55,526 nucleotides of DNA, taken from assembly GCA_020850615.1 (NCBI GenBank), contig JADZEI010000024.1, forward strand, positions 1 to 55,526, given 5' to 3'. The notes beneath the pieces are model-generated. The model searched no databases. It was given only the letters and a program-made list of their open reading frames with translations, and was not told the DNA's origin. The stretch comes from Dehalococcoidia bacterium. GTDB lineage: Bacteria > Chloroflexota > Dehalococcoidia > Tepidiformales > Tepidiformaceae. The first letter of the stretch is position 1, and every line of letters begins with the position of its first letter. The position numbers and the translations under genes were made by a program. This document shows, piece after piece, positions 1-55,526 of this stretch.

Positions 1-3
1 ACA

Positions 4-133
4 GGTCCTTACGGGGTGCTCGGAGCACAAGGGAGGGCAGGTGCTCCCGGCAGGGTGGCCGGCAAGTGGTAGAAGACACCCCGTCCGGCAAACGGGCACG
101 TCCCAACCACTCCCCACGACGTATAGGAAGGGC
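4..133 (+). repeat. Terminal inverted repeat, left copy
   Basis: This 130-nt block reappears in inverted orientation at 55397-55526 with only four mismatches by eye. It has a perfect small hairpin at 16-28 (GTGCTC-G-GAGCAC). It also has a nested palindrome at 65-111, where AGTGGT pairs with ACCACT, GAC with GTC and CCGT with ACGG. No transposase or coding frame accompanies it. It could be a dispersed structured repeat at which an assembly broke, or a real inverted pair; the sequence alone cannot decide. Confidence 0.85.
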
Positions 134-345
134 TCGCGCACCCCCACCGATCCCGCCACCGCGAAGCGCCACACCAACCACCCACCGCATCAGTAGCCCG
201 GCCGTGAGGAAGGGCTCGCCCGCCCCCACCGATCCCGCCACCGCGAAGCGTCACCACCGCCCATGCCGTCAGTAGCCCACCGCATCAGTAGCCCGACCCT
301 CAGGAACGGCTGGCGCACTCCAGCGGGCCCTCGCCGCCGCGAAGC
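126..345 (+). repeat. Degenerate tandem repeat, about 82-95 bp units
   Basis: Two good copies begin with GGAAGGGCTCGC at 126 and 208, a period of 82, and each runs into a CCCCCACCGATCCCGCCACC segment and then GCGAAGCG. A third, decayed copy starts near 303. The joining phrase CATCAGTAGCCCG occurs at 188 and 283 and, inverted, near 55344-55356 beside the right terminal repeat. Small open frames across it are repeat-derived and not credible genes. Bases 1-358 hold no gene. Confidence 0.7.
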
Positions 346-358
346 CCCGCACCAACTG

Positions 359-775
359 CTAGAAAAACTCCACCACGCCGAACCCGCGCACCGACGGCTC
401 CCCGCCCTGGTTGATGATCACCATCTCCAGGTCCGCGCGCCGCTTGCCGTCTTCCTCGTAGAGCCGCGCGACCCGCCCCGTGAGCACCAGCGGCTGGCCC
501 GTCGTGTCCGGCCGGCGGTGCGCCGCCCGCACCTGCCGCACCCAGCCCCCGTCGCCGAGCCACTGCTCCACCGCCCGGTAGAGCAGGCCCACCTTCAGCG
601 GCCCCGGCACCAGCGTGCCCGGCATCCCCGCCGCACGCGCGGCGTCCTGGTCATAGAAGAAGGGCGGGAACGCCCAGTGCAGCGCGCAGTAGCGGATCAC
701 CATCCCCAGCTCAGGGCGCACTTCCAGCGACGGGAGCTCGTCGCCTTCCTTCAGGTCCTCCCACGCGACGCTCAC
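359..775 (-). CDS. MaoC-like hotdog hydratase subunit (C-terminal half type)
   Basis: A 138-residue single hotdog-fold protein of the MaoC dehydratase family, which hydrates or dehydrates acyl thioesters in fatty-acid and polyketide-type pathways. The recognisable stretch is YDQDAARAAGMPGTLVPGPLK (about residues 41-61), matching the helix-and-strand region after the active site in HTD2/MaoC proteins. The usual catalytic His of the HxD-like motif appears replaced (PFFYD instead of an IHYD-type motif), so activity is uncertain. Its ATG overlaps the stop of the upstream partner by 4 nt, so the pair is translationally coupled and probably a heterodimer. Confidence 0.75.
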   Translation of the reverse strand: MSVAWEDLKEGDELPSLEVRPELGMVIRYCALHWAFPPFFYDQDAARAAGMPGTLVPGPLKVGLLYRAVEQWLGDGGWVRQVRAAHRRPDTTGQPLVLTGRVARLYEEDGKRRADLEMVIINQGGEPSVRGFGVVEFF

Positions 776-1224
776 TCCCCACCTCCCGGGGCCTCGTTCT
801 CGTACTGCATCCCCGTGTTCGCCGACCGCGCGACCACCGCGCCGCTGGCGTCCCGGAACACCGTCTCCGTCCGCACATGGATGCTGTAGCCGAACCGCCC
901 GCCGAAGCGCTCCGACATGTCCGCCAGTCGCGAGGACACGGTCAGCTCCTCACCCAGACGCAGCGGCCGCTCGAACGAGAGCTCGTTGCTGATCATGAGG
1001 AAGTTCTTCATCAGCGTCGGGCCTTCCACCCGCTCCGCCTCCGATTCGAACGCCACCACGGCGTACCCCGGCACCATGTCCCCCGGCTCGAACTTCCGCG
1101 GCGGCACGCCATACGTCTCCATCGCCTTCCGGACGACGTTCTTCGTAACCGTGACCCGGACCGGCGCGGATTCGCGGCCGATCATGGCACGGACTTCATC
1201 GGTCAACAGCGACTCTTCTGGCAC
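772..1224 (-). CDS. FAS1-like dehydratase domain protein (N-terminal hotdog subunit)
   Basis: A 150-residue protein resembling the FAS1-like/MaoC N-terminal hotdog domain. This domain usually partners a C-terminal MaoC subunit to complete a double-hotdog enzyme, as in mycobacterial HadAB-type hydratases. The partner lies immediately downstream with a 4-nt overlap. I chose the GTG at 1224: a TAGAGT -10-like hexamer at 1232-1237 ends 7 nt before it, and longer versions would run into the divergent cysteine desulfurase promoter. The substrate is unknown; other acyl-thioester enzymes in the window do not fix a pathway. Confidence 0.7.
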   Translation of the reverse strand: MPEESLLTDEVRAMIGRESAPVRVTVTKNVVRKAMETYGVPPRKFEPGDMVPGYAVVAFESEAERVEGPTLMKNFLMISNELSFERPLRLGEELTVSSRLADMSERFGGRFGYSIHVRTETVFRDASGAVVARSANTGMQYENEAPGGGE

Positions 1225-1231
1225 GAGCCCG

Positions 1232-1237
1232 ACTCTA
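1232..1237 (-). promoter_or_regulatory. -10 element, leaderless start of hydratase pair
   Basis: TAGAGT on the minus strand, followed by 7 nt and then the GTG at 1224. No Shine-Dalgarno is possible in so short a gap, so transcription and translation probably begin together. No convincing -35 is visible. Confidence 0.4.
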
Positions 1238-1270
1238 CGCCCCCCGGCCCGCTGCCTCAACGCACCACCG

Positions 1271-1300
1271 TGGACAGCCCACCCGCCGCGCGCCCACAAT
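1271..1300 (+). promoter_or_regulatory. Promoter of cysteine desulfurase, leaderless
   Basis: TGGACA at 1271-1276, an 18-nt spacer and CACAAT at 1295-1300. The GTG start at 1307 lies 6 nt after the -10 box, at the expected transcription start. There is no Shine-Dalgarno between. Confidence 0.6.
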
Positions 1301-1306
1301 CGGACG

Positions 1307-2494
1307 GTGATCTACCTGGACCACGCCGCCACCACGCCCCTCCACCCGCGCGCCCGCGAAGCTATGCTGCCCTTCCTCGGCGGCGAATTCGGCAACCCCA
1401 GCGGGCTCTACGCGGTCGGGCGCGCGGCCCAGGCCGCCGTCGACGACGCCCGCCAGCTGGTCGCCGGCTGCCTCGGCGCCCGCCCCTCGGAGGTCATCTT
1501 CACCAGCGGCGGCACCGAATCCATCAACACCGCCCTCCTCGGCATGGCCTACGCGATGCGCCGCGCCGGCGCCGGCAACCACGTCATCACCACGGCCATC
1601 GAGCACCACGCCGGCCTCCACGTCGCCCAGCACCTCGAAGAGCTCGGCTTCGACCTCACCTACATCGGCGTCGACGCCAGTGGCCGCATCCGCCTCGAAG
1701 AGGTGGAGGCCGCCCTCCGCCCGGAGACCGTGCTCGCCAGCGTCATGCTCGCGAACAACGAGGTCGGCACCCTCCAGCCCGTCGCCGAGATCGCCGCTCT
1801 CCTCCGCGCCTACGCGCAGGCCCGCCACCACCGCGTCCTCCTCCACACCGACGCCGTCCAGGCCCCCGGCTGGCTCCCCCTCGACGTGAACGCGCTCGGC
1901 GTCGACGCTCTCTCGCTGTCCGCCCACAAGTTCGGCGGGCCGAAGGGCAGCGGCGTCCTCTTCCTCCGCCGGGCCACACCCTTCCGCCCGCTCCTCCACG
2001 GCGGCGGCCAGGAGATGCAGAAGCGCGCCGGCACCGAAAACGTCGCGGGCATCGCCGGCACCGCCGTCGCGCTCGAAGCCGCCTCCACCGGCATCGCCGA
2101 GCGCGCCGCCCGCGTCCGCGCCCTCCGCGAGCTCCTCCGCGACGGGATCATCGCCACCACGCCCGGCGCCCAGCCCAACGGCTGCCAGGTCAACTGCCTC
2201 CCGAACAACCTCAACATCGCCTTCGACGACGTCGAAAGCGACGTCCTCGTCTCCGGGCTCGATGCCGCCGGCGTCGCCGCCAGCTCCGGCAGCGCCTGCT
2301 CGAACTCCACCTGGGAGCCCTCGCACGTGCTCATGGCCATGGGCGTGCCCATCCGCCGGGCCGTCGGCAGCGTCCGCTTCAGCCTCGGCGAGTCCACCAC
2401 CCGCGAGGAGATCGAAGCCGTCGTCGCCCTCATCCCCGCCGAGGTCGAACGCGCCCGCGCCGCCTCGCTGGTGGCCGGCCGCCTCGCGGGGTAG
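1307..2494 (+). CDS. Cysteine desulfurase (NifS/IscS class)
   Basis: A PLP enzyme that removes sulfur from cysteine as an enzyme-bound persulfide for Fe-S clusters, thiolated tRNA or cofactors. It has 395 residues, normal for the family. The N-terminus is the typical IYLDHAATTP. The PLP-binding lysine is K208 in SAHKFGGPKG, and the persulfide cysteine is C331 in SSGSACSNS, on a short loop as in group I enzymes. No iscU, sufBCD or mnmA is adjacent, so its recipient is unknown. I chose the GTG because the preceding -10/-35 fits a leaderless start and the protein begins exactly at the conserved strand. Confidence 0.93.
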   Translation: MIYLDHAATTPLHPRAREAMLPFLGGEFGNPSGLYAVGRAAQAAVDDARQLVAGCLGARPSEVIFTSGGTESINTALLGMAYAMRRAGAGNHVITTAIEHHAGLHVAQHLEELGFDLTYIGVDASGRIRLEEVEAALRPETVLASVMLANNEVGTLQPVAEIAALLRAYAQARHHRVLLHTDAVQAPGWLPLDVNALGVDALSLSAHKFGGPKGSGVLFLRRATPFRPLLHGGGQEMQKRAGTENVAGIAGTAVALEAASTGIAERAARVRALRELLRDGIIATTPGAQPNGCQVNCLPNNLNIAFDDVESDVLVSGLDAAGVAASSGSACSNSTWEPSHVLMAMGVPIRRAVGSVRFSLGESTTREEIEAVVALIPAEVERARAASLVAGRLAG

Positions 2495-2536
2495 GTTCCG
2501 CCCGTCCAGCCCGCCGACGACAAACGGGAGGCTCCA

Positions 2537-3106
2537 ATGCCTGGCGTCGAAATCCACCCACTCACCCCTGAACGCTGGCCCGACCTCGTCCGTCTCTTCG
2601 GCGAACGCGGCGCCGTCGATGGCTGCTGGTGCATGTGGTGGCGACAGTCCAGCGCCGAGTACAGGGACGGCCGGGGCGCGGCCAACCGCGCCGCCATGCA
2701 GCGGATCACCGAGTCCGGCGCCGTCCCCGGGCTGCTCGCCTACGCGGGCGGTGAACCCGCCGGCTGGTGCGCCGTCGCCCCACGCGACGAATACCCGCGC
2801 GTCGGTCGCTCCCGCACCGTCAAGCCCATCGACGACCAGCCCGCCTGGGCCATCGTCTGCTTCTTCGTCAGCCGCAAACACCGTGGCGCCGGGCTGACCG
2901 CGCAGCTCCTCCGCGCCGCCGTCGACCACGCCGTCGCGCACGGCGCCCGCATCGTCGAAGGCTACCCGGTCGACCCCGGCAGCGGCCGCGTCGACCCCGG
3001 CGCCGGGTTCCACGGCTTCGCCAATTCGTTCCGCGCCGCCGGCTTCACCGAAGTGGCCCGCCGCACCGGGAAACGCCCGATCATGCGCTACGTCGCCGCA
3101 GGCTGA
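2537..3106 (+). CDS. GNAT-family N-acetyltransferase
   Basis: A 189-residue acetyltransferase-fold protein. The acetyl-CoA binding signature is visible in motif A (FFVSRKHRGAGLTAQLLRAA, about residues 114-133, with R/KxxGxG/A geometry). A conserved-looking CWCMWW segment lies near residue 31. A GGGAGG Shine-Dalgarno precedes the ATG. It lies 42 bp after the cysteine desulfurase on the same strand and may be co-transcribed. Its 3' end overlaps that of the opposite-strand terpene-cyclase-like gene by 19 bp. The substrate cannot be inferred. Confidence 0.85.
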   Translation: MPGVEIHPLTPERWPDLVRLFGERGAVDGCWCMWWRQSSAEYRDGRGAANRAAMQRITESGAVPGLLAYAGGEPAGWCAVAPRDEYPRVGRSRTVKPIDDQPAWAIVCFFVSRKHRGAGLTAQLLRAAVDHAVAHGARIVEGYPVDPGSGRVDPGAGFHGFANSFRAAGFTEVARRTGKRPIMRYVAAG

Positions 3107-4035
3107 CCACCCTCCCACCAGCGCAGCACCCGCAGGCACTTCAGCGTCACCATCCGCCCCGGCTGCCCCGCAGGTTCGAGGTCGTACTTCTTCGTCGCGA
3201 CGTAGCCCGCCGCCGTCCGCCACCACCCCTCCGGCCTCCGCCGCCCGCGAACCAGCTCGATCGCGTCGCCCAGCCGCTCGTCCCGTTCCGCCCCCGCCTC
3301 CCGGAAGTGGTCGAGCCCGCGGAGCACGTCGTAGTGCCAGTGCGCCGGGAAGTGGAGCCGCGTCATCGCGTCCGACACCACCGCGCCGCTCGTGTGCGAA
3401 CGGAACAGGCGGTGCACCAGGAGGAACTCGCGCCCGCGGTCCATCGCCGCCACTATCGGCTCCGACCTGCCGTACCGGTCCGCATGCTCCTGCAGCCCTT
3501 CCAGCACAGAAATCGTCGTGTGGAACGAGGCATGCGTGGCCCCGCGCCGGGACTGGCAGTTCCAGCCGCCGTCCGCCATCTGTTCCACGAGCAGGTGCTC
3601 CGCCAGCCGGTGCACTCGCGCGTCCCCATCGCCGTAGCGCGCGATCATCGCGAGGCCCATGCCGGTGACGCACGTCTCGCTCGTCTTCCACGACTCCGTG
3701 TAGTTCAACCCGCCGTCCCGCGCGAAGAACCCGCGGTCGAGCAGCAGCTCCGCCGCCCGGCGGCCCGCGCCGTGCCCCGCCGACAACCCGAGGTCGCGCA
3801 GGAGCAGCAGCGTGTAGAACGTCGAGGTCCACTTCGGGTTGTACAGCCCGCCGCTCCAGCTCCCGTCCGCCGCCTGCAACCCGAGGATGTGCGCGCCCCA
3901 GCCGTCACCGGCGACGCGCGCTTGCGCCGCCCGCCACTCGTCCTCCGGCGCGTCGCACAGGTCACGAAGCACCTGCCAGCGCACCCCCGGATCGCCCTCT
4001 AGGAGCCATTGCATGATGTTGTCCGGCACGTCCAT
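3088..4035 (-). CDS. Squalene-cyclase / prenyltransferase-like alpha-toroid protein
   Basis: A 315-residue protein with repeated QxxDGxW-like motifs (QAADGSWSGG, GGLNYTESWKT, QMADGGWNCQSR), the hallmark of terpenoid-cyclase alpha/alpha toroids. At half the length of true squalene-hopene cyclases it has one toroid, and I see no DxDD protonation motif. It is more likely a cyclase-like protein than a hopanoid synthase. It starts at an ATG 6 nt after a TAGACT -10-like box. Its neighbours give no isoprenoid context. Confidence 0.7.
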   Translation of the reverse strand: MDVPDNIMQWLLEGDPGVRWQVLRDLCDAPEDEWRAAQARVAGDGWGAHILGLQAADGSWSGGLYNPKWTSTFYTLLLLRDLGLSAGHGAGRRAAELLLDRGFFARDGGLNYTESWKTSETCVTGMGLAMIARYGDGDARVHRLAEHLLVEQMADGGWNCQSRRGATHASFHTTISVLEGLQEHADRYGRSEPIVAAMDRGREFLLVHRLFRSHTSGAVVSDAMTRLHFPAHWHYDVLRGLDHFREAGAERDERLGDAIELVRGRRRPEGWWRTAAGYVATKKYDLEPAGQPGRMVTLKCLRVLRWWEGGQPAAT

Positions 4036-4041
4036 CGGCGC

Positions 4042-4047
4042 AGTCTA
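4042..4047 (-). promoter_or_regulatory. -10 element, leaderless start of toroid protein
   Basis: TAGACT on the minus strand, with a 6-nt gap to the ATG at 4035. No Shine-Dalgarno is present. Confidence 0.45.
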
Positions 4048-4132
4048 TCCCCCGCTCCGCCCGATGGCGCGGCCCGCTCATCCTTTAGTCGGAAACATGG
4101 ACAAACGTGCTTCCATTCGCGATCAGCGGCAG

Positions 4133-4138
4133 TACGAT
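4133..4138 (+). promoter_or_regulatory. -10 element, leaderless start of hydrolase-cyclase fusion
   Basis: TACGAT, with a 7-nt gap to the ATG at 4146. This favours the 4146 start over upstream candidates at 4107 (GTG) and 4137 (ATG). No good -35 is visible. Confidence 0.4.
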
Positions 4139-4145
4139 GCGCGAC

Positions 4146-5501
4146 ATGACCCAGCCGGACCGCCCCCTACGGCCCTTCCGCATTACGCGGACGCCTATCC
4201 GGTACGCGCGCAGCACCGACGGCGTCAACCTCGCCTACCTCAGCGCCGGCCGGGGCCGCCCGGGTCTCATCCTCGGCGACCCCCTCTTCACCCACCTCGA
4301 GCAGTACTGGCCCTCCTTCGACTCCATTCCCGGCGTCGACGACGCCTACGAGAAGGTCCGCCTCCTCTACTACAGCCCCCGCGGCTTCGGCCTCTCCGAC
4401 CGCGAAGTCGGCGAAACCACGATCGAGCACCGCATCACCGACATCGACGCCATCCTCGACCACGCCGGCATCGAGAAGGTCACGCTGCTCTCCGCCGGCG
4501 CCGCCGGGGTGACCGCCCTGCTCTACGCCGCCGCCCGCCCCGAGCGCGTGAGCGACATGGTCCTGTACATGTTCTGGAACACCCAGATGGCCACCAGCGG
4601 CGGCCTCGCCCAGCTCCTCGAAGAGAACTGGGACCTCTACACCGTCCTTATCGCCCAGATCACCGCCGGCCGCATGTACGCCGACCAGGGCCGCTCCATC
4701 GCCGAGCTCATGCAGGCCTCCGGCACCCGCGACACCTACCGCGCCTGGCTCGGCGAAAACGCCACGGTCGACGTGCGTGCGCTCCTCCCGCAGGTCACCG
4801 TGCCCACACTCGTCCTCGCCCGCGAACAGAAGCTCATCGGCGACATCTCGTCGATCGAAGGCGCCCGCCGCATTGCCGGCAGCATGCCCAACGCCTCCAT
4901 GGCCCTCCTCCCCGGCGACGCCTACATCATCGACGAGCACGTCATCCGCGCCGTCTCCGAGTTCATGACCGAGCAGGCCGAACCGAGCGAACAGGCCATC
5001 CGCATCATCCTCTTCACCGACTTCCAGGGTCACCTGAAGATGATGCAGGCGCTCGGCGACGACGATTCGCTGCCCATCCTGCGCGAACACGAGCGCATCA
5101 CCCGCCGCCTCCTGCGCGAATACGGCGCCGACGAAGTGAAGGCCCTCGGCGATGGCTTCATGGCGTCCTTCGCCTCCGCCCAGCGCGCGCTCGAATGCTC
5201 CGTCGCGATGCAGCTCGCCTTCGAAGAGCACAACCTCACCGCCGACCACCCGATCCACATCCGCATCGGCGTCAACGCCGGCGAGCCCATCGCCGAAGAC
5301 GACGACCTCTTCGGGACCGCCGTCATCGCCGCCTCGCGCATCGCCTCCCAGGCTTCCGGCGGCGAAATCCTCACCTCGCTCGTCGTCCGCGAGCTCGTCG
5401 CCGGAAAGGGCTTCCTCTTCGCCGACCGCGGCGAAACCCAGCTCCGCGGCTTCGAAGACCCCGTCCGCATGTTCCAGCTCCGCTGGCGCGACGCCAGCTG
5501 A
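4146..5501 (+). CDS. Alpha/beta-hydrolase-like domain fused to class III nucleotide cyclase domain
   Basis: A 451-residue fusion. Residues about 20-270 follow the alpha/beta-hydrolase fold (RYARSTDGVNLAY, then PRGFGLSD). The nucleophile elbow reads LLSAGAAG, with Gly where Ser is expected, and the later Asp and His positions are also lost, so this half looks like a binding or sensing domain. Residues about 285-450 are a class III adenylate/guanylate cyclase domain. Both metal aspartates (FTDFQG and LGDGF) and the purine-site lysine (VKALGDG) are present, but the transition-state Asn is not obvious (AVIAASRI). Probably a cytoplasmic cyclic-nucleotide signalling protein or a degenerate relative. 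Confidence 0.8.
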   Translation: MTQPDRPLRPFRITRTPIRYARSTDGVNLAYLSAGRGRPGLILGDPLFTHLEQYWPSFDSIPGVDDAYEKVRLLYYSPRGFGLSDREVGETTIEHRITDIDAILDHAGIEKVTLLSAGAAGVTALLYAAARPERVSDMVLYMFWNTQMATSGGLAQLLEENWDLYTVLIAQITAGRMYADQGRSIAELMQASGTRDTYRAWLGENATVDVRALLPQVTVPTLVLAREQKLIGDISSIEGARRIAGSMPNASMALLPGDAYIIDEHVIRAVSEFMTEQAEPSEQAIRIILFTDFQGHLKMMQALGDDDSLPILREHERITRRLLREYGADEVKALGDGFMASFASAQRALECSVAMQLAFEEHNLTADHPIHIRIGVNAGEPIAEDDDLFGTAVIAASRIASQASGGEILTSLVVRELVAGKGFLFADRGETQLRGFEDPVRMFQLRWRDAS

Positions 5502-5571
5502 CCCGCCCGCGACCCTGTTTCTCCGCGATCGCGTAGGATGCCCGCACCAGCACGCATCCGGAGGAATACGC

Positions 5572-6339
5572 ATGGTCGACGTGAAAAAGATGTTCGATCT
5601 CACAGGCAAGGTGGCCCTCGTCACCGGCGGCAGCCGCGGTCTTGGCCGCGAAATGGTGCTCGCCTTCGCCCAGTCCGGCGCCGATGTCGTCATCGCCAGC
5701 CGCAAGCTCGAAAGCTGCGAGGAGCTCGCCAAGGAAGTCGTCGAGACCACCGGCCGCAAGGCCCTGCCCGTCGCCTGCCACGTCGGCGACTGGGGACAGG
5801 TCGAGCAGCTCGCCGAGCGCACCTACGCCGAGTTCGGCAAGGTCGACGTCCTCGTCAACAACGCCGGCATGTCGCCGCTCTACGACCACGTCAACAACGT
5901 CACCGAGCCGCTCTACGACAAGGTCCTCGACGTGAACCTCAAGGGCCCCTTCCGCCTGACCTCGATGGTCGGCACCCGCATGGTCGAACAGGGCGGCGGC
6001 TCGATCATCATGGTTTCGAGCACCGGCTCCATCAACCCGCGCGCCCACATCATTCCCTACGCCGCCGCCAAGGCCGGTATTAATGCCATGACCGTCGGCT
6101 TCGCCCACGCCTTCGGCCCCACCGTCCGCGTCAACTGCATCATGCCCGGCCCCTTCCTCACGGATATCTCCAAGGCCTGGGACATGGAGTCGTTCAACCG
6201 GCGCGCGAAGGAGACCATCTTCCTCGGCCGCGGCGGCGAAGCCGACGAGATCGTCGGCGCGGCGCTCTACTTCGCCACCGATGCCTCCTCCTACACCACC
6301 GGCGCCGTTCTCCCGGTCGCGGGGGGCAGCTTCGGCTAG
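5572..6339 (+). CDS. SDR-family oxidoreductase
   Basis: A 255-residue short-chain dehydrogenase with a complete classical set: TGGSRGLG cofactor loop near residue 18, NNAG near 97, a catalytic Ser in VSSTGS, and YAAAK with the Tyr/Lys pair near residues 163-167. A GGAGG Shine-Dalgarno at 5560-5564 precedes the ATG. It probably reduces or oxidises a carbonyl or alcohol with NAD(P)(H); the substrate is unknown. Its stop codon is part of the -10-like box of the next gene. Confidence 0.9.
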   Translation: MVDVKKMFDLTGKVALVTGGSRGLGREMVLAFAQSGADVVIASRKLESCEELAKEVVETTGRKALPVACHVGDWGQVEQLAERTYAEFGKVDVLVNNAGMSPLYDHVNNVTEPLYDKVLDVNLKGPFRLTSMVGTRMVEQGGGSIIMVSSTGSINPRAHIIPYAAAKAGINAMTVGFAHAFGPTVRVNCIMPGPFLTDISKAWDMESFNRRAKETIFLGRGGEADEIVGAALYFATDASSYTTGAVLPVAGGSFG

Positions 6340-6342
6340 GAT
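6337..6342 (+). promoter_or_regulatory. -10 element, leaderless start of SGNH hydrolase
   Basis: TAGGAT, whose first three bases are the stop codon of the preceding SDR gene. It is followed by 6 nt and then the ATG at 6349. No Shine-Dalgarno is present. Confidence 0.4.
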
Positions 6343-6348
6343 CCCGCC

Positions 6349-7191
6349 ATGGCGCACGGCGTCCGCCCTGCCTGGCTCACCCGCGCGGCGGCCATCGTCC
6401 TGGTGGCCGCCGTGCTTGCGCTGGCCGCGAACCCCGCGAGCTCCGCGCCATCGACCCTCCCCGTCCGCGCCGTCGTGCCCGGCCTCGCCGCGGATTCGTT
6501 TCCCGGGCAGCCGCGCTACGTCGCCCTCGGCGACTCGCTGGCCGCCGGCGTTGGAGCTTCCGACCCATTCGAGACCGGATACGTCCCGCATTTCGCGCAC
6601 TACCTGGTAACGGAGGGCGCCTGCGGGGGCCCCTGCCCGGGGCTCGCCATGCGAAACCTCGGGACCAGCGGCGCCACCTCCGGCGACCTCATCACGGAGC
6701 AGCTCCCGGAGGCCCTCGCCGCAATCCGCGACGGCGGAGTCGCCGCTATCACCATCGACATCGGTGCCAACGACGGCGTCGCCCCGCTACGCGACTGCGT
6801 CGCCACGGGCGAAGTCCTCGGCTGCCTGGTGCTCGCCAGCCAGCTCATCGCTACCTACCAGGTGAACCTCGACCGCATCCTCGCGGACCTCCGCACCGCC
6901 GGCCCCACCGTCCCTATCCTCGTGATGACCTACTACAACCCGCTCGCCGCCTGCACCGCCGCCGAATACGCCCCCGCCGCCGGCCTCGTCCTCGAAGGCG
7001 GCATCGGCGTCGCCATCGGCCTGAACGACGTCATCCGCCAGGAGGCCGCCGAGCACGGCGCCCTCGTCGCCGAGACCTACGGCCAGCTCGGCCCGGCGGA
7101 CCTCCTCGGCGGCGAGGACTGCCTCCATCCGAACGACTCCGGGTACGCCATCATCGCCGCCGCCTTCGAAGCCGCGTGGGCCGCCCGCTGA
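6349..7191 (+). CDS. Secreted SGNH/GDSL-type esterase or lipase
   Basis: A 280-residue secreted hydrolase with a signal peptide (positive n-region, hydrophobic core about residues 13-27, small residues after it). SGNH blocks are visible: GDSLAAG with nucleophile S63, a block II-like NLGTSGATSGD, GANDG with N141, and the DxxH pair D257/H260 in DCLHPND. It probably hydrolyses esters outside the membrane. The last 16 nt overlap the start of the next gene, so the two may be translated together. Confidence 0.88.
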   Translation: MAHGVRPAWLTRAAAIVLVAAVLALAANPASSAPSTLPVRAVVPGLAADSFPGQPRYVALGDSLAAGVGASDPFETGYVPHFAHYLVTEGACGGPCPGLAMRNLGTSGATSGDLITEQLPEALAAIRDGGVAAITIDIGANDGVAPLRDCVATGEVLGCLVLASQLIATYQVNLDRILADLRTAGPTVPILVMTYYNPLAACTAAEYAPAAGLVLEGGIGVAIGLNDVIRQEAAEHGALVAETYGQLGPADLLGGEDCLHPNDSGYAIIAAAFEAAWAAR

Positions 7192-8585
7192 CCAGCCGCC
7201 GCCCGTCCCGCCGCCCCGATCCCGGGCTCGCCGCGGCCGCCGCCATCGGCGTCGCCTGCGTCACGCTCCTCCTCCTGACCACCGACCTCCGCACCCAGGG
7301 CAGCGCCCTCTTCCGCGACCCCGGCTGGGACCGCCACCTCTACCTCGTCATGGCCCGCGAAGGCCCCTTCGAGCTCCACCTCGCCCCGTTCTGCTGGCGC
7401 GTCCTGCTGCCCGCCATCGCCTGGGCCTCCCCGTTCCCCCTCCAGTCCACCTTCCAGCTCATCTCCTGGACCAGCATCGCCCTCCTCGCCCCCGCCCTCT
7501 ACTGGCTCATCACCCCCATCCTCCGCCAAACAAATCTCCCCTCTCCCTCCGGGAGAGGGGTCGGGGGTGAGGGCGCCCCCCGCGAAACAACTCCGGGAGA
7601 TGAGGGAAGCACGGCCACGCTCACCGCCATATCCCAACATCTCCCCTCTCCCGGGGGGAGAGGGGCCGGGGGTGAGGGAGCGCCGCGAACGCCAGGCGTC
7701 GAACACCCCGCCCTCATCGCCGTCCTCCTCCTCTACGGCATCGGCTGGGCCCCCAAGTACCTCCTCAGCGACTTCTGGGTGCCCGATTCCTTGGCCTTCC
7801 TCCTCCTCACGCTCGCGATCGGCTTCGCCTGGCGCCGCCGCCCCGTCGCATTCGCCGCCGTCCTCCTCGCCGGCGCCCTCACCAAGGAAAGCGCCCTCTT
7901 CGCTGCCCTGCTCTACTACCCGCTCCACGCCCGCTTCACCCACGCCGACCTCCCGGTCCTCCGCGAGAACGTCCTCGCGGCGCTCCCCGCGGTCGCGGCG
8001 ACGCTCCTCCTGCGGCTCGCCATCGACCCTGCGAACGGCGACCTGGCCTACATCGCCACCCTGCCGCCGGAGATCAGCCGCTTCCCCGAGCTCTTCCCCG
8101 CCTACAACTACGTTTCGCTCGCCCGCGACATCGGCTACCACCAGCGCCTCGAACATCTCGGCCTCGAGACCCTCCACGCCTACACCTGGCGCGCCCTCGG
8201 GCTCGTCCCGCTGCTGCTCGCCGCCGCCGGCGCGCTCCTGCGCCCGCGCCTGGCCCTGCGGCTCACGCCCTTCCTCGCAGCCGTCGTCGCACAGACCGCT
8301 GTCGCCACCGACACCGAGCGGCTCATCGCGCTCGCCTTCCCCGCCGTGCTCGTCCTCGCCGCCGCGGCCATCCACGACGCCACCCGACGCTGGGCGATAC
8401 CGCCCGCCGCGTTCGCCCCCCTCGCGCTCGGCACCATCCTGCTCGCCGCCAGCTCCCGCACCGCCTATGCCGCCTCCCTCGAAGCCCAGTCGCTCCTCGC
8501 CCTCGCTGGCCTCGCCACGATCGCAGCCACCACCCTCGCCACCCGCCGCCCACAGAGAAGCCGCCCCAAAGGACGGCCTTCCTGA
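7176..8585 (+). CDS. Polytopic membrane protein with REP-derived insertion
   Basis: A 469-residue protein with about ten to twelve predicted membrane helices, resembling glycosyltransferase-C-like membrane proteins in general character (long luminal loop WDRHLYLVMAREGPFELHL, then many helices; TKESALFA). I do not recognise a precise family. Residues about 121-168 are encoded by two copies of a GC-rich palindrome (see the repeats at 7536 and 7641) and read LPSPSGRGVGGEGAP and LPSPGGRGAGGEGAP. They lie in a loop between helices, so the insertion may be tolerated. GTG start overlapping the SGNH gene. Confidence 0.6.
   Translation: MGRPLTSRRPSRRPDPGLAAAAAIGVACVTLLLLTTDLRTQGSALFRDPGWDRHLYLVMAREGPFELHLAPFCWRVLLPAIAWASPFPLQSTFQLISWTSIALLAPALYWLITPILRQTNLPSPSGRGVGGEGAPRETTPGDEGSTATLTAISQHLPSPGGRGAGGEGAPRTPGVEHPALIAVLLLYGIGWAPKYLLSDFWVPDSLAFLLLTLAIGFAWRRRPVAFAAVLLAGALTKESALFAALLYYPLHARFTHADLPVLRENVLAALPAVAATLLLRLAIDPANGDLAYIATLPPEISRFPELFPAYNYVSLARDIGYHQRLEHLGLETLHAYTWRALGLVPLLLAAAGALLRPRLALRLTPFLAAVVAQTAVATDTERLIALAFPAVLVLAAAAIHDATRRWAIPPAAFAPLALGTILLAASSRTAYAASLEAQSLLALAGLATIAATTLATRRPQRSRPKGRPS
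7536..7573 (+). repeat. REP-like palindrome inside a reading frame, copy 1
   Basis: A CCCTCTCCCTCCGGGAGAGGG palindrome followed by TCGGGGGTGAGGG. It keeps the host frame open. Confidence 0.85.
7641..7678 (+). repeat. REP-like palindrome inside a reading frame, copy 2
   Basis: A second copy 105 nt downstream in the same orientation, with core CCCTCTCCCGGGGGGAGAGGG and then CCGGGGGTGAGGG. The same spacing and frame produce a near-repeat in the protein. Confidence 0.85.
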
Positions 8586-8812
8586 TTCACCGACTGGCGC
8601 TCTCCCTCCGGGAGACACGATGGCAAAGGGCCAGGATGGCGGATGAAAATCGACTTTCGTCGGGGAGAGTCGACGAACAACGAATCCCGATGCCCCGAAC
8701 CACGCGGCTATTTTCAGAGCAGAGGGGCAGGGGGTGAGGGACGCCTTGGCCCGGGCGAGTTCCGCCGCCCCACCCGGACACCAACAGCTAACAGCCAAGA
8801 GCCAATAGCCCC
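8586..8812 (+). repeat. Intergenic region with split REP remnant and short word repeats
   Basis: This region lies between the convergent 3' ends of the membrane protein and the amidohydrolase. CTCTCCCTCCGGGAGA at 8600-8615 and AGAGGGGCAGGGGGTGAGGG at 8721-8740 look like the two halves of the REP palindrome, separated by about 105 bp. The separating segment contains a small hairpin (TCGACT paired with AGTCGA). At 8783-8813 are AACAGC/AACAGCC/AATAGCC-type words. No gene is seen. Confidence 0.6.
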
Positions 8813-9967
8813 CTACAACCCAAACACCTTGATCGCGTTCCCGCCCACGATCTTCTGCGCGTTCTCCACCGTCGTCGCGTCGAACACCGCCTGGATCGCA
8901 CTCCGCGTGTACCCCAGCGTGCTCTCGTTGTGCGGGTAGTCGCTCGACCACATCGCCCGGTCCGCGCCGATCCTGTGGATCATTTCGAGCCCCGCCGGGT
9001 CCACCATGAACGTCGCATAGCAGTTGTTGAACCAGTAGTGGCTCGGCAGGTGGCTCAGCTTCGGCTGCACATGGCTCGGGAACGACTCGTAGATCATGTC
9101 CGCTTCCTGCAGCGCACCCGGCACCCAGTGCAGCCCGCTTTCGACGAACACCACCTGGACGCCCGGGTTCCGGTCGAACACACCGCCGAACGTGAGCCGC
9201 GCCCACACGTTCCGCATGCCGCCCATCTGCTCCATCACGAAGATGCCGGCAGCTCCCCGGAGCGACGTCTGCGGGTTCACCGGCCGCTCGCCGATGTGGA
9301 AGCAGATCGGCAGCTCCGCCTCCTCGATCGCGTCCCAGAACGGCTGCATCCGTTCGACGTGGTAGAAGATCGATTCGCCGTCGGCGAACTTGCCCGGCTG
9401 GATCGGCACCATCGCCGTCTTCAGCCCGAGCGCCTTGATCTCCGCAATCGCGTCCTTCGTCTGCTCCGGGTTCCACCAGTTCAGGATCCCCACGCCGTGC
9501 AGCCGGTCCGGCGACTGCGCACAGAACTGCGCCAGCGCCTCGTTGTACGCCCGCGCGCACCACTCCTTCTCTTCGAAGTCCTCCAGGAAGAGCAGCGTGA
9601 AGAACTTCTGCGGGAAGATGATCTCCTTGTCGACGCCCTCCGCGTCGAGGTCCTTCATTCGTGTCGGTACATGGCTAATGCCCGGCATGCATTCGAACGA
9701 GCAGGACGCATTGGCCGAACCCGGCGGCGTCAGCTTCACGCCGGCCACTTCCACTTCCCAGCCGCCGTTCTCGAAGTAGATCCGCGGCGCGCGGTCCTTC
9801 ATGTGCGCCGGGAAGCGCTCCAGCCAGATGTCGCCTTCCAGCCAATGGCTGTCGGCCGAGACGATGACCGTCCCCTTCGGCAGCTCGCGCCCTTCCCGCT
9901 CCGGCGCGCGATAGCGGGCATCGCCGATGCCCATCATCTTCGGGATTTCAAGGACCGTGCCTGCCAT
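8813..9967 (-). CDS. Amidohydrolase-2 family metal-dependent hydrolase/decarboxylase
   Basis: A 384-residue TIM-barrel protein of the amidohydrolase-related superfamily. Visible ligand motifs are SADSH (DxH near residue 40), FHIGER, ESGLHWVP, and the C-terminal Asp in WSSDYPHNES. Relatives hydrolyse or decarboxylate aromatic and cyclic substrates. The start at 9967 is chosen over 9991 because GGGGGAAAG lies just upstream of it. A second, distantly similar protein is at 44675-45943. The substrate is unknown. Confidence 0.85.
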   Translation of the reverse strand: MAGTVLEIPKMMGIGDARYRAPEREGRELPKGTVIVSADSHWLEGDIWLERFPAHMKDRAPRIYFENGGWEVEVAGVKLTPPGSANASCSFECMPGISHVPTRMKDLDAEGVDKEIIFPQKFFTLLFLEDFEEKEWCARAYNEALAQFCAQSPDRLHGVGILNWWNPEQTKDAIAEIKALGLKTAMVPIQPGKFADGESIFYHVERMQPFWDAIEEAELPICFHIGERPVNPQTSLRGAAGIFVMEQMGGMRNVWARLTFGGVFDRNPGVQVVFVESGLHWVPGALQEADMIYESFPSHVQPKLSHLPSHYWFNNCYATFMVDPAGLEMIHRIGADRAMWSSDYPHNESTLGYTRSAIQAVFDATTVENAQKIVGGNAIKVFGL

Positions 9968-10115
9968 TCTGCTTTCCCCCACTGCGATCAATCGATCGTA
10001 TAGAACGCTTCTACTCGCAAGCCGGATTCCAAGTCAAGCGAACGCTCGTACGTCATGGGCACGAGCCACGGCGGAGGTAAACGACCGTTGTCTTCGAACC
10101 GCTGGCCCAGCCCTC

Positions 10116-10154
10116 GAATAAAAAACGGGCCCGGGTCTTCGAGACCCGGGCCCG
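10116..10154 (-). terminator. Rho-independent terminator
   Basis: A 12-bp perfect stem (CGGGCCCGGGTC paired with GACCCGGGCCCG, 10126-10154) with a 5-nt loop, followed on the minus strand by GTTTTTTATT. It lies 37 nt past the stop of the nitronate monooxygenase-like gene. The only other notable content of 9968-10190 is a run of GATAGCC/GACAGCC words at 10162-10188. Confidence 0.9.
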
Positions 10155-10190
10155 CACATCGCCGATAGCCGACAGCCGAAAGCCGACGGC

Positions 10191-11075
10191 CTAAACCGCC
10201 GCCCCCTGGAACACCTCGATGTTGTGTGCCAGCCGCCGGCTCGCCTCCGCCGCACCCTCGACCATCTCCCGGATGACCTTCTCCACCGGCTCGATGCTGT
10301 CGATGATCGCCGAGACCTGGCCCATCTGCGTCTGCTTCCGCTCGCCGAGCACCTCTTCCGCCAGTTCCGGCCGGTTGATCCGCGGCTTGATCCGCCCCTC
10401 CGCCGACATCGTCGAGATGTCCGTCGCCGCGAGGATCAGCTTGCGCACGTGCTCGGGCGCGTTCGCCTCCAGCGTCGCGATGAACCGCGTGCCCAACTGC
10501 ACACCGTCGGCACCCAGCGCGATCACCGCCGCGAAGCCCGGCCCGTCGGCCACGGCGCCCGCCGCCACCAGCGGCGTCTCCGGGAATGCCCGCCGGATAG
10601 CCCGGATCAGCACCATCATGCTCACTTCGTGGTCGCCCCGGTACCCGCCCGATTCGGCCGGCTCCGCGATGATCGCGTCCACGCCCGCCTCGACCGCCTT
10701 GCGCGCATGCATCAGCGTCGGCAGCACGTGCGCCACCTTGCTCCCGCGGTCCTGCAGCATCTTCGTCCACACCCGCGGGCTGCCCGCCGAGGTGATGACC
10801 ACCGGCACACCCTCTTCGCCCATCATCTCCATCTTCGCCTGGATGTCCTTCTCCGGCGTCAGCGCGATGGGGAAGTTCAGCGAGAACGGCTTGTCCGTCA
10901 GCTCCTTGAGCTGCCGGATGCGCGAACGAAGCAGGTCCGGCGGCGCGATCGCCCCCGCGATGCAGCCAAGCCCGCCCGCGTTCGAAATCGCGGCCGCAAG
11001 CTCGGGGGTCTGGGAGATTGCGCCCATCACGATCGGATAGCGGACGCCGAACAGGTCGCAAATTGCGTTGCCCAA
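10191..11075 (-). CDS. Nitronate monooxygenase-like FMN enzyme (NMO/2-nitropropane dioxygenase family)
   Basis: A 294-residue TIM-barrel flavoprotein of the NMO family, which oxidises nitronates or acts in related redox reactions. Typical features are RYPIVMGAIS near the N-terminus, AAISNAGGLGCIAG, the EPAESGGYRGDH loop holding the conserved His, and phosphate-binding ADGPGFAAVIALGADGVQLGTRF. Some relatives are enoyl reductases (FabK), so that is the main alternative. Start: TTG at 11075, with GGAG at 11082-11085 spaced 6 nt. Longer frames overlap the comM promoter region. Confidence 0.85.
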   Translation of the reverse strand: MGNAICDLFGVRYPIVMGAISQTPELAAAISNAGGLGCIAGAIAPPDLLRSRIRQLKELTDKPFSLNFPIALTPEKDIQAKMEMMGEEGVPVVITSAGSPRVWTKMLQDRGSKVAHVLPTLMHARKAVEAGVDAIIAEPAESGGYRGDHEVSMMVLIRAIRRAFPETPLVAAGAVADGPGFAAVIALGADGVQLGTRFIATLEANAPEHVRKLILAATDISTMSAEGRIKPRINRPELAEEVLGERKQTQMGQVSAIIDSIEPVEKVIREMVEGAAEASRRLAHNIEVFQGAAV

Positions 11076-11190
11076 GAGGGTCTCCAAAAGTTGAGTTAGA
11101 CGACCGAGATTCTCACGGCCCTTCCCGCCAGTATACCGGCCATCGGCCCACGAACGAGCGCCCGCGCGGCCCCCCGGTGACACCCCACGT

Positions 11191-11219
11191 TTGACGTGCC
11201 ACCCCCTCCACCCCACAAT
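11191..11219 (+). promoter_or_regulatory. Promoter of comM-like gene, leaderless
   Basis: TTGACG at 11191-11196, a 17-nt spacer and CACAAT at 11214-11219, then 7 nt to the ATG at 11227. This is one of the best -35/-10 pairs in the window. It leaves no room for a Shine-Dalgarno. Confidence 0.7.
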
Positions 11220-11226
11220 CCCCGCG

Positions 11227-12753
11227 ATGTTGGCACGAGTCCAGAGCTGTGCGGTCATTGGGCTCGAAGGCGAGCTCGTCGACGTCGAGATCGACATCGC
11301 TCGCGCCCAGGAACCGCGCATCACCGTCGTCGGCCTCCCCGATGCCGCCGTCCAGGAATCCCGCGAGCGCGTCCGCGCCGCCATCAAGAACAGCGGCTTC
11401 ACCTTCTCCACCGGCACCCGCGTCACCGTCAACCTGGCCCCCGCCGACCTGCGCAAGGAAGGCCCCGCCTACGACCTCCCCATCGCCGTTGGCATCCTTA
11501 CTGCCCTCGGACACGTGGTCGCCGACCTCTCCGGCGCCGTCTTCCTCGGCGAGCTCGCCCTCAATGGCGATGTCCGCCCCGTGCGCGGCGTCCTGCCCAT
11601 GGTCGCCCTGGCGAAGGCCCGTGGCATGTCTCGCGCCTTCGTCCCCATCCAGAACGCCGCCGAGGGCGCCCTCGTCGAAGGCATCGCCGTCCACCCCGTG
11701 CCCTCGCTCTCCGCGCTCGCCGCCCACCTCCTCGGCGCCGCAGACCTCGGCACCGCCACGCCGCCACCGCCCACCTCAGCCGAAATCCCGCCCGGCACCG
11801 ACTTCGCCGACATCGTCGGCCAGGAGCACGCCAAGCGCGCGCTCGAAGTCGCGGCCGCCGGCGGGCACAACCTCATCCTTCGCGGCCCACCCGGCAGCGG
11901 CAAGACCCTGCTCGCCCGCGCCCTCCCCTCCATCCTCCCGCCCATGACCGGCGACGAAGCGATGGAGGTCACCCGTATCTATAGCGTCGCCGGCCTGCTC
12001 TCGCCCGGGACCGGGCTCATCACCGCGCGCCCGTTTCGGGCGCCCCACCACACCATCTCGAACGCCGGTCTCGTCGGTGGCGGCTCCGTCCCCCGCCCGG
12101 GCGAGATCACCCTCTCGCACCGCGGCGTCCTCTTTTTGGACGAGTTGCTCGAGTTCGACCCGCGCGTCCTCGAAGTCCTCCGCCAGCCGCTCGAGGACAA
12201 GATCGTGACCATCTCGCGCGCCCGCCAGGCGGTCACCTTCCCCTCCAGTTTCTCGCTCATCTCCGCCCTCAACCCCTGCCCCTGCGGCTTCTATGGCGAC
12301 ACCGAACGCGATTGCGTCTGCCCGGCCAACGTCGTTTCCCGTTACCAGCGCCGCATCTCCGGCCCGCTCCTCGACCGCATCGACCTCTTCGTCGACGTGC
12401 CCCGCGTGGATTACGAGAAGCTCGCCGCCGCAAAGCGTGGCGAACCTTCCGCCGCAGTCGCCGACCGCGTCGCCCGCGCGCGCGAGGTGCAGCACGCCCG
12501 CTTCGGCGCCCACGCCGCGACCAAGACGAACGCGGACATGACGCCCCCGCAGGTGCGCGACTTCGCCCAGCTCCAGCTCGAATCCGCTGCGACCGAAATC
12601 CTGCGCCTCGCGGTCAAACAGCTCGACCTCTCCGCGCGAGCCTTCCACCGCGTCCTCAAGGTCGCCCGCACCGTCGCCGACCTCGCCGGCAGCGACCCCA
12701 TCGGCGCCGCCCACATCGGCGAAGCCATCCAGTACCGCGAACGCATGGAGTGA
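11227..12753 (+). CDS. comM: YifB/ComM family Mg-chelatase-like AAA+ ATPase
   Basis: A 508-residue AAA+ ATPase. An N-terminal ribosomal-S5/Lon-like ChlI domain (residues 1-170) is followed by the AAA+ core with Walker A GPPGSGKT at 220-227 and Walker B VLFLDELLEF near residue 300, then a small C-terminal helical domain. The conserved cysteines NPCPCGFYGDTERDCVC are present. Characterised ComM is a hexameric helicase that assists branch migration in natural transformation. Other competence genes are not seen nearby. Normal length. Confidence 0.9.
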   Translation: MLARVQSCAVIGLEGELVDVEIDIARAQEPRITVVGLPDAAVQESRERVRAAIKNSGFTFSTGTRVTVNLAPADLRKEGPAYDLPIAVGILTALGHVVADLSGAVFLGELALNGDVRPVRGVLPMVALAKARGMSRAFVPIQNAAEGALVEGIAVHPVPSLSALAAHLLGAADLGTATPPPPTSAEIPPGTDFADIVGQEHAKRALEVAAAGGHNLILRGPPGSGKTLLARALPSILPPMTGDEAMEVTRIYSVAGLLSPGTGLITARPFRAPHHTISNAGLVGGGSVPRPGEITLSHRGVLFLDELLEFDPRVLEVLRQPLEDKIVTISRARQAVTFPSSFSLISALNPCPCGFYGDTERDCVCPANVVSRYQRRISGPLLDRIDLFVDVPRVDYEKLAAAKRGEPSAAVADRVARAREVQHARFGAHAATKTNADMTPPQVRDFAQLQLESAATEILRLAVKQLDLSARAFHRVLKVARTVADLAGSDPIGAAHIGEAIQYRERME

Positions 12754-13199
12754 CCTGCCCCTTGCCGCTGGACCATGTCCGCCCGTCTACGAACCCCGCC
12801 TGGGGCCCGAAACAGCGCGCCCACCGACACTAGGGCGAACACCTCGGCGAAGAAAGCGCCTCCCGCGGCGAAGTACCCCACGCGTGCGGTGAGGCCCGGA
12901 TCCTGTTCGTCGGGCGGCCATCGCCGTCGCTATACGTCATGTATCCGATGAACCCGGCGCCAATCACAACCGCGACCATGGCGACCACGACCACGGCCCC
13001 GACCACCCTCCTGCCTTTCACCACCAGCACGAGTGGAGCCGGGAGGCTCAACGGGAACAGGAACCCGATAAGCAGGATCCACGACCCGTCGGGTCTCCTT
13101 CGACAGCATCCTACAAATGTGGCGCCCCGCGCGCCCTCGGGTCGAAAGCACCCGTCTCCTGCCACACCGGCTCCCTCGAACGGGAATCTCGTGGACTTA
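12754..13199. other. Long intergenic stretch, mostly unexplained
   Basis: About 450 bp with no confidently called gene. A possible small minus-strand membrane ORF crosses it (listed separately). No RNA gene or terminator was recognised. The plus-strand text at 12930-13070 is poorer in GC than its surroundings. Confidence 0.4.
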
Positions 13200-13249
13200 G
13201 AACAAATGTGTTGACAACAGAACACCCGTTCTTCTACGCTTGCCGGCAC
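12830..13249 (-). CDS. Possible small two-helix membrane protein, start uncertain
   Basis: The open frame contains two good hydrophobic segments (WILLIGFLFPLSLPAPLVLVV and VVGAVVVVAMVAVVIGAGFIGY), joined by KGRR and followed by a polar tail. The only canonical starts are a GTG at 13249, whose leader overlaps the LexA-like boxes, and internal GTGs. It may be a small real gene, possibly divergently transcribed from the operator region, or chance. No family was recognised. Confidence 0.25.
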   Translation of the reverse strand: MPASVEERVFCCQHICSKSTRFPFEGAGVAGDGCFRPEGARGATFVGCCRRRPDGSWILLIGFLFPLSLPAPLVLVVKGRRVVGAVVVVAMVAVVIGAGFIGYMTYSDGDGRPTNRIRASPHAWGTSPREALSSPRCSP

Positions 13250-13267
13250 CCTCTAGAACGGATGTGC
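13200..13267 (+). promoter_or_regulatory. LexA-type operator cluster and promoter
   Basis: A perfect GAACACCCGTTC (GAAC-N4-GTTC) lies at 13220-13231. It sits inside the 18-nt spacer between TTGACA (13211-13216) and TACGCT (13235-13240). Two weaker boxes flank it: GAACAAATGTGT at 13200-13211 and GAACGGATGTGC at 13256-13267. GAAC-N4-GTTC is the LexA operator of Gram-positive-type bacteria. An operator in the spacer would block the promoter of the small ORF at 13272. Confidence 0.6.
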
Positions 13268-13271
13268 TGAC

Positions 13272-13490
13272 ATGGTCAACCCCGTCCTCACGATCCTCTT
13301 CGACATCTTCCTCATCGGCAGCGGGGCAACCATCCTCGGCGGCATGATCCTGGAGTATCGCGCGTCCCGCCGCGGCGCCGTGGGCGGTGTAGCCGTCCCT
13401 TTCCGGCGCCGCCAGCCCGCGCAGCTCTCCCCTCGGACGCGGGCACGCGCGGGTAGCGTTGGCCGCGCCCGGCGCCGGCTGGCCGCCTGA
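13272..13490 (+). CDS. Small single-pass membrane protein, putatively SOS-controlled
   Basis: A 72-residue protein with an N-terminal hydrophobic helix (about residues 4-27, PVLTILFDIFLIGSGATILGG) and a strongly basic tail rich in Arg. Its upstream region holds a TTGACA-type promoter whose spacer is a perfect GAAC-N4-GTTC box. Small one-helix basic proteins under LexA control in other bacteria include division inhibitors such as YneA and SidA, but there is no sequence identity to claim that. No strong Shine-Dalgarno. The gene itself is plausible rather than certain. Confidence 0.45.
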   Translation: MVNPVLTILFDIFLIGSGATILGGMILEYRASRRGAVGGVAVPFRRRQPAQLSPRTRARAGSVGRARRRLAA

Positions 13491-13515
13491 CAATCCCGAT
13501 CCCGGCGGAGTTGTG

Positions 13516-15789
13516 TTAGCGGTTCCCGGTCCGCAGCGCCGGCAGGGGCTCGTTCAGCTTGCCGCGCTTCCGGTCGATCGCGCGCTCCACGCTCCGCACC
13601 CCGCGAATGATCTCCATCCGCGAAAGCAACCGCGAGAGCTGTTCGATGCCCGTCGTCTCCAGCGTCGCCAGGATGCTCACTGACCCGTCGCCGTTCTCGA
13701 TCGTCCGCACGCCGACCATGTTGACCTTCTCGTCGGTGACAACCGTCGTGATGTCCCGGAGCAGCCCGACGCGGTCCCACGCCTCCACCCGGACCGCCAC
13801 CGGGTAGAGCTTGGTCACCGATCCCCACTCCACCTCGACGATCCGGTCTCGGTCGTCCACGTTGAGGACGTTATGGCAATCCGCACGGTGCACTGTCACG
13901 CCTCGCGTCCGCGTCACGTAGCCGACGATCTGGTCGCCCGGCACCGGGTTGCAGCACCGAGCCATCGTCGTCAGCAGGTTTCCGACGCCGAGCACCCGCA
14001 TGCTCGGGCTGCCCACGGTCGCCGGCGCCTGCTTCGTGGGGGCCGGCGGGAGCTCCGGCTCGGCCTGCGCCTCTTCCTCCTGGATCAGCGCGCCCAGCTT
14101 CCGGGTCACCGAGTTCGTGCTGACGCCGCCGTAGCCCAGCGCCGCGAAGAAGTCCTCGGCGTTCGTGTAGTTGAACAACGCCAGGATCTGGTCCTGCCGC
14201 TCGCTCAGGTCCACGCCCAGCCGCCGCATCTCCTTTTCGAGCATCTCCCGCCCGCGCTCGATGTTCTCCGCCCGCTCCTGCCGCCGGAACCACTGCCGGA
14301 TCTTCTCTTTCGAGTGCGTCGTCCGCACGTAGCCCAGGTTCGGGTTCAGCCAGTCCCGCGATGGCCCCTTGCTCGTCCGCGACCGCATGATCTCGACGAC
14401 ATCGCCGTTCTTCAGCGTCGCGTTCAGCGCCACCATCCGGCCATTCACCTTCGCCCCGACCGTCTGGTTCCCGAGGTCCGTGTGGATCCGGTAGGCGAAG
14501 TCCAGCGGCGTCGCCCCGGCGGGCATGTCGATCACGTCGCCCTTCGGCGTGTAGACGAATACCTGGTCGTGAAAGATGTCCGTCTTCACGCTCTCGACGA
14601 ACTCTTCCGCGCCCGCGAGGTCACGCTGCCAGTCGAGCAGCTGCCGCAGCCAGGCGATCCGCTCCTCGTCGCGGCCCGTCTGCTTCTTCCCTTCCTTATA
14701 CCGCCAGTGCGCCGCGACCCCGTACTCCGCCACCCGGTGCATGTCGTACGTCCGGATCTGGATCTCCAGCGGCCGCCCGCCAAGCCCCACCACCGTCGTG
14801 TGGAGCGACTGGTACATGCTGTCCTTCGGGTTCGCGATGTAGTCGTCGAACTGGCCCGGCATCGGCCGCCAGAGCGCGTGCACCACACCGAGCGCGTGGT
14901 AGCACTCCGCCAGCGTGTCCACGAACACCCGCACCGCCAGCAGGTCGTAGATCTGGTCGAACGACTTCGACTGGTGCGCGTAGCGCATCATCTTGTGGTA
15001 GATGCTGTAGATGTGCTTCGCCCGGCCGGTCACCTCAGCCCGGATGCCCGCCGCCGCCAGGTGCTCCCGCAGCGACGCGGTCATCTCGTCGATGTAGCGC
15101 TGGCGCGCGTCCCGCTTGGAGGCGAGCAGCTCCGCGATCTCCCGGTATTTCTCGGGCTCCAGGTAGCGGAACGCCAGGTCCTCCAGCTCCCACTTGATCT
15201 GCCACACGCCCAGCCGGTTCGCCAGCGGCGCGTAGATCTCCATCGTCTCGTGGGCGATCCGCCGCTGCTTGTCCGCGTTGAACGCCCACAGCGTGCGCAT
15301 GTTGTGCAGCCGGTCGCAGAGCTTGATCAGCACCACCCGGATGTCCTCGGCCATTGCCAGGAACATCTTCCGCAGGTTCTGCGCCTGCACGCCGTCCCGC
15401 GCCAGCTGGTCGTTCGGTGCGAACCGCATCGGCAGCTTGTCCAGCTTGGTCAAACCGTCCACCAGCCGCGCCACGTCGTGCCCGAACTTCTGCTCGATGA
15501 TGTCGTTCGAAACGCCGCAGTCTTCCTGGACATCGTGCAGGAGCGCCGCCGCCAGCGCGTTGTGGTCGAGCTCGAGCTCCGCGACGAGGTACGTCACCGC
15601 CACCGGGTGCGTGATGTACGGGTCACCGGTCCGCCGGATCTGCCCTTCGTGGCAATCCCGCGCGAACGCGTAGGCCTCGCGGATGATCCCCAGCCGCTCC
15701 CCGGGAATGTAGGCCGTGGCGCGAGCGAGCACCGCATCGAAATCGGGATCGACGGCAGAACGGCTCGGCTCCTGCGCGCGTGCCTGCAA
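13516..15789 (-). CDS. Bifunctional (p)ppGpp synthetase/hydrolase, RelA/SpoT family
   Basis: A 757-residue long RSH protein that makes and degrades the alarmone (p)ppGpp. Domains in order: HD hydrolase (about 40-190, with the metal motif ALLHDVQEDCG), synthetase (about 235-360, GRAKHIYSIYHKM, then YQSLHTTV and EIQIRT), TGS (about 395-455, VFVYTPKGDVIDMPAGATPLDFAY), a helical and conserved-cysteine region (MARCCNPVPGDQIVGY), and a C-terminal ACT (about 675-745). Both catalytic halves look intact. The start is a TTG at 15789 with GAGG 5 nt upstream. It is divergent from hisS. Confidence 0.95.
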   Translation of the reverse strand: MQARAQEPSRSAVDPDFDAVLARATAYIPGERLGIIREAYAFARDCHEGQIRRTGDPYITHPVAVTYLVAELELDHNALAAALLHDVQEDCGVSNDIIEQKFGHDVARLVDGLTKLDKLPMRFAPNDQLARDGVQAQNLRKMFLAMAEDIRVVLIKLCDRLHNMRTLWAFNADKQRRIAHETMEIYAPLANRLGVWQIKWELEDLAFRYLEPEKYREIAELLASKRDARQRYIDEMTASLREHLAAAGIRAEVTGRAKHIYSIYHKMMRYAHQSKSFDQIYDLLAVRVFVDTLAECYHALGVVHALWRPMPGQFDDYIANPKDSMYQSLHTTVVGLGGRPLEIQIRTYDMHRVAEYGVAAHWRYKEGKKQTGRDEERIAWLRQLLDWQRDLAGAEEFVESVKTDIFHDQVFVYTPKGDVIDMPAGATPLDFAYRIHTDLGNQTVGAKVNGRMVALNATLKNGDVVEIMRSRTSKGPSRDWLNPNLGYVRTTHSKEKIRQWFRRQERAENIERGREMLEKEMRRLGVDLSERQDQILALFNYTNAEDFFAALGYGGVSTNSVTRKLGALIQEEEAQAEPELPPAPTKQAPATVGSPSMRVLGVGNLLTTMARCCNPVPGDQIVGYVTRTRGVTVHRADCHNVLNVDDRDRIVEVEWGSVTKLYPVAVRVEAWDRVGLLRDITTVVTDEKVNMVGVRTIENGDGSVSILATLETTGIEQLSRLLSRMEIIRGVRSVERAIDRKRGKLNEPLPALRTGNR

Positions 15790-15799
15790 GTAAACCTCT

Positions 15800-15829
15800 T
15801 TGCCCGGGGCCGGGTGGTCTGCCTATCCT
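15800..15829 (+). promoter_or_regulatory. Promoter of hisS operon
   Basis: TTGCCC at 15800-15805, an 18-nt spacer and TATCCT at 15824-15829. Unlike the leaderless genes it leaves a leader of about 38 nt, which carries an AGGA Shine-Dalgarno before the ATG at 15874. Confidence 0.5.
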
Positions 15830-15873
15830 ACCATGCAACCCCGGCCCTTCGAACAGCCGCCCCAGGACCCGCC

Positions 15874-17157
15874 ATGAGCAACCGTTTCCAGGCCCCACGC
15901 GGCACCCAGGACGTGCTGCCCGACGCCCAGCCGTACTGGGCCGCCGTCAACCAGGCCATCCTCGAAGTCACCCGCCTCTTCGGGTTCCGCCGCATCGATA
16001 CCCCCATGTTTGAACCCGCCGCCCTCTTCGAGAAGGGCAGCGGCGATACCACCGATGTCGTCGAGAAGGAGATGTACGTCTTCGAGGACCGCGGTGGCGA
16101 GACCCTCGCCCTCACACCGGAAGGCACACCCGCGATCTGCCGCGCCTACCTCGAGCACGGCATGGCCAGCTGGCCCCAGCCCGTCCGGCTCTACACGACC
16201 CACCCCATGTTCCGCTACGACCGGCCGCAGAAGGGCCGCTACCGCCAGCACACCCAGTTCGACTGCGAAGTCATCGGCTCCGCCAGCCCCCTCGTCGACG
16301 CCGAGGTCATCGAGCTCCTCTGGCGCCTCCACCAGCGCCTCGGCCTGCGCAACCTCGAGGTCCGCCTCGCCTCGATCGACGACCCGGCGCCGCGCCGCGC
16401 CTACGTCGAGCGGCTCAAGGACTACTACCGCCCCAATCTCGACCGCCTTTCCGAGGACAGCCGCCGCCGCTTCGACCGCAACCCGCTCCGCCTCCTCGAC
16501 AGCAAGGACGAGCGCGACCAGCCCTACAAGGACGCAGCTCCCAAGCTCATCGACCACCTCAGCCCCGAGGCGGCGGCCCACCAGCAGGTCGTCCAGGACG
16601 CCCTGGCCGCCGCAGGGATCCCGTACCGCATGGACCCCCTGCTCGTCCGTGGCCTCGACTACTACAACCGCACCGTCTTCGAGATCGTCCCCACCGACGA
16701 CGAACGCGCCCAGGGCACCATCGGCGGCGGTGGGCGCTACGACGGCCTGGTCGAGATCCTCGGCGGCCCGCACACGCCAGCCATGGGCTTTGGCTCCGGC
16801 ATCGAGCGCATCATCCTCGAGATGCAGCGCAACGAAGTCGCCGTCGACGAGCCGGAGCGGCCGCCCGTCTACGTCGTGCACAAGGCGGAGGGCGCCCACC
16901 GCAAAGTCGTCGAGCTCGCCGGCGAGCTGCGCGCCCGCGGCATCGCCGTCACCGTCGGCGAGGGCGACCGCTCGATGAAGGCACAGCTCCGCGGCGCGAA
17001 CAGCTCCGGCGCGCGCATCGCCATCATCCTCGGAGAAGACGAGCTCGCCGCCGGCACCGCCGTCGTGAAGGACCTCACGGAGGTCGGGGGCGGGCAGGTC
17101 ACCGTCCCGTTCGGCGACCTCGCCGCGACCGTCGCCGCGCGCCTCGGCAGCGCCTGA
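15874..17157 (+). CDS. hisS: Histidine--tRNA ligase
   Basis: A 427-residue class II synthetase that charges tRNA-His. It shows the HisRS start FQAPRGTQDVLP, motif 2 around FRYDRPQKGRYRQHTQFDCE, the histidine-binding LVRGLDYYNRTVFE, motif 3 GGGRYDGLVE plus GFGSGIERI, and a C-terminal anticodon-binding domain from about residue 330. The ATG is preceded by AGGA. It heads a block with prfA, prmC and a HAD phosphatase. Confidence 0.97.
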   Translation: MSNRFQAPRGTQDVLPDAQPYWAAVNQAILEVTRLFGFRRIDTPMFEPAALFEKGSGDTTDVVEKEMYVFEDRGGETLALTPEGTPAICRAYLEHGMASWPQPVRLYTTHPMFRYDRPQKGRYRQHTQFDCEVIGSASPLVDAEVIELLWRLHQRLGLRNLEVRLASIDDPAPRRAYVERLKDYYRPNLDRLSEDSRRRFDRNPLRLLDSKDERDQPYKDAAPKLIDHLSPEAAAHQQVVQDALAAAGIPYRMDPLLVRGLDYYNRTVFEIVPTDDERAQGTIGGGGRYDGLVEILGGPHTPAMGFGSGIERIILEMQRNEVAVDEPERPPVYVVHKAEGAHRKVVELAGELRARGIAVTVGEGDRSMKAQLRGANSSGARIAIILGEDELAAGTAVVKDLTEVGGGQVTVPFGDLAATVAARLGSA

Positions 17158-17166
17158 CCCGCCCGG

Positions 17167-17175
17167 TGCTATACT
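17167..17175 (+). promoter_or_regulatory. Extended -10 promoter upstream of prfA
   Basis: TGCTATACT at 17167-17175 is an extended -10 (TGn plus TATACT). No -35 is recognisable, as usual for this class. The predicted transcript would start near 17182 and carry the hairpin at 17201-17221. Confidence 0.5.
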
Positions 17176-17200
17176 CGAATCACCCCCTGGAGTTGATACC

Positions 17201-17228
17201 ACGGCCTGCCCCGCGGGCCGTCCTTTCT
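17201..17228 (+). terminator. Hairpin in the prfA leader (terminator or attenuator)
   Basis: ACGGCC (17201-17206) pairs with GGCCGT (17216-17221) and is followed by the pyrimidine run CCTTTCTT. It sits between the extended -10 and the prfA ATG, which has no Shine-Dalgarno. It may end hisS read-through or modulate prfA. Confidence 0.35.
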
Positions 17229-17232
17229 TGAC

Positions 17233-18312
17233 ATGGACGATGCAATCCTCGCGCAGCTGCAACGGGTCCAGCAGCGCTACGACGACCTGACCGCGGAAAT
17301 GGGCAACCCCGACGTCGCCGCCGACTTCGCGCGCCTCAACGAGCTCGCCCGTGAGCGTGCCGAGATCGCCGATATCGTCGAACTCTTCGGCCAGTACCAG
17401 CAGGCGCAATCCGCGGCCGATGATGCGCGCGCCATGCTCGCCGAGAACGACGAGGAGCTCCGCGCCCTCGCCGCCCAGGAGCTCGAGGACACAGAGGCGA
17501 AGCTCACTGACCTCGACGGCCGCATGCTGCGCGCGCTGCTCCCCAAGGATCCACGCGACGCCCGCAACGTCATCATGGAAATCCGCGGCGGCGCCGGGGG
17601 CGAAGAAGCCGCCATCTTCGCCGCCGACCTCTACCGCATGTACGTCCGCTACGCCGAGCGCCACCGCTGGCAGACCGAGATCCTGAGCGCCTCCGAATCC
17701 GAAAAAGGCGGCTTCAAGGAAGTCGTCTTCGAAGTCCGCGGCGACGGCGCCTATTCGCGCCTGAAGTACGAAAGCGGCGTCCATCGCGTCCAGCGCGTCC
17801 CCGAGACCGAGGCCCAGGGCCGCATCCACACCTCCACCTCCACCGTTGCCGTCCTCGCCGAAGCCGAGGAAGTCGACATCGCCATCGAGGAGAAGGACTA
17901 CCGCGTCGACATCTTCCACTCCTCCGGCGCCGGCGGGCAGAACGTCAACAAGGTCGCGACCGCCGTCCGCCTGACGCACATCCCCACCGGCATCGTCGTC
18001 GTCTGCCAGGACGAGCGCTCCCAGCTCAAGAACCGTATCAAGGCGATGACCGTGCTCCGCAGCCGCCTCCTCGACCTCGAACAGCAGAAGCAGGACGCAG
18101 AGATGAGCGAGGCCCGCCGCTCCCAGGTCGGTACCGGCGACCGCAGCGAGAAGATCCGCACCTACAACTACCCGCAGGACCGCATCACCGACCACCGCAT
18201 CGGCCTCACCGTGCACAACGTCCCCGACCGCATGGACGGCAACATCGACGACGTCATCGACGCGATTGCCACCGCCGACGAGGCAGAACGGCTGCACGCG
18301 AGCGTCGCATGA
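17233..18312 (+). CDS. prfA: Peptide chain release factor 1
   Basis: A 359-residue release factor that reads UAA/UAG. The GGQ motif is at 234-236 (SGAGGQNVNK). The tripeptide position about residue 190 is PET (RVPETEAQGR), a PxT that marks RF1 rather than the SPF of RF2. The GGQ glutamine is the target of PrmC, encoded next with an ATGA overlap, a classic functional coupling. Normal length. Confidence 0.96.
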   Translation: MDDAILAQLQRVQQRYDDLTAEMGNPDVAADFARLNELARERAEIADIVELFGQYQQAQSAADDARAMLAENDEELRALAAQELEDTEAKLTDLDGRMLRALLPKDPRDARNVIMEIRGGAGGEEAAIFAADLYRMYVRYAERHRWQTEILSASESEKGGFKEVVFEVRGDGAYSRLKYESGVHRVQRVPETEAQGRIHTSTSTVAVLAEAEEVDIAIEEKDYRVDIFHSSGAGGQNVNKVATAVRLTHIPTGIVVVCQDERSQLKNRIKAMTVLRSRLLDLEQQKQDAEMSEARRSQVGTGDRSEKIRTYNYPQDRITDHRIGLTVHNVPDRMDGNIDDVIDAIATADEAERLHASVA

Positions 18313-19124
18313 GGGCGAAGGCGGCCGCCCGCGCCGCCGCCGCCGAGCTCGCCCGTGCCGGCGTGCCCGACCCCGCGTTCGAATCCGAATACCTCGTCCG
18401 CTTCGCCGCGGGGCTCACCCGCGCCCGCTACTTCCTCGATGAGGAGCTCACCGCCGCCCAGACCGCCGCCGTCCGCGCCGCCCTCGACCGGCGCCTCACC
18501 CGCGAGCCCGCCGCCTACATCACCGGCGAGCGCGAGTTCCACGGCCTCGCGTTCGAGATGACGCCTGACGTCCTCGTCCCGCGCCCCGAAACCGAGCTCC
18601 TCGTCGATCTCGCCCTCCGCGAGGCCCGCGACGGCGAGTGGGTCGCGGACATCGGCACGGGCAGCGCATGCGTCGCCACCGCCATCGCCCACGAACGCCC
18701 CGCCCTCCGCGTCGCCGGCTTCGAAGTGAGCCGCGCCGCGCTCGATGTCGCCGCCCGTAACGTCCGTCGCCAAGACGCCGGCGTCCGGCTCGTCTGCGCC
18801 GACCTCGCGACGGCGCTGCGCCACGCGTCTGTGGTTGTCGCGAACCTGCCATACATTCCGTCCGAAGAGGTGGCAGCCCTGGAACCCGAGGTGCAGCACT
18901 GGGAACCCGCCATCGCCCTCGATGGCGGCGCCGACGGCCTCGTCCTCGTCCGCCGCCTCATCGACGAGTGCGCGACGCGCCTGCGCCCGCGCCTGCTCGC
19001 CCTCGAAATCGGCTTCGGCCAGGCCACCGCGACCGCCGCCTACGCGGAATCGCGCGGCGCGACCACGGAGATACACCGGGACCTCGCCGGGATCGACCGA
19101 GTGGTGTGCTGCCGATGGCCGTGA
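18309..19124 (+). CDS. prmC: Release factor glutamine methyltransferase PrmC
   Basis: A 271-residue SAM-dependent enzyme that methylates the GGQ glutamine of release factors. It has the N-terminal helical domain (1-80), LVPRPETELLVD before the Rossmann core, the SAM loop ADIGTGSACVATA, and the substrate motif. The motif reads NLPY (VVANLPYIP) rather than the canonical NPPY; the Asn and Tyr that hold the glutamine amide remain. It overlaps prfA by 4 nt and the following HAD gene by 10 nt. Confidence 0.92.
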   Translation: MRAKAAARAAAAELARAGVPDPAFESEYLVRFAAGLTRARYFLDEELTAAQTAAVRAALDRRLTREPAAYITGEREFHGLAFEMTPDVLVPRPETELLVDLALREARDGEWVADIGTGSACVATAIAHERPALRVAGFEVSRAALDVAARNVRRQDAGVRLVCADLATALRHASVVVANLPYIPSEEVAALEPEVQHWEPAIALDGGADGLVLVRRLIDECATRLRPRLLALEIGFGQATATAAYAESRGATTEIHRDLAGIDRVVCCRWP

Positions 19125-19915
19125 AGCTCGTCGCCCTCGACATCGACGGGACGATCATCCCGCCGAACACGCCCCCGGAGCTGGCCTACCCCACGCCGCG
19201 GCTGACGCACGCCGTGCGCGCCCTCAACGAGCGCGGTATCGCCGTCGTCCTCGCCTCCGGGCGCATGTTCCCCGGCACCGCCGAGATCGCGCGCCACTTC
19301 GGCCTCTCGACGCCCGTCATCTGCCAGCAGGGCTGCTCCGTCCACCTGCCCGACGGCACGATGACCCACCAGTTCGCCATCGAGCGGGCTATTGCGCTCG
19401 ACATCTGCGCCCACGCCCGCACGCTCGACCGCCCGTACGAGTGGTTCAACCCCGTGCGCTACATCGTCTCTCGCGAAACCGACGCCTCGCGCGAGTACGG
19501 CCGCGTCTCCGGCATCGTCCCCGAGTACCGGACCGACCCCGAGAACTCGGGGGCCACACCCACCGGCGTCGGCATCATCAGCTCCCATGCCGAGGCGAAC
19601 GCGATCCATCGCCAGCTCGTCGCTGCCCACGGCGACGCCGTCCATGTCCTCGACTTCCCGGAAGTGACCGTCGCCGTCGCGCCCGAAGCGAACAAGGGCC
19701 ACGCCCTCTCGCTCCTCTGCGACGACCTCGGCATCGACCGCCACCAGGTCGTCGCCATCGGCGACAGCGTCAACGACGCTTCGATGCTCGCATGGGCCGG
19801 CCGCGGCGTCGCCATGGCACACAGCGACCGCTACGCCCGCGACGCCGCCAACGAGGTCCTCCACGCCGACTCCGAGCTCGCCGACGTCCTCGAAGCGATC
19901 GCCCGCGCCCGCTGA
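19115..19915 (+). CDS. Cof-type HAD-IIB family phosphatase
   Basis: A 266-residue HAD hydrolase. Motif I LVALDIDGTI carries the two catalytic aspartates near the N-terminus. Motif II is VLASGR, motif III uses the Lys in EANKGHAL, and motif IV is AIGDSVNDASML. The IIB-type cap lies between residues about 85 and 185. Such enzymes dephosphorylate small phosphorylated metabolites. It is last in the hisS-prfA-prmC block and converges on the HIT gene with an 11-bp gap. Confidence 0.88.
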   Translation: MAVKLVALDIDGTIIPPNTPPELAYPTPRLTHAVRALNERGIAVVLASGRMFPGTAEIARHFGLSTPVICQQGCSVHLPDGTMTHQFAIERAIALDICAHARTLDRPYEWFNPVRYIVSRETDASREYGRVSGIVPEYRTDPENSGATPTGVGIISSHAEANAIHRQLVAAHGDAVHVLDFPEVTVAVAPEANKGHALSLLCDDLGIDRHQVVAIGDSVNDASMLAWAGRGVAMAHSDRYARDAANEVLHADSELADVLEAIARAR

Positions 19916-19926
19916 ACCGCCGCGCG

Positions 19927-20364
19927 TCACCGGATGGCGGCCAGCTCCGCCCGGATCAGCGCCGCCTGCCGCTGCAGTTCCTCGCGCGATGAGGGCGGCG
20001 GCGGCGGCGCATATGGATAAGCCCGGAACAGCCTGTCGCCCTTCTTCCGTGGCAACACGTGGAAGTGCAGGTGGAACACCTCCTGCCCGGCCAGCTTCCC
20101 GGTCGACTGGTACACGTTCACGCCGTCCGGCTTGAACGCCTCGTGCACCGCCCGCGCCGTCCGTCGGATGAGGTCCATCATCTCGTGGCCCGCCGCCTGG
20201 TCCAGGTCGAGCAGGTCCCGCACGTGCGCCCGCGGCACCACCAGTACGTGGCCCGGGTTCGGCTGGCGCAGGTCCATGAACGCCAGCGCCAGCGGCGACT
20301 CCGCGACCATGCTCGCCGCCCCCGTCCCGTCCGCGACGCCGCAGAACACGCACGGCTTCGCCAT
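19927..20364 (-). CDS. HIT-family (histidine triad) nucleotide-binding protein
   Basis: A 145-residue HIT protein. The histidine triad HLHFHVLPR (about residues 105-113) is complete. An N-terminal CVFC pair may bind zinc, as in many bacterial HIT hydrolases, and DLRQPNPGHVLVVP is typical. It hydrolyses nucleoside phosphoramidates or dinucleoside polyphosphates. Its ATG overlaps the stop of the upstream membrane protein in a TGATG arrangement. It is the last gene of a guaB3-led operon. Confidence 0.92.
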   Translation of the reverse strand: MAKPCVFCGVADGTGAASMVAESPLALAFMDLRQPNPGHVLVVPRAHVRDLLDLDQAAGHEMMDLIRRTARAVHEAFKPDGVNVYQSTGKLAGQEVFHLHFHVLPRKKGDRLFRAYPYAPPPPPSSREELQRQAALIRAELAAIR

Positions 20365-20990
20365 CAGCTCGGGTCGATCCGGTGCCAGATGCGCATCAGG
20401 TACAGGCCCACGCCGAACAGCGCCAGCGAGGCGATCCCGACCGGCACAACCGTCTTCCACCAGTCGATCCCCGCGCCCTCCTCGTCCTCCGCCGCCGGGA
20501 ACGCGTACTGCCCGGTCACCGTCCGCACGTCGTGGACGAGCTCGTTCTCCGAGATCGTACCCGCGGTACCATCGCCGCCCCGTACCGCCTGCCCGTCGTC
20601 CAGCCAGAACACGCGCCCCGCCGTCGGCCATGCCAGCACGCCGCCCGTCTCTCCGAAGAACACCAGCACGCGCTGCCCGTCGGTCAGCGTGGCGTTCGCG
20701 CAGCCCGGCACCTCGCGGTAGCGCGGCCGGATCGGTTCGCCCGTGGCCGCGCCCTTGAGGAACGCCTCGGGTTCGACTTCGACAAGCCCCGACCCGGAAG
20801 GCACCTCGTGCACGGTCCCGATCGCGATGACGCTCGACGCCTCGACCGCCACCAGCAGGTTATCGGGGTCCACGTTGAGGCAGACCGAGTCCTCGGCCTG
20901 AGTTGCCTGCGCGAAAACGGCGGCCCCCGGTGCGAGGGCCGCCGTCATCATCAGGATCGCCGCGAAGAGGCTACTGGTTCGCCTGCGCAA
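20364..20990 (-). CDS. Exported, C-terminally anchored protein of unknown function
   Basis: A 208-residue protein with a signal peptide ([27 protein letters not shown]), an extracytoplasmic domain of about 140 residues, and one C-terminal helix (VVPVGIASLALFGVGLYLM) followed by a short basic tail. Two cysteines (C37 and C97) could form a disulfide. The TTG start overlaps the end of guaB3 by 20 nt. Not recognised; the middle domain has the look of a small beta-rich fold. Confidence 0.65.
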   Translation of the reverse strand: MRRRTSSLFAAILMMTAALAPGAAVFAQATQAEDSVCLNVDPDNLLVAVEASSVIAIGTVHEVPSGSGLVEVEPEAFLKGAATGEPIRPRYREVPGCANATLTDGQRVLVFFGETGGVLAWPTAGRVFWLDDGQAVRGGDGTAGTISENELVHDVRTVTGQYAFPAAEDEEGAGIDWWKTVVPVGIASLALFGVGLYLMRIWHRIDPS

Positions 20991-22194
20991 ACTGGTAGAT
21001 CTTCCCTTCCGTCTTGATCGCCGGCGCCACGATCATCTCCGCCTGCTGGAATTCGCGCAGATTGTGTGCACCGCACACACCCATGCACGTCCGCAGCGCG
21101 CCGACGAGGTTCTCCGTGCCGTCCGTCCGGCTCGTCGGGCCATAAAGCAGCTTCTGCAGGGTCGTGTTCACGCCAACATGCACCCGCGTCCCGCGCGGCA
21201 GGTTCGCGTGCGGCGTCGCCATGCCCCAGTGGTACCCGCGGCCCGGCGCCTCCGTCGTCCCGGCGAAGGGCGAACCCATCATCACCGCGTCCGCGCCCGC
21301 CGCGAAGCACTTGCAGACATCGCCGCCGGTGCGGATGCCGCCGTCGGTCACGATCGGCACGTAGTTGCCGGTCTCGCGGAAGTGGTAGTCGCGCGCCGCC
21401 GCGCACTCGATCGTCGCCGTCACCTGCGGCACACCGATGCCGAGCACTTCGCGGCTCGTGCAGGCGGCACCCGGGCCCACGCCAACGAGCATGCCCGCCA
21501 CGCCGGTGCGCATCAGCTCCAGCGTCGCGTTGAAGCCCACCGTGTTGCCGACCACCACCGGGATGTGGATGTGCTCCAGCAGCCGGTCGAAGCGCAGCCC
21601 TTCGATGCTGTTCGATTCGTGCCGCGCCGTCGTCACGGTGCTCTGAACGAAGAGGATGTCGGCCCCGGCCTCCTGGATCAGCGGCGCCAGCTTCTTCGTC
21701 ATCATCGGCGTCACCGACACGGCTGCGACCGCGCCGCCCTCTTTGATCTCCTTGATCCGCCGCGCCACCAGGTCGTCCCGCATCGGCGCCTGGTACGCGT
21801 TCTGGAGGATCAGCGTCGCCTCGTTCCGGCTCGCCGACGCCACCTCTTCGAGCATCGAGCGCGGGTCGTCATACTTCGTCCACACGCCTTCGAGGTTCAG
21901 CACGGCGAGACCGCCCGCCTTATGCATCGCAATCGCGAACGTCGGGTCCACGACCGCGTCCATCGCGCTCGCAAGAAACGGGATATCGAACGTGTGCGGC
22001 CCGATTTCGAGGCCCATCGACACCAGCTCGGGGTTGATCGTGAATTCGCCCGGCACGATGGCTACGTCGTCGAAGCCATACGCCCGGCGGAGTTGCTTGA
22101 ACTGCGGCACGGGGGTCTGTCCATTGGAAAACGGCGCATTGCCGCTCTCCGGTACGTTGGAGGCGGCGGGGTCAAGAGAGACAGCAGTACTCAA
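20971..22194 (-). CDS. guaB3: GuaB3-type IMP dehydrogenase-related protein
   Basis: A 407-residue (beta/alpha)8 protein of the IMPDH/GMP reductase superfamily, most like the GuaB3 group found in actinobacteria, cyanobacteria and Chloroflexota. It has the active-site cysteine loop [15 protein letters not shown], phosphate-binding [27 protein letters not shown], and no CBS pair. Recent work on other GuaB3 proteins indicates GMP reductase-like activity, so it probably acts in guanine nucleotide interconversion. Start: TTG at 22194 is the only start codon in frame downstream of the promoter at 22254-22282. Confidence 0.85.
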
Positions 22195-22250
22195 TTCAGC
22201 ACAATCCCGGGGAGAGAGGTGGCGGCGAGGAGGTGTGCCGCATGGTACAT
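22191..22250 (-). promoter_or_regulatory. Possible leader ORF overlapping the guaB3 start
   Basis: An ATG at 22250 opens a 19-codon frame whose TGA stop overlaps the guaB3 TTG (sequence TTGA). Such an overlap would allow termination-reinitiation. The ATG is only 3 nt from the -10 box, a short distance for a transcript to include it, so this is tentative. Confidence 0.25.
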
Positions 22251-22253
22251 TCG

Positions 22254-22282
22254 AGTGTAGGCGCGACCGTTTAAGAGGGCAA
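22254..22282 (-). promoter_or_regulatory. Promoter of guaB3 operon
   Basis: Minus-strand TTGCCC (22277-22282), a 17-nt spacer and TACACT (22254-22259). The predicted start is near 22247, about 50 nt before the TTG codon. Confidence 0.6.
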
Positions 22283-22300
22283 CACATCTCTATCTCTCGC

Positions 22301-22309
22301 TGCTATTAC
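22301..22309 (+). promoter_or_regulatory. Extended -10 promoter of rsmI
   Basis: TGCTATTAC, an extended -10 with a start predicted near 22316 and the ATG at 22333. No -35 match. It is divergent from the guaB3 promoter. Confidence 0.4.
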
Positions 22310-22332
22310 GTTCACTCCCCGCGGGCCCGGCC

Positions 22333-23154
22333 ATGACCGCCTTCGCACCCGGCCTCTACGTCGTCGCCACTCCCATCGGCAACCTCGGCGACCTCTCGCC
22401 CCGCGCCCGCGACCTCCTCGGGGCCGCCGCGCTCGTCGCCGCCGAAGACACGCGCACCACGGGAAAGCTCCTCAAGCTCGCCGGCAGCACTGCCCGCGCC
22501 GTTAGCCTCACCGAGCACAACGTCGTCCGCCGCGCGCCCGAGCTGCTCGCCGCCGCCCGCCAGGCCCCGGTCGCCCTCGTGAGCGATGCCGGCACCCCCG
22601 TCGTCGCCGACCCCGGTGCCCGCCTTGTCGAAGCCGCGCACGCCGAAGGGGTCGCCGTCTTCGCCATCCCCGGGCCGTCCGCGCTCGCCGCCGCCGTCTC
22701 CGTGTCGGGGTTCGAAGGCAGCGATGTGCACTTCCTCGGCTTCCTCCCCCGCCAGGCCGGGGAGCGCCGCTCGCGCCTCGAGTCCGCGGCTTCAGGCGCG
22801 TCCGTCCTCGTCTTCTTCGAAAGCCCGAACCGCCTCGCCGCCACCCTGCGCGAGCTCGACGAATGGCTCGGCGGGCCCGAGCTCGCCGTCTGCCGCGAGC
22901 TCACGAAGCTCCACGAAGAGGTCGTCCGCGGCCCCGCCGCGACCCTTGCCGCGCGCTTCGAAGACACCCGCGGCGAATGCACCGTCGTCGTCCGCGTCCC
23001 GCCCCGCACCACCTCGCCCTCCGACGCCGCCGTCCGCGCCTACATGGGAGAGATGCACCGCGCCGGCGCCCGCCGCTCCGCCGCCGCCGCTGAAGCCGCG
23101 CGCCGCTTCGCGGTCCCCCGCGACCACGCCTACGCCCTCTGGCCCGATGTCTGA
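22333..23154 (+). CDS. rsmI: 16S rRNA 2'-O-ribose C1402 methyltransferase
   Basis: A 273-residue SAM-dependent methyltransferase of the tetrapyrrole-methylase fold that modifies C1402 in the ribosomal decoding centre. Family landmarks are LYVVATPIGNLGDLSPRA at the N-terminus, AAEDTRTTGKLL, ALVSDAGTPVVADPG, IPGPSALAAAVSVSG, FLGFLPR and CRELTKLHEEVVRG. Normal length. Divergent from guaB3. Confidence 0.96.
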   Translation: MTAFAPGLYVVATPIGNLGDLSPRARDLLGAAALVAAEDTRTTGKLLKLAGSTARAVSLTEHNVVRRAPELLAAARQAPVALVSDAGTPVVADPGARLVEAAHAEGVAVFAIPGPSALAAAVSVSGFEGSDVHFLGFLPRQAGERRSRLESAASGASVLVFFESPNRLAATLRELDEWLGGPELAVCRELTKLHEEVVRGPAATLAARFEDTRGECTVVVRVPPRTTSPSDAAVRAYMGEMHRAGARRSAAAAEAARRFAVPRDHAYALWPDV

Positions 23155-23262
23155 TCCGGGATAGGAACGGCTCTTTACGAAACGAACGTGCCGAATTGCT
23201 GTTGCGCCGTTGACAGACCCCCTCCCCCCAGCACTCAGAATGCGGCGACTCGGAGGCAACCG

Positions 23263-24054
23263 ATGCGCGGGATAGCAGCCAGAATCACCTTCATCGTGCT
23301 AAGCGACATCGGCAGCGCGTGGAAGCTGGGAACGGACGACGGCCTCGCGCTATCGACGCAAATCTGGATCATGCCGGCCCACCACAACTCCGGCCAGAAT
23401 GTTGCCGATTTCGGACTGCTCTTTGACGACTATCCCAGGACGAGCGCATACGACTATTCTGGGAACGCGACTACGAACACACCCGCGTGTATACGAGGCA
23501 TGTCGCCAATCACCAACGCCTTCGCGGTGAGATATTGGTACTTCCTTGCGGAGGACTGCCGGGTTCGAACACGCATGCAACGATGGGTCAACAATCAGTG
23601 GCTCACCGACTACAATCATGATGTTGATATCTTGCATATCGACACCGGTACAGCCATGAGCGGATACACGCAATCTGTCAGCCTTCCAGGCCAGTGGTTC
23701 TACGCCGTGACCTCGTATGCAGGCTACTGCAAAACCACTGATCTGCACTTTCACCTCGACATGCGACCGTCTGCGTACGTGTCAGTGCGCCCCAAGATTA
23801 ACGACACTTGCTGGGCGAACGGGAGCGAATGTTCAGCAATGAACGGACAGAGTGTCGGCTTGCACGGCCCGGCGTCAACCAGTTGCCCGGGCTCCAGAAT
23901 CGGAACAACCATCAACAGAGCGGCGGTACCGGCTCTTGGCCAGATTACATACCGTACAAGTGCCAAGACTGGTCCATTCGATGGCGTTCACCTGACACAC
24001 CTGTCTTCGACGCTCATTGACGGGAACGAAAGGGCAGCACGAAGGGAGTTGACC
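23263..24054 (+). CDS. Unrecognised protein of foreign-looking composition, without its own stop codon
   Basis: A GGAGG at 23252-23256 and an ATG at 23263 mark a convincing start. The 264-codon segment that follows is clearly poorer in G+C than everything around it and rich in Asn, Tyr, Trp and Cys. I do not recognise it. The TDLHFHLDM segment near residue 165 and the surrounding turns faintly recall the HxH region of M23-type peptidases, but the zinc-ligand set is not evident. No stop codon occurs before the next gene's start at 24055, so the frame continues into that gene. It is probably transferred DNA that has lost its 3' end. Confidence 0.45.
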
Positions 24055-24840
24055 ATGACCGCCAGTAACGCCAGGCGGGCGCTCACGCTCGCAGCCTTCC
24101 TCGCCGTTGGACTGCTCGCAGTCGTCGTGCTCGCCGATGCCCGGGGTGGCCGAAGCCAGGCGGAAGACGAGCCGCTGCCACAACCGCAGGACATTACGGT
24201 GACGCCCACGCCCACCCTGCTGGGTCGGGCCAACGAAGACGCGGAGGAAGCGCTCCGAGATATCGCCGGCGCGATGCCCGCGGCCGCGAAGACCCTGGAC
24301 AGCGTGCTCGCAGGTGACTCCGCCGCCGCGCTGCAAGCCGCCCGCAGCGTGCGGGACCCGTGCGAGACCATCATCGCCCGCGGCGTCTCCGCGTGTGAAC
24401 AGCGGGGCGTGGCGCCGGGGACCATTATCACCCGCGCGACCATCGATCGCGCAGGCAGCTACTACGCCGACGTGGACGATGTCGCAGCCGCCCTGGAGCA
24501 CCTCCTCGGTTCGCGCGAGCCGCAACTTCAGCTCCTCGCTACCAGCGGGGCCGGGCAGCTGCTTGCCATCATCGGCGTCATACCGGCTCCCGCCTTCGAC
24601 CTCCCCGGCGGGGTCTCAGATGGCCCGCTCCGAATCACCCGTCTCCAGGCCTTCATTGACCGCGACGGCACCCTCCTGGGCATCTCGCAGGTTGCTGCGA
24701 TAACGCCACCCCCGGAAGTCATCCGTTTCGACGAGCACAACGGCGATGCCGCCTACACGATCGTCTTCGCATCCGCCGAGCTCAAGGAGCTGGAGCAGGC
24801 GTTCCACGACGAGCTCGAGTCAGACAGCCGAAAGCCCTGA
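24055..24840 (+). CDS. Membrane-anchored extracytoplasmic protein of unknown function
   Basis: A 261-residue protein starting at an ATG with AAGGGAG at 24042-24048. The N-terminal helix (residues about 8-27, ALTLAAFLAVGLLAVVVLA) is followed by an acidic and Thr/Pro linker (PQDITVTPTPTL) and a soluble domain with two Cys (DPCETII and SACEQRG). Composition returns to the genome norm here. The open frame extends upstream without a stop to 23188, so automated calls may merge it with the previous segment. The family was not recognised. Confidence 0.65.
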   Translation: MTASNARRALTLAAFLAVGLLAVVVLADARGGRSQAEDEPLPQPQDITVTPTPTLLGRANEDAEEALRDIAGAMPAAAKTLDSVLAGDSAAALQAARSVRDPCETIIARGVSACEQRGVAPGTIITRATIDRAGSYYADVDDVAAALEHLLGSREPQLQLLATSGAGQLLAIIGVIPAPAFDLPGGVSDGPLRITRLQAFIDRDGTLLGISQVAAITPPPEVIRFDEHNGDAAYTIVFASAELKELEQAFHDELESDSRKP

Positions 24841-24868
24841 CGCCGTTCTCGTTCGACCTCCGATTCCG

Positions 24869-25516
24869 CTACCGGCTCGCGCGTTGCAGCTCCTCATCCT
24901 CACCGGCGAGCAGCCACATGTCGCCCGACTCCACCACCGTGTCCCCGTCCGGCCGGAACGTGACCGTGTTGTCCCGCACGAGCGCCAGCAGGACGACGTT
25001 GTTGCGCCGCAGCGCCGGAAGCGAGCCGACCGTCTTGCCGATGGCCTCTGGCGGCGCCTCCAGCTTCGCCGCCCCGAACGTCGGGCCAAGCGAGAGGTAC
25101 TCCCCGAGATGGCTCGATGGCCCGAGCGTGTGCGCCAGGCGGATCGCCGCCTCCTGCTCCGGGTTCACGACGATGTCCGCGCCCGCCAGCCGCAGCGCCT
25201 CCGCGTGGTCCACCGTGCTCGCCTTCGCGACCACATGGCGCAACGTCATCCGCCGCTTTAACGTCAGCGTGATCAGCACGCTCAGCGCGACCTCGCTGCC
25301 GATGGCCACCGCCACCGTGTCGTACGACTCCAGGTCGAACGATGAGAGGAACTCGAAGTCCGCCACATTGCCGGCCGCCGCGAAGGTCGCGACCTCCGCC
25401 AGCTCGTTCACACGGCGCGCGTCGACATCAATGGCGAGCACTTCAACCCCCATGCCGACGAGCTCTTCGACGAGTCTCGAACCAAACCGGCCCAGGCCAA
25501 GGATCGCGACCTTCAT
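24869..25516 (-). CDS. Potassium uptake regulatory subunit (KtrA/TrkA, RCK domains)
   Basis: A 215-residue cytoplasmic gating-ring protein. The RCK_N Rossmann domain starts at residue 1 (VAILGLGRFGSRLVEEL, the GxGxxG nucleotide site) with the acidic residue after strand 2 (AIDVD). The RCK_C domain occupies about 140-215. It binds ATP/ADP or NAD(H) and opens the TrkH/KtrB channel encoded just upstream; the trkH stop and this ATG are separated by 2 nt. Confidence 0.92.
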   Translation of the reverse strand: MKVAILGLGRFGSRLVEELVGMGVEVLAIDVDARRVNELAEVATFAAAGNVADFEFLSSFDLESYDTVAVAIGSEVALSVLITLTLKRRMTLRHVVAKASTVDHAEALRLAGADIVVNPEQEAAIRLAHTLGPSSHLGEYLSLGPTFGAAKLEAPPEAIGKTVGSLPALRRNNVVLLALVRDNTVTFRPDGDTVVESGDMWLLAGEDEELQRASR

Positions 25517-25518
25517 AC

Positions 25519-26859
25519 TTACCCCAGCCGCACACTATCGACCGGGTGGCTCCACTGCACGGCCCGGCGCGGCTTCGACATGTAGAGCACCAGCATGAGC
25601 GGGCTGAACCGGCCAAACAACATCGCGATCATCAGGATCACGTGCCCGGGCCCGCCGAACGAGAGTGTCCCCGCCGCAGTGAATCCCACGGTCCCCAGCG
25701 CCGACATCGCTTCGAAGACCACGTCGACGAAGTCCTGGTCCGAGGCCAGCGTCAGCGCGAGCGTGAAGGCGAACAGGAGACCGACGTAGAACAGCGCCAG
25801 CGTCGTCGCCTGGCGGATAATTGCCGGCGGCACGAGGCGGCGGAACGCGGTCACCTCGTCCCGTCCGCGGAGGCTCGCCAGCATGACCGCGAAGAGCATC
25901 GAGAACGCGCCCACCTTGAGCCCGCCCGCTGTCGACCCCGCAGCTCCACCAACGAACATGAGCCCGATCGTCGAGACCTTCGACTCGTCGTAGAGCGCGC
26001 CGATGTCGTACAGCGCGTACCCCGACGAGCGCGAACTCGTGCTGTGGAAGAAGGCGGCAAGCGGCCGGTCCTGCACAGCCAGGCCGCCCAGCGTGGCCTC
26101 GTTCCGCCATTCGAACGCCGCGAACGCCAGCGTACCCACGACAAGGAGCACGCCCGAGGTCGCGAAGATGAGCTTGCTGTCGAGCGGTAGCCGCCGGAAC
26201 GACCGCCGCCGCACGAGCATGAGCACGGGCAGGTACCCGAAGCCGCCGGCGATCACGAGGATGCTCACCATGGAGAGCACGACCTCGTTCCCGGAATACG
26301 GCACCATATCGGCCCCGGTGAGGTTGAAGCCGGCATTGTTGAACGCCGAGATGGAGTGGAAGACGCCCCACCAGAGGGCTTCCCCGGCGGGACGGCCATC
26401 GGCCATGAACGCCGCCGAGAGAACGACTGCGCCCGTGGCTTCGAACGCGAGTGTGAACAGCCCCACGCCGCGCGCGAAGCCGAGCGTCTCGCGCATCGTC
26501 GGCGCGCCGTAGTACAGCCGCAGCATCAGCCGGTCGCGGAGGTCGAGCTGCCGCCCGAAGGCCCACAGCACGACAGTCGTCCCGAGCATGTACCCCAGGC
26601 CGCCCAGTTGGACGAGCGTGAGGATGACCACCTCGCCGAACGTGCTCCAGTGCGTCTGGGTGTCGTGGATCACCAGCCCGGTGACGCAGATCGCCGAGAT
26701 GGCGGTGAACAGCGCCGTCCGCGGGTGGCCCCACCCGCCCGATTCCGATGCGACGGGCAGCATGAGCAGCGCGAACCCGATCCCGAGGACGATCCCGAAC
26801 CCGGCGAGGATCTGCGCGATGCCGCTTCCCGGCCCCTTCATCGGGCGCGGCGCGGCCAT
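25519..26859 (-). CDS. TrkH/KtrB family potassium transporter
   Basis: A 446-residue channel-like transporter with four M1-P-M2 repeats. Filter-type loops are visible (AICVTGLV, SAFNNAGFN, STSSRSSGY, SALGTVGFT). It pairs with the RCK protein encoded immediately downstream to import potassium. The start at 26859 (ATG) was chosen because the first membrane helix begins 20 residues later. A GTG at 26868 and an ATG at 26841 are alternatives; upstream extensions have Arg-rich non-protein-like sequence. Confidence 0.9.
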   Translation of the reverse strand: MAAPRPMKGPGSGIAQILAGFGIVLGIGFALLMLPVASESGGWGHPRTALFTAISAICVTGLVIHDTQTHWSTFGEVVILTLVQLGGLGYMLGTTVVLWAFGRQLDLRDRLMLRLYYGAPTMRETLGFARGVGLFTLAFEATGAVVLSAAFMADGRPAGEALWWGVFHSISAFNNAGFNLTGADMVPYSGNEVVLSMVSILVIAGGFGYLPVLMLVRRRSFRRLPLDSKLIFATSGVLLVVGTLAFAAFEWRNEATLGGLAVQDRPLAAFFHSTSSRSSGYALYDIGALYDESKVSTIGLMFVGGAAGSTAGGLKVGAFSMLFAVMLASLRGRDEVTAFRRLVPPAIIRQATTLALFYVGLLFAFTLALTLASDQDFVDVVFEAMSALGTVGFTAAGTLSFGGPGHVILMIAMLFGRFSPLMLVLYMSKPRRAVQWSHPVDSVRLG

Positions 26860-27007
26860 CCGGATCACCGCCCACCCCCGCGCGGCCGGCTGCTCGCCCA
26901 CGCTCAATGGAACGCGCCACTGGACACGAATTCGCCCCTCGCGCCGCCGTTCCCGCCGGGCAGTGCGCGATAAGGCTAGCCCAGACCCCCGCCGACGGCC
27001 AAGGCGC

Positions 27008-27820
27008 TCAGAGCGCCGAAGGCAGCGCCGCCCGGGCCAGCTCCCACGCCGCCGGGCTCGAGGCGGCCAGCAGGCCGGTGCGGCCATCGCCGGGCCGGTA
27101 CGGCGAGCCATCCAGCCGCGCCACCTGGCCGCCCGCCTCCGACAGGATCAGCGCCCCCGGGATGTGGTCCCAGGGCAGCGTCCGCCAGTACAGCGAGAAG
27201 TCCCGCGCGCCTTCGATGGTCTCCCGGTACTCCACGCCCGCGCAGCCCGCCCCGCTCGACGCCTCACCAAGCCGCCCGGCCGCCGCCTCCACGTTCGCCC
27301 GCACCCCGGCCGGCATGTAGCGCGTGTGGAGCGCACCGCGCAGCTCGCCCGCCGCCGGTGGGCCCGGCACGCACAGCGCCACGCCGTCGAGCCGCGCACC
27401 CGCACCCAGCTCGGCTACGCAGAGCCGCCCGCTCACCGGCTCGAGGATCCATGCCGCCACGGCGGTGCCATCGCGCAGGAGCGCCGCCATCACCGCGAAG
27501 TCGCCCGCGCCCGCGACGAAGTTCGCCGTGCCGTCGAGGGGGTCCAGCAGCCACACGTACCCGGCGCCCATATCGTCGAGCAGCGCCGGGGTCGCGGCCG
27601 CGGCTTCCTCGCCACACACCCGTGAGCCGCGCACGAGCTCCGCGAGGCGCGGCGCGATGGCCAGCTCGGCCTCCCGGTCCACCACGGTCACGACCTCGCC
27701 CGGCGACTTCTCGCTCACGTCGCCCGCCGCGAGCCGGCGAAACCGCGGCAGGATCACGGCCTCCGCCGTGCCCCGCAGGATGAGCTCCACGCGGCCGGTC
27801 AGCGAGCCCGGGACAGCCAT
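27008..27820 (-). CDS. Inositol monophosphatase-family phosphatase
   Basis: A 270-residue metal-dependent phosphatase of the IMPase/SuhB/CysQ superfamily. Metal-site motifs are GEE (near residue 70), WLLDPLDGTANF (about 91-102), and WDHIPGALILSEAGG near residue 218. Substrates in the family include inositol phosphates, fructose-1,6-bisphosphate and PAP; nothing here discriminates. It is followed 148 bp later on the same strand by trkH. Confidence 0.9.
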   Translation of the reverse strand: MAVPGSLTGRVELILRGTAEAVILPRFRRLAAGDVSEKSPGEVVTVVDREAELAIAPRLAELVRGSRVCGEEAAAATPALLDDMGAGYVWLLDPLDGTANFVAGAGDFAVMAALLRDGTAVAAWILEPVSGRLCVAELGAGARLDGVALCVPGPPAAGELRGALHTRYMPAGVRANVEAAAGRLGEASSGAGCAGVEYRETIEGARDFSLYWRTLPWDHIPGALILSEAGGQVARLDGSPYRPGDGRTGLLAASSPAAWELARAALPSAL

Positions 27821-27872
27821 CGCTGGCTACCCCGCCCCCGCGACACAGGCGCGCATTGCGGTCCGACCGGCT

Positions 27873-28622
27873 CTAGCCACTGGCGACCACCCAGGCGCCC
27901 GCAAACCCGGCGCCGGCCATCGCCAGCACCACCACAAGCGCGACCAGCCGTGCGCGTGAATCGCTGTCGGCCGGCACCCGGGCGGTCTGCGGGCGCGCCT
28001 GCCGCCCCGCGCTCCGCAACGGTGTTTCCTGAGCTGCGACAGGCGCCACTGGAGCCGTGTCCTTTCGGCGCGGCGCGGGTGCCGGGCCCCCGGGCCGCGG
28101 CTTCGATGAGGGGAACCCACGCGCCGCGGGCCGGAGCTCCTCCTGGGGAGGCGCGGGCGGCGGTACGCCGACCGCGTCGCCCCAGGACGGCTGCTGCGCT
28201 GCCTGTGCCGGCTCAACCCACGGCGCCTGCTGCACTGGCTGCGCTGGCGGGACCAACGGCTGCTGCTGAACTGGCGGCGGCACCGGCGGGACCTGCACTG
28301 GCGGGGGCGCCGGCAGGTCGAACCGCGTGGCTTCCACCGCGGGTGGCGGCACCTGTGCCCGGCCCGGTGGCTGCACCGCTGGCGCGGGGCCCGCGGTCTC
28401 AGCGCGCGTAGCCGGTGCGACTGGCGGCTCGGCCCTGCGGACCAACGCAGCTTCTCCCGTTCGGTGGCCGCAGGCCGCACAGAACACCGCCTGCGCCGGG
28501 AGCTCCGTGCCGCAGGCCACGCACCGCTCCGCCTGGCGCGCGCCGCACGCCCCGCAGAACTGGGCCCGCGGGTCCACCGGCCGCCCACAGGCACTACACG
28601 TCACCGCGCCGCTTGCATCCAT
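27873..28622 (-). CDS. Double zinc-ribbon, proline-rich, tail-anchored protein
   Basis: A 249-residue protein built as two CxxC-CxxC zinc ribbons (C9, C12, C23, C26 and C34, C37, C48, C51), then about 130 residues rich in Pro, Gln and Ala, then a single C-terminal helix (LVALVVVLAMAGAGFAGAWVV). The ribbons would face the cytoplasm. The ribbon architecture resembles DZANK-type domains used in protein interaction. No enzyme is seen. Start: ATG at 28622, 6 nt after CAGAAT. Confidence 0.7.
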   Translation of the reverse strand: MDASGAVTCSACGRPVDPRAQFCGACGARQAERCVACGTELPAQAVFCAACGHRTGEAALVRRAEPPVAPATRAETAGPAPAVQPPGRAQVPPPAVEATRFDLPAPPPVQVPPVPPPVQQQPLVPPAQPVQQAPWVEPAQAAQQPSWGDAVGVPPPAPPQEELRPAARGFPSSKPRPGGPAPAPRRKDTAPVAPVAAQETPLRSAGRQARPQTARVPADSDSRARLVALVVVLAMAGAGFAGAWVVASG

Positions 28623-28628
28623 CCCCGG

Positions 28629-28634
28629 ATTCTG
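28629..28634 (-). promoter_or_regulatory. -10 element, leaderless start of zinc-ribbon gene
   Basis: Minus-strand CAGAAT, with a 6-nt gap to the ATG at 28622. Confidence 0.35.
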
Positions 28635-28755
28635 CCCTTCCCGCGCATCCGCGAACAGCCCATCGCTTCGCCACCTGCGGCTCGCTGCCACAGCCAGGTC
28701 GAAGCCCGGGCCGCCACGACAGGCGTAAATCGTAAATCGGGAACCGTGAACTCGG

Positions 28756-29493
28756 TCACGCCATCCACCCGCCGTCGACCACGAACTCCGAACCGGTCGA
28801 GTAGCTGCTCTCGTCCGAGGCGAGGAACAGCGCCAGCGCCGCCACCTCGCCCGGGTCCGCCGGCCGCCGGATCGCCGCCGAGCGCAGCACCCGCGCGCCG
28901 CCGTCGATGTCGATCCCGGCGAAGTCGTGGATCATCGGTGTATCGATCAGCCCCGGGTGGATCGAGTTCACCCGGATCCCGAACCGCCCGAACTCCTTCG
29001 CGGCCGTCTTCGTCATCCCGCGCACGGCCCACTTGCTCGCGCCATAGGCGACCGCATTCGGGGTGCCCTGCAGCCCCGCCACGGACGAGATGTTCACGAT
29101 CGAGCCCGACTGCTGGTCGATCATCGTCTCAGCGACGGCCTTCATCCCCAGGAAGACACCCACCTGGTTCACGTCGATCATCTCGCGGTACTGCTCGAGC
29201 GTCGTGCTGACGATGCTGCCCGTCCGGAAGATGCCCGCGTTGTTGATCAGCACGTCGATACGGCCGTGCTCGGCGAGCGTGCGTTCCACCACGCGCTGCC
29301 AGTCCGCCTCGCTCCGCACGTCGTGATGGAGGTAGAGCGCGCCGCACGCCTGGGCCGTGACCTCGCCCTCGGCGTCGAGAACGTCCGTTATGACGACCTT
29401 CGCCCCTTCGGAGCTGAACAACCGCGCCTCCGCCGCGCCCTGCCCGCGCGCACCGCCCGTGATCAGCGCCACCTTGCCTGCCAGCCTTGCCAT
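28756..29493 (-). CDS. SDR-family oxidoreductase
   Basis: A 245-residue classical short-chain dehydrogenase: TGGARGQG at residues about 13-20, an acidic residue after strand 2 (TDVLDAEG) suggesting NAD(H) preference, NNAG, SSVAGLQGTPNAVAYGASK with Ser-Tyr-Lys, and VNSIHPGLIDTPM. The start at 29493 follows GGGAGG with 6-nt spacing. It is similar in type to, but clearly different from, the SDR at 5572. The substrate is unknown. Confidence 0.9.
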   Translation of the reverse strand: MARLAGKVALITGGARGQGAAEARLFSSEGAKVVITDVLDAEGEVTAQACGALYLHHDVRSEADWQRVVERTLAEHGRIDVLINNAGIFRTGSIVSTTLEQYREMIDVNQVGVFLGMKAVAETMIDQQSGSIVNISSVAGLQGTPNAVAYGASKWAVRGMTKTAAKEFGRFGIRVNSIHPGLIDTPMIHDFAGIDIDGGARVLRSAAIRRPADPGEVAALALFLASDESSYSTGSEFVVDGGWMA

Positions 29494-29585
29494 GTCCTGC
29501 CTCCCGCGGCCAACCGCCGCCCGGCTCCGCATCCTACGCGCCGCGCTGCCCGCCGTCCGCGCAGGTCATCCGGGAGGCCGATAGT

Positions 29586-29613
29586 TTGCTTGTGGCGAAC
29601 GGTTTGCTAGCCT
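29586..29613 (+). promoter_or_regulatory. Promoter of MFS transporter
   Basis: TTGCTT (29586-29591), a 16-nt spacer and TAGCCT (29608-29613) preceded by TGC, giving an extended -10. The leader is about 26 nt. Confidence 0.45.
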
Positions 29614-29645
29614 GAACGGGCCGGCGTTTCCCGGCCAGGTTACCC

Positions 29646-31298
29646 GTGGCCACCGTCTCCTCCGACCGTCCGCTGGGCGAGTATCTCGACAAACGGCAGA
29701 AGTGGTTCCTCATCGCCAGCCTCATGACGTCGATGTTCATGGGCGCCCTCGACCAGACGATCATGGCCACGGCGACGCCCAAGATCCTGGCCGACCTGGG
29801 CGGCTTCAGCCTGCTCTCCTGGATGTTCACGAGCTACATGCTCGCGTCCACGGTCGTTGTTCCCCTCGTCGGCAAGCTCTCCGACATCTACGGGCGGAAG
29901 TTCTTCCTGATGGGCGGGATCGTCACGTTCATGGTCGCGTCCGCGCTCTGCGGCACCGCCCAGGACATGACCCAACTCATCCTCTTCCGCGGCCTCCAGG
30001 GCATCGGCGGCGGTGTCGTCTTCTCCTCGGTCTTCGCCACCATCGGCGACATCTTCCCGCCGGTCGAACGCGGCAAGTACATGGGGCTCTTCACCGGCAC
30101 CTTCAGCCTCGCGAGCATCCTCGGCCCGACCATCGGCGGGCTGCTCACGGACCATGTCGGCTGGCGCTTCATCTTCTATATCAACGTCCCAATCGGCCTC
30201 GTTGCGCTGCCCGCGATCTGGCACAACCTCCCGCTCCAGCGCAGCGACCGGCGCCCAAAGATCGACGTTGCCGGTGCGCTCCTCCTTTCGGTATCGACCA
30301 TCTCGGGCCTGCTCGCGCTCGAATGGGCGCGCGAGGAGTACGGCTGGTGGTCGACCGAGTTCAACGGGCTCCTCTCGGCCTGCTTCGTCTTCCTCGCCGC
30401 CTTCGTCTGGCAGGAGAGCCGCCACCCGGAACCGATCATCCCGCTCGCCCTGTTCCGTAACCGCGAGTTCGTGCTCGCGAACCTCGTGGTCATGCTCCTC
30501 GCCGGGGGCATGTTCGGCGCGATCTCGTACCTGCCAACGTTCGTCCAGACCGCCATGGATGCCTCCGCCACGGCGTCGGGCCTGATCACCACGCCACAGT
30601 CGCTCGGCCTGCTCTGCACCAGCATCGTCGGCGGCCAACTGCTCTCCCGCACCGGCAAGTACAAGCTCCAGACGAACATCGGCGCGGGTGCGGTCATCGG
30701 CGGCGTCGCGCTGCTGCTCACGCTCGGCCCCGGCACGCCCCAGTGGCACGTCTCGGTCTTCATGGTCATCCTTGGCCTGGGCTTCGGGTTCGTCATGCCG
30801 ACGATGTCGGTGGTCATCCAGAACGTCGTCTCGCACCAGTACATCGGGGTGGCGACGAGCTCGCGCCAGTTCTTCATGCAGATCGGCCAGGTGGTCGGCA
30901 TCGCCATCTTCGGCGCCGTCCTCGCCTCGACGTACGCGCCCAGCTTCAACGACAACGTCAGCGAGCAGGCGAACGCGGAGATCGCGCCTGCGACGATCGA
31001 GAAGTTCGAAGACCCCACGCTCTCGCTCGATGAGCAGCGGTTCGCCAGCGTGCAGGCCGAGATCCGCGCGCTGCCGAACGGCGAGGTCATCCTCGAGGAC
31101 ACGCTCGACGCCCAGAAGGAAGGCATCACGACCTCGATGCACCTCATCCTCCTCGGCTCGCTGGCGGTGGTCTCGGTGGGGTTCGTGCTCACGTTCCTCA
31201 TGCGCGAAGTGCCCCTGCGGACCGCCTTTGGCCCACCGGCGGCGGGAACGCAGGCTGCTGCCGAACCGCAGCTCGCCGCGGCGATCGACGCCCACTGA
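29646..31298 (+). CDS. DHA2-family (14-helix) MFS drug efflux transporter
   Basis: A 550-residue proton-coupled antiporter of the EmrB/QacA type. It has the DHA2 start motif LDQTIMATATPKI in helix 1, the motif A loop GKLSDIYGRKFF between helices 2 and 3, motif C-like GPTIGGLLTDHVGWRFIFYINVPIG, and a long periplasmic-type loop before the last helix. No EmrA adaptor or TetR regulator is adjacent, as expected for a monoderm or atypical envelope. GTG start. Confidence 0.92.
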   Translation: MATVSSDRPLGEYLDKRQKWFLIASLMTSMFMGALDQTIMATATPKILADLGGFSLLSWMFTSYMLASTVVVPLVGKLSDIYGRKFFLMGGIVTFMVASALCGTAQDMTQLILFRGLQGIGGGVVFSSVFATIGDIFPPVERGKYMGLFTGTFSLASILGPTIGGLLTDHVGWRFIFYINVPIGLVALPAIWHNLPLQRSDRRPKIDVAGALLLSVSTISGLLALEWAREEYGWWSTEFNGLLSACFVFLAAFVWQESRHPEPIIPLALFRNREFVLANLVVMLLAGGMFGAISYLPTFVQTAMDASATASGLITTPQSLGLLCTSIVGGQLLSRTGKYKLQTNIGAGAVIGGVALLLTLGPGTPQWHVSVFMVILGLGFGFVMPTMSVVIQNVVSHQYIGVATSSRQFFMQIGQVVGIAIFGAVLASTYAPSFNDNVSEQANAEIAPATIEKFEDPTLSLDEQRFASVQAEIRALPNGEVILEDTLDAQKEGITTSMHLILLGSLAVVSVGFVLTFLMREVPLRTAFGPPAAGTQAAAEPQLAAAIDAH

Positions 31299-31478
31299 GG
31301 CGGGGCTGTTGGCTGTTGGCTATTGGCTGTTAGCCGGTGGTTCCCAGGGGTGTACCCGGCGCCGGGGAGCTGCCGCGTGGCATGCGTTGGGCTGACGCGA
31401 GCGCCCACGAGGGGCGCGGCTACGCTCCGCCTGTGATTCGCGTGCCAGCAGCGAATAGCCGATAGCCACGAGCCCCCT
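31299..31478 (+). repeat. Intergenic spacer with short word repeats
   Basis: The 180 bp between two convergent 3' ends contain consecutive GCTGTTG, GCTGTTG, GCTATTG, GCTGTTA words at 31306-31333 and GAATAGCC-GATAGCC at 31452-31466. No gene or classical terminator is seen. The plus-strand G/C bias changes sign about here. Confidence 0.6.
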
Positions 31479-33119
31479 TCATTGCTCCACTGATGCCACG
31501 TAAACGTAGATCGGCTGGCCGCCGTCCTGCATGTCCACTTCGACACCGGGGAAGAGGTTGGCGATCGCGGCCGCGACCTGCTCGCTGTCGCCGGCGTGGC
31601 CTTCGCCGGTGAAGACGGTCACGAGGGCGCCGTCGCCGAAGCCGGCGACGGCGAGGCCCGCGAGCAAGGCCGCCAGCGGCGTCTCTTCCGCGGCTACGAG
31701 CGTGCCATCGACCAGCGCGATCGCCTGGCCGGTGCGCACCGCGATGCCGTCGGCGGTGCGGTCCGCGGCGGCGGTGGTCACTTCGACCGTGACCACGCCG
31801 GCGGCCGCCTCCCGCATCCGCGCGAGGTTCTCTTCGACGTTCGCCTCGGGGTCGAAGGCGAGCGCGGCGGCCAGGCCCTGCGGCAGGGTCCGCGTCTCCA
31901 CCAGGTGCACGGTGCAGCGGGCGAGGTCCACCGCCTGCCGGGCCGCGAGCACCACGTTGCTGTGGTTCGGCAGCACGATCACGTCGGCCTTGCCGAGCTC
32001 CTCGGCCGCCTGGGCGATCTCCCCGGCGGGCGGCTTCACCACGTCGCCGAGGTCGCCGACGGCGGCGCCGAGGCTTTCGAAGAGCCGGTCGAAGCCTTCG
32101 CCCCGGCTCAGCGCGAGCACGCCGAGCCGCGCCCCCGCGCCGCTGCCGCTCGCGCGGAAGCGGAGGTGCTGGACGCTCATGTCCTCCAGCTTCGCGCGGG
32201 ACACCCGGCCGAGCTCCTCCGCGCCGCGCAGCACGGCCTCGCCGTCGTCCGCGTGCAGGTGGACGCGCACCGCCTGCTCGTCGCCGACCACGACGACGGA
32301 GCGGTTCGTCCCGCCCGCGGCCCACGCGCGCACCGCATCCACGTCGAGCGACGCGGCCCGGGGTTCGAGGACGAACTCGGTGCAGAAGCCGAACTGCTCG
32401 TGTTCGTGGCCGGCGAGCTGCGCGATCGGCCGGTCGGGCATCGCGGGCGCCGGTGGTGTCGTGCCGGTCAGGGCCGCGACGAGGCCGCGGAGGATCACAC
32501 ATACGCCCTCGCCGCCCGCGTCGGGGACGCCGGCCTCCTTGAGCGCGGGGAGCTGGTCGATCGTGCCCGCCTCGGCCGCCTCGGCCGCCGCCAGCGCGGG
32601 GAGCAGTGCCGACAGGCAGGTCGTGCCCGGCGCTGCGCCCGTGGCTGCGCCATCGGCCGCGGCGCGGAGGACGGTCAGCATCGTGCCCTCGACCGGGTTT
32701 GCGACCGCGCGGTAGGCGGCTACGCTGGCCTCGCGGAGGCCTGCCGCGAGCGCGGCGGCATCGAGGTCGTCGCCGGGGACGCCGGCCGCCAGCCCGCGCA
32801 GCGCCTGGGAGAGGATGACGCCGGAGTTGCCGCGCGCGCCGTAGAGGGCGCCCTTCGCGAGCGCCGCCAGCACCTCGTGCACGGTGCGCGGCTCCGGTAC
32901 GGTGAGGGCGGTATCCACGGCCTCGCGGAGGGTGGCCGCCATGTTCGAGCCGGTGTCACCGTCGGGGACGGGGTAGACGTTGATGGCGTCGACGGCGCGG
33001 GCAGACTCGCGCAGGTACGCCGATGCGGCCGCGAGCGCGTCGAGGAGCTCGCCGCCGCTGAGCGGGCGGGCGCCGGGACCCGCCGCGGTTTGGCCGTTAC
33101 CGCTGGCTGGTGTTACCAT
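31479..33119 (-). CDS. DAK2/DegV-type kinase, FakA-like
   Basis: A 546-residue two-part protein. The N-terminal Dak2-like kinase domain (1-200) has NVYPVPDGDTGSNM, ALYGARGNSGVILSQ and PVEGTML. It is followed by a linker with PDAGGEGV and a C-terminal region (about 300-546) with VVLPNHSNVVLAA and VVTVEVTTAA. This is the layout of fatty-acid kinase subunit FakA, which phosphorylates FakB-bound fatty acids. No FakB (DegV) gene is in the window. It is divergent from rpmB, the arrangement seen in many Gram-positives. Confidence 0.88.
   Translation of the reverse strand: MVTPASGNGQTAAGPGARPLSGGELLDALAAASAYLRESARAVDAINVYPVPDGDTGSNMAATLREAVDTALTVPEPRTVHEVLAALAKGALYGARGNSGVILSQALRGLAAGVPGDDLDAAALAAGLREASVAAYRAVANPVEGTMLTVLRAAADGAATGAAPGTTCLSALLPALAAAEAAEAGTIDQLPALKEAGVPDAGGEGVCVILRGLVAALTGTTPPAPAMPDRPIAQLAGHEHEQFGFCTEFVLEPRAASLDVDAVRAWAAGGTNRSVVVVGDEQAVRVHLHADDGEAVLRGAEELGRVSRAKLEDMSVQHLRFRASGSGAGARLGVLALSRGEGFDRLFESLGAAVGDLGDVVKPPAGEIAQAAEELGKADVIVLPNHSNVVLAARQAVDLARCTVHLVETRTLPQGLAAALAFDPEANVEENLARMREAAAGVVTVEVTTAAADRTADGIAVRTGQAIALVDGTLVAAEETPLAALLAGLAVAGFGDGALVTVFTGEGHAGDSEQVAAAIANLFPGVEVDMQDGGQPIYVYVASVEQ
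33090..33119 (+). promoter_or_regulatory. Candidate rpmB promoter
   Basis: TTGGCC at 33090-33095, an 18-nt spacer and TACCAT at 33114-33119. It overlaps the first codons of the divergent FakA-like gene. Moderate match only. Confidence 0.3.
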
Positions 33120-33157
33120 TCGAGTTCACGATCTTCGCAGACAAAGGTAGAACGCGC

Positions 33158-33367
33158 ATGGCCAGTGGCGCCTGTGACACGTGCGGCAAGACGACTCGTT
33201 TCGGCCGCCATATCCGACACCAGCACAGCGGCCGTTGGGAGCGCAAGGCCCCGAAGAAGAGCCGTACCTTCCAGCCAAACGTCAACAAGCACCGGATCAT
33301 GATCGACGGGCAGTACCACCGCCTGAACATCTGCACCCGCTGCCTGCGCACGCTCGTCAAGATCTGA
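33158..33367 (+). CDS. rpmB: 50S ribosomal protein L28
   Basis: A 69-residue ribosomal protein with the zinc-binding form of L28: CDTC near the N-terminus and CTRC near the C-terminus, with RHIRHQHSGRWERKAP and RTFQPNVNKHRI between. The ATG at 33158 follows AAAGG. An efficient terminator follows, so it is monocistronic. Confidence 0.96.
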   Translation: MASGACDTCGKTTRFGRHIRHQHSGRWERKAPKKSRTFQPNVNKHRIMIDGQYHRLNICTRCLRTLVKI

Positions 33368-33391
33368 CGTTCGAGCTCCGCACCCATCCCG

Positions 33392-33420
33392 AGGAGGCCG
33401 GCCGCAAGCCGGCCTCCTTT
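33392..33420 (+). terminator. Rho-independent terminator of rpmB
   Basis: An 11-bp perfect stem (AGGAGGCCGGC with GCCGGCCTCCT) with a CGCAA loop, ending in TTT. It lies 24 nt past the rpmB stop. Confidence 0.85.
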
Positions 33421-33933
33421 GCGTCCCCGGGCGGCCGCGAAATCGGGGTGTGGTGAGCACACGCACGAAGCGTGTGGCGCGGTGTGGTCCGGCGTGTGAC
33501 GGACCCGGCGACGGCGCGGCGGAGTGTGTCCGGGCATGTGGCCAACGCTGCGACGAGGCGCCCGGCGCCATCGCCGGTGCGCTGAGCTGTGGCCCTGTTG
33601 AGCGGCCGGTGAGCGACCCGCGTGGCACCTGATGTGGGCGGGCGGAGGGCCTGGTGTGGCGGGCCGTGTGGCGCTGGTGAGCAAGCGGCATGGAGCGATG
33701 GTGGGGCGAGCCGGGGCGGAGCTGCGATGGCAAGTTGGCGTCGCCGGGCGCGACACCTCCCCGCCACGGCACCGGGAACTGGGAACCGGGAACCCGCCGC
33801 GCGGGCACGGGGCACGGGGCACTGGGCACGGGGCACTCAACCTCAGCACCCAGCACTCAGCACTCGGCGCTGCCGCCCCCAGCACTTCCCCCCGCACCCT
33901 GCTACGCTCCGCGCCACACACACGGAGGGACTC
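33421..33933 (+). other. 0.5-kb non-coding region with TGTGG cluster and short word repeats
   Basis: No credible gene. Eight TGTGG words, all on the plus strand, occur at 33449, 33473, 33483, 33537, 33588, 33633, 33655 and 33667. Farther right come runs of GGGAACT/GGGAACC (33775-33800), GGGCACG/GGGCACT (33797-33833) and CAGCACC/CAGCACT (33844-33866) words. The region is strongly G-rich and begins about 2 kb right of the G/C-bias switch. A TGCTACGCT extended -10 at 33900-33908 probably serves the nitroreductase gene. Confidence 0.5.
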
Positions 33934-34557
33934 ATGGACGTCTTCCAGGCGATGGTCGAAATGCGGGCGATGCGGCGGCTCAAGCCCGACCCGGTGCCCG
34001 CGGACCTCATCCGCGAGGTCATCACCTATGCGACCCACGCGCCGTCGGGGTCGAACTCGCAGGGCTGGCGCTTCGTCGTCGTCACCGACCCGGCGAAGCG
34101 CGCCGCCATCGGCGAGTACTACCGCCAGGCGGTCGACAACTACCTGGCGACGATGAACACGGCACCGCTGCCGCACCAGACGCGCGACGAGTGGGAGCGG
34201 CTCTGCGCGGCGGTGCGCTGGCAGGGCGACCACGTGGGCGAGGCGCCGGTGCTGATCTTCCCCTGCCTGAAGGGCGCCCGGCGGGGCCTGGAGCACGCGA
34301 CGGCGAGCCGCGCGCTCGCGGCGAGCGTCTACCCCGCGGTCGAGAACCTGCTCCTCGCCTGCCGGGCGAAGGGGCTGGGGGCGACGCTGACGACGCTCCA
34401 CTTCGGGCACGAAGCGGCGATCGACGAGCTGCTCGGGCTGCCCGCAGACGCGGCAACGTTCGCGATGATCCCGGTGGGCTACCCGATGGGGAACTTCGGC
34501 CCGACGCGACGGCTGCCGGTGGAGACGGTCATCGGCTGGGACGGCTGGGGCGAGTAG
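33934..34557 (+). CDS. Nitroreductase-family flavoprotein
   Basis: A 207-residue FMN-dependent oxidoreductase. The N-terminal MRAMRRLKPDPVP is the FMN-phosphate Arg region; APSGSNSQGWRFVVV and the C-terminal GYPMGNFGPTRR are also characteristic. The ATG at 33934 is preceded by GGAGGG. The next gene follows after 2 nt and encodes a luciferase-like F420/flavin oxidoreductase, so the two probably share a redox pathway. The substrate is not deducible. Confidence 0.88.
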   Translation: MDVFQAMVEMRAMRRLKPDPVPADLIREVITYATHAPSGSNSQGWRFVVVTDPAKRAAIGEYYRQAVDNYLATMNTAPLPHQTRDEWERLCAAVRWQGDHVGEAPVLIFPCLKGARRGLEHATASRALAASVYPAVENLLLACRAKGLGATLTTLHFGHEAAIDELLGLPADAATFAMIPVGYPMGNFGPTRRLPVETVIGWDGWGE

Positions 34558-34559
34558 CG

Positions 34560-35498
34560 ATGAAGTTTGGCCTGCACATCGGCCAGCAGAACATCACGAT
34601 CGATGAGTGCCGGCGCATGTGGCGCTGGGCCGACACCGCCGGCTTCGACTGGGTCGACGTCTGGGACCACTTCTACGAGGCGCCGCCGGTCGACGGCAAC
34701 GGGAGCTGCTTCGAGGCGACGACCTGCATGGCCGCGATCGCCTGCGAGACGGCGAGCTGCCGGATCGGCGTGCTCGTGCTCGGGATGAACTACCGCCACC
34801 CGGCGGTGCTGGCGAACGCGCTCGTGACGATCGACCACCTCAGCGGCGGGCGGCTCGAAATCGGGCTCGGGGCGGGCTGGCACGAACCGGAGTACCGCGC
34901 CTACGGCATCCCCTTCCGACCGATCAAGGAGCGAATGGACATGCTCGAAGAGGGCGTCCAGGTGGTGCGGCTGTTGACGACGCAGGACCGCTCGGACTTC
35001 GAGGGGCAGTACTACCGGCTCGAAAACGCGGCCTGCAATCCGAAGCCGGTGCAGGCCCGGCCGCGGATCTGGGTCGGGGGGCGGGGCGAGAAGCGCACGC
35101 TACGGATCGCCGCCCGCCACGCCGACGGCTGGAACGTGCCCTACGTCTCGCCGGACGAGTACCGGCGGCTCTCGGGCGTGCTGGATGAGTGGTGCGAGAA
35201 GGAAGGCCGCGACCCGGCAGAGATCGAGCGCAACGTGAACCTGAGCTTCCACATGGCCGCGAGCCCGGCGGCGGCGCACGTGGACTGGGCCGAGCGGCAC
35301 TTCGTCGAGACCTGGGGTCCGGCCGCGGAGCCGATGCGGAGCGCGGGCGTCGTGATCGGCACGCCCGACCAGGCGATCGAGCTGGTGGGGCGCTACAAGG
35401 AGGCGGGCGCGGCGCGCGTGAACATCGCAATCCGGCCGCCGGTCGACTGGGACGCGCTGCAGGCCTGGACCGGGGAGGTGATTCAGGCGTTCGCCTGA
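34560..35498 (+). CDS. LLM-class (luciferase-like) F420/flavin-dependent oxidoreductase
   Basis: A 312-residue TIM-barrel enzyme. Characteristic segments are the start MKFGLHIGQQN, FDWVDVWDHF, NYRHPAVLANALVTIDHLSGGRLEIGLGAGWHEPEY, RPRIWVGGRGEKRTLRIAARHADGWN and a C-terminal IRPP. This version resembles F420-dependent TIGR03560-like proteins, common in Actinobacteria and Chloroflexota. Translationally close to the nitroreductase. It ends 16 nt inside the 3' end of the opposite-strand GT87 gene. Confidence 0.9.
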   Translation: MKFGLHIGQQNITIDECRRMWRWADTAGFDWVDVWDHFYEAPPVDGNGSCFEATTCMAAIACETASCRIGVLVLGMNYRHPAVLANALVTIDHLSGGRLEIGLGAGWHEPEYRAYGIPFRPIKERMDMLEEGVQVVRLLTTQDRSDFEGQYYRLENAACNPKPVQARPRIWVGGRGEKRTLRIAARHADGWNVPYVSPDEYRRLSGVLDEWCEKEGRDPAEIERNVNLSFHMAASPAAAHVDWAERHFVETWGPAAEPMRSAGVVIGTPDQAIELVGRYKEAGAARVNIAIRPPVDWDALQAWTGEVIQAFA

Positions 35499-36661
35499 CT
35501 TCGTGCGGGCCCGGGCCGGCCGCGGGGGACGGCCGCGGCCCGGGCAGCGATTGCGGGGTGCAGGGCCAGCCCTCCGAAAAGGAGCACGCCCAGCGCGTAG
35601 ACCGACCCCGCCAGCACCGCTACCGCCCCGCCGCGGGGGTCGAGCTCGAGCACGAGGGGGTAGGGCACGGCGAGGAGAAGCACCGCGGGCAGGGACCGCC
35701 GCCAGCCGTGCGCGAAGAGCGCGGGCAGGAGGAGCAGGGTGTAGCCGGGCCAGGTGATCGGCCCGGCGAGCAAGGCCAGCACCAGGGCGAGGATGCTCAC
35801 GCACGGCCGGGCCGGCCGGCGCCGCCAGGTGACGGCCGCGGCGGCGGCGATGGCGACGCCGGTCATGGCCAGCGCGGCTTCGTCCACCTCGAGGCGGCCG
35901 CACAGCGCCAGGAAGGAGCTGTTGCCCGGCCAGGTGTTCGCGGGGAGCAGGCCGGGGGTCGCGGCGAGCCAGGATCGGTAGACCCCGGGCCCCTCCAGGG
36001 CGAGCGGGACGGCCCAGAGCGCCGCGGCGACGAGGAGTCCGGTCCCGCCGGCGCGCCAGTCCCGGCGGAGGAGGAGCAGCAGCGGCCAGAGCGCGAACTG
36101 CGGCTTGACCGCCGCGACCAGGCCCAGAGCCAGGCCGGCGCGCCAGTCGTCGCGGTCGCGGAGGAGGAGCCACGCGACGGTGGCCGCGAGGGCGAGGAAG
36201 AGGTAGACCTGCCCGAGCTCGAGGGTGTGCCAGAGCCCGGCGAGGCCGAGTGCCCAGAGGGCAGCGCTGGTCTGCTCGCGCGGGTAGGCGCGCAGGAGCA
36301 GCGCGACCGCCAGGACGAACGCGGCCAGGCCGGCGGCCACCCAGAGGTCGCGGGCGAGCGCGGGCTCCAGGCGGGCGAGCAGCTGGAACGGGTAGACCGA
36401 CACCGGTGGGTTCAGGTTCGGCGCCGGGACCGCGTCCGGCCCCAGGCGGAAGGTGCGCTCGTAGACGGCGTAGGGGTCGAGCCCGTGGTTGGCGGCGTCG
36501 CCGCTCGCCCAGAACGAGCCGAAGTCGAGCAGGCCCCGCTCCGCGCGGAGCGCCCAGCGCGCCCCCGCGACCGCCAGGACCGCCACCGCGACGAGGTCGA
36601 ACAGGAGCCAAGCCCGGGGCAGGCCGGGCAGCGCCCGCGCGGGCAATGCAACACGCGCCAT
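35483..36661 (-). CDS. Glycosyltransferase family 87-like membrane protein
   Basis: A 392-residue polytopic protein of the GT87/DUF2029 type, which transfers mannose or other sugars from polyprenyl carriers outside the membrane. Typical features are DFGSFWASGDAANHGLDPYAVYE in the first loop, NLNPPVSVYPFQLLA, LELGQVYLFLALAATVAW, VKPQFALWPLLLLLRR and SWLAATPG. About ten helices. The 3' end overlaps the LLM gene and includes the strong hairpin at 35509-35545. Confidence 0.8.
   Translation of the reverse strand: MARVALPARALPGLPRAWLLFDLVAVAVLAVAGARWALRAERGLLDFGSFWASGDAANHGLDPYAVYERTFRLGPDAVPAPNLNPPVSVYPFQLLARLEPALARDLWVAAGLAAFVLAVALLLRAYPREQTSAALWALGLAGLWHTLELGQVYLFLALAATVAWLLLRDRDDWRAGLALGLVAAVKPQFALWPLLLLLRRDWRAGGTGLLVAAALWAVPLALEGPGVYRSWLAATPGLLPANTWPGNSSFLALCGRLEVDEAALAMTGVAIAAAAAVTWRRRPARPCVSILALVLALLAGPITWPGYTLLLLPALFAHGWRRSLPAVLLLAVPYPLVLELDPRGGAVAVLAGSVYALGVLLFGGLALHPAIAARAAAVPRGRPGPARSQANA
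35509..35545. terminator. Very GC-rich hairpin at convergent gene ends
   Basis: GCCCGGGCCG (35509-35518) pairs perfectly with CGGCCCGGGC (35536-35545), with further inner pairing. It follows the LLM stop by 10 nt and lies in the last codons of the GT87 gene. No T-run, so termination is a guess. Confidence 0.35.
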
Positions 36662-36766
36662 CGCCGGGGACGGTACCGGTGGTCCGGCGCGCGGGCGGCA
36701 ACGCGGCGCGCTGGCCGGCTATCGAAGCGCTCGCAAATGCGCGATGACCCGAGCGGCGGGCCGGGG

Positions 36767-36772
36767 TACGCT
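36767..36772 (+). promoter_or_regulatory. -10 element, leaderless start of ispD
   Basis: TACGCT, with a 6-nt gap to the ATG at 36779. No Shine-Dalgarno. Confidence 0.4.
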
Positions 36773-36778
36773 CGGGGC

Positions 36779-37453
36779 ATGGACGTGGACGCGGTTATCG
36801 TCGCGGCGGGGCGCTCGGCGCGCTTCGGAGAGCAGGACAAGCTGCTCGCGGAGCTGGGCGGGCGCCCGGTGCTGGGCTGGTCGCTCGCGGCCTTCGAGGC
36901 AGCCGATGGGATCGGCCGGGTCGTGCTCGTGGCGGCGCCCGGGCGGGAGGCGGAGCTCGAGGCGATCGCCCGGAAGTACGCCCCCGCGCGGCTGGCCGCG
37001 GTCGTAGCCGGGGGCGCGCGGCGGCGGGACAGCGTCGAGGCCGGGCTGCGGGCCTGCCGCACGCGCTACGTGGCGATCCACGACGGGGCGCGGCCGCTGA
37101 TCACGCCCGCGGACATCGCGCGGGTGGTGGCGGCGGCGGAGGGCGGGCCGGGGGCGATCGCGGCGACACCGGTGACGGACACGATCAAGGACGTGGTGGA
37201 CGGGCGGGTGACCGGGCACCCGACGCGGGCGCGGCTCTGGGCGGCGCAGACGCCGCAGGTGGTGCTCCGCCAGGCCTGGCTCGACGCGGCGGCGCGGGGC
37301 GACGACGACGAGACGGACGACGCGGCGATGCTCTCGCGCCTCGGACTGGAGTGCCGGGTGGTGGACACGGGCCCGGAGAACCTGAAGGTGACGCGGCCGG
37401 CCGACCTGCTCGTCGCCGCCGCGATCCTGGCGCAACGGGGGGTGGTGGCGTGA
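36779..37453 (+). CDS. ispD: 2-C-methyl-D-erythritol 4-phosphate cytidylyltransferase
   Basis: A 224-residue enzyme of the MEP isoprenoid pathway that forms CDP-ME from MEP and CTP. It shows the nucleotide-binding start VIVAAGRSARFGEQDKLLAELGGRPVLGW, RDSVEAGL, HDGARPLIT and AATPVTDTIKDV, then WAAQTPQVVLRQAW and a C-terminal DTGPENLKVTRPADL. The usual PKQ in the first loop is QDK. Its TGA overlaps the GTG start of ispF. Confidence 0.93.
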   Translation: MDVDAVIVAAGRSARFGEQDKLLAELGGRPVLGWSLAAFEAADGIGRVVLVAAPGREAELEAIARKYAPARLAAVVAGGARRRDSVEAGLRACRTRYVAIHDGARPLITPADIARVVAAAEGGPGAIAATPVTDTIKDVVDGRVTGHPTRARLWAAQTPQVVLRQAWLDAAARGDDDETDDAAMLSRLGLECRVVDTGPENLKVTRPADLLVAAAILAQRGVVA

Positions 37454-37929
37454 TCCGGGTGGGGATCGGCGAAGACCTGCACCGCGTCGACGACGGGCGG
37501 ACGCTCGTCCTCGGGGGGGTGATCATCGAAGAGGGCCCGGGACTCGCGGGCCACAGCGACGCGGACGTCCTCCTGCACGCGATCACAGATGCGGTCCTGG
37601 GGGCGGCGGCGCTGGGCGACATCGGCGGCTACTTCCCGCCGGGCGACCCGCGCTACGCGCACGCGGACAGCGCGGACTTCCTGCGCAAGGCACTGGCGCT
37701 CGCGGGCGAGGCGGGCTGGCAGCTCGTGAACGTGGACGCGACGGTGCGGACCGAGCGGCCGAAGCTGGCGCCCTACATCGCCCACATCCGCGAGCGGGTG
37801 GCGGAGATCGCCGGGGTGGAGGTGGACGCGGTCAGCGTGAAGGCGAAAACCGCGGAGGGGCTGGACGCGGTGGGCCGGGGCGAGGCGATGGCGGCGACGG
37901 CGGCGGTGCTGCTCGAGCGGGCGGGCTAG
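37450..37929 (+). CDS. ispF: 2-C-methyl-D-erythritol 2,4-cyclodiphosphate synthase
   Basis: A 159-residue trimeric Zn enzyme that cyclises CDP-ME 2-phosphate. The DxH metal motif is in GEDLHR at residues 8-10, followed by LAGHSDADVLLHAITDAVLGAAALGDIG, FPPGDPRYAHADS and VKAKTAEGLDAVGRGE. It is GTGA-coupled to ispD. IspE, the step between, is not in the window. Confidence 0.95.
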   Translation: MIRVGIGEDLHRVDDGRTLVLGGVIIEEGPGLAGHSDADVLLHAITDAVLGAAALGDIGGYFPPGDPRYAHADSADFLRKALALAGEAGWQLVNVDATVRTERPKLAPYIAHIRERVAEIAGVEVDAVSVKAKTAEGLDAVGRGEAMAATAAVLLERAG

Positions 37930-38135
37930 TCCCCGGCGTCGTCACCGTCGTCGCCGTCCTGGCGCTGGAAGAAGGCCAGGTAGGCGATCGGCAGGAGACC
38001 GGCGGAGTTGACGATCAGGAGGGGCATGACCCAGCGGCGCTGGCCGTTGCGGACGGCCTTCCAGACGGCGATCGCCTTCCAGGTGGTGTCCCAGAGGGCG
38101 AGGATCCCGATGAGCGAGCGAGGCGGGCGCTTCAT
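37926..38135 (-). CDS. Small DUF5652-like membrane protein
   Basis: A 69-residue protein with a amphipathic WDTTWKAIAVWKAVRNGQ segment and one helix (MPLLIVNSAGLLPIAYLAFF), then an acidic tail. It resembles DUF5652 proteins of unknown role. The ATG at 38135 follows GACAAT by 6 nt. It overlaps ispF by 4 nt tail to tail. Confidence 0.65.
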   Translation of the reverse strand: MKRPPRSLIGILALWDTTWKAIAVWKAVRNGQRRWVMPLLIVNSAGLLPIAYLAFFQRQDGDDGDDAGD

Positions 38136-38141
38136 CGCGCC

Positions 38142-38147
38142 ATTGTC
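38142..38147 (-). promoter_or_regulatory. -10 element, leaderless start of DUF5652-like gene
   Basis: Minus-strand GACAAT, with a 6-nt gap to the ATG at 38135. Confidence 0.35.
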
Positions 38148-38188
38148 GAGCGGTGGCGCGGGATTGTCGATGCGCCGGGCCGGCCAAT

Positions 38189-39313
38189 TCAGCGGGCCGG
38201 GGAGAGCGGGCACTGGCCGCAGCGGCCGCGGGTGCAGTAATCGGCGTGGAGGAGGAGGCCGCCCTGGAGCGCGCGGGCGGTCGCGAACGGCTTCGGCGCG
38301 GCGCCCGCGCCCAGCCAGCCTTCGAGGCGGCGCAGCTTGCCGTAGGTGCCGGGACCGGGGAGGGCGGCGAAGGCGGCGGCGATGTCCTCTTCGGACCAGG
38401 CGCCGGATGCCAGGGCAACGGGGAGGACGGCATTGACGGCGAGCTCGATCGCGGCCGCGCGGCCGATGCCGGGCTGGCGGAGGGCGGGGAGCAGGGCGGC
38501 CGGGATGAGGGCCGGCGGGAACCCGGCGATGACGCCGGGCCAGAGGGCGGCGACGAGGGTGCCGGCGGCTTCGAGGCGGCGGGCGGGCTGGGCCATGGGG
38601 CGGAGACCGGCGCGGCGGAGGCTGAGGCGGGCGGCGGCGCCCTTGAGCTCGGCGGTGATGGCGAGGGGGCGTGGGGCGGACGTCCCGGCGGCGCGTTCGA
38701 GGAGGGCGGCGAGGGGGAGGGAGCGGGCGAGGGAGGCGAAGGCGGCGCGGTTGGCGCTGCCGGCGAGCGTCTCGAGGGCGAGGGTGTAGACGGCCTGGCC
38801 GGGGCCCGACGCGGCAACGAGCGGGGCCACGCGGGCGGCCTTGCTGCGGAGGCGGCGCTCGCCCAGCCGGTGGAGGGCGGGCGCCGGGTCCTGGCCGCGG
38901 GCGGCGGCGAGGGCGCAGGGCGGGGTGAAGGGCGGCGGGAAGGCGTGGGCGCCGGGTTCGCGGAGGACGAGCACGGGGATGGCGCGGCCGCTGGCGTGGA
39001 GGGTCGAGAGGGCGCCGGTGTCGTTTTCGGCGACGACGTGGAGGACGACGCCGGCGTAGGCCGGGTCCCCGGCGTGGCCGTGCGCCCGCCAGCCGCTGGC
39101 GCGGAGGTGGAGCTCGACGTGGCCGCGGAGGACGTCCCCGCCGGCGTCGAGGATGGCATCGCGGAAGTCCGGTCCGGAGGCGCCGCCGGGGACGCCGGGG
39201 AAGATGACGCGGAGGGTGCGGCCGTCTTCGAGGCGGAGGGCGCCGGCGAGGCCGCTGCCCCAGCGGGCGGCGAGCGCGGCTTCGCCGCTGGCGGCGGCAG
39301 CAAGAAGGCTCAC
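38189..39313 (-). CDS. DUF2851 family protein
   Basis: A 374-residue protein of unknown function. Family-type motifs are SGPDFRDAILDAGGDVLRGHVELHLRASGWRAHGH and DPAYAGVVLHVVAEND in the N-terminal third, a long helical middle, and a C-terminal cysteine cluster (YCTRGRCGQCPLS) likely to bind metal. The GTG start overlaps the stop of the XRE regulator (GTGA). The coupling to a DNA-binding protein is the only functional hint. Confidence 0.8.
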   Translation of the reverse strand: MSLLAAAASGEAALAARWGSGLAGALRLEDGRTLRVIFPGVPGGASGPDFRDAILDAGGDVLRGHVELHLRASGWRAHGHAGDPAYAGVVLHVVAENDTGALSTLHASGRAIPVLVLREPGAHAFPPPFTPPCALAAARGQDPAPALHRLGERRLRSKAARVAPLVAASGPGQAVYTLALETLAGSANRAAFASLARSLPLAALLERAAGTSAPRPLAITAELKGAAARLSLRRAGLRPMAQPARRLEAAGTLVAALWPGVIAGFPPALIPAALLPALRQPGIGRAAAIELAVNAVLPVALASGAWSEEDIAAAFAALPGPGTYGKLRRLEGWLGAGAAPKPFATARALQGGLLLHADYCTRGRCGQCPLSPAR

Positions 39314-39570
39314 GGCGCGGGCTCGTCCTCGCCGGGGGGCGGGTCGTAGGTGGCGGAGCGTTCGAGGAGGGTGAGGAGGCGGGCGCTGGCGCCGCGGGGC
39401 TGGTACCGGCCCGTCTCCCACTCGCTGATCGTTTGCTGGCGGACGCCGAGCTCGCGCGAGAGGCCCGCCTGGGTCAGGCCGAGGGCGGCGCGGAGGCCGG
39501 CCACGCGCGCGGCCGTCCAGGGCGCGGGCTTGCCGGGGGGCGCCGGGTCGTAGGGTGAGGGCGATTCCAT
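39310..39570 (-). CDS. XRE-family helix-turn-helix regulator
   Basis: An 86-residue protein with a single Cro/C1-type HTH (about residues 20-70): RAALGLTQAGLSRELGVRQQTISEWETGRYQPRG. No sensor domain. It is coupled to the DUF2851 gene. It may autoregulate from the region just upstream, where no clear operator palindrome was found. Confidence 0.88.
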   Translation of the reverse strand: MESPSPYDPAPPGKPAPWTAARVAGLRAALGLTQAGLSRELGVRQQTISEWETGRYQPRGASARLLTLLERSATYDPPPGEDEPAP

Positions 39571-39641
39571 ATCCGGTACCGTGTAAGGTGGGGCGTGGCA
39601 GGAGCGGTGTCAATGGGTGGGGGGCGCGACCGATGCGCCGC

Positions 39642-40586
39642 CTATGGCGGGGCGGCGAAGAGCCAGCCGCCGCCGGCGAAGCCCGGCTCGCGCGTCGGGC
39701 AGAGGAGCCCGGACTCGCCGGCGCGGCGGATGGTGTAGTGGAGGTGGGGCGCTTCGCTGTAGCCGGTGTCGCCGCTCATGCCGATGACGTCGCCGGCGCG
39801 GACCAGCCAGCGGGCGACGATGGTTGCGGTGCGGAAGTCGCGGAGGGGCTGGAACGCGGCCACCAGGGCGGGGCCCGGCGCGAAACCGTCGATGAAGGCA
39901 TCGGGCGGGACGAGCGCCGCCGTGGCGGCGAGCTCCAGGTGGGCGTAGTCCGTGACGAAGGCGTCGTTCGCGACCCGGACGGAGACGCCCTGGCCGCCGC
40001 CGGGCCCGGGGAAGGGCACGACCGGCGCGTTCGCACGGTCCGGGTTGCCGAGGTAGGGCTCGCGGCTGACGCCGTAGACGTCGAACGGGTTCGCGACGGT
40101 GACCACGCGGAGCTCGGCCGTGCCGTCCATCGTCGCGCGGATGGGCGTGCCGGCGGGGATGTACCAGTCGGCGGCGGGCTGGCCCTCGTACTCGACATGG
40201 ACGCGGGCGTTCCAGCCGCAGCGGTTGGCGGCGACGGGGTCGGCGGAAGGCTGGTCGTCGCGGGAGTAGGCGAGGGCGGTGGGCCCTTCCCCCCAGGCGA
40301 TGGCGCGGGCGCCCACAGCGCCGCGGACGATACCGAGCGGCGTCGCGGGGTCGAGCGGGAAGCCCACGGGTTCGAGGCGGGCCGCCGTGGGCGTGGGCGT
40401 GGGGGTCGCTGTCGCGGGCGGGGTGGGCGACGGCGTGGGTGTCGCGGTTGCTGTGGCAGTCGGCGTCGCCGGGAGCGGTGTCGCGGCGGTCGGCGGCGTC
40501 GGGGTGGGGGTGCGCGCGGGCGGGGCGGAGCTGCCGCGACAGGCCGCGGCGAGGGCAGCCAGCGCGGGCAGGGCGGCGCCGAGCAC
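39642..40586 (-). CDS. M23-like metallopeptidase lipoprotein
   Basis: A 314-residue protein with a lipobox-type signal (LAALAAAC) and a long Thr/Pro linker (TPTPTP and TATATPTPSP, about residues 25-70). A C-terminal domain follows with AGDVIGMSGDTGYSEAPHLHYTI, the HxH and SGDTG turns of M23 LytM-type peptidases. It probably acts on cell-wall peptides outside the membrane. The upstream-most zinc ligand is not clear, so it may be degenerate. The only canonical start is the GTG at 40586; an upstream RR-containing n-region suggests a non-standard earlier start. Confidence 0.75.
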   Translation of the reverse strand: MLGAALPALAALAAACRGSSAPPARTPTPTPPTAATPLPATPTATATATPTPSPTPPATATPTPTPTAARLEPVGFPLDPATPLGIVRGAVGARAIAWGEGPTALAYSRDDQPSADPVAANRCGWNARVHVEYEGQPAADWYIPAGTPIRATMDGTAELRVVTVANPFDVYGVSREPYLGNPDRANAPVVPFPGPGGGQGVSVRVANDAFVTDYAHLELAATAALVPPDAFIDGFAPGPALVAAFQPLRDFRTATIVARWLVRAGDVIGMSGDTGYSEAPHLHYTIRRAGESGLLCPTREPGFAGGGWLFAAPP

Positions 40587-40621
40587 CGCCCTGCGCGTGT
40601 GGCGCCGGGGGGCGGGCGAGC

Positions 40622-41038
40622 TCAGCGGAAGAGGCCTCGCAGGGCTCGCATGACGATCCAGAAGGCGACCGCCCCGACGGCGACGAGCGGGATGAGGGCG
40701 GCCGGGTCCTTGATCCGGACGAAGCGGGCCTCGCCGCCGGTGACCTCGATGTAGCCGAGGGGGCTGGCGGTCGCGCCTCCACCACCGCCCGAGCCTTCCC
40801 CGCCTTCGGAGCCGCCCTCGCTGGTCTCGCCGCCGCGGCCACCACCGCCGCCGAAGCCGTAGCGGACCTTCGCCACGGGGATGACGGTGATGCCGTCGCG
40901 GTCGACGGGTTCGCCGAAGACGGCGCGGGCGGTGGCGGAGGCGCCGAGGCGGTCGGCGAGCGCGGAGACCAGGCGGTCGGCGGCGGAGGTGGAGTCCTCC
41001 TCCACGTCGCGAATCACATCATCGAGGCCGGCGGACAT
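40622..41038 (-). CDS. GerW/YtfJ-like protein with C-terminal helix
   Basis: A 138-residue protein of the GerW (YtfJ) type: VFGEPVDRDGITVIPVAKVRYGFGGG, then a Gly/Ser/Glu-rich loop and GYIEVTGGEARFVRI. A C-terminal hydrophobic helix (ALIPLVAVGAVAFWIVMRAL) anchors it. In Bacillus the protein is needed for germination, but homologues are widespread in non-sporulators and no sporulation gene is near. GGAG precedes the ATG. Confidence 0.8.
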   Translation of the reverse strand: MSAGLDDVIRDVEEDSTSAADRLVSALADRLGASATARAVFGEPVDRDGITVIPVAKVRYGFGGGGGRGGETSEGGSEGGEGSGGGGGATASPLGYIEVTGGEARFVRIKDPAALIPLVAVGAVAFWIVMRALRGLFR

Positions 41039-41171
41039 GGCGTGCTCCGGGGCGATGTGCCCATCGCTCCACTGTCGCGCGCGGGGCGGCCGCCCCGCAA
41101 GCCCCCACCGGGGCAATGTGAGGCGGGTCACACTGGCGGCTTTCGTTCCTCGAACCGGGGGAGGCGCTACC

Positions 41172-42458
41172 ATGAGGGCGATGCCGCGCCCCCTCGCAGC
41201 CGTCCTCACCCTCGGGTGCAAGCTGAACCTCGCCGACAGCGAGGAGATCGCGCGCGGGCTGCGGGCGGCCGGGTACGACGTCGTCGACGCGCTCTGCGAC
41301 GCGGACGCGTATGTGGTCAACACCTGCTCGGTGACGCACGTGGCCGACCAGAAGTCGCGGCGGCTGATCCGGTCGGTGCGGCGAATGGCGCCGGGCGCGC
41401 GGGTGACCGTGACGGGCTGCTTCCCGCAGTCGGCGGGGGCCGAGGCGGTGACCGCGCTGGGGGCGGACCTCGTGGTGGGCACGCGCGACCGGGACAAGGG
41501 CGAGCTGGTGCGGTTCCTCGAACCCGGGGCACCCGCCGAACGGGGTGCGCCGGGGGGCGGCGGGCTCCACGTCCGGGCGTTCGTGAAGGCGCAGGAAGGC
41601 TGCAACGACGTCTGCGCGTTCTGCATCGTGCCGCGCACGCGGGGCCGGGAGGAATCGCGGCCGGTCGCGGCGGTGGTGCGCGAGGTGGAGCGGGCGGTGG
41701 CGGGCGGCGCGCGCGAAGTGGTGATCACGGGGACGCAGCTCGGCGCGTGGGGGCGGGACCTGGAGCCAGCGCTGGGGCCGCACCACCTGATCGGTGGGCT
41801 GCTCGAAGGGACGGAGGCGGCGCGGGTGCGGTTCAGCTCGCTCCAGCCGCAGGACATCACGCCGGAGCTGCTGGCGCTGTGGCAGGACCCGCGGCTGATG
41901 CCGCACTTCCACCTGGCCCTGCAGTCCGGCAGTGAGGCCACGCTGCGGGCGATGCGCCGGCGGTACACGGCGCGCGCGTTCGCCGAGGCGGCGGAGCGCA
42001 TCTCCGCGGCGGTGCCGGGGGCGGCGATCACGACGGACGTGATCGCGGGGTTCCCGGGGGAGACGCATGACCAGTTCGCGGAGACGCTGCGGCTCTGCGA
42101 GGAGGTTGGCTTCGCGCGGCTGCACTGCTTCCCCTATTCGCAGCGGGCGCACACGACGGCGGCGCGGATGCCCGGGCAGGTCCCGGTGCCGGTGCGGCAG
42201 GAACGGATGGCGGAGCTGCTCGCGCTGGGCGACCGGCTTTCGCGGCGTTTCCGGGAGCGGGCGCGCGGCAGCGTGCGGCCGGTGCTCTGGGAGGAGGAGC
42301 GGGAGCGGGGCGGCGAACGGCTCTGGCGGGGCCACACGGACACGTACATCCCGGTGTACATGGCGGGCGCGGGGCTCGCCAACCGGGTGACGCCGGTGGA
42401 GATCGGCGAATTGCACGAAGACGGCGTGCGCGGGAGCGCGCCGGGAGGGAGCGCATGA
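41172..42458 (+). CDS. mtaB: tRNA (N6-threonylcarbamoyladenosine(37)-C2)-methylthiotransferase
   Basis: A 428-residue radical-SAM methylthiotransferase that makes ms2t6A37. The N-terminal UPF0004 domain carries three Cys (TLGCKLN, NTCSVT, TGCFPQ). The radical-SAM CxxxCxxC is CNDVCAFC, with IVPRTRGREESRP after it. Then come LQSGSEATLRAMRRRYT, a C-terminal TRAM-like region, and RAHTTAARMPGQVP. Start: ATG at 41172 after GGGGGAGG. An ATG at 41181 would fit a TACCAT box with a 7-nt gap. Confidence 0.92.
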   Translation: MRAMPRPLAAVLTLGCKLNLADSEEIARGLRAAGYDVVDALCDADAYVVNTCSVTHVADQKSRRLIRSVRRMAPGARVTVTGCFPQSAGAEAVTALGADLVVGTRDRDKGELVRFLEPGAPAERGAPGGGGLHVRAFVKAQEGCNDVCAFCIVPRTRGREESRPVAAVVREVERAVAGGAREVVITGTQLGAWGRDLEPALGPHHLIGGLLEGTEAARVRFSSLQPQDITPELLALWQDPRLMPHFHLALQSGSEATLRAMRRRYTARAFAEAAERISAAVPGAAITTDVIAGFPGETHDQFAETLRLCEEVGFARLHCFPYSQRAHTTAARMPGQVPVPVRQERMAELLALGDRLSRRFRERARGSVRPVLWEEERERGGERLWRGHTDTYIPVYMAGAGLANRVTPVEIGELHEDGVRGSAPGGSA

Positions 42459-43336
42459 ACGGACTGCGGCGGGGGCTGCTGGCGGGGTACAGCGTGGTCT
42501 TCATCGCCCTGTGCCTGGGGCTGATCGCGCTGGCGTGGAACCAGGACCAGCAGCTCGACATCAACCCCGACGGGTTCCGGTTCGTGTCGTACATCAGCTC
42601 AGGGGACACGGAGAAGCTGGCGTTCTCGGCGCTGATGGCGTGCCTGGCCCTCTTCGGGGTGCTCACGCTGGTGGTCGCGATCGCGGTCGGGGATACGCGG
42701 GGCGGGGCGATCCGGGCGCGGCGGGCGAACGGGACGAGCGTCGAGCTGGACACGGACGCGGTCGAGGCGATGCTGCGGGCGGAGCTGCAGGGCATCCCCG
42801 AGATCCGGCACGTCGAGCCGCGGGTGCGGACGGCGGGGGCGGGGGTCGACGTGGACGTGGCCGCGTCGATCGAGCCGAGCGCGAGCATCGCCCACGTGAC
42901 CGACCTGGTGCTGCGGACGACGACCGCGGTACTGCGGGACGAGCTCGGGATCGGGAACCTGCGGCGGCCGCACGTGCGGCTGCGGTACGACGAGATGGCG
43001 GCGCGGCCGGTGGGCAGCGGCCGGATGTCGCCGCAGGCGGGGATGGCGGGCCGCGACGTGGTCGAAGAGGACTGGCCGCCGCCTCCGCCGGACCTCTACC
43101 CGCGCCCAGCGCCGCCGGTCCGGGACGAGGGCGACGCCTGGCCGGCGCCACCGCCCGGCCTGCAGTTCGAACGCCCGGCGCAGGGGCCAATGACGCCGCC
43201 ACCGCCCGTGGCCGAGGCGGAGGCGTGGGCGGCGCGGCCGGACCCGGCGCCGCCAGCACCGCCTGCCGCGGGGCCGCGCTGGGACGGCCCGGAGCCGGAA
43301 GCCGGTGCCGGCGAGGCGGAGGTGCGCCGTGAGTGA
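42455..43336 (+). CDS. AmaP-like membrane protein with Asp23-type domain
   Basis: A 293-residue protein with two N-terminal helices (about 12-27 and 57-77) and an Asp23/AmaP-like domain (VELDTDAVEAMLRAELQGIPEIRHVEPRV, then GVDVDVAASIEPSASI). A long Pro-rich acidic tail follows. AmaP anchors the alkaline-shock protein Asp23 to the membrane in Firmicutes. ATGA overlap with mtaB, and an 8-nt overlap with scpB. Confidence 0.75.
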   Translation: MNGLRRGLLAGYSVVFIALCLGLIALAWNQDQQLDINPDGFRFVSYISSGDTEKLAFSALMACLALFGVLTLVVAIAVGDTRGGAIRARRANGTSVELDTDAVEAMLRAELQGIPEIRHVEPRVRTAGAGVDVDVAASIEPSASIAHVTDLVLRTTTAVLRDELGIGNLRRPHVRLRYDEMAARPVGSGRMSPQAGMAGRDVVEEDWPPPPPDLYPRPAPPVRDEGDAWPAPPPGLQFERPAQGPMTPPPPVAEAEAWAARPDPAPPAPPAAGPRWDGPEPEAGAGEAEVRRE

Positions 43337-43883
43337 GGTGCTGCGGCCGCGGCCGGCGAACGAACTGCCGTGGGTGCTGGAGGCGCTACTCTTCGTGGCC
43401 GAAGAGGCGCAGCCGCTGACGACGCTGGCCCGGGCTGCGGGGGTGAGCGACGGTGCGGCGCGGAAGGCGCTGGCGCGGCTCGCCGCCGACTACGAGGCGC
43501 GCGGGCTGCGGCTGATGGAGGACGGGCAGAAGTACCAGCTCGTGACCGCGCCGGAATACGCGCCCTACATCAATGAGCTGCTGGGACAGGGGCCGGGGCA
43601 GCGGCTCTCGCGGGCGGCCCTGGAGGTGCTCACGATCGTCGCCTACAAGCAGCCCTGCAGCCGCGCCGAGATCGAGGCGATCCGCGGGGTGAACAGCGAC
43701 CGGCTGGTGGCGACGCTGGAAGCGCGCGGGCTGGTCGAGCAGGTTGGCGTCGCAGAGGGGCCGGGCAAGGCGAAGCTCTACCGGACGACGATGCGGTTCC
43801 TGGAGCACTTCGGCATTGCGAGCCCGCAGGAGCTGCCGCCGCTGCCAGACGCGCCGCAGCCGGAGACGGCGCAGCCGCTGTGA
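43329..43883 (+). CDS. scpB: Segregation and condensation protein B
   Basis: A 184-residue winged-helix protein of the SMC-ScpAB condensin. Typical features are LEALLFVAEEAQPLTTLARAAG, GLRLMEDGQKYQLVTAPEYAPYI, LSRAALEVLTIVAYKQPCSRAEIEAIRGVNSD and LYRTTMRFLEHFGI. GTG start. ScpA, usually adjacent, is not in this window. Confidence 0.93.
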   Translation: MSEVLRPRPANELPWVLEALLFVAEEAQPLTTLARAAGVSDGAARKALARLAADYEARGLRLMEDGQKYQLVTAPEYAPYINELLGQGPGQRLSRAALEVLTIVAYKQPCSRAEIEAIRGVNSDRLVATLEARGLVEQVGVAEGPGKAKLYRTTMRFLEHFGIASPQELPPLPDAPQPETAQPL

Positions 43884-44167
43884 CGGTCGGGGTGCTGCGG
43901 CTGCGGTTCAGCGTCCCGGCGGACACGCTGAAGGAGAAGCGGGCGGTCGTGAAGTCAGTCGTGGAACGGCTGCGTGGCCGGTTCAACGCGTCCGTGGCGG
44001 AGGTGGAGGACCTGGACGACCCGGGGCACGCGACGATCGCGGCGTGCGTGGTTTCGAACGACGCGAAGCACGCGGATTCGATGCTCGGGAGCATCGCCCG
44101 GACGGTGGAGGAGTGGCGGCTGGATGTGGAGCTGCTCGCGGTGGAGACGGAGCTGATCGAGGCGTAG
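43880..44167 (+). CDS. DUF503 family protein
   Basis: A 95-residue YlxP/DUF503-type protein: the start VGVLRLRFSVPADTLKEKRAVVKSVVERLRGRFNASVAEV is characteristic. GTG start coupled to the scpB stop. Family members often lie near translation or ribosome-biogenesis genes. No function is assigned. The 170 bp after it hold only the promoter at 44291. Confidence 0.88.
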   Translation: MTVGVLRLRFSVPADTLKEKRAVVKSVVERLRGRFNASVAEVEDLDDPGHATIAACVVSNDAKHADSMLGSIARTVEEWRLDVELLAVETELIEA

Positions 44168-44290
44168 GGCGCGGCGAGTCCCGGGCGGGGATGGTCCGGC
44201 GGCCGCGAAAACGCGTGTTCGCGTTGCGCCCCTACGACGGTCCCGGGCCGGAAGCTGCTATCGAGGCCATTGCAGCGCGCGGAGCAAGCG

Positions 44291-44318
44291 TTGACAGGCG
44301 ACATGTGGGTCGTAGACT
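44291..44318 (+). promoter_or_regulatory. Consensus-like promoter of the 104-residue gene
   Basis: A perfect TTGACA (44291-44296), a 16-nt spacer and TAGACT (44313-44318). This is the strongest -35 hexamer in this part of the window. A 19-nt leader holds AGGGA before the ATG at 44338. Confidence 0.65.
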
Positions 44319-44337
44319 GCGGCGCAGCAGGGACGAT

Positions 44338-44652
44338 ATGGGCGAAATCACGGTGGAGTGGCCGGCGCAGGAGAACGAGCACGGCGGGCGGCTGCTCTGG
44401 TTCGGCAGCTGGCTGGTTGGCGAAAGCGGCGCGGAGGGCGAGTGGTTCTACACGGGTCGCGGCGGCGTGCGCGAGACGTATCGCGTGCCGCCGGTGGCGA
44501 GCGGCGTGCGGATCCGGAGGTGGCCGAACGAGGGGCTCGACGCGGAGTACGCGGACGTGGTCGGGCTCGGTGGTCTCGCCAGGTTGTGTCCCGAACGACT
44601 CGACTTCGATGTCCGGCAGCGGTTCAGCCGGCTGCCCGTGGACTTCGAATAG
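44338..44652 (+). CDS. Small hypothetical protein
   Basis: A 104-residue soluble protein with many Trp and Arg (TVEWPAQENEHGGRLLWFGSWLV, TGRGGVRETYRVPP). It shows no family I recognise and no signal peptide. It has its own consensus-like promoter. The amidohydrolase gene begins 22 bp later, so they are likely one transcript. Confidence 0.55.
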   Translation: MGEITVEWPAQENEHGGRLLWFGSWLVGESGAEGEWFYTGRGGVRETYRVPPVASGVRIRRWPNEGLDAEYADVVGLGGLARLCPERLDFDVRQRFSRLPVDFE

Positions 44653-44674
44653 CAGCCACCGCCAGGAGGGCGCG

Positions 44675-45943
44675 ATGACCACGGCCGAACGCTCGAGCAT
44701 GAACCTGACCATCGAGGCGATGGACGCGCTGCAGCGGAGCGAGCACTTCAACGCGCACCGGCTGGCGACGCCGGGCCACGCGGGCTGGGAGCGGGTGGCG
44801 ACGCCGGGCGCGCCGGACAAGTACGTGATGATCTCGGCGGACACGCACGTGAACGAGCCGCCGAACCTCTGGGTGGAGCGGATCGACGAGCAGTACCGGA
44901 GCCGGCTGCCGCGGATCGAGGTCGACGCGAACGGGGTGACGTGGTCGGTGGTGGAGGGGTACCACCCGGTGAAGGTCCGGGACCTGAAGATGGAGGGCGA
45001 GGACAAGGAGCGGGCGGAGGTGGGCAAGAGCGACCCGGGGGAGCGGCTGAAGGACCACGCGCGCGACGGGATCGACGCGGAGGTGATCTTCCCGAACCGG
45101 GGGCTGCAGATGTGGGCGACGCCGGACCCGCTGTTCTCGCAGGCGATGTGCCGGGTGTACAACGACTGGGCCTGGGAGGTGTTCGGGGCGTACAACGACC
45201 GGATGTCGCCGCTGGCCTGCCTGGCGACCGGGGACATCGAGAGCGCGGTCGCGGAGATCGAGCGGGTGGCAAAGCTGGGGTTCCGAGGGCTGAGCCTGCC
45301 GTGCAAGCCGGCGTGGGGGCCGGGGCGGGCGGAGGACCCGAACTACAACCTGCCGGAGTTCGACCGGCTGTGGGCATGCATCGAAGCGCATGACCTGCCG
45401 TTCACGTTCCACGTCTCGACGGGGAAGGACCCGCGGACGGCGAAGGGCAACGGCGGGGCGGTGATCAACTACGTGATCCACTCGCTGGCGCCGACGGCGG
45501 AGCCGATCGTGAACCTGTGCAGCTCGGGCGTGCTGGACCGGTTCCCGGGCCTGCGGTTCGCGAGCATCGAGGCGGGGATCGGCTGGGTGCCGTGGATGCT
45601 GCGGGCGATGGACGAGGCCTACGAGCACCACCACTTCTGGGCGTTCCCGAAGCTGAAGATGATGCCGAGCGAGTACTACCGGCAGCACTGCTACGCGTCG
45701 TTCCAGGAGGACAAGCCGGGCATCGACCTGATGCGCGAGTACGGGCTCACGGGCAACTTCATGTGGGCGAACGACTACCCGCACCACGAGGGTTCGTGGC
45801 CGCATTCGGAGCAGGCGATCGAGCGGACGATGGGGGAGCTCACGGACGAGGAGCGGGCGAACGTGCTCGGGCTGAACGCGGCGCGGTTCTTCGGGTTCGA
45901 TGTGGCGAAGCTGGTGGCGTACCGGGAGGGGGCGGGGGCGTAG
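44675..45943 (+). CDS. Amidohydrolase-2 family metal-dependent hydrolase
   Basis: A 422-residue TIM-barrel protein. Ligand motifs are SADTH (near residue 52), FHVSTG, EAGIGWVPWML and the C-terminal WANDYPHHEGSWPHSE. It resembles the protein at 8813-9967 in length and order of motifs but is diverged. AGGAGGG at 44664-44670 is a strong Shine-Dalgarno. The substrate is unknown. Confidence 0.85.
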   Translation: MTTAERSSMNLTIEAMDALQRSEHFNAHRLATPGHAGWERVATPGAPDKYVMISADTHVNEPPNLWVERIDEQYRSRLPRIEVDANGVTWSVVEGYHPVKVRDLKMEGEDKERAEVGKSDPGERLKDHARDGIDAEVIFPNRGLQMWATPDPLFSQAMCRVYNDWAWEVFGAYNDRMSPLACLATGDIESAVAEIERVAKLGFRGLSLPCKPAWGPGRAEDPNYNLPEFDRLWACIEAHDLPFTFHVSTGKDPRTAKGNGGAVINYVIHSLAPTAEPIVNLCSSGVLDRFPGLRFASIEAGIGWVPWMLRAMDEAYEHHHFWAFPKLKMMPSEYYRQHCYASFQEDKPGIDLMREYGLTGNFMWANDYPHHEGSWPHSEQAIERTMGELTDEERANVLGLNAARFFGFDVAKLVAYREGAGA

Positions 45944-45994
45944 GGGGCGGCGCGTTCCCAGTTCCCAGTTCCCAGGGGCGATTGGGGCCGCGAT
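45944..45994 (+). repeat. Short TTCCCAG word repeat between convergent genes
   Basis: Four TTCCCAG-type words at 45956-45975, in the 51-bp gap between the amidohydrolase and hisA ends. Confidence 0.6.
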
Positions 45995-46729
45995 CTACGA
46001 CGACGCGGGTTGGGTGGCGGCGGTGAGGGCTTCGCGGAGGTCGAGGGTGCCTTCGTAGAGGGCGGTGCCGACGATCGCGCCTTCGCAGCCGATGGAGGCG
46101 AGCTTGCGGATGTGGCCGACCGAACTGACGCCGCCGGAAGCGACGATCGGGACGCCGGCGGTGCGGACGAGCTCGGCGGTCGTGTCGAAGTTCGGGCCGG
46201 CGAGGACGCCGTCGCGCGAGATGTCGGTGAACATGATGCGCGGCACGCCGAGGTCCACCATCTGGCGGACGAGGTCGGCGAGCTGGATGCCGGAGCCCTT
46301 GAGCCAGCCATCGGTCATGACTTCGCCGTTGCGAGCGTCGATGGCGACGACGATGCGGCCGGGGAACTCGGAGCAGGCGGCGCGGACGAGGTCCGGGTCG
46401 CGGACGGCGGCGCTGCCGAGCTGGACGCGCTGGGCACCGTAGTGCATGGCATCGCGGACGGCTTCGAGGTTGCGGATGCCGCCGGAGACTTCGACCGGGA
46501 GCTCGACGGCGCGGCAGATGGCGGCGATGTCGTCGCGGTTGAAGGGGTAGCCCTGCTTGGCGCCATCGAGGTCGACGACGTGGAGGCGGGGTGCGCCGAG
46601 GTCCTGCCACTGCTGGGCCATGGCGACGGGGTCGTTGGAGTACTGGGTTTCGCGGCTGTAGTCGCCCTGGACGAGCTGGACGCAACGGCCGCCGCGAAGG
46701 TCGATGGCGGGGATGACTTCGAACGTCAG
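45995..46729 (-). CDS. hisA: Phosphoribosylformimino-5-aminoimidazole carboxamide ribotide isomerase
   Basis: A 244-residue (beta/alpha)8 isomerase of histidine synthesis. Markers are VIPAIDLRGGRCVQLVQGD with the first catalytic Asp, DLDGAKQGYP, VEVSGGIRNLEAV, FTDISRDGVLAGPNFD with the second catalytic Asp, and IVASGGVSS. No ATG, GTG or TTG lies at the conserved start. A CTG at 46729 is preceded by GGAGG with 6-nt spacing and overlaps the hisH stop (CTGA), so CTG is the likely initiator. Confidence 0.9.
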   Translation of the reverse strand: MTFEVIPAIDLRGGRCVQLVQGDYSRETQYSNDPVAMAQQWQDLGAPRLHVVDLDGAKQGYPFNRDDIAAICRAVELPVEVSGGIRNLEAVRDAMHYGAQRVQLGSAAVRDPDLVRAACSEFPGRIVVAIDARNGEVMTDGWLKGSGIQLADLVRQMVDLGVPRIMFTDISRDGVLAGPNFDTTAELVRTAGVPIVASGGVSSVGHIRKLASIGCEGAIVGTALYEGTLDLREALTAATQPASS

Positions 46730-47388
46730 CGGAGGCCTCCGGCGGCTGTGGCAGCGGCGGGCATGCCGGCCCGCGCCCACTGGATGAAGTTGGCATAGAC
46801 GCGGAGGCCGCGTTCGCCGCTCTTTTCGGGGTGGAACTGGGTGGCGACGACGTTGTCGCGGGCGACGACGCTGGGGAACGTGTCGCCGTATTCGGTAACC
46901 CCCAGGTGGAGCGAGGCATCGGGCACGGAGGGGTAGAAGCTGTGGACGAAGTAGAAGGCGCTGCCGCTGGGGATGCCCCCGGTCACGGGGTGGTCGCGGA
47001 CCCAGTCGACGGTGTTCCAGCCCATGTGGGGGACCTTGCGTTCGCCGCCGGTGGGGAAGCGGAGGACGCGGCCGGGGAGGACACCGAGGCACTCCTGGCC
47101 GTCGCCTTCTTCGGACCATTCGAAGAGCGCCTGGAGGCCCATGCAGACGCCGAGGAAGGGGCGGCCGTGCTCGATGTAGGCGAGGAGCGGCTCGACGAGG
47201 CCGCGCGAGCTGAGGTTCTGCATCGTGTCGGAGGCGGCGCCGACGCCGGGGAGGATGATTGCGCCGGCGGTGTGGATATCGTCGGGGTCGGCCGAGACGA
47301 CGGGCGCCTCGTGGACGTGGGCGACCGCGCGCGCGACGCTGCGCAGGTTGCCCGCCCCGTAATCGATGACCACGACTGGTGCACTCAT
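46726..47388 (-). CDS. hisH: Imidazole glycerol phosphate synthase, glutaminase subunit
   Basis: A 220-residue class I glutamine amidotransferase that supplies ammonia to HisF. The nucleophile C82 is in FLGVCMGLQALFE and the His-Glu pair in QFHPEKSG; IDYGAGNLRSVARA is the typical start. HisF itself is not in the window. The ATG follows TACACT by 6 nt. Confidence 0.95.
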   Translation of the reverse strand: MSAPVVVIDYGAGNLRSVARAVAHVHEAPVVSADPDDIHTAGAIILPGVGAASDTMQNLSSRGLVEPLLAYIEHGRPFLGVCMGLQALFEWSEEGDGQECLGVLPGRVLRFPTGGERKVPHMGWNTVDWVRDHPVTGGIPSGSAFYFVHSFYPSVPDASLHLGVTEYGDTFPSVVARDNVVATQFHPEKSGERGLRVYANFIQWARAGMPAAATAAGGLR

Positions 47389-47394
47389 GGGGCC

Positions 47395-47400
47395 AGTGTA
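47395..47400 (-). promoter_or_regulatory. -10 element, leaderless start of hisHA
   Basis: Minus-strand TACACT preceded by TGC, with a 6-nt gap to the ATG at 47388. Confidence 0.5.
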
Positions 47401-47422
47401 GCAGGGGCGGGAGCTGCGGTGA

Positions 47423-49573
<2,151 letters not shown>

Positions 49574-49644
49574 CCGCTTTGGGAATGCGCGAAGCTTTTT
49601 CGGAGCGGCAACTGTGAAGATATCGCGCGCAGGATCATGGCTCG

Positions 49645-49650
49645 TATAAT
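49645..49650 (+). promoter_or_regulatory. Perfect -10 upstream of mreB
   Basis: TATAAT with a 6-nt gap to the GTG at 49657, and no -35 match. A UUCG-capped hairpin (GCACGC at 49662-49667, GCGTGC at 49672-49677) lies at the 5' end of the predicted transcript. Confidence 0.55.
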
Positions 49651-49656
49651 GCCCTC

Positions 49657-50769
49657 GTGTCGCACGCTTCGGCGTGCCCCGCAGTCCACCCCCGCCGGAT
49701 CTGCACTTTGGGAATCTTCAGCCCGCTGGCGAACCTGTTTGGGTTCCTGTCGCACGACATCGCCATCGACCTCGGGACGGCCAACACGCTGGTGATGGTC
49801 CGGGGGCGAGGGATCGTGATCGACGAACCGTCCGTTGTTGCAATCGATCGTATTACGAAGAAGATCCTCGCCATCGGCGCGGAGGCGAAGCGCATGGTCG
49901 GCCGGACGCCGGCCAACATCGTCGCCGTGCGGCCGCTGCGCGACGGCGTGATCTCGGACTTCGAAGTGACGGAGAAGATGCTGTCGTACTTCATCCGGGC
50001 GGTACACGACCGGGGCTTCCTGGCGCAGCCGCGGGTGGTGGTCGGCATCCCCAGCGGCGTGACGGAGGTGGAGAAGCGGGCGGTGCACGACGCGGCCCTG
50101 AACGCGGGCGCGCGGAGCTGCTACCTGATCGAGGAGCCGATGGCGGCGGCGATCGGGGCGGGGCTGCCGGTCATCGAGGCGGCGGGCTGCATGATCGTCG
50201 ACATCGGCGGCGGCACGACCGAGGTGGCGGTGATCTCGCTCGGCGGCATGGTCGTGAGCACGTCCATCCGGGTGGCAGGCGACGAGATGGACCAGGACAT
50301 CATCGCCTACGCGCGGCAGGTGCATAACCTGCTCATCGGCGAGCGGACGGCGGAGGAGATCAAGAAGATCGCGGGGTCGGCGGCGCCGCTGGACCCGGAG
50401 GAGATGGTGGACCTGCGCGGGCGCGACCTCGCGACCGGGCTGCCGAAGGCGGTCCAGGTCTCGACGGTGGAAATCCGGGACGCGCTGGCGGGCTCGATCA
50501 GCGCGATCGTGGAGGCGGTGCGGTCGACGATCGAAGTGACGCCGCCGGAGTTGGTGAGCGACCTGATGGCGCACGGCATCGCGCTGGCGGGCGGCGGGGC
50601 GATGCTGCGGGGGCTGGACCGGCGGCTGAGCCAGGAGACGCGGTTCCCGGTTTATGTCGCGGAGGACCCGCTGCTCTGCGTGGTGCGCGGGGCGGGGGAA
50701 GTGCTGGAAGAGCAAGAGCTCTTGTCGAAAGTGCAATCCCGTCTGGCCTCGCGGAGGAGCGGGCGTTAG
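49657..50769 (+). CDS. mreB: Rod shape-determining protein MreB
   Basis: An actin-fold cytoskeletal ATPase that guides lateral wall synthesis. Motifs are IAIDLGTANTLV (phosphate 1), VDIGGGTTEVAVISLGG (phosphate 2), LIEEPMAAAIGAGLP and ALAGGGAMLRGLD. A GTG at 49657 (370 residues) sits 6 nt from a perfect TATAAT and matches the leaderless pattern of the window. A TTG at 49708 (353 residues, beginning LGIFSPLANLFGFLSHD) gives the usual N-terminus and is a serious alternative. It is first in the mre-mrd operon. Confidence 0.95.
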   Translation: MSHASACPAVHPRRICTLGIFSPLANLFGFLSHDIAIDLGTANTLVMVRGRGIVIDEPSVVAIDRITKKILAIGAEAKRMVGRTPANIVAVRPLRDGVISDFEVTEKMLSYFIRAVHDRGFLAQPRVVVGIPSGVTEVEKRAVHDAALNAGARSCYLIEEPMAAAIGAGLPVIEAAGCMIVDIGGGTTEVAVISLGGMVVSTSIRVAGDEMDQDIIAYARQVHNLLIGERTAEEIKKIAGSAAPLDPEEMVDLRGRDLATGLPKAVQVSTVEIRDALAGSISAIVEAVRSTIEVTPPELVSDLMAHGIALAGGGAMLRGLDRRLSQETRFPVYVAEDPLLCVVRGAGEVLEEQELLSKVQSRLASRRSGR

Positions 50770-50796
50770 CATCGGCTGGCATCCCCGGGGTTCGGT

Positions 50797-51624
50797 ATGC
50801 TGATTTTCTCCCGATACACGTGGTGGGTCGCGGCGATGATCGGGCTCGCGTTGTTCCTCACCGCGGCGAGCCAGGTCGGGGTCCTGAGCCCGTTCCAGAG
50901 CGCCTTTTTGCGGGTAGTCGCGCCTGTCGAGGACGTGATCAACGGGATCTTCACGCCGGTGGCGAACATCCTCGCCAACGCGGGCAGGATCGATGAGCTC
51001 GAAGAGGAGAACCGGGCGCTGCGGGTGGAGAACGCGGACCTCACGCGGCAGATGACGGAGAACGAGATCGACCGGGAGCGGCTGGCGCAGCTGGAGCAGG
51101 CGTTCAACCTGACCGGCGACACGGAGACGACGCGCGTGGCGGCGAATATCGTCCACCGCGACGCCTCGGCGTTCGCGCACGTGCTCAGCATCGACCGCGG
51201 CTCGGACGACGGGATCAAGGTCGGGATGAACGTGCTTTCGCCCGAGGGCTGGCTGGTGGGGACGGTATACGACGTGAGCGGGAGCCAGTCGTTCGTGCGG
51301 CTGATCACGGACAGCCGGAGCAAGGTGAACGCGCAGGTGCTCGGTTCGGAGACGGACGGAGCGGTGCACGGTGGCGCGAACCGGACGCTCTCCTTCGAGC
51401 TGGTGACCGGCGACGTGAACGTGGGCGACACGATCGTGACCTCCGGCCTGGGCGGGAACTACCAGGCGAACATCCCGATCGCGGCGGTGACGGAAGTGAG
51501 CGGCACCGCGCAGGACCTCTACCGGACGGTGAAGCTGGAGCCGAAGTCGCGGGTATCGACGCTGAGCACGGTGTTCGTGCTGACGAGCTTCGTGCCGCAG
51601 CGGCTCGGCCTGGAGAGCGACTGA
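50797..51624 (+). CDS. mreC: Rod shape-determining protein MreC
   Basis: A 275-residue bitopic elongasome protein. It has an N-terminal helix (about 8-25), a coiled coil (IDELEEENRALRVENADLTRQMTENEIDRERLAQLE, about 64-98), and then two beta domains (VLSIDRGSDDGIKVGMNVLSPEGWLVGTV; GDTIVTSGLGGNYQANIPIAAV). It links MreB and MreD to PBP2. It is 27 bp after mreB and coupled to mreD by a TGATG overlap. Confidence 0.95.
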   Translation: MLIFSRYTWWVAAMIGLALFLTAASQVGVLSPFQSAFLRVVAPVEDVINGIFTPVANILANAGRIDELEEENRALRVENADLTRQMTENEIDRERLAQLEQAFNLTGDTETTRVAANIVHRDASAFAHVLSIDRGSDDGIKVGMNVLSPEGWLVGTVYDVSGSQSFVRLITDSRSKVNAQVLGSETDGAVHGGANRTLSFELVTGDVNVGDTIVTSGLGGNYQANIPIAAVTEVSGTAQDLYRTVKLEPKSRVSTLSTVFVLTSFVPQRLGLESD

Positions 51625-52139
51625 TGCGGGGCCCGGTGGTGGCTCTCCTGGTGGTGTTCGCGGCGCTGCTGCAGGTGACGGTCGCGCCGCTGTTCCCGGT
51701 CCGGGGGGCCGTGCCGGACTTCGTGCTGATGTCGCTGGTGGGGATCGCCGCCTATGCGGGGGCGCGGCCGGCGATGGTGGCGATGCCACTGGCGGCGCTG
51801 TTCACCAGCTTCACGAGCGACCGGGCGCCGGGGTTGCTGATCATCGCTTACCTGCCGCTGCTGCCGCTGGCGTTCGTGCTGGCGGAGGCGAACCTGCCGC
51901 TGAGCCGGTTCGTGCAGACGATGATCGCCGGGGTGGCGACGGGGCTGTGGGCGCGGCTGATGCTGTCGCTGGCGGCGTTCGCGCAGGGAGCCGCGTTTGG
52001 CGTGGGGGACCTCGTCTTTATCGTGATCTTGCCCGGGATGCTGCTCGACTTCATGCTCGTTGCAATGGCATATCTGCCCTTCCGGCTCATCGGCTGGAAC
52101 GCGCAGCCGGTTGGCCTGCAGCGCGGAGGCTGGCTGTGA
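51624..52139 (+). CDS. mreD: Rod shape-determining protein MreD
   Basis: A 171-residue integral membrane protein with about five helices and few charged residues, identified by position between mreC and mrdA and by the general MreD pattern (VAPLFPVRGAVPDFVLMSLVGIAAYAG, then LGARPAMVAMPLAALFTSF-like segments). GTGA coupling to mrdA. Confidence 0.88.
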   Translation: MRGPVVALLVVFAALLQVTVAPLFPVRGAVPDFVLMSLVGIAAYAGARPAMVAMPLAALFTSFTSDRAPGLLIIAYLPLLPLAFVLAEANLPLSRFVQTMIAGVATGLWARLMLSLAAFAQGAAFGVGDLVFIVILPGMLLDFMLVAMAYLPFRLIGWNAQPVGLQRGGWL

Positions 52140-54076
52140 GCATGCTCGACGGCGGCTTCAACGGGCCGCGCACGCCGAGCCGGAACCGGCCGCACGGGAA
52201 CCTGAACATCCTGCGGATTGCAGTGTTCGCGCTTTTCGCGATTTTGGCGGCGCAGCTCGTCCACATGCAGATCGTGAAGGGCGAGGAGTACGCGCGCCGT
52301 TCAGAGCAGAACCACATCACGCGGAAGGACATCCTCCCCGTGCGGGGCGTCATCTACGACCGGGACGGGAACCCGCTGGTGGAGAACGTTGGCGTGTACA
52401 CGGCCGTCGTGACGCCGGTGTTCCTGCCCAGCCTCGACGACGAGGGCGGCGAAGCGGCGCGCTACCGAATCTACCAGAAGATCGAGGAGATTACGGGGAC
52501 GCCGGCGCTGGAGACAGCGGAGCTCGTGAAGACGGCCGAGGAAGACCGGCTCGAGTACCTCGAGATCGCGGTGGCGAAGTACCTGACGAAGGAGCAGGCG
52601 CTGCGGCTCGACGAGGCGAGCACGGAGATGCCGGGCGTGCAGCTGGCGATCAAGCCGGGGCGGAACTACGTCGGCGGGACGGCCTTCAGCCACATCCTCG
52701 GGTACGTGAGCGACCAGCGGCTGGAGGACCGGGCGAAGTACGAGGAGCTCGGCTACGAGCTGAACGAGCCGATCGGCCGGGAGGGCGTGGAGGCGTACTA
52801 CGAGAGCGAGCTGCGCGGCACGAAGGGCTACACCGAGGCCGAGCAGAACGCCGAGGGCACGCTCCTGGAGTCGCTCGGGACGAAGCAGCCGGTGCCGGGG
52901 AACGACCTCGTGCTGGCGATCGATATGGACCTGCAGACGTACGTCGAGGAGCTGCTGGGCGACACGATGGTGGATTCGCAGGCGGCCGCGGCGGTGGTGA
53001 TGAGCCCGAAGACGGGCGAGGTCTACGCGCTGGTGACCCTGCCGGGATACGACAACAACTGGCTGAACCAGCCGGACCTGTACGAGGCTGAGCTGGCGGA
53101 GCTGTTCAAGGAGCGCGAATCCTGGGAGGTGAAGCCGCTGCTGAACCAGGCGCTGGTGCCGCAGGCGCCGGGCTCGACGTTCAAGCTGATCACGGCGGCG
53201 GCGGCGCTGCAGGAAGGGAACATCACGCCGAGCACGTTCCGCGAGGTCTCGAGCATGATCCTGGAGATCAAGGGCGAGAACGGGCAGATCTACGACTTCA
53301 AGGACTGGCGCGCGCACGGCGGGCTGCAGCTGCGCGAGGCGATCGCGGTGTCTTCGAACATCTACATGTACATGGCGTCGTGCGGCATCCCGCAGGAAGG
53401 GATCAGGGGCCTGGGCAAGGACTCCGAGACCTCGGCGACGGTGCTGGCATACTACGCGCGGGCGTTCGGGCTCGGCCCCGCCACGGGCATCGACATCGGC
53501 GGCGAATTCGACGGCCTCGTGCCGGACCCGCGCTGGAAGCGGGAGGCGTATTCGGACCCGATGTGGCCGTCGAGCGAACGCGAGTGGTACTACGCGGACA
53601 CCTGCTTTATGGGCATCGGCCAGTACTCGGTGACGGCGTCGCCGCTGCAGATCGCGACGATGACGGCGGCGGTGGCAAACGGCGGCCAGCTGCTCACGCC
53701 GCACGTACTCAAGGAAGTGCGCCGGCCCGATGGCACGCTCGTGAAGGACGCCCCGGTGAAATCAGAGACGGTGCCGGTGGACCCGCAGTGGCTGCAGGTG
53801 ATCCGCGAAGGGATGCGGATGTGCGCGACGTGGGACTGGGGTGCCTGCGGCAACGCGAACAAGGGGAGCTGGCCGATGGCTGGCAAGACCGGTACGGCGG
53901 AGTACACCAACCACAACGGCCATCTGACGGAGCACGCCTGGTTCACCGGGTTCGCGCCGTACGACGACCCTGAGGTGGTGGTGACGGTCTACTTCGAGAC
54001 GGGCTGGGGCGGCACGAAAGCGGCACCGGTCGCGGGTGAGATCCTCAAGTACTTCGAGGAGAACGTGGCCCCGTGA
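52136..54076 (+). CDS. mrdA: Penicillin-binding protein 2 (elongasome transpeptidase)
   Basis: A 646-residue class B PBP that cross-links peptidoglycan during elongation. One N-terminal helix (about 25-43), the dimerisation/pedestal region with LPVRGVIYDRDGNPL, and the transpeptidase domain with nucleophile S347 in PGSTFK, SSN in AVSSNIYMY, and KTGTAEY near residue 588. The GTG at 52136 has GGAGG 7 nt upstream and overlaps the mreD stop. An ATG at 52142 is also possible. Confidence 0.95.
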   Translation: MSMLDGGFNGPRTPSRNRPHGNLNILRIAVFALFAILAAQLVHMQIVKGEEYARRSEQNHITRKDILPVRGVIYDRDGNPLVENVGVYTAVVTPVFLPSLDDEGGEAARYRIYQKIEEITGTPALETAELVKTAEEDRLEYLEIAVAKYLTKEQALRLDEASTEMPGVQLAIKPGRNYVGGTAFSHILGYVSDQRLEDRAKYEELGYELNEPIGREGVEAYYESELRGTKGYTEAEQNAEGTLLESLGTKQPVPGNDLVLAIDMDLQTYVEELLGDTMVDSQAAAAVVMSPKTGEVYALVTLPGYDNNWLNQPDLYEAELAELFKERESWEVKPLLNQALVPQAPGSTFKLITAAAALQEGNITPSTFREVSSMILEIKGENGQIYDFKDWRAHGGLQLREAIAVSSNIYMYMASCGIPQEGIRGLGKDSETSATVLAYYARAFGLGPATGIDIGGEFDGLVPDPRWKREAYSDPMWPSSEREWYYADTCFMGIGQYSVTASPLQIATMTAAVANGGQLLTPHVLKEVRRPDGTLVKDAPVKSETVPVDPQWLQVIREGMRMCATWDWGACGNANKGSWPMAGKTGTAEYTNHNGHLTEHAWFTGFAPYDDPEVVVTVYFETGWGGTKAAPVAGEILKYFEENVAP

Positions 54077-55263
54077 GCATCACGTTCGACAGCGGCGGCG
54101 GGCGGGGGGGCTGGGCCTCGGGGCTGGGCGGCGCGCGCTCGGGGCGGCACTTCTACCGCGGCTGGGACCGCTTCGACTTCGTGATGACGCTGGCGGCGAT
54201 CGGCCTGGTGGTGTACGGGCTGGTGCTGATCCACAGCGGGTCGAGCCGGTTCTACGAGGGCAGCCTGACGACCTTTTCGAACCCGGTGGCGAAGCAGGCG
54301 GTGTTCGCGATCTTCGGGCTGGGCGTGATGCTGGTGGTCTCGAAGATCGACTACCACTACCTGATCCACTACTCGTGGATCCTGTACATCGGCGGCGTCA
54401 TCTCGCTGGTCGCGATCCTCGCGATCGGGCAGACGCAGTTCGGTTCGACGCGGTGGTTCGCGGTCGGGCCGATCCAGGTCCAGCCGTCGGAGTTCGCGAA
54501 GCTGGCGACGATCCTGCTGCTGGCGCGGTTCTTCAGCGAGCACGGCGGCGACGCGAAGGACCTGAAGACGCTGGTGCTGTCGTTCGCGATCGTGCTGCCG
54601 GCGTTCGGGCTGGTGTTCATCCAGCCGGACCTCGGGACGAGCATCGTGTTCCTCTGCCTGTGGCTCGGGATCGTGGTCATCGCGGGGGTGAGCCGGAAGC
54701 ACCTGATGGTGCTGTTCGCGGTGGGCATCGCGCTCCTGCCGTTCGCGTGGACGTTCGGCGTGGCGGACTACCAGATCAGCCGCATCTCGGTGCTGGTGGA
54801 CCCGGACGAGGACCCGCTCGGCGAGGGGTACAACGTGCTCCAGTCACAGATCGCCGTGGGGTCGGGCGAGCTGTGGGGCAAGGGGCTTGGGAACGGCGAG
54901 CAGACGCAGTACGGCTACCTGAAGGTGGCGACGAAGGACTTCATCTTCAGCCTGCTGGGCGAGGAGCTGGGGTTCGTGGGCGCGCTGGGGCTGTTCGCGC
55001 TGTTCATCCTCTTATTGATGCGAGGGATACGTGCCGCGCAGATTGCGGGGGACGTTGCGGGGCAGCTGACCGCGGTCGGGATCGTGGTGATGATCCTGAT
55101 GCAGGCGTTCATCAACATCGCGGTGAACGTGAGCCTGTTCCCGGTGACGGGTATCCCGCTGCCGCTGGTGAGCCAGGGCGGCTCGTCGCTGGTGACGGTG
55201 TTCCTGGCGCTGGGGATTTTGCAGAGCATCGTGATGCGGCATCGGGCGTACCGGCAGAACTAG
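54073..55263 (+). CDS. rodA: Rod shape-determining protein RodA (SEDS glycosyltransferase)
   Basis: A 396-residue SEDS polymerase with ten helices that extends glycan strands with PBP2. Family motifs are RWFAVGPIQVQPSEFAKLATILLLARFF, FIQPDLGTSIVF, GYNVLQSQIAVGSGELWGKGLGNGEQTQYGYLKVATKDFIFSLLGEELGF and VSLFPVTGIPLPLVSQGGSSL. GTGA coupling to mrdA. The Gly-rich N-terminal 25 residues before the first helix are unusual but cytoplasmic. Confidence 0.95.
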   Translation: MSITFDSGGGRGGWASGLGGARSGRHFYRGWDRFDFVMTLAAIGLVVYGLVLIHSGSSRFYEGSLTTFSNPVAKQAVFAIFGLGVMLVVSKIDYHYLIHYSWILYIGGVISLVAILAIGQTQFGSTRWFAVGPIQVQPSEFAKLATILLLARFFSEHGGDAKDLKTLVLSFAIVLPAFGLVFIQPDLGTSIVFLCLWLGIVVIAGVSRKHLMVLFAVGIALLPFAWTFGVADYQISRISVLVDPDEDPLGEGYNVLQSQIAVGSGELWGKGLGNGEQTQYGYLKVATKDFIFSLLGEELGFVGALGLFALFILLLMRGIRAAQIAGDVAGQLTAVGIVVMILMQAFINIAVNVSLFPVTGIPLPLVSQGGSSLVTVFLALGILQSIVMRHRAYRQN

Positions 55264-55396
55264 GGGATTCGGGCGCCGGGTGAGCGGTAGGCGCCGGTGA
55301 GTGCGAGTTGGCAACCAAGGGGGTCGCGAGCCCTTCCTCACGGTCGGGCTACTGATGAGTCGCCGGGTGGGCGGGGTTCGCGCTACGCGGGCGCCT
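55264..55396 (-). repeat. Partial copy of the terminal tandem-repeat unit
   Basis: Read on the minus strand, 55326-55356 gives CATCAGTAGCCCGACC, then GTGAGGAAGGGCTCGC, the same phrase as at 188-219 on the left. The rest of the 133 bp is unexplained and contains no gene. Confidence 0.6.
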
Positions 55397-55526
55397 GCCC
55401 TCCCTATACGTCGTGGGGAGTGGTTGGGACGTGCCCGTTTGCCGGACGGGGTGTCTTCTACCACTTGCCGGCCACCCTGCCGGGAGCACCTGCGCTCCCT
55501 TGTGCTCCGAGCACCTCGTTAGGACC
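55397..55526 (-). repeat. Terminal inverted repeat, right copy
   Basis: The reverse complement matches 4-133 with four mismatches, including the GTGCTC-G-GAGCAC hairpin and the nested AGTGGT/ACCACT palindrome. It ends exactly at the window end. Confidence 0.85.

Follow-up and report, generated by a model that had tools for sequence, protein, structure and literature searches.

The locus and its promoter

The window, which is the whole stretch of DNA that was analysed (55.5 kb), comes from a member of the family around Tepidiforma (Chloroflexota, Dehalococcoidia), as delimited from named records. Between comM/yifB and a convergent relA/spoT gene, it contains a 72-aa ORF for a predicted membrane microprotein, preceded by a promoter with three LexA boxes (Table 1).

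Table 1. Coordinates of the features at the microprotein locus, as positions in the window
Feature	Position	Strand	Evidence or remark
comM/yifB, upstream neighbour	11218..12753	+	TIGR00368, 573 bits
LexA box 1, GAACAAATGTGT	13200..13211	+	One-base overlap with the -35 hexamer; PWM rank 2 in the window
-35 hexamer TTGACA	13211..13216	+	TTGAC in 31/31 aligned loci
LexA box 2, GAACACCCGTTC	13220..13231	+	Inside the promoter spacer; PWM rank 1 in the window
-10 hexamer TACGCT	13235..13240	+	Family consensus roughly TAnnnT; position conserved
LexA box 3, GAACGGATGTGC	13256..13267	+	Between -10 and ATG, in the presumed 5' leader; PWM rank 4
GGATGTG, probable ribosome-binding site	13260..13266	+	Within box 3; central GGAT invariant
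72-aa SOS membrane microprotein ORF, stop included	13272..13490	+	HMM matches in family genomes; dN/dS 0.05-0.35
Membrane helix codons, residues 4-33	13281..13370	+	AlphaFold2; hydropathy and conservation moment; T7, D11, L14, G16, A18 and E28 conserved in the family
Disordered Arg-rich tail codons, predicted cytoplasmic	13371..13487	+	K/R only after the helix; low pLDDT
C-terminal LAA, possible ClpXP-type degron	13479..13487	+	Homologue ends; tmRNA tags
relA/spoT, convergent neighbour	13516..15789	-	TIGR00691, 786 bits

An earlier sequence-only reading had placed a perfect box within the 18-nt spacer of a TTGACA/TACGCT promoter, flanked by two near matches, and every one of these elements lies where it was said to be. 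A perfect GAACN4GTTC occurs once in the window versus 0.49 expected. Because a lone perfect box is not significant at that expectation, the cluster was tested instead, using a PWM whose training set consisted solely of lexA and recA boxes from other family genomes. By this independent measure, box 2 ranks first in the window and the flanking boxes 1 and 3 rank second and fourth, and no other cluster of three sites in 60 bp was found in the 55.5 kb.

The arrangement recurs across 31 homologous loci. Box 1 is in register in 28 and lies 20 bp from box 2, likewise in 28 loci. Box 2 is found in 30 loci, with one mismatch in its half-sites at the most, and, apart from a single locus, box 3 follows it at a distance of 32 to 36 bp. 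The -10 hexamer is a weak match that a scan for TATAAT-type sites does not flag; despite this, TTGAC and TAnnnT are conserved in position.

Box 3 is conserved far above what a LexA site needs. Every position except one is invariant or nearly so in the 31 loci, and the box begins 16 to 19 nt before the ATG (16 nt here). Its central GGAT never varies, unlike the more variable centres of the other two boxes. Since GGATGTG is one mismatch away from GGAGGTG, box 3 probably doubles as the ribosome-binding site. An RNA hairpin between boxes 2 and 3 (GCACATCCGTTC and GAACGGATGTGC in Tepidiforma) was considered and rejected, because box 2 precedes the -10 hexamer and is not part of a transcript from this promoter. 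The homologue at L125 (G005:C92) has kept boxes 1 and 3 and lost box 2, and the homologue at L120 (G051:C29) has lost box 1; these natural single-box variants are suited to testing operator function.

LexA boxes elsewhere in the genome

The interpretation of the box as a LexA operator, also made in the earlier reading, held up. The genome contains lexA (TIGR00498, 168.9 bits) with GAACATCCGTTC close upstream and recA (TIGR02012, 534.3 bits) with a GAACGCTTGTTC box. The lexA boxes of relatives read GAACAT(C/G/T)CGTTC, and their recA boxes are mostly GAACATTTGTTT. Elsewhere in the genome, GAACANNNGTTC matches 21 times on the forward strand and 19 times on the reverse strand, compared with 3 and 1 for the reversed-pattern control. 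The box is found upstream of uvrA, two impB/mucB/samB-type (Y-family) polymerase genes, a DEAD-box Lhr-like helicase gene, and a gene for a PHP-domain dnaE2-like polymerase. Family scans gave the DEAD and PHP domains, while the names Lhr-like and dnaE2-like are our own reading of the sequences. These box-bearing genes make up a classical SOS set, and LexA control of the 72-aa ORF as part of the SOS response appears close to certain. The boxes give a first predicted SOS regulon for the Tepidiforma clade; among the papers searched, none dealt with the SOS regulon of the Dehalococcoidia or with a checkpoint that responds to DNA damage in this class.

Several further sites were observed. In ten family genomes (L062, L048, L053-L057, L059-L061), TGTTC(C/G)GAAC is conserved immediately before the lexA -35 hexamer, TTGACG. 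It presents the LexA half-sites in opposite order and is perhaps another operator or the site of another regulator. On the minus strand of L231 (G000:C85:17500-20500), there is a GAACGAATGTTC box, with a TATGGT-like -10 after it, ∼150 nt upstream of the gene for a 90-aa DUF433 protein (PF04255), possibly an SOS-controlled antitoxin-like gene. A GAACAAGAGTTC box at G000:C32:112522 (L149) is close upstream of the gene for a 499-aa protein that has no Pfam match at E 1e-4 and by eye resembles a HerA-like ATPase.

A conserved microprotein family

Homologues were found by single-sequence search at E < 1e-4 in 15 of 24 genomes of the same family, and a profile (HMM) search matched 33 of 38 family genomes at an E value of 0.01 or better, the weakest match (G006, E = 0.008) being to a different, frame-broken place. 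The promoter pattern TTGAC-N30-58-GAACGGATGTNC is present in 34 of the 38 genomes, including 22 of 22 good ones, and the reversed-pattern control gave 0 matches. A diverged one-helix basic ORF lies at the patterned promoter in G014 and G006, which lack a true profile match, and in the weak-scoring G047. In G011, the pattern match sits at lexA, and the promoter of the ORF carries a one-base variant of box 3. Profile and promoter pattern combined place the gene in 34 of the 38 genomes; in G022, G002, G008, and G018, it is absent or the genome is incomplete there. Beyond the family, a class sample of 393 genomes yielded one weak partial match (E = 4.9e-4, residues 17 to 68) inside a 207-aa frame, and an overlapping phylum sample of 400 genomes yielded none.

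The dN/dS ratio was 0.05 to 0.35 in twelve pairs, which indicates that the ORF is under purifying selection. The N-terminal half with the helix is more constrained than the tail, where pN is higher, in 9 of the 12 pairs. The sequence-only reading had named conservation of the ORF among relatives as a check and had described one helix with an Arg-rich tail; selection and the joint presence of gene and promoter bear out the conservation, and hydropathy, conservation moment, and AlphaFold2 agree with the description.

In 27 of 31 loci, the ORF is the convergent neighbour of relA, often with comM on the opposite side. At L107, L108, L112, and L028, relA does not adjoin the gene, and gene and promoter persist there. 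The conserved relA/comM surroundings suggest that the ORF is probably monocistronic and vertically inherited. A phage origin was rejected, as no relative was found among viral contigs. We also rejected a paralogue on contig G000:C47, which encodes an 89% identical protein, because the contig bears the whole comM-ORF-relA region. This orthologous comM-microprotein-relA region (G000:C47:1-4368, L099) has ∼80% DNA identity to the window, and a second, related genome is probably present in the genome bin. On the minus strand of the window, positions 12771-13120 contain what is left of a gene for a small membrane protein, seemingly split over two reading frames. A similar stretch on the C47 contig is open, and the split seems to be a frameshift or an assembly error.

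The homologues are 66 to 99 aa long. AlphaFold2 predicts a single helix at residues 4 to 33, with block mean pLDDT values of 91 to 97 over residues 1 to 30, followed by a disordered tail. T7 is invariant in the family, and D11, L14, A18, and G38 are nearly so. The conservation moment has its maximum at 100 degrees, with a permutation P value of 0.01 to 0.03 that varies with the range chosen; because the sequences are related, this periodicity is suggestive, not conclusive. Every homologue has 0 K/R residues before the helix and 10 to 18 after it, from which the positive-inside rule predicts a cytoplasmic tail (C-in). Arg makes up 28% of the family's tails. The protein ends in Ala in 19 of 31 homologues, 13 of these in AA, and -AA/-VA endings are frequent; roughly half of the genera lack an Ala ending. 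The tmRNA tags of the clade end in LALAA (GNNRQLALAA in this genome), and together with the Ala endings, this makes a ClpXP-type degron possible. None of the 31 homologues had a match above noise in Pfam, and none was found in NCBIfam, PHROGs, or PDB; by these searches, the microprotein is a new family.

A candidate division checkpoint protein

SOS-induced small membrane proteins that inhibit division are known from the Proteobacteria, Bacillota, and Actinomycetota. By analogy, the microprotein most likely works as they do. In Bacillus subtilis, YneA is repressed by LexA from GAACN4GTTC boxes. Like the microprotein, YneA is a small bitopic membrane protein with LexA boxes, and its TM helix serves as the contact surface, binding TM7 of FtsW (PMC13396833). 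YneA differs in having a LysM domain outside the cell, whereas the microprotein has no LysM domain and an Arg-rich tail that is predicted to lie inside. ChiZ of Mycobacterium tuberculosis (Rv2719c) is induced by DNA damage and shares with the microprotein one TM and a disordered, charged cytoplasmic region, and in ChiZ these two parts suffice for filamentation (PMC7355643). The order of parts in ChiZ is cytoplasmic tail, TM, and LysM outside, whereas in the microprotein the TM comes first and the tail last. YneA and ChiZ are N-in, C-out, in contrast to the predicted C-in topology here. No LysM domain was found above noise in a Pfam search of the 31 homologues, and this absence, together with the reversed predicted topology, sets the microprotein apart from the YneA and ChiZ families. 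SidA/DidA (Caulobacter), SosA (Staphylococcus), and DivS (Corynebacterium) are also small damage-induced membrane proteins and block a late division step, but they belong to other phyla and show no detectable sequence relation to the microprotein. No sequence-family link to YneA, SidA, SosA, ChiZ, or any known division inhibitor was found.

Our best guess, to which we give a probability of about 0.55, is that this LexA-repressed SOS microprotein acts as a division checkpoint protein. LexA dimers on the three operators would cover the -35 hexamer, the spacer, and the leader and thereby keep the gene silent until RecA triggers LexA cleavage. A short mRNA would then be translated from the ribosome-binding site embedded in box 3, and the product would insert as a single helix with its N terminus outside and its Arg-rich tail in the cytoplasm. 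By analogy with the known inhibitors, the helix face formed by T7, D11, L14, A18, M25, and E28 could dock on a membrane protein of the divisome, foremost the FtsW-FtsI septal synthase, and the basic tail would hold to anionic lipid or to divisome tails. Septation would stop until the DNA is repaired, and the C-terminal -AA, which resembles the tmRNA tag of the clade, may let ClpXP remove the protein quickly.

Genes for FtsZ are present in 36 of 38 family genomes and genes for FtsW/RodA in 38 of 38 (PF01098 also covers RodA). Tepidiforma is the sole cultivated peptidoglycan-bearing genus of the Dehalococcoidia (PMC10284905), and its peptidoglycan implies that a septal synthase exists as a target. 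The small size, the conserved helix face, the FtsZ and FtsW genes, and the peptidoglycan of the lineage make a checkpoint role plausible. The candidate can be put to the test in its own lineage, which has cultured members with peptidoglycan (Tepidiforma flava and T. thermophila), and its predicted topology would separate contact between helix and FtsW from extracytoplasmic action. A more specific version is tentative, and we hold it at less than even odds: that the gene encodes a damage checkpoint particular to the Tepidiforma family, a division inhibitor of reversed topology with its ribosome-binding site in box 3 and a degron like the tmRNA tag, which evolved independently of YneA, SidA, SosA, and ChiZ and whose helix acts on the septal synthase.

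The main rival is an SOS-induced peptide that acts on the membrane instead of the divisome, dissipating the proton motive force and bringing on dormancy, in the manner of TisB and DinQ of Escherichia coli, which provide the precedent of LexA-controlled, single-helix membrane peptides (PMC8145889, PMC3567139). The helix is consistent with this, being small and hydrophobic and having two acidic residues, D11 and E28, that are conserved. Three operators imply strong repression and hint at a cost of leaky expression, a cost that would be compatible with a toxin and a checkpoint protein alike. TisB and DinQ are, however, shorter, have no Arg-rich tail, and are under antisense RNA control, whereas the homologues here reach 66 to 99 aa with a long Arg-rich tail and gave no match to Pfam or a toxin family above noise (31 homologues). 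With box 3 starting so close to the ATG, a long regulated leader would not fit. At positions 12700-13600, no Rfam match exceeded its gathering score and no antisense site resembling a promoter was found, although an antisense RNA of an undescribed kind may still be encoded there. The conserved helix face also points to a specific partner, although it could equally serve self-association. We consider a peptide of this kind unlikely.

Less probable again is an SOS-induced regulator of RelA/SpoT or of another membrane system, such as a transporter, a protease, or an envelope sensor, with no part in division. It draws on relA being the convergent neighbour in most loci, but RelA/SpoT is a soluble protein, and the gene and its promoter persist at the four loci where relA does not adjoin. 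Lower still, we rank a membrane anchor whose Arg-rich tail binds DNA or RNA and so tethers repair factors or the damaged nucleoid to the membrane. The Arg content of the tail and its predicted cytoplasmic location would suit such a role; the constraint, however, lies in the helix, and the tail is the less conserved half. Finally, chance boxes beside a spurious ORF, as the expected number of perfect boxes and the weak -10 might allow, have a negligible probability, since purifying selection and the conservation of the ORF with its promoter across 34 of 38 genomes already refute this reading.
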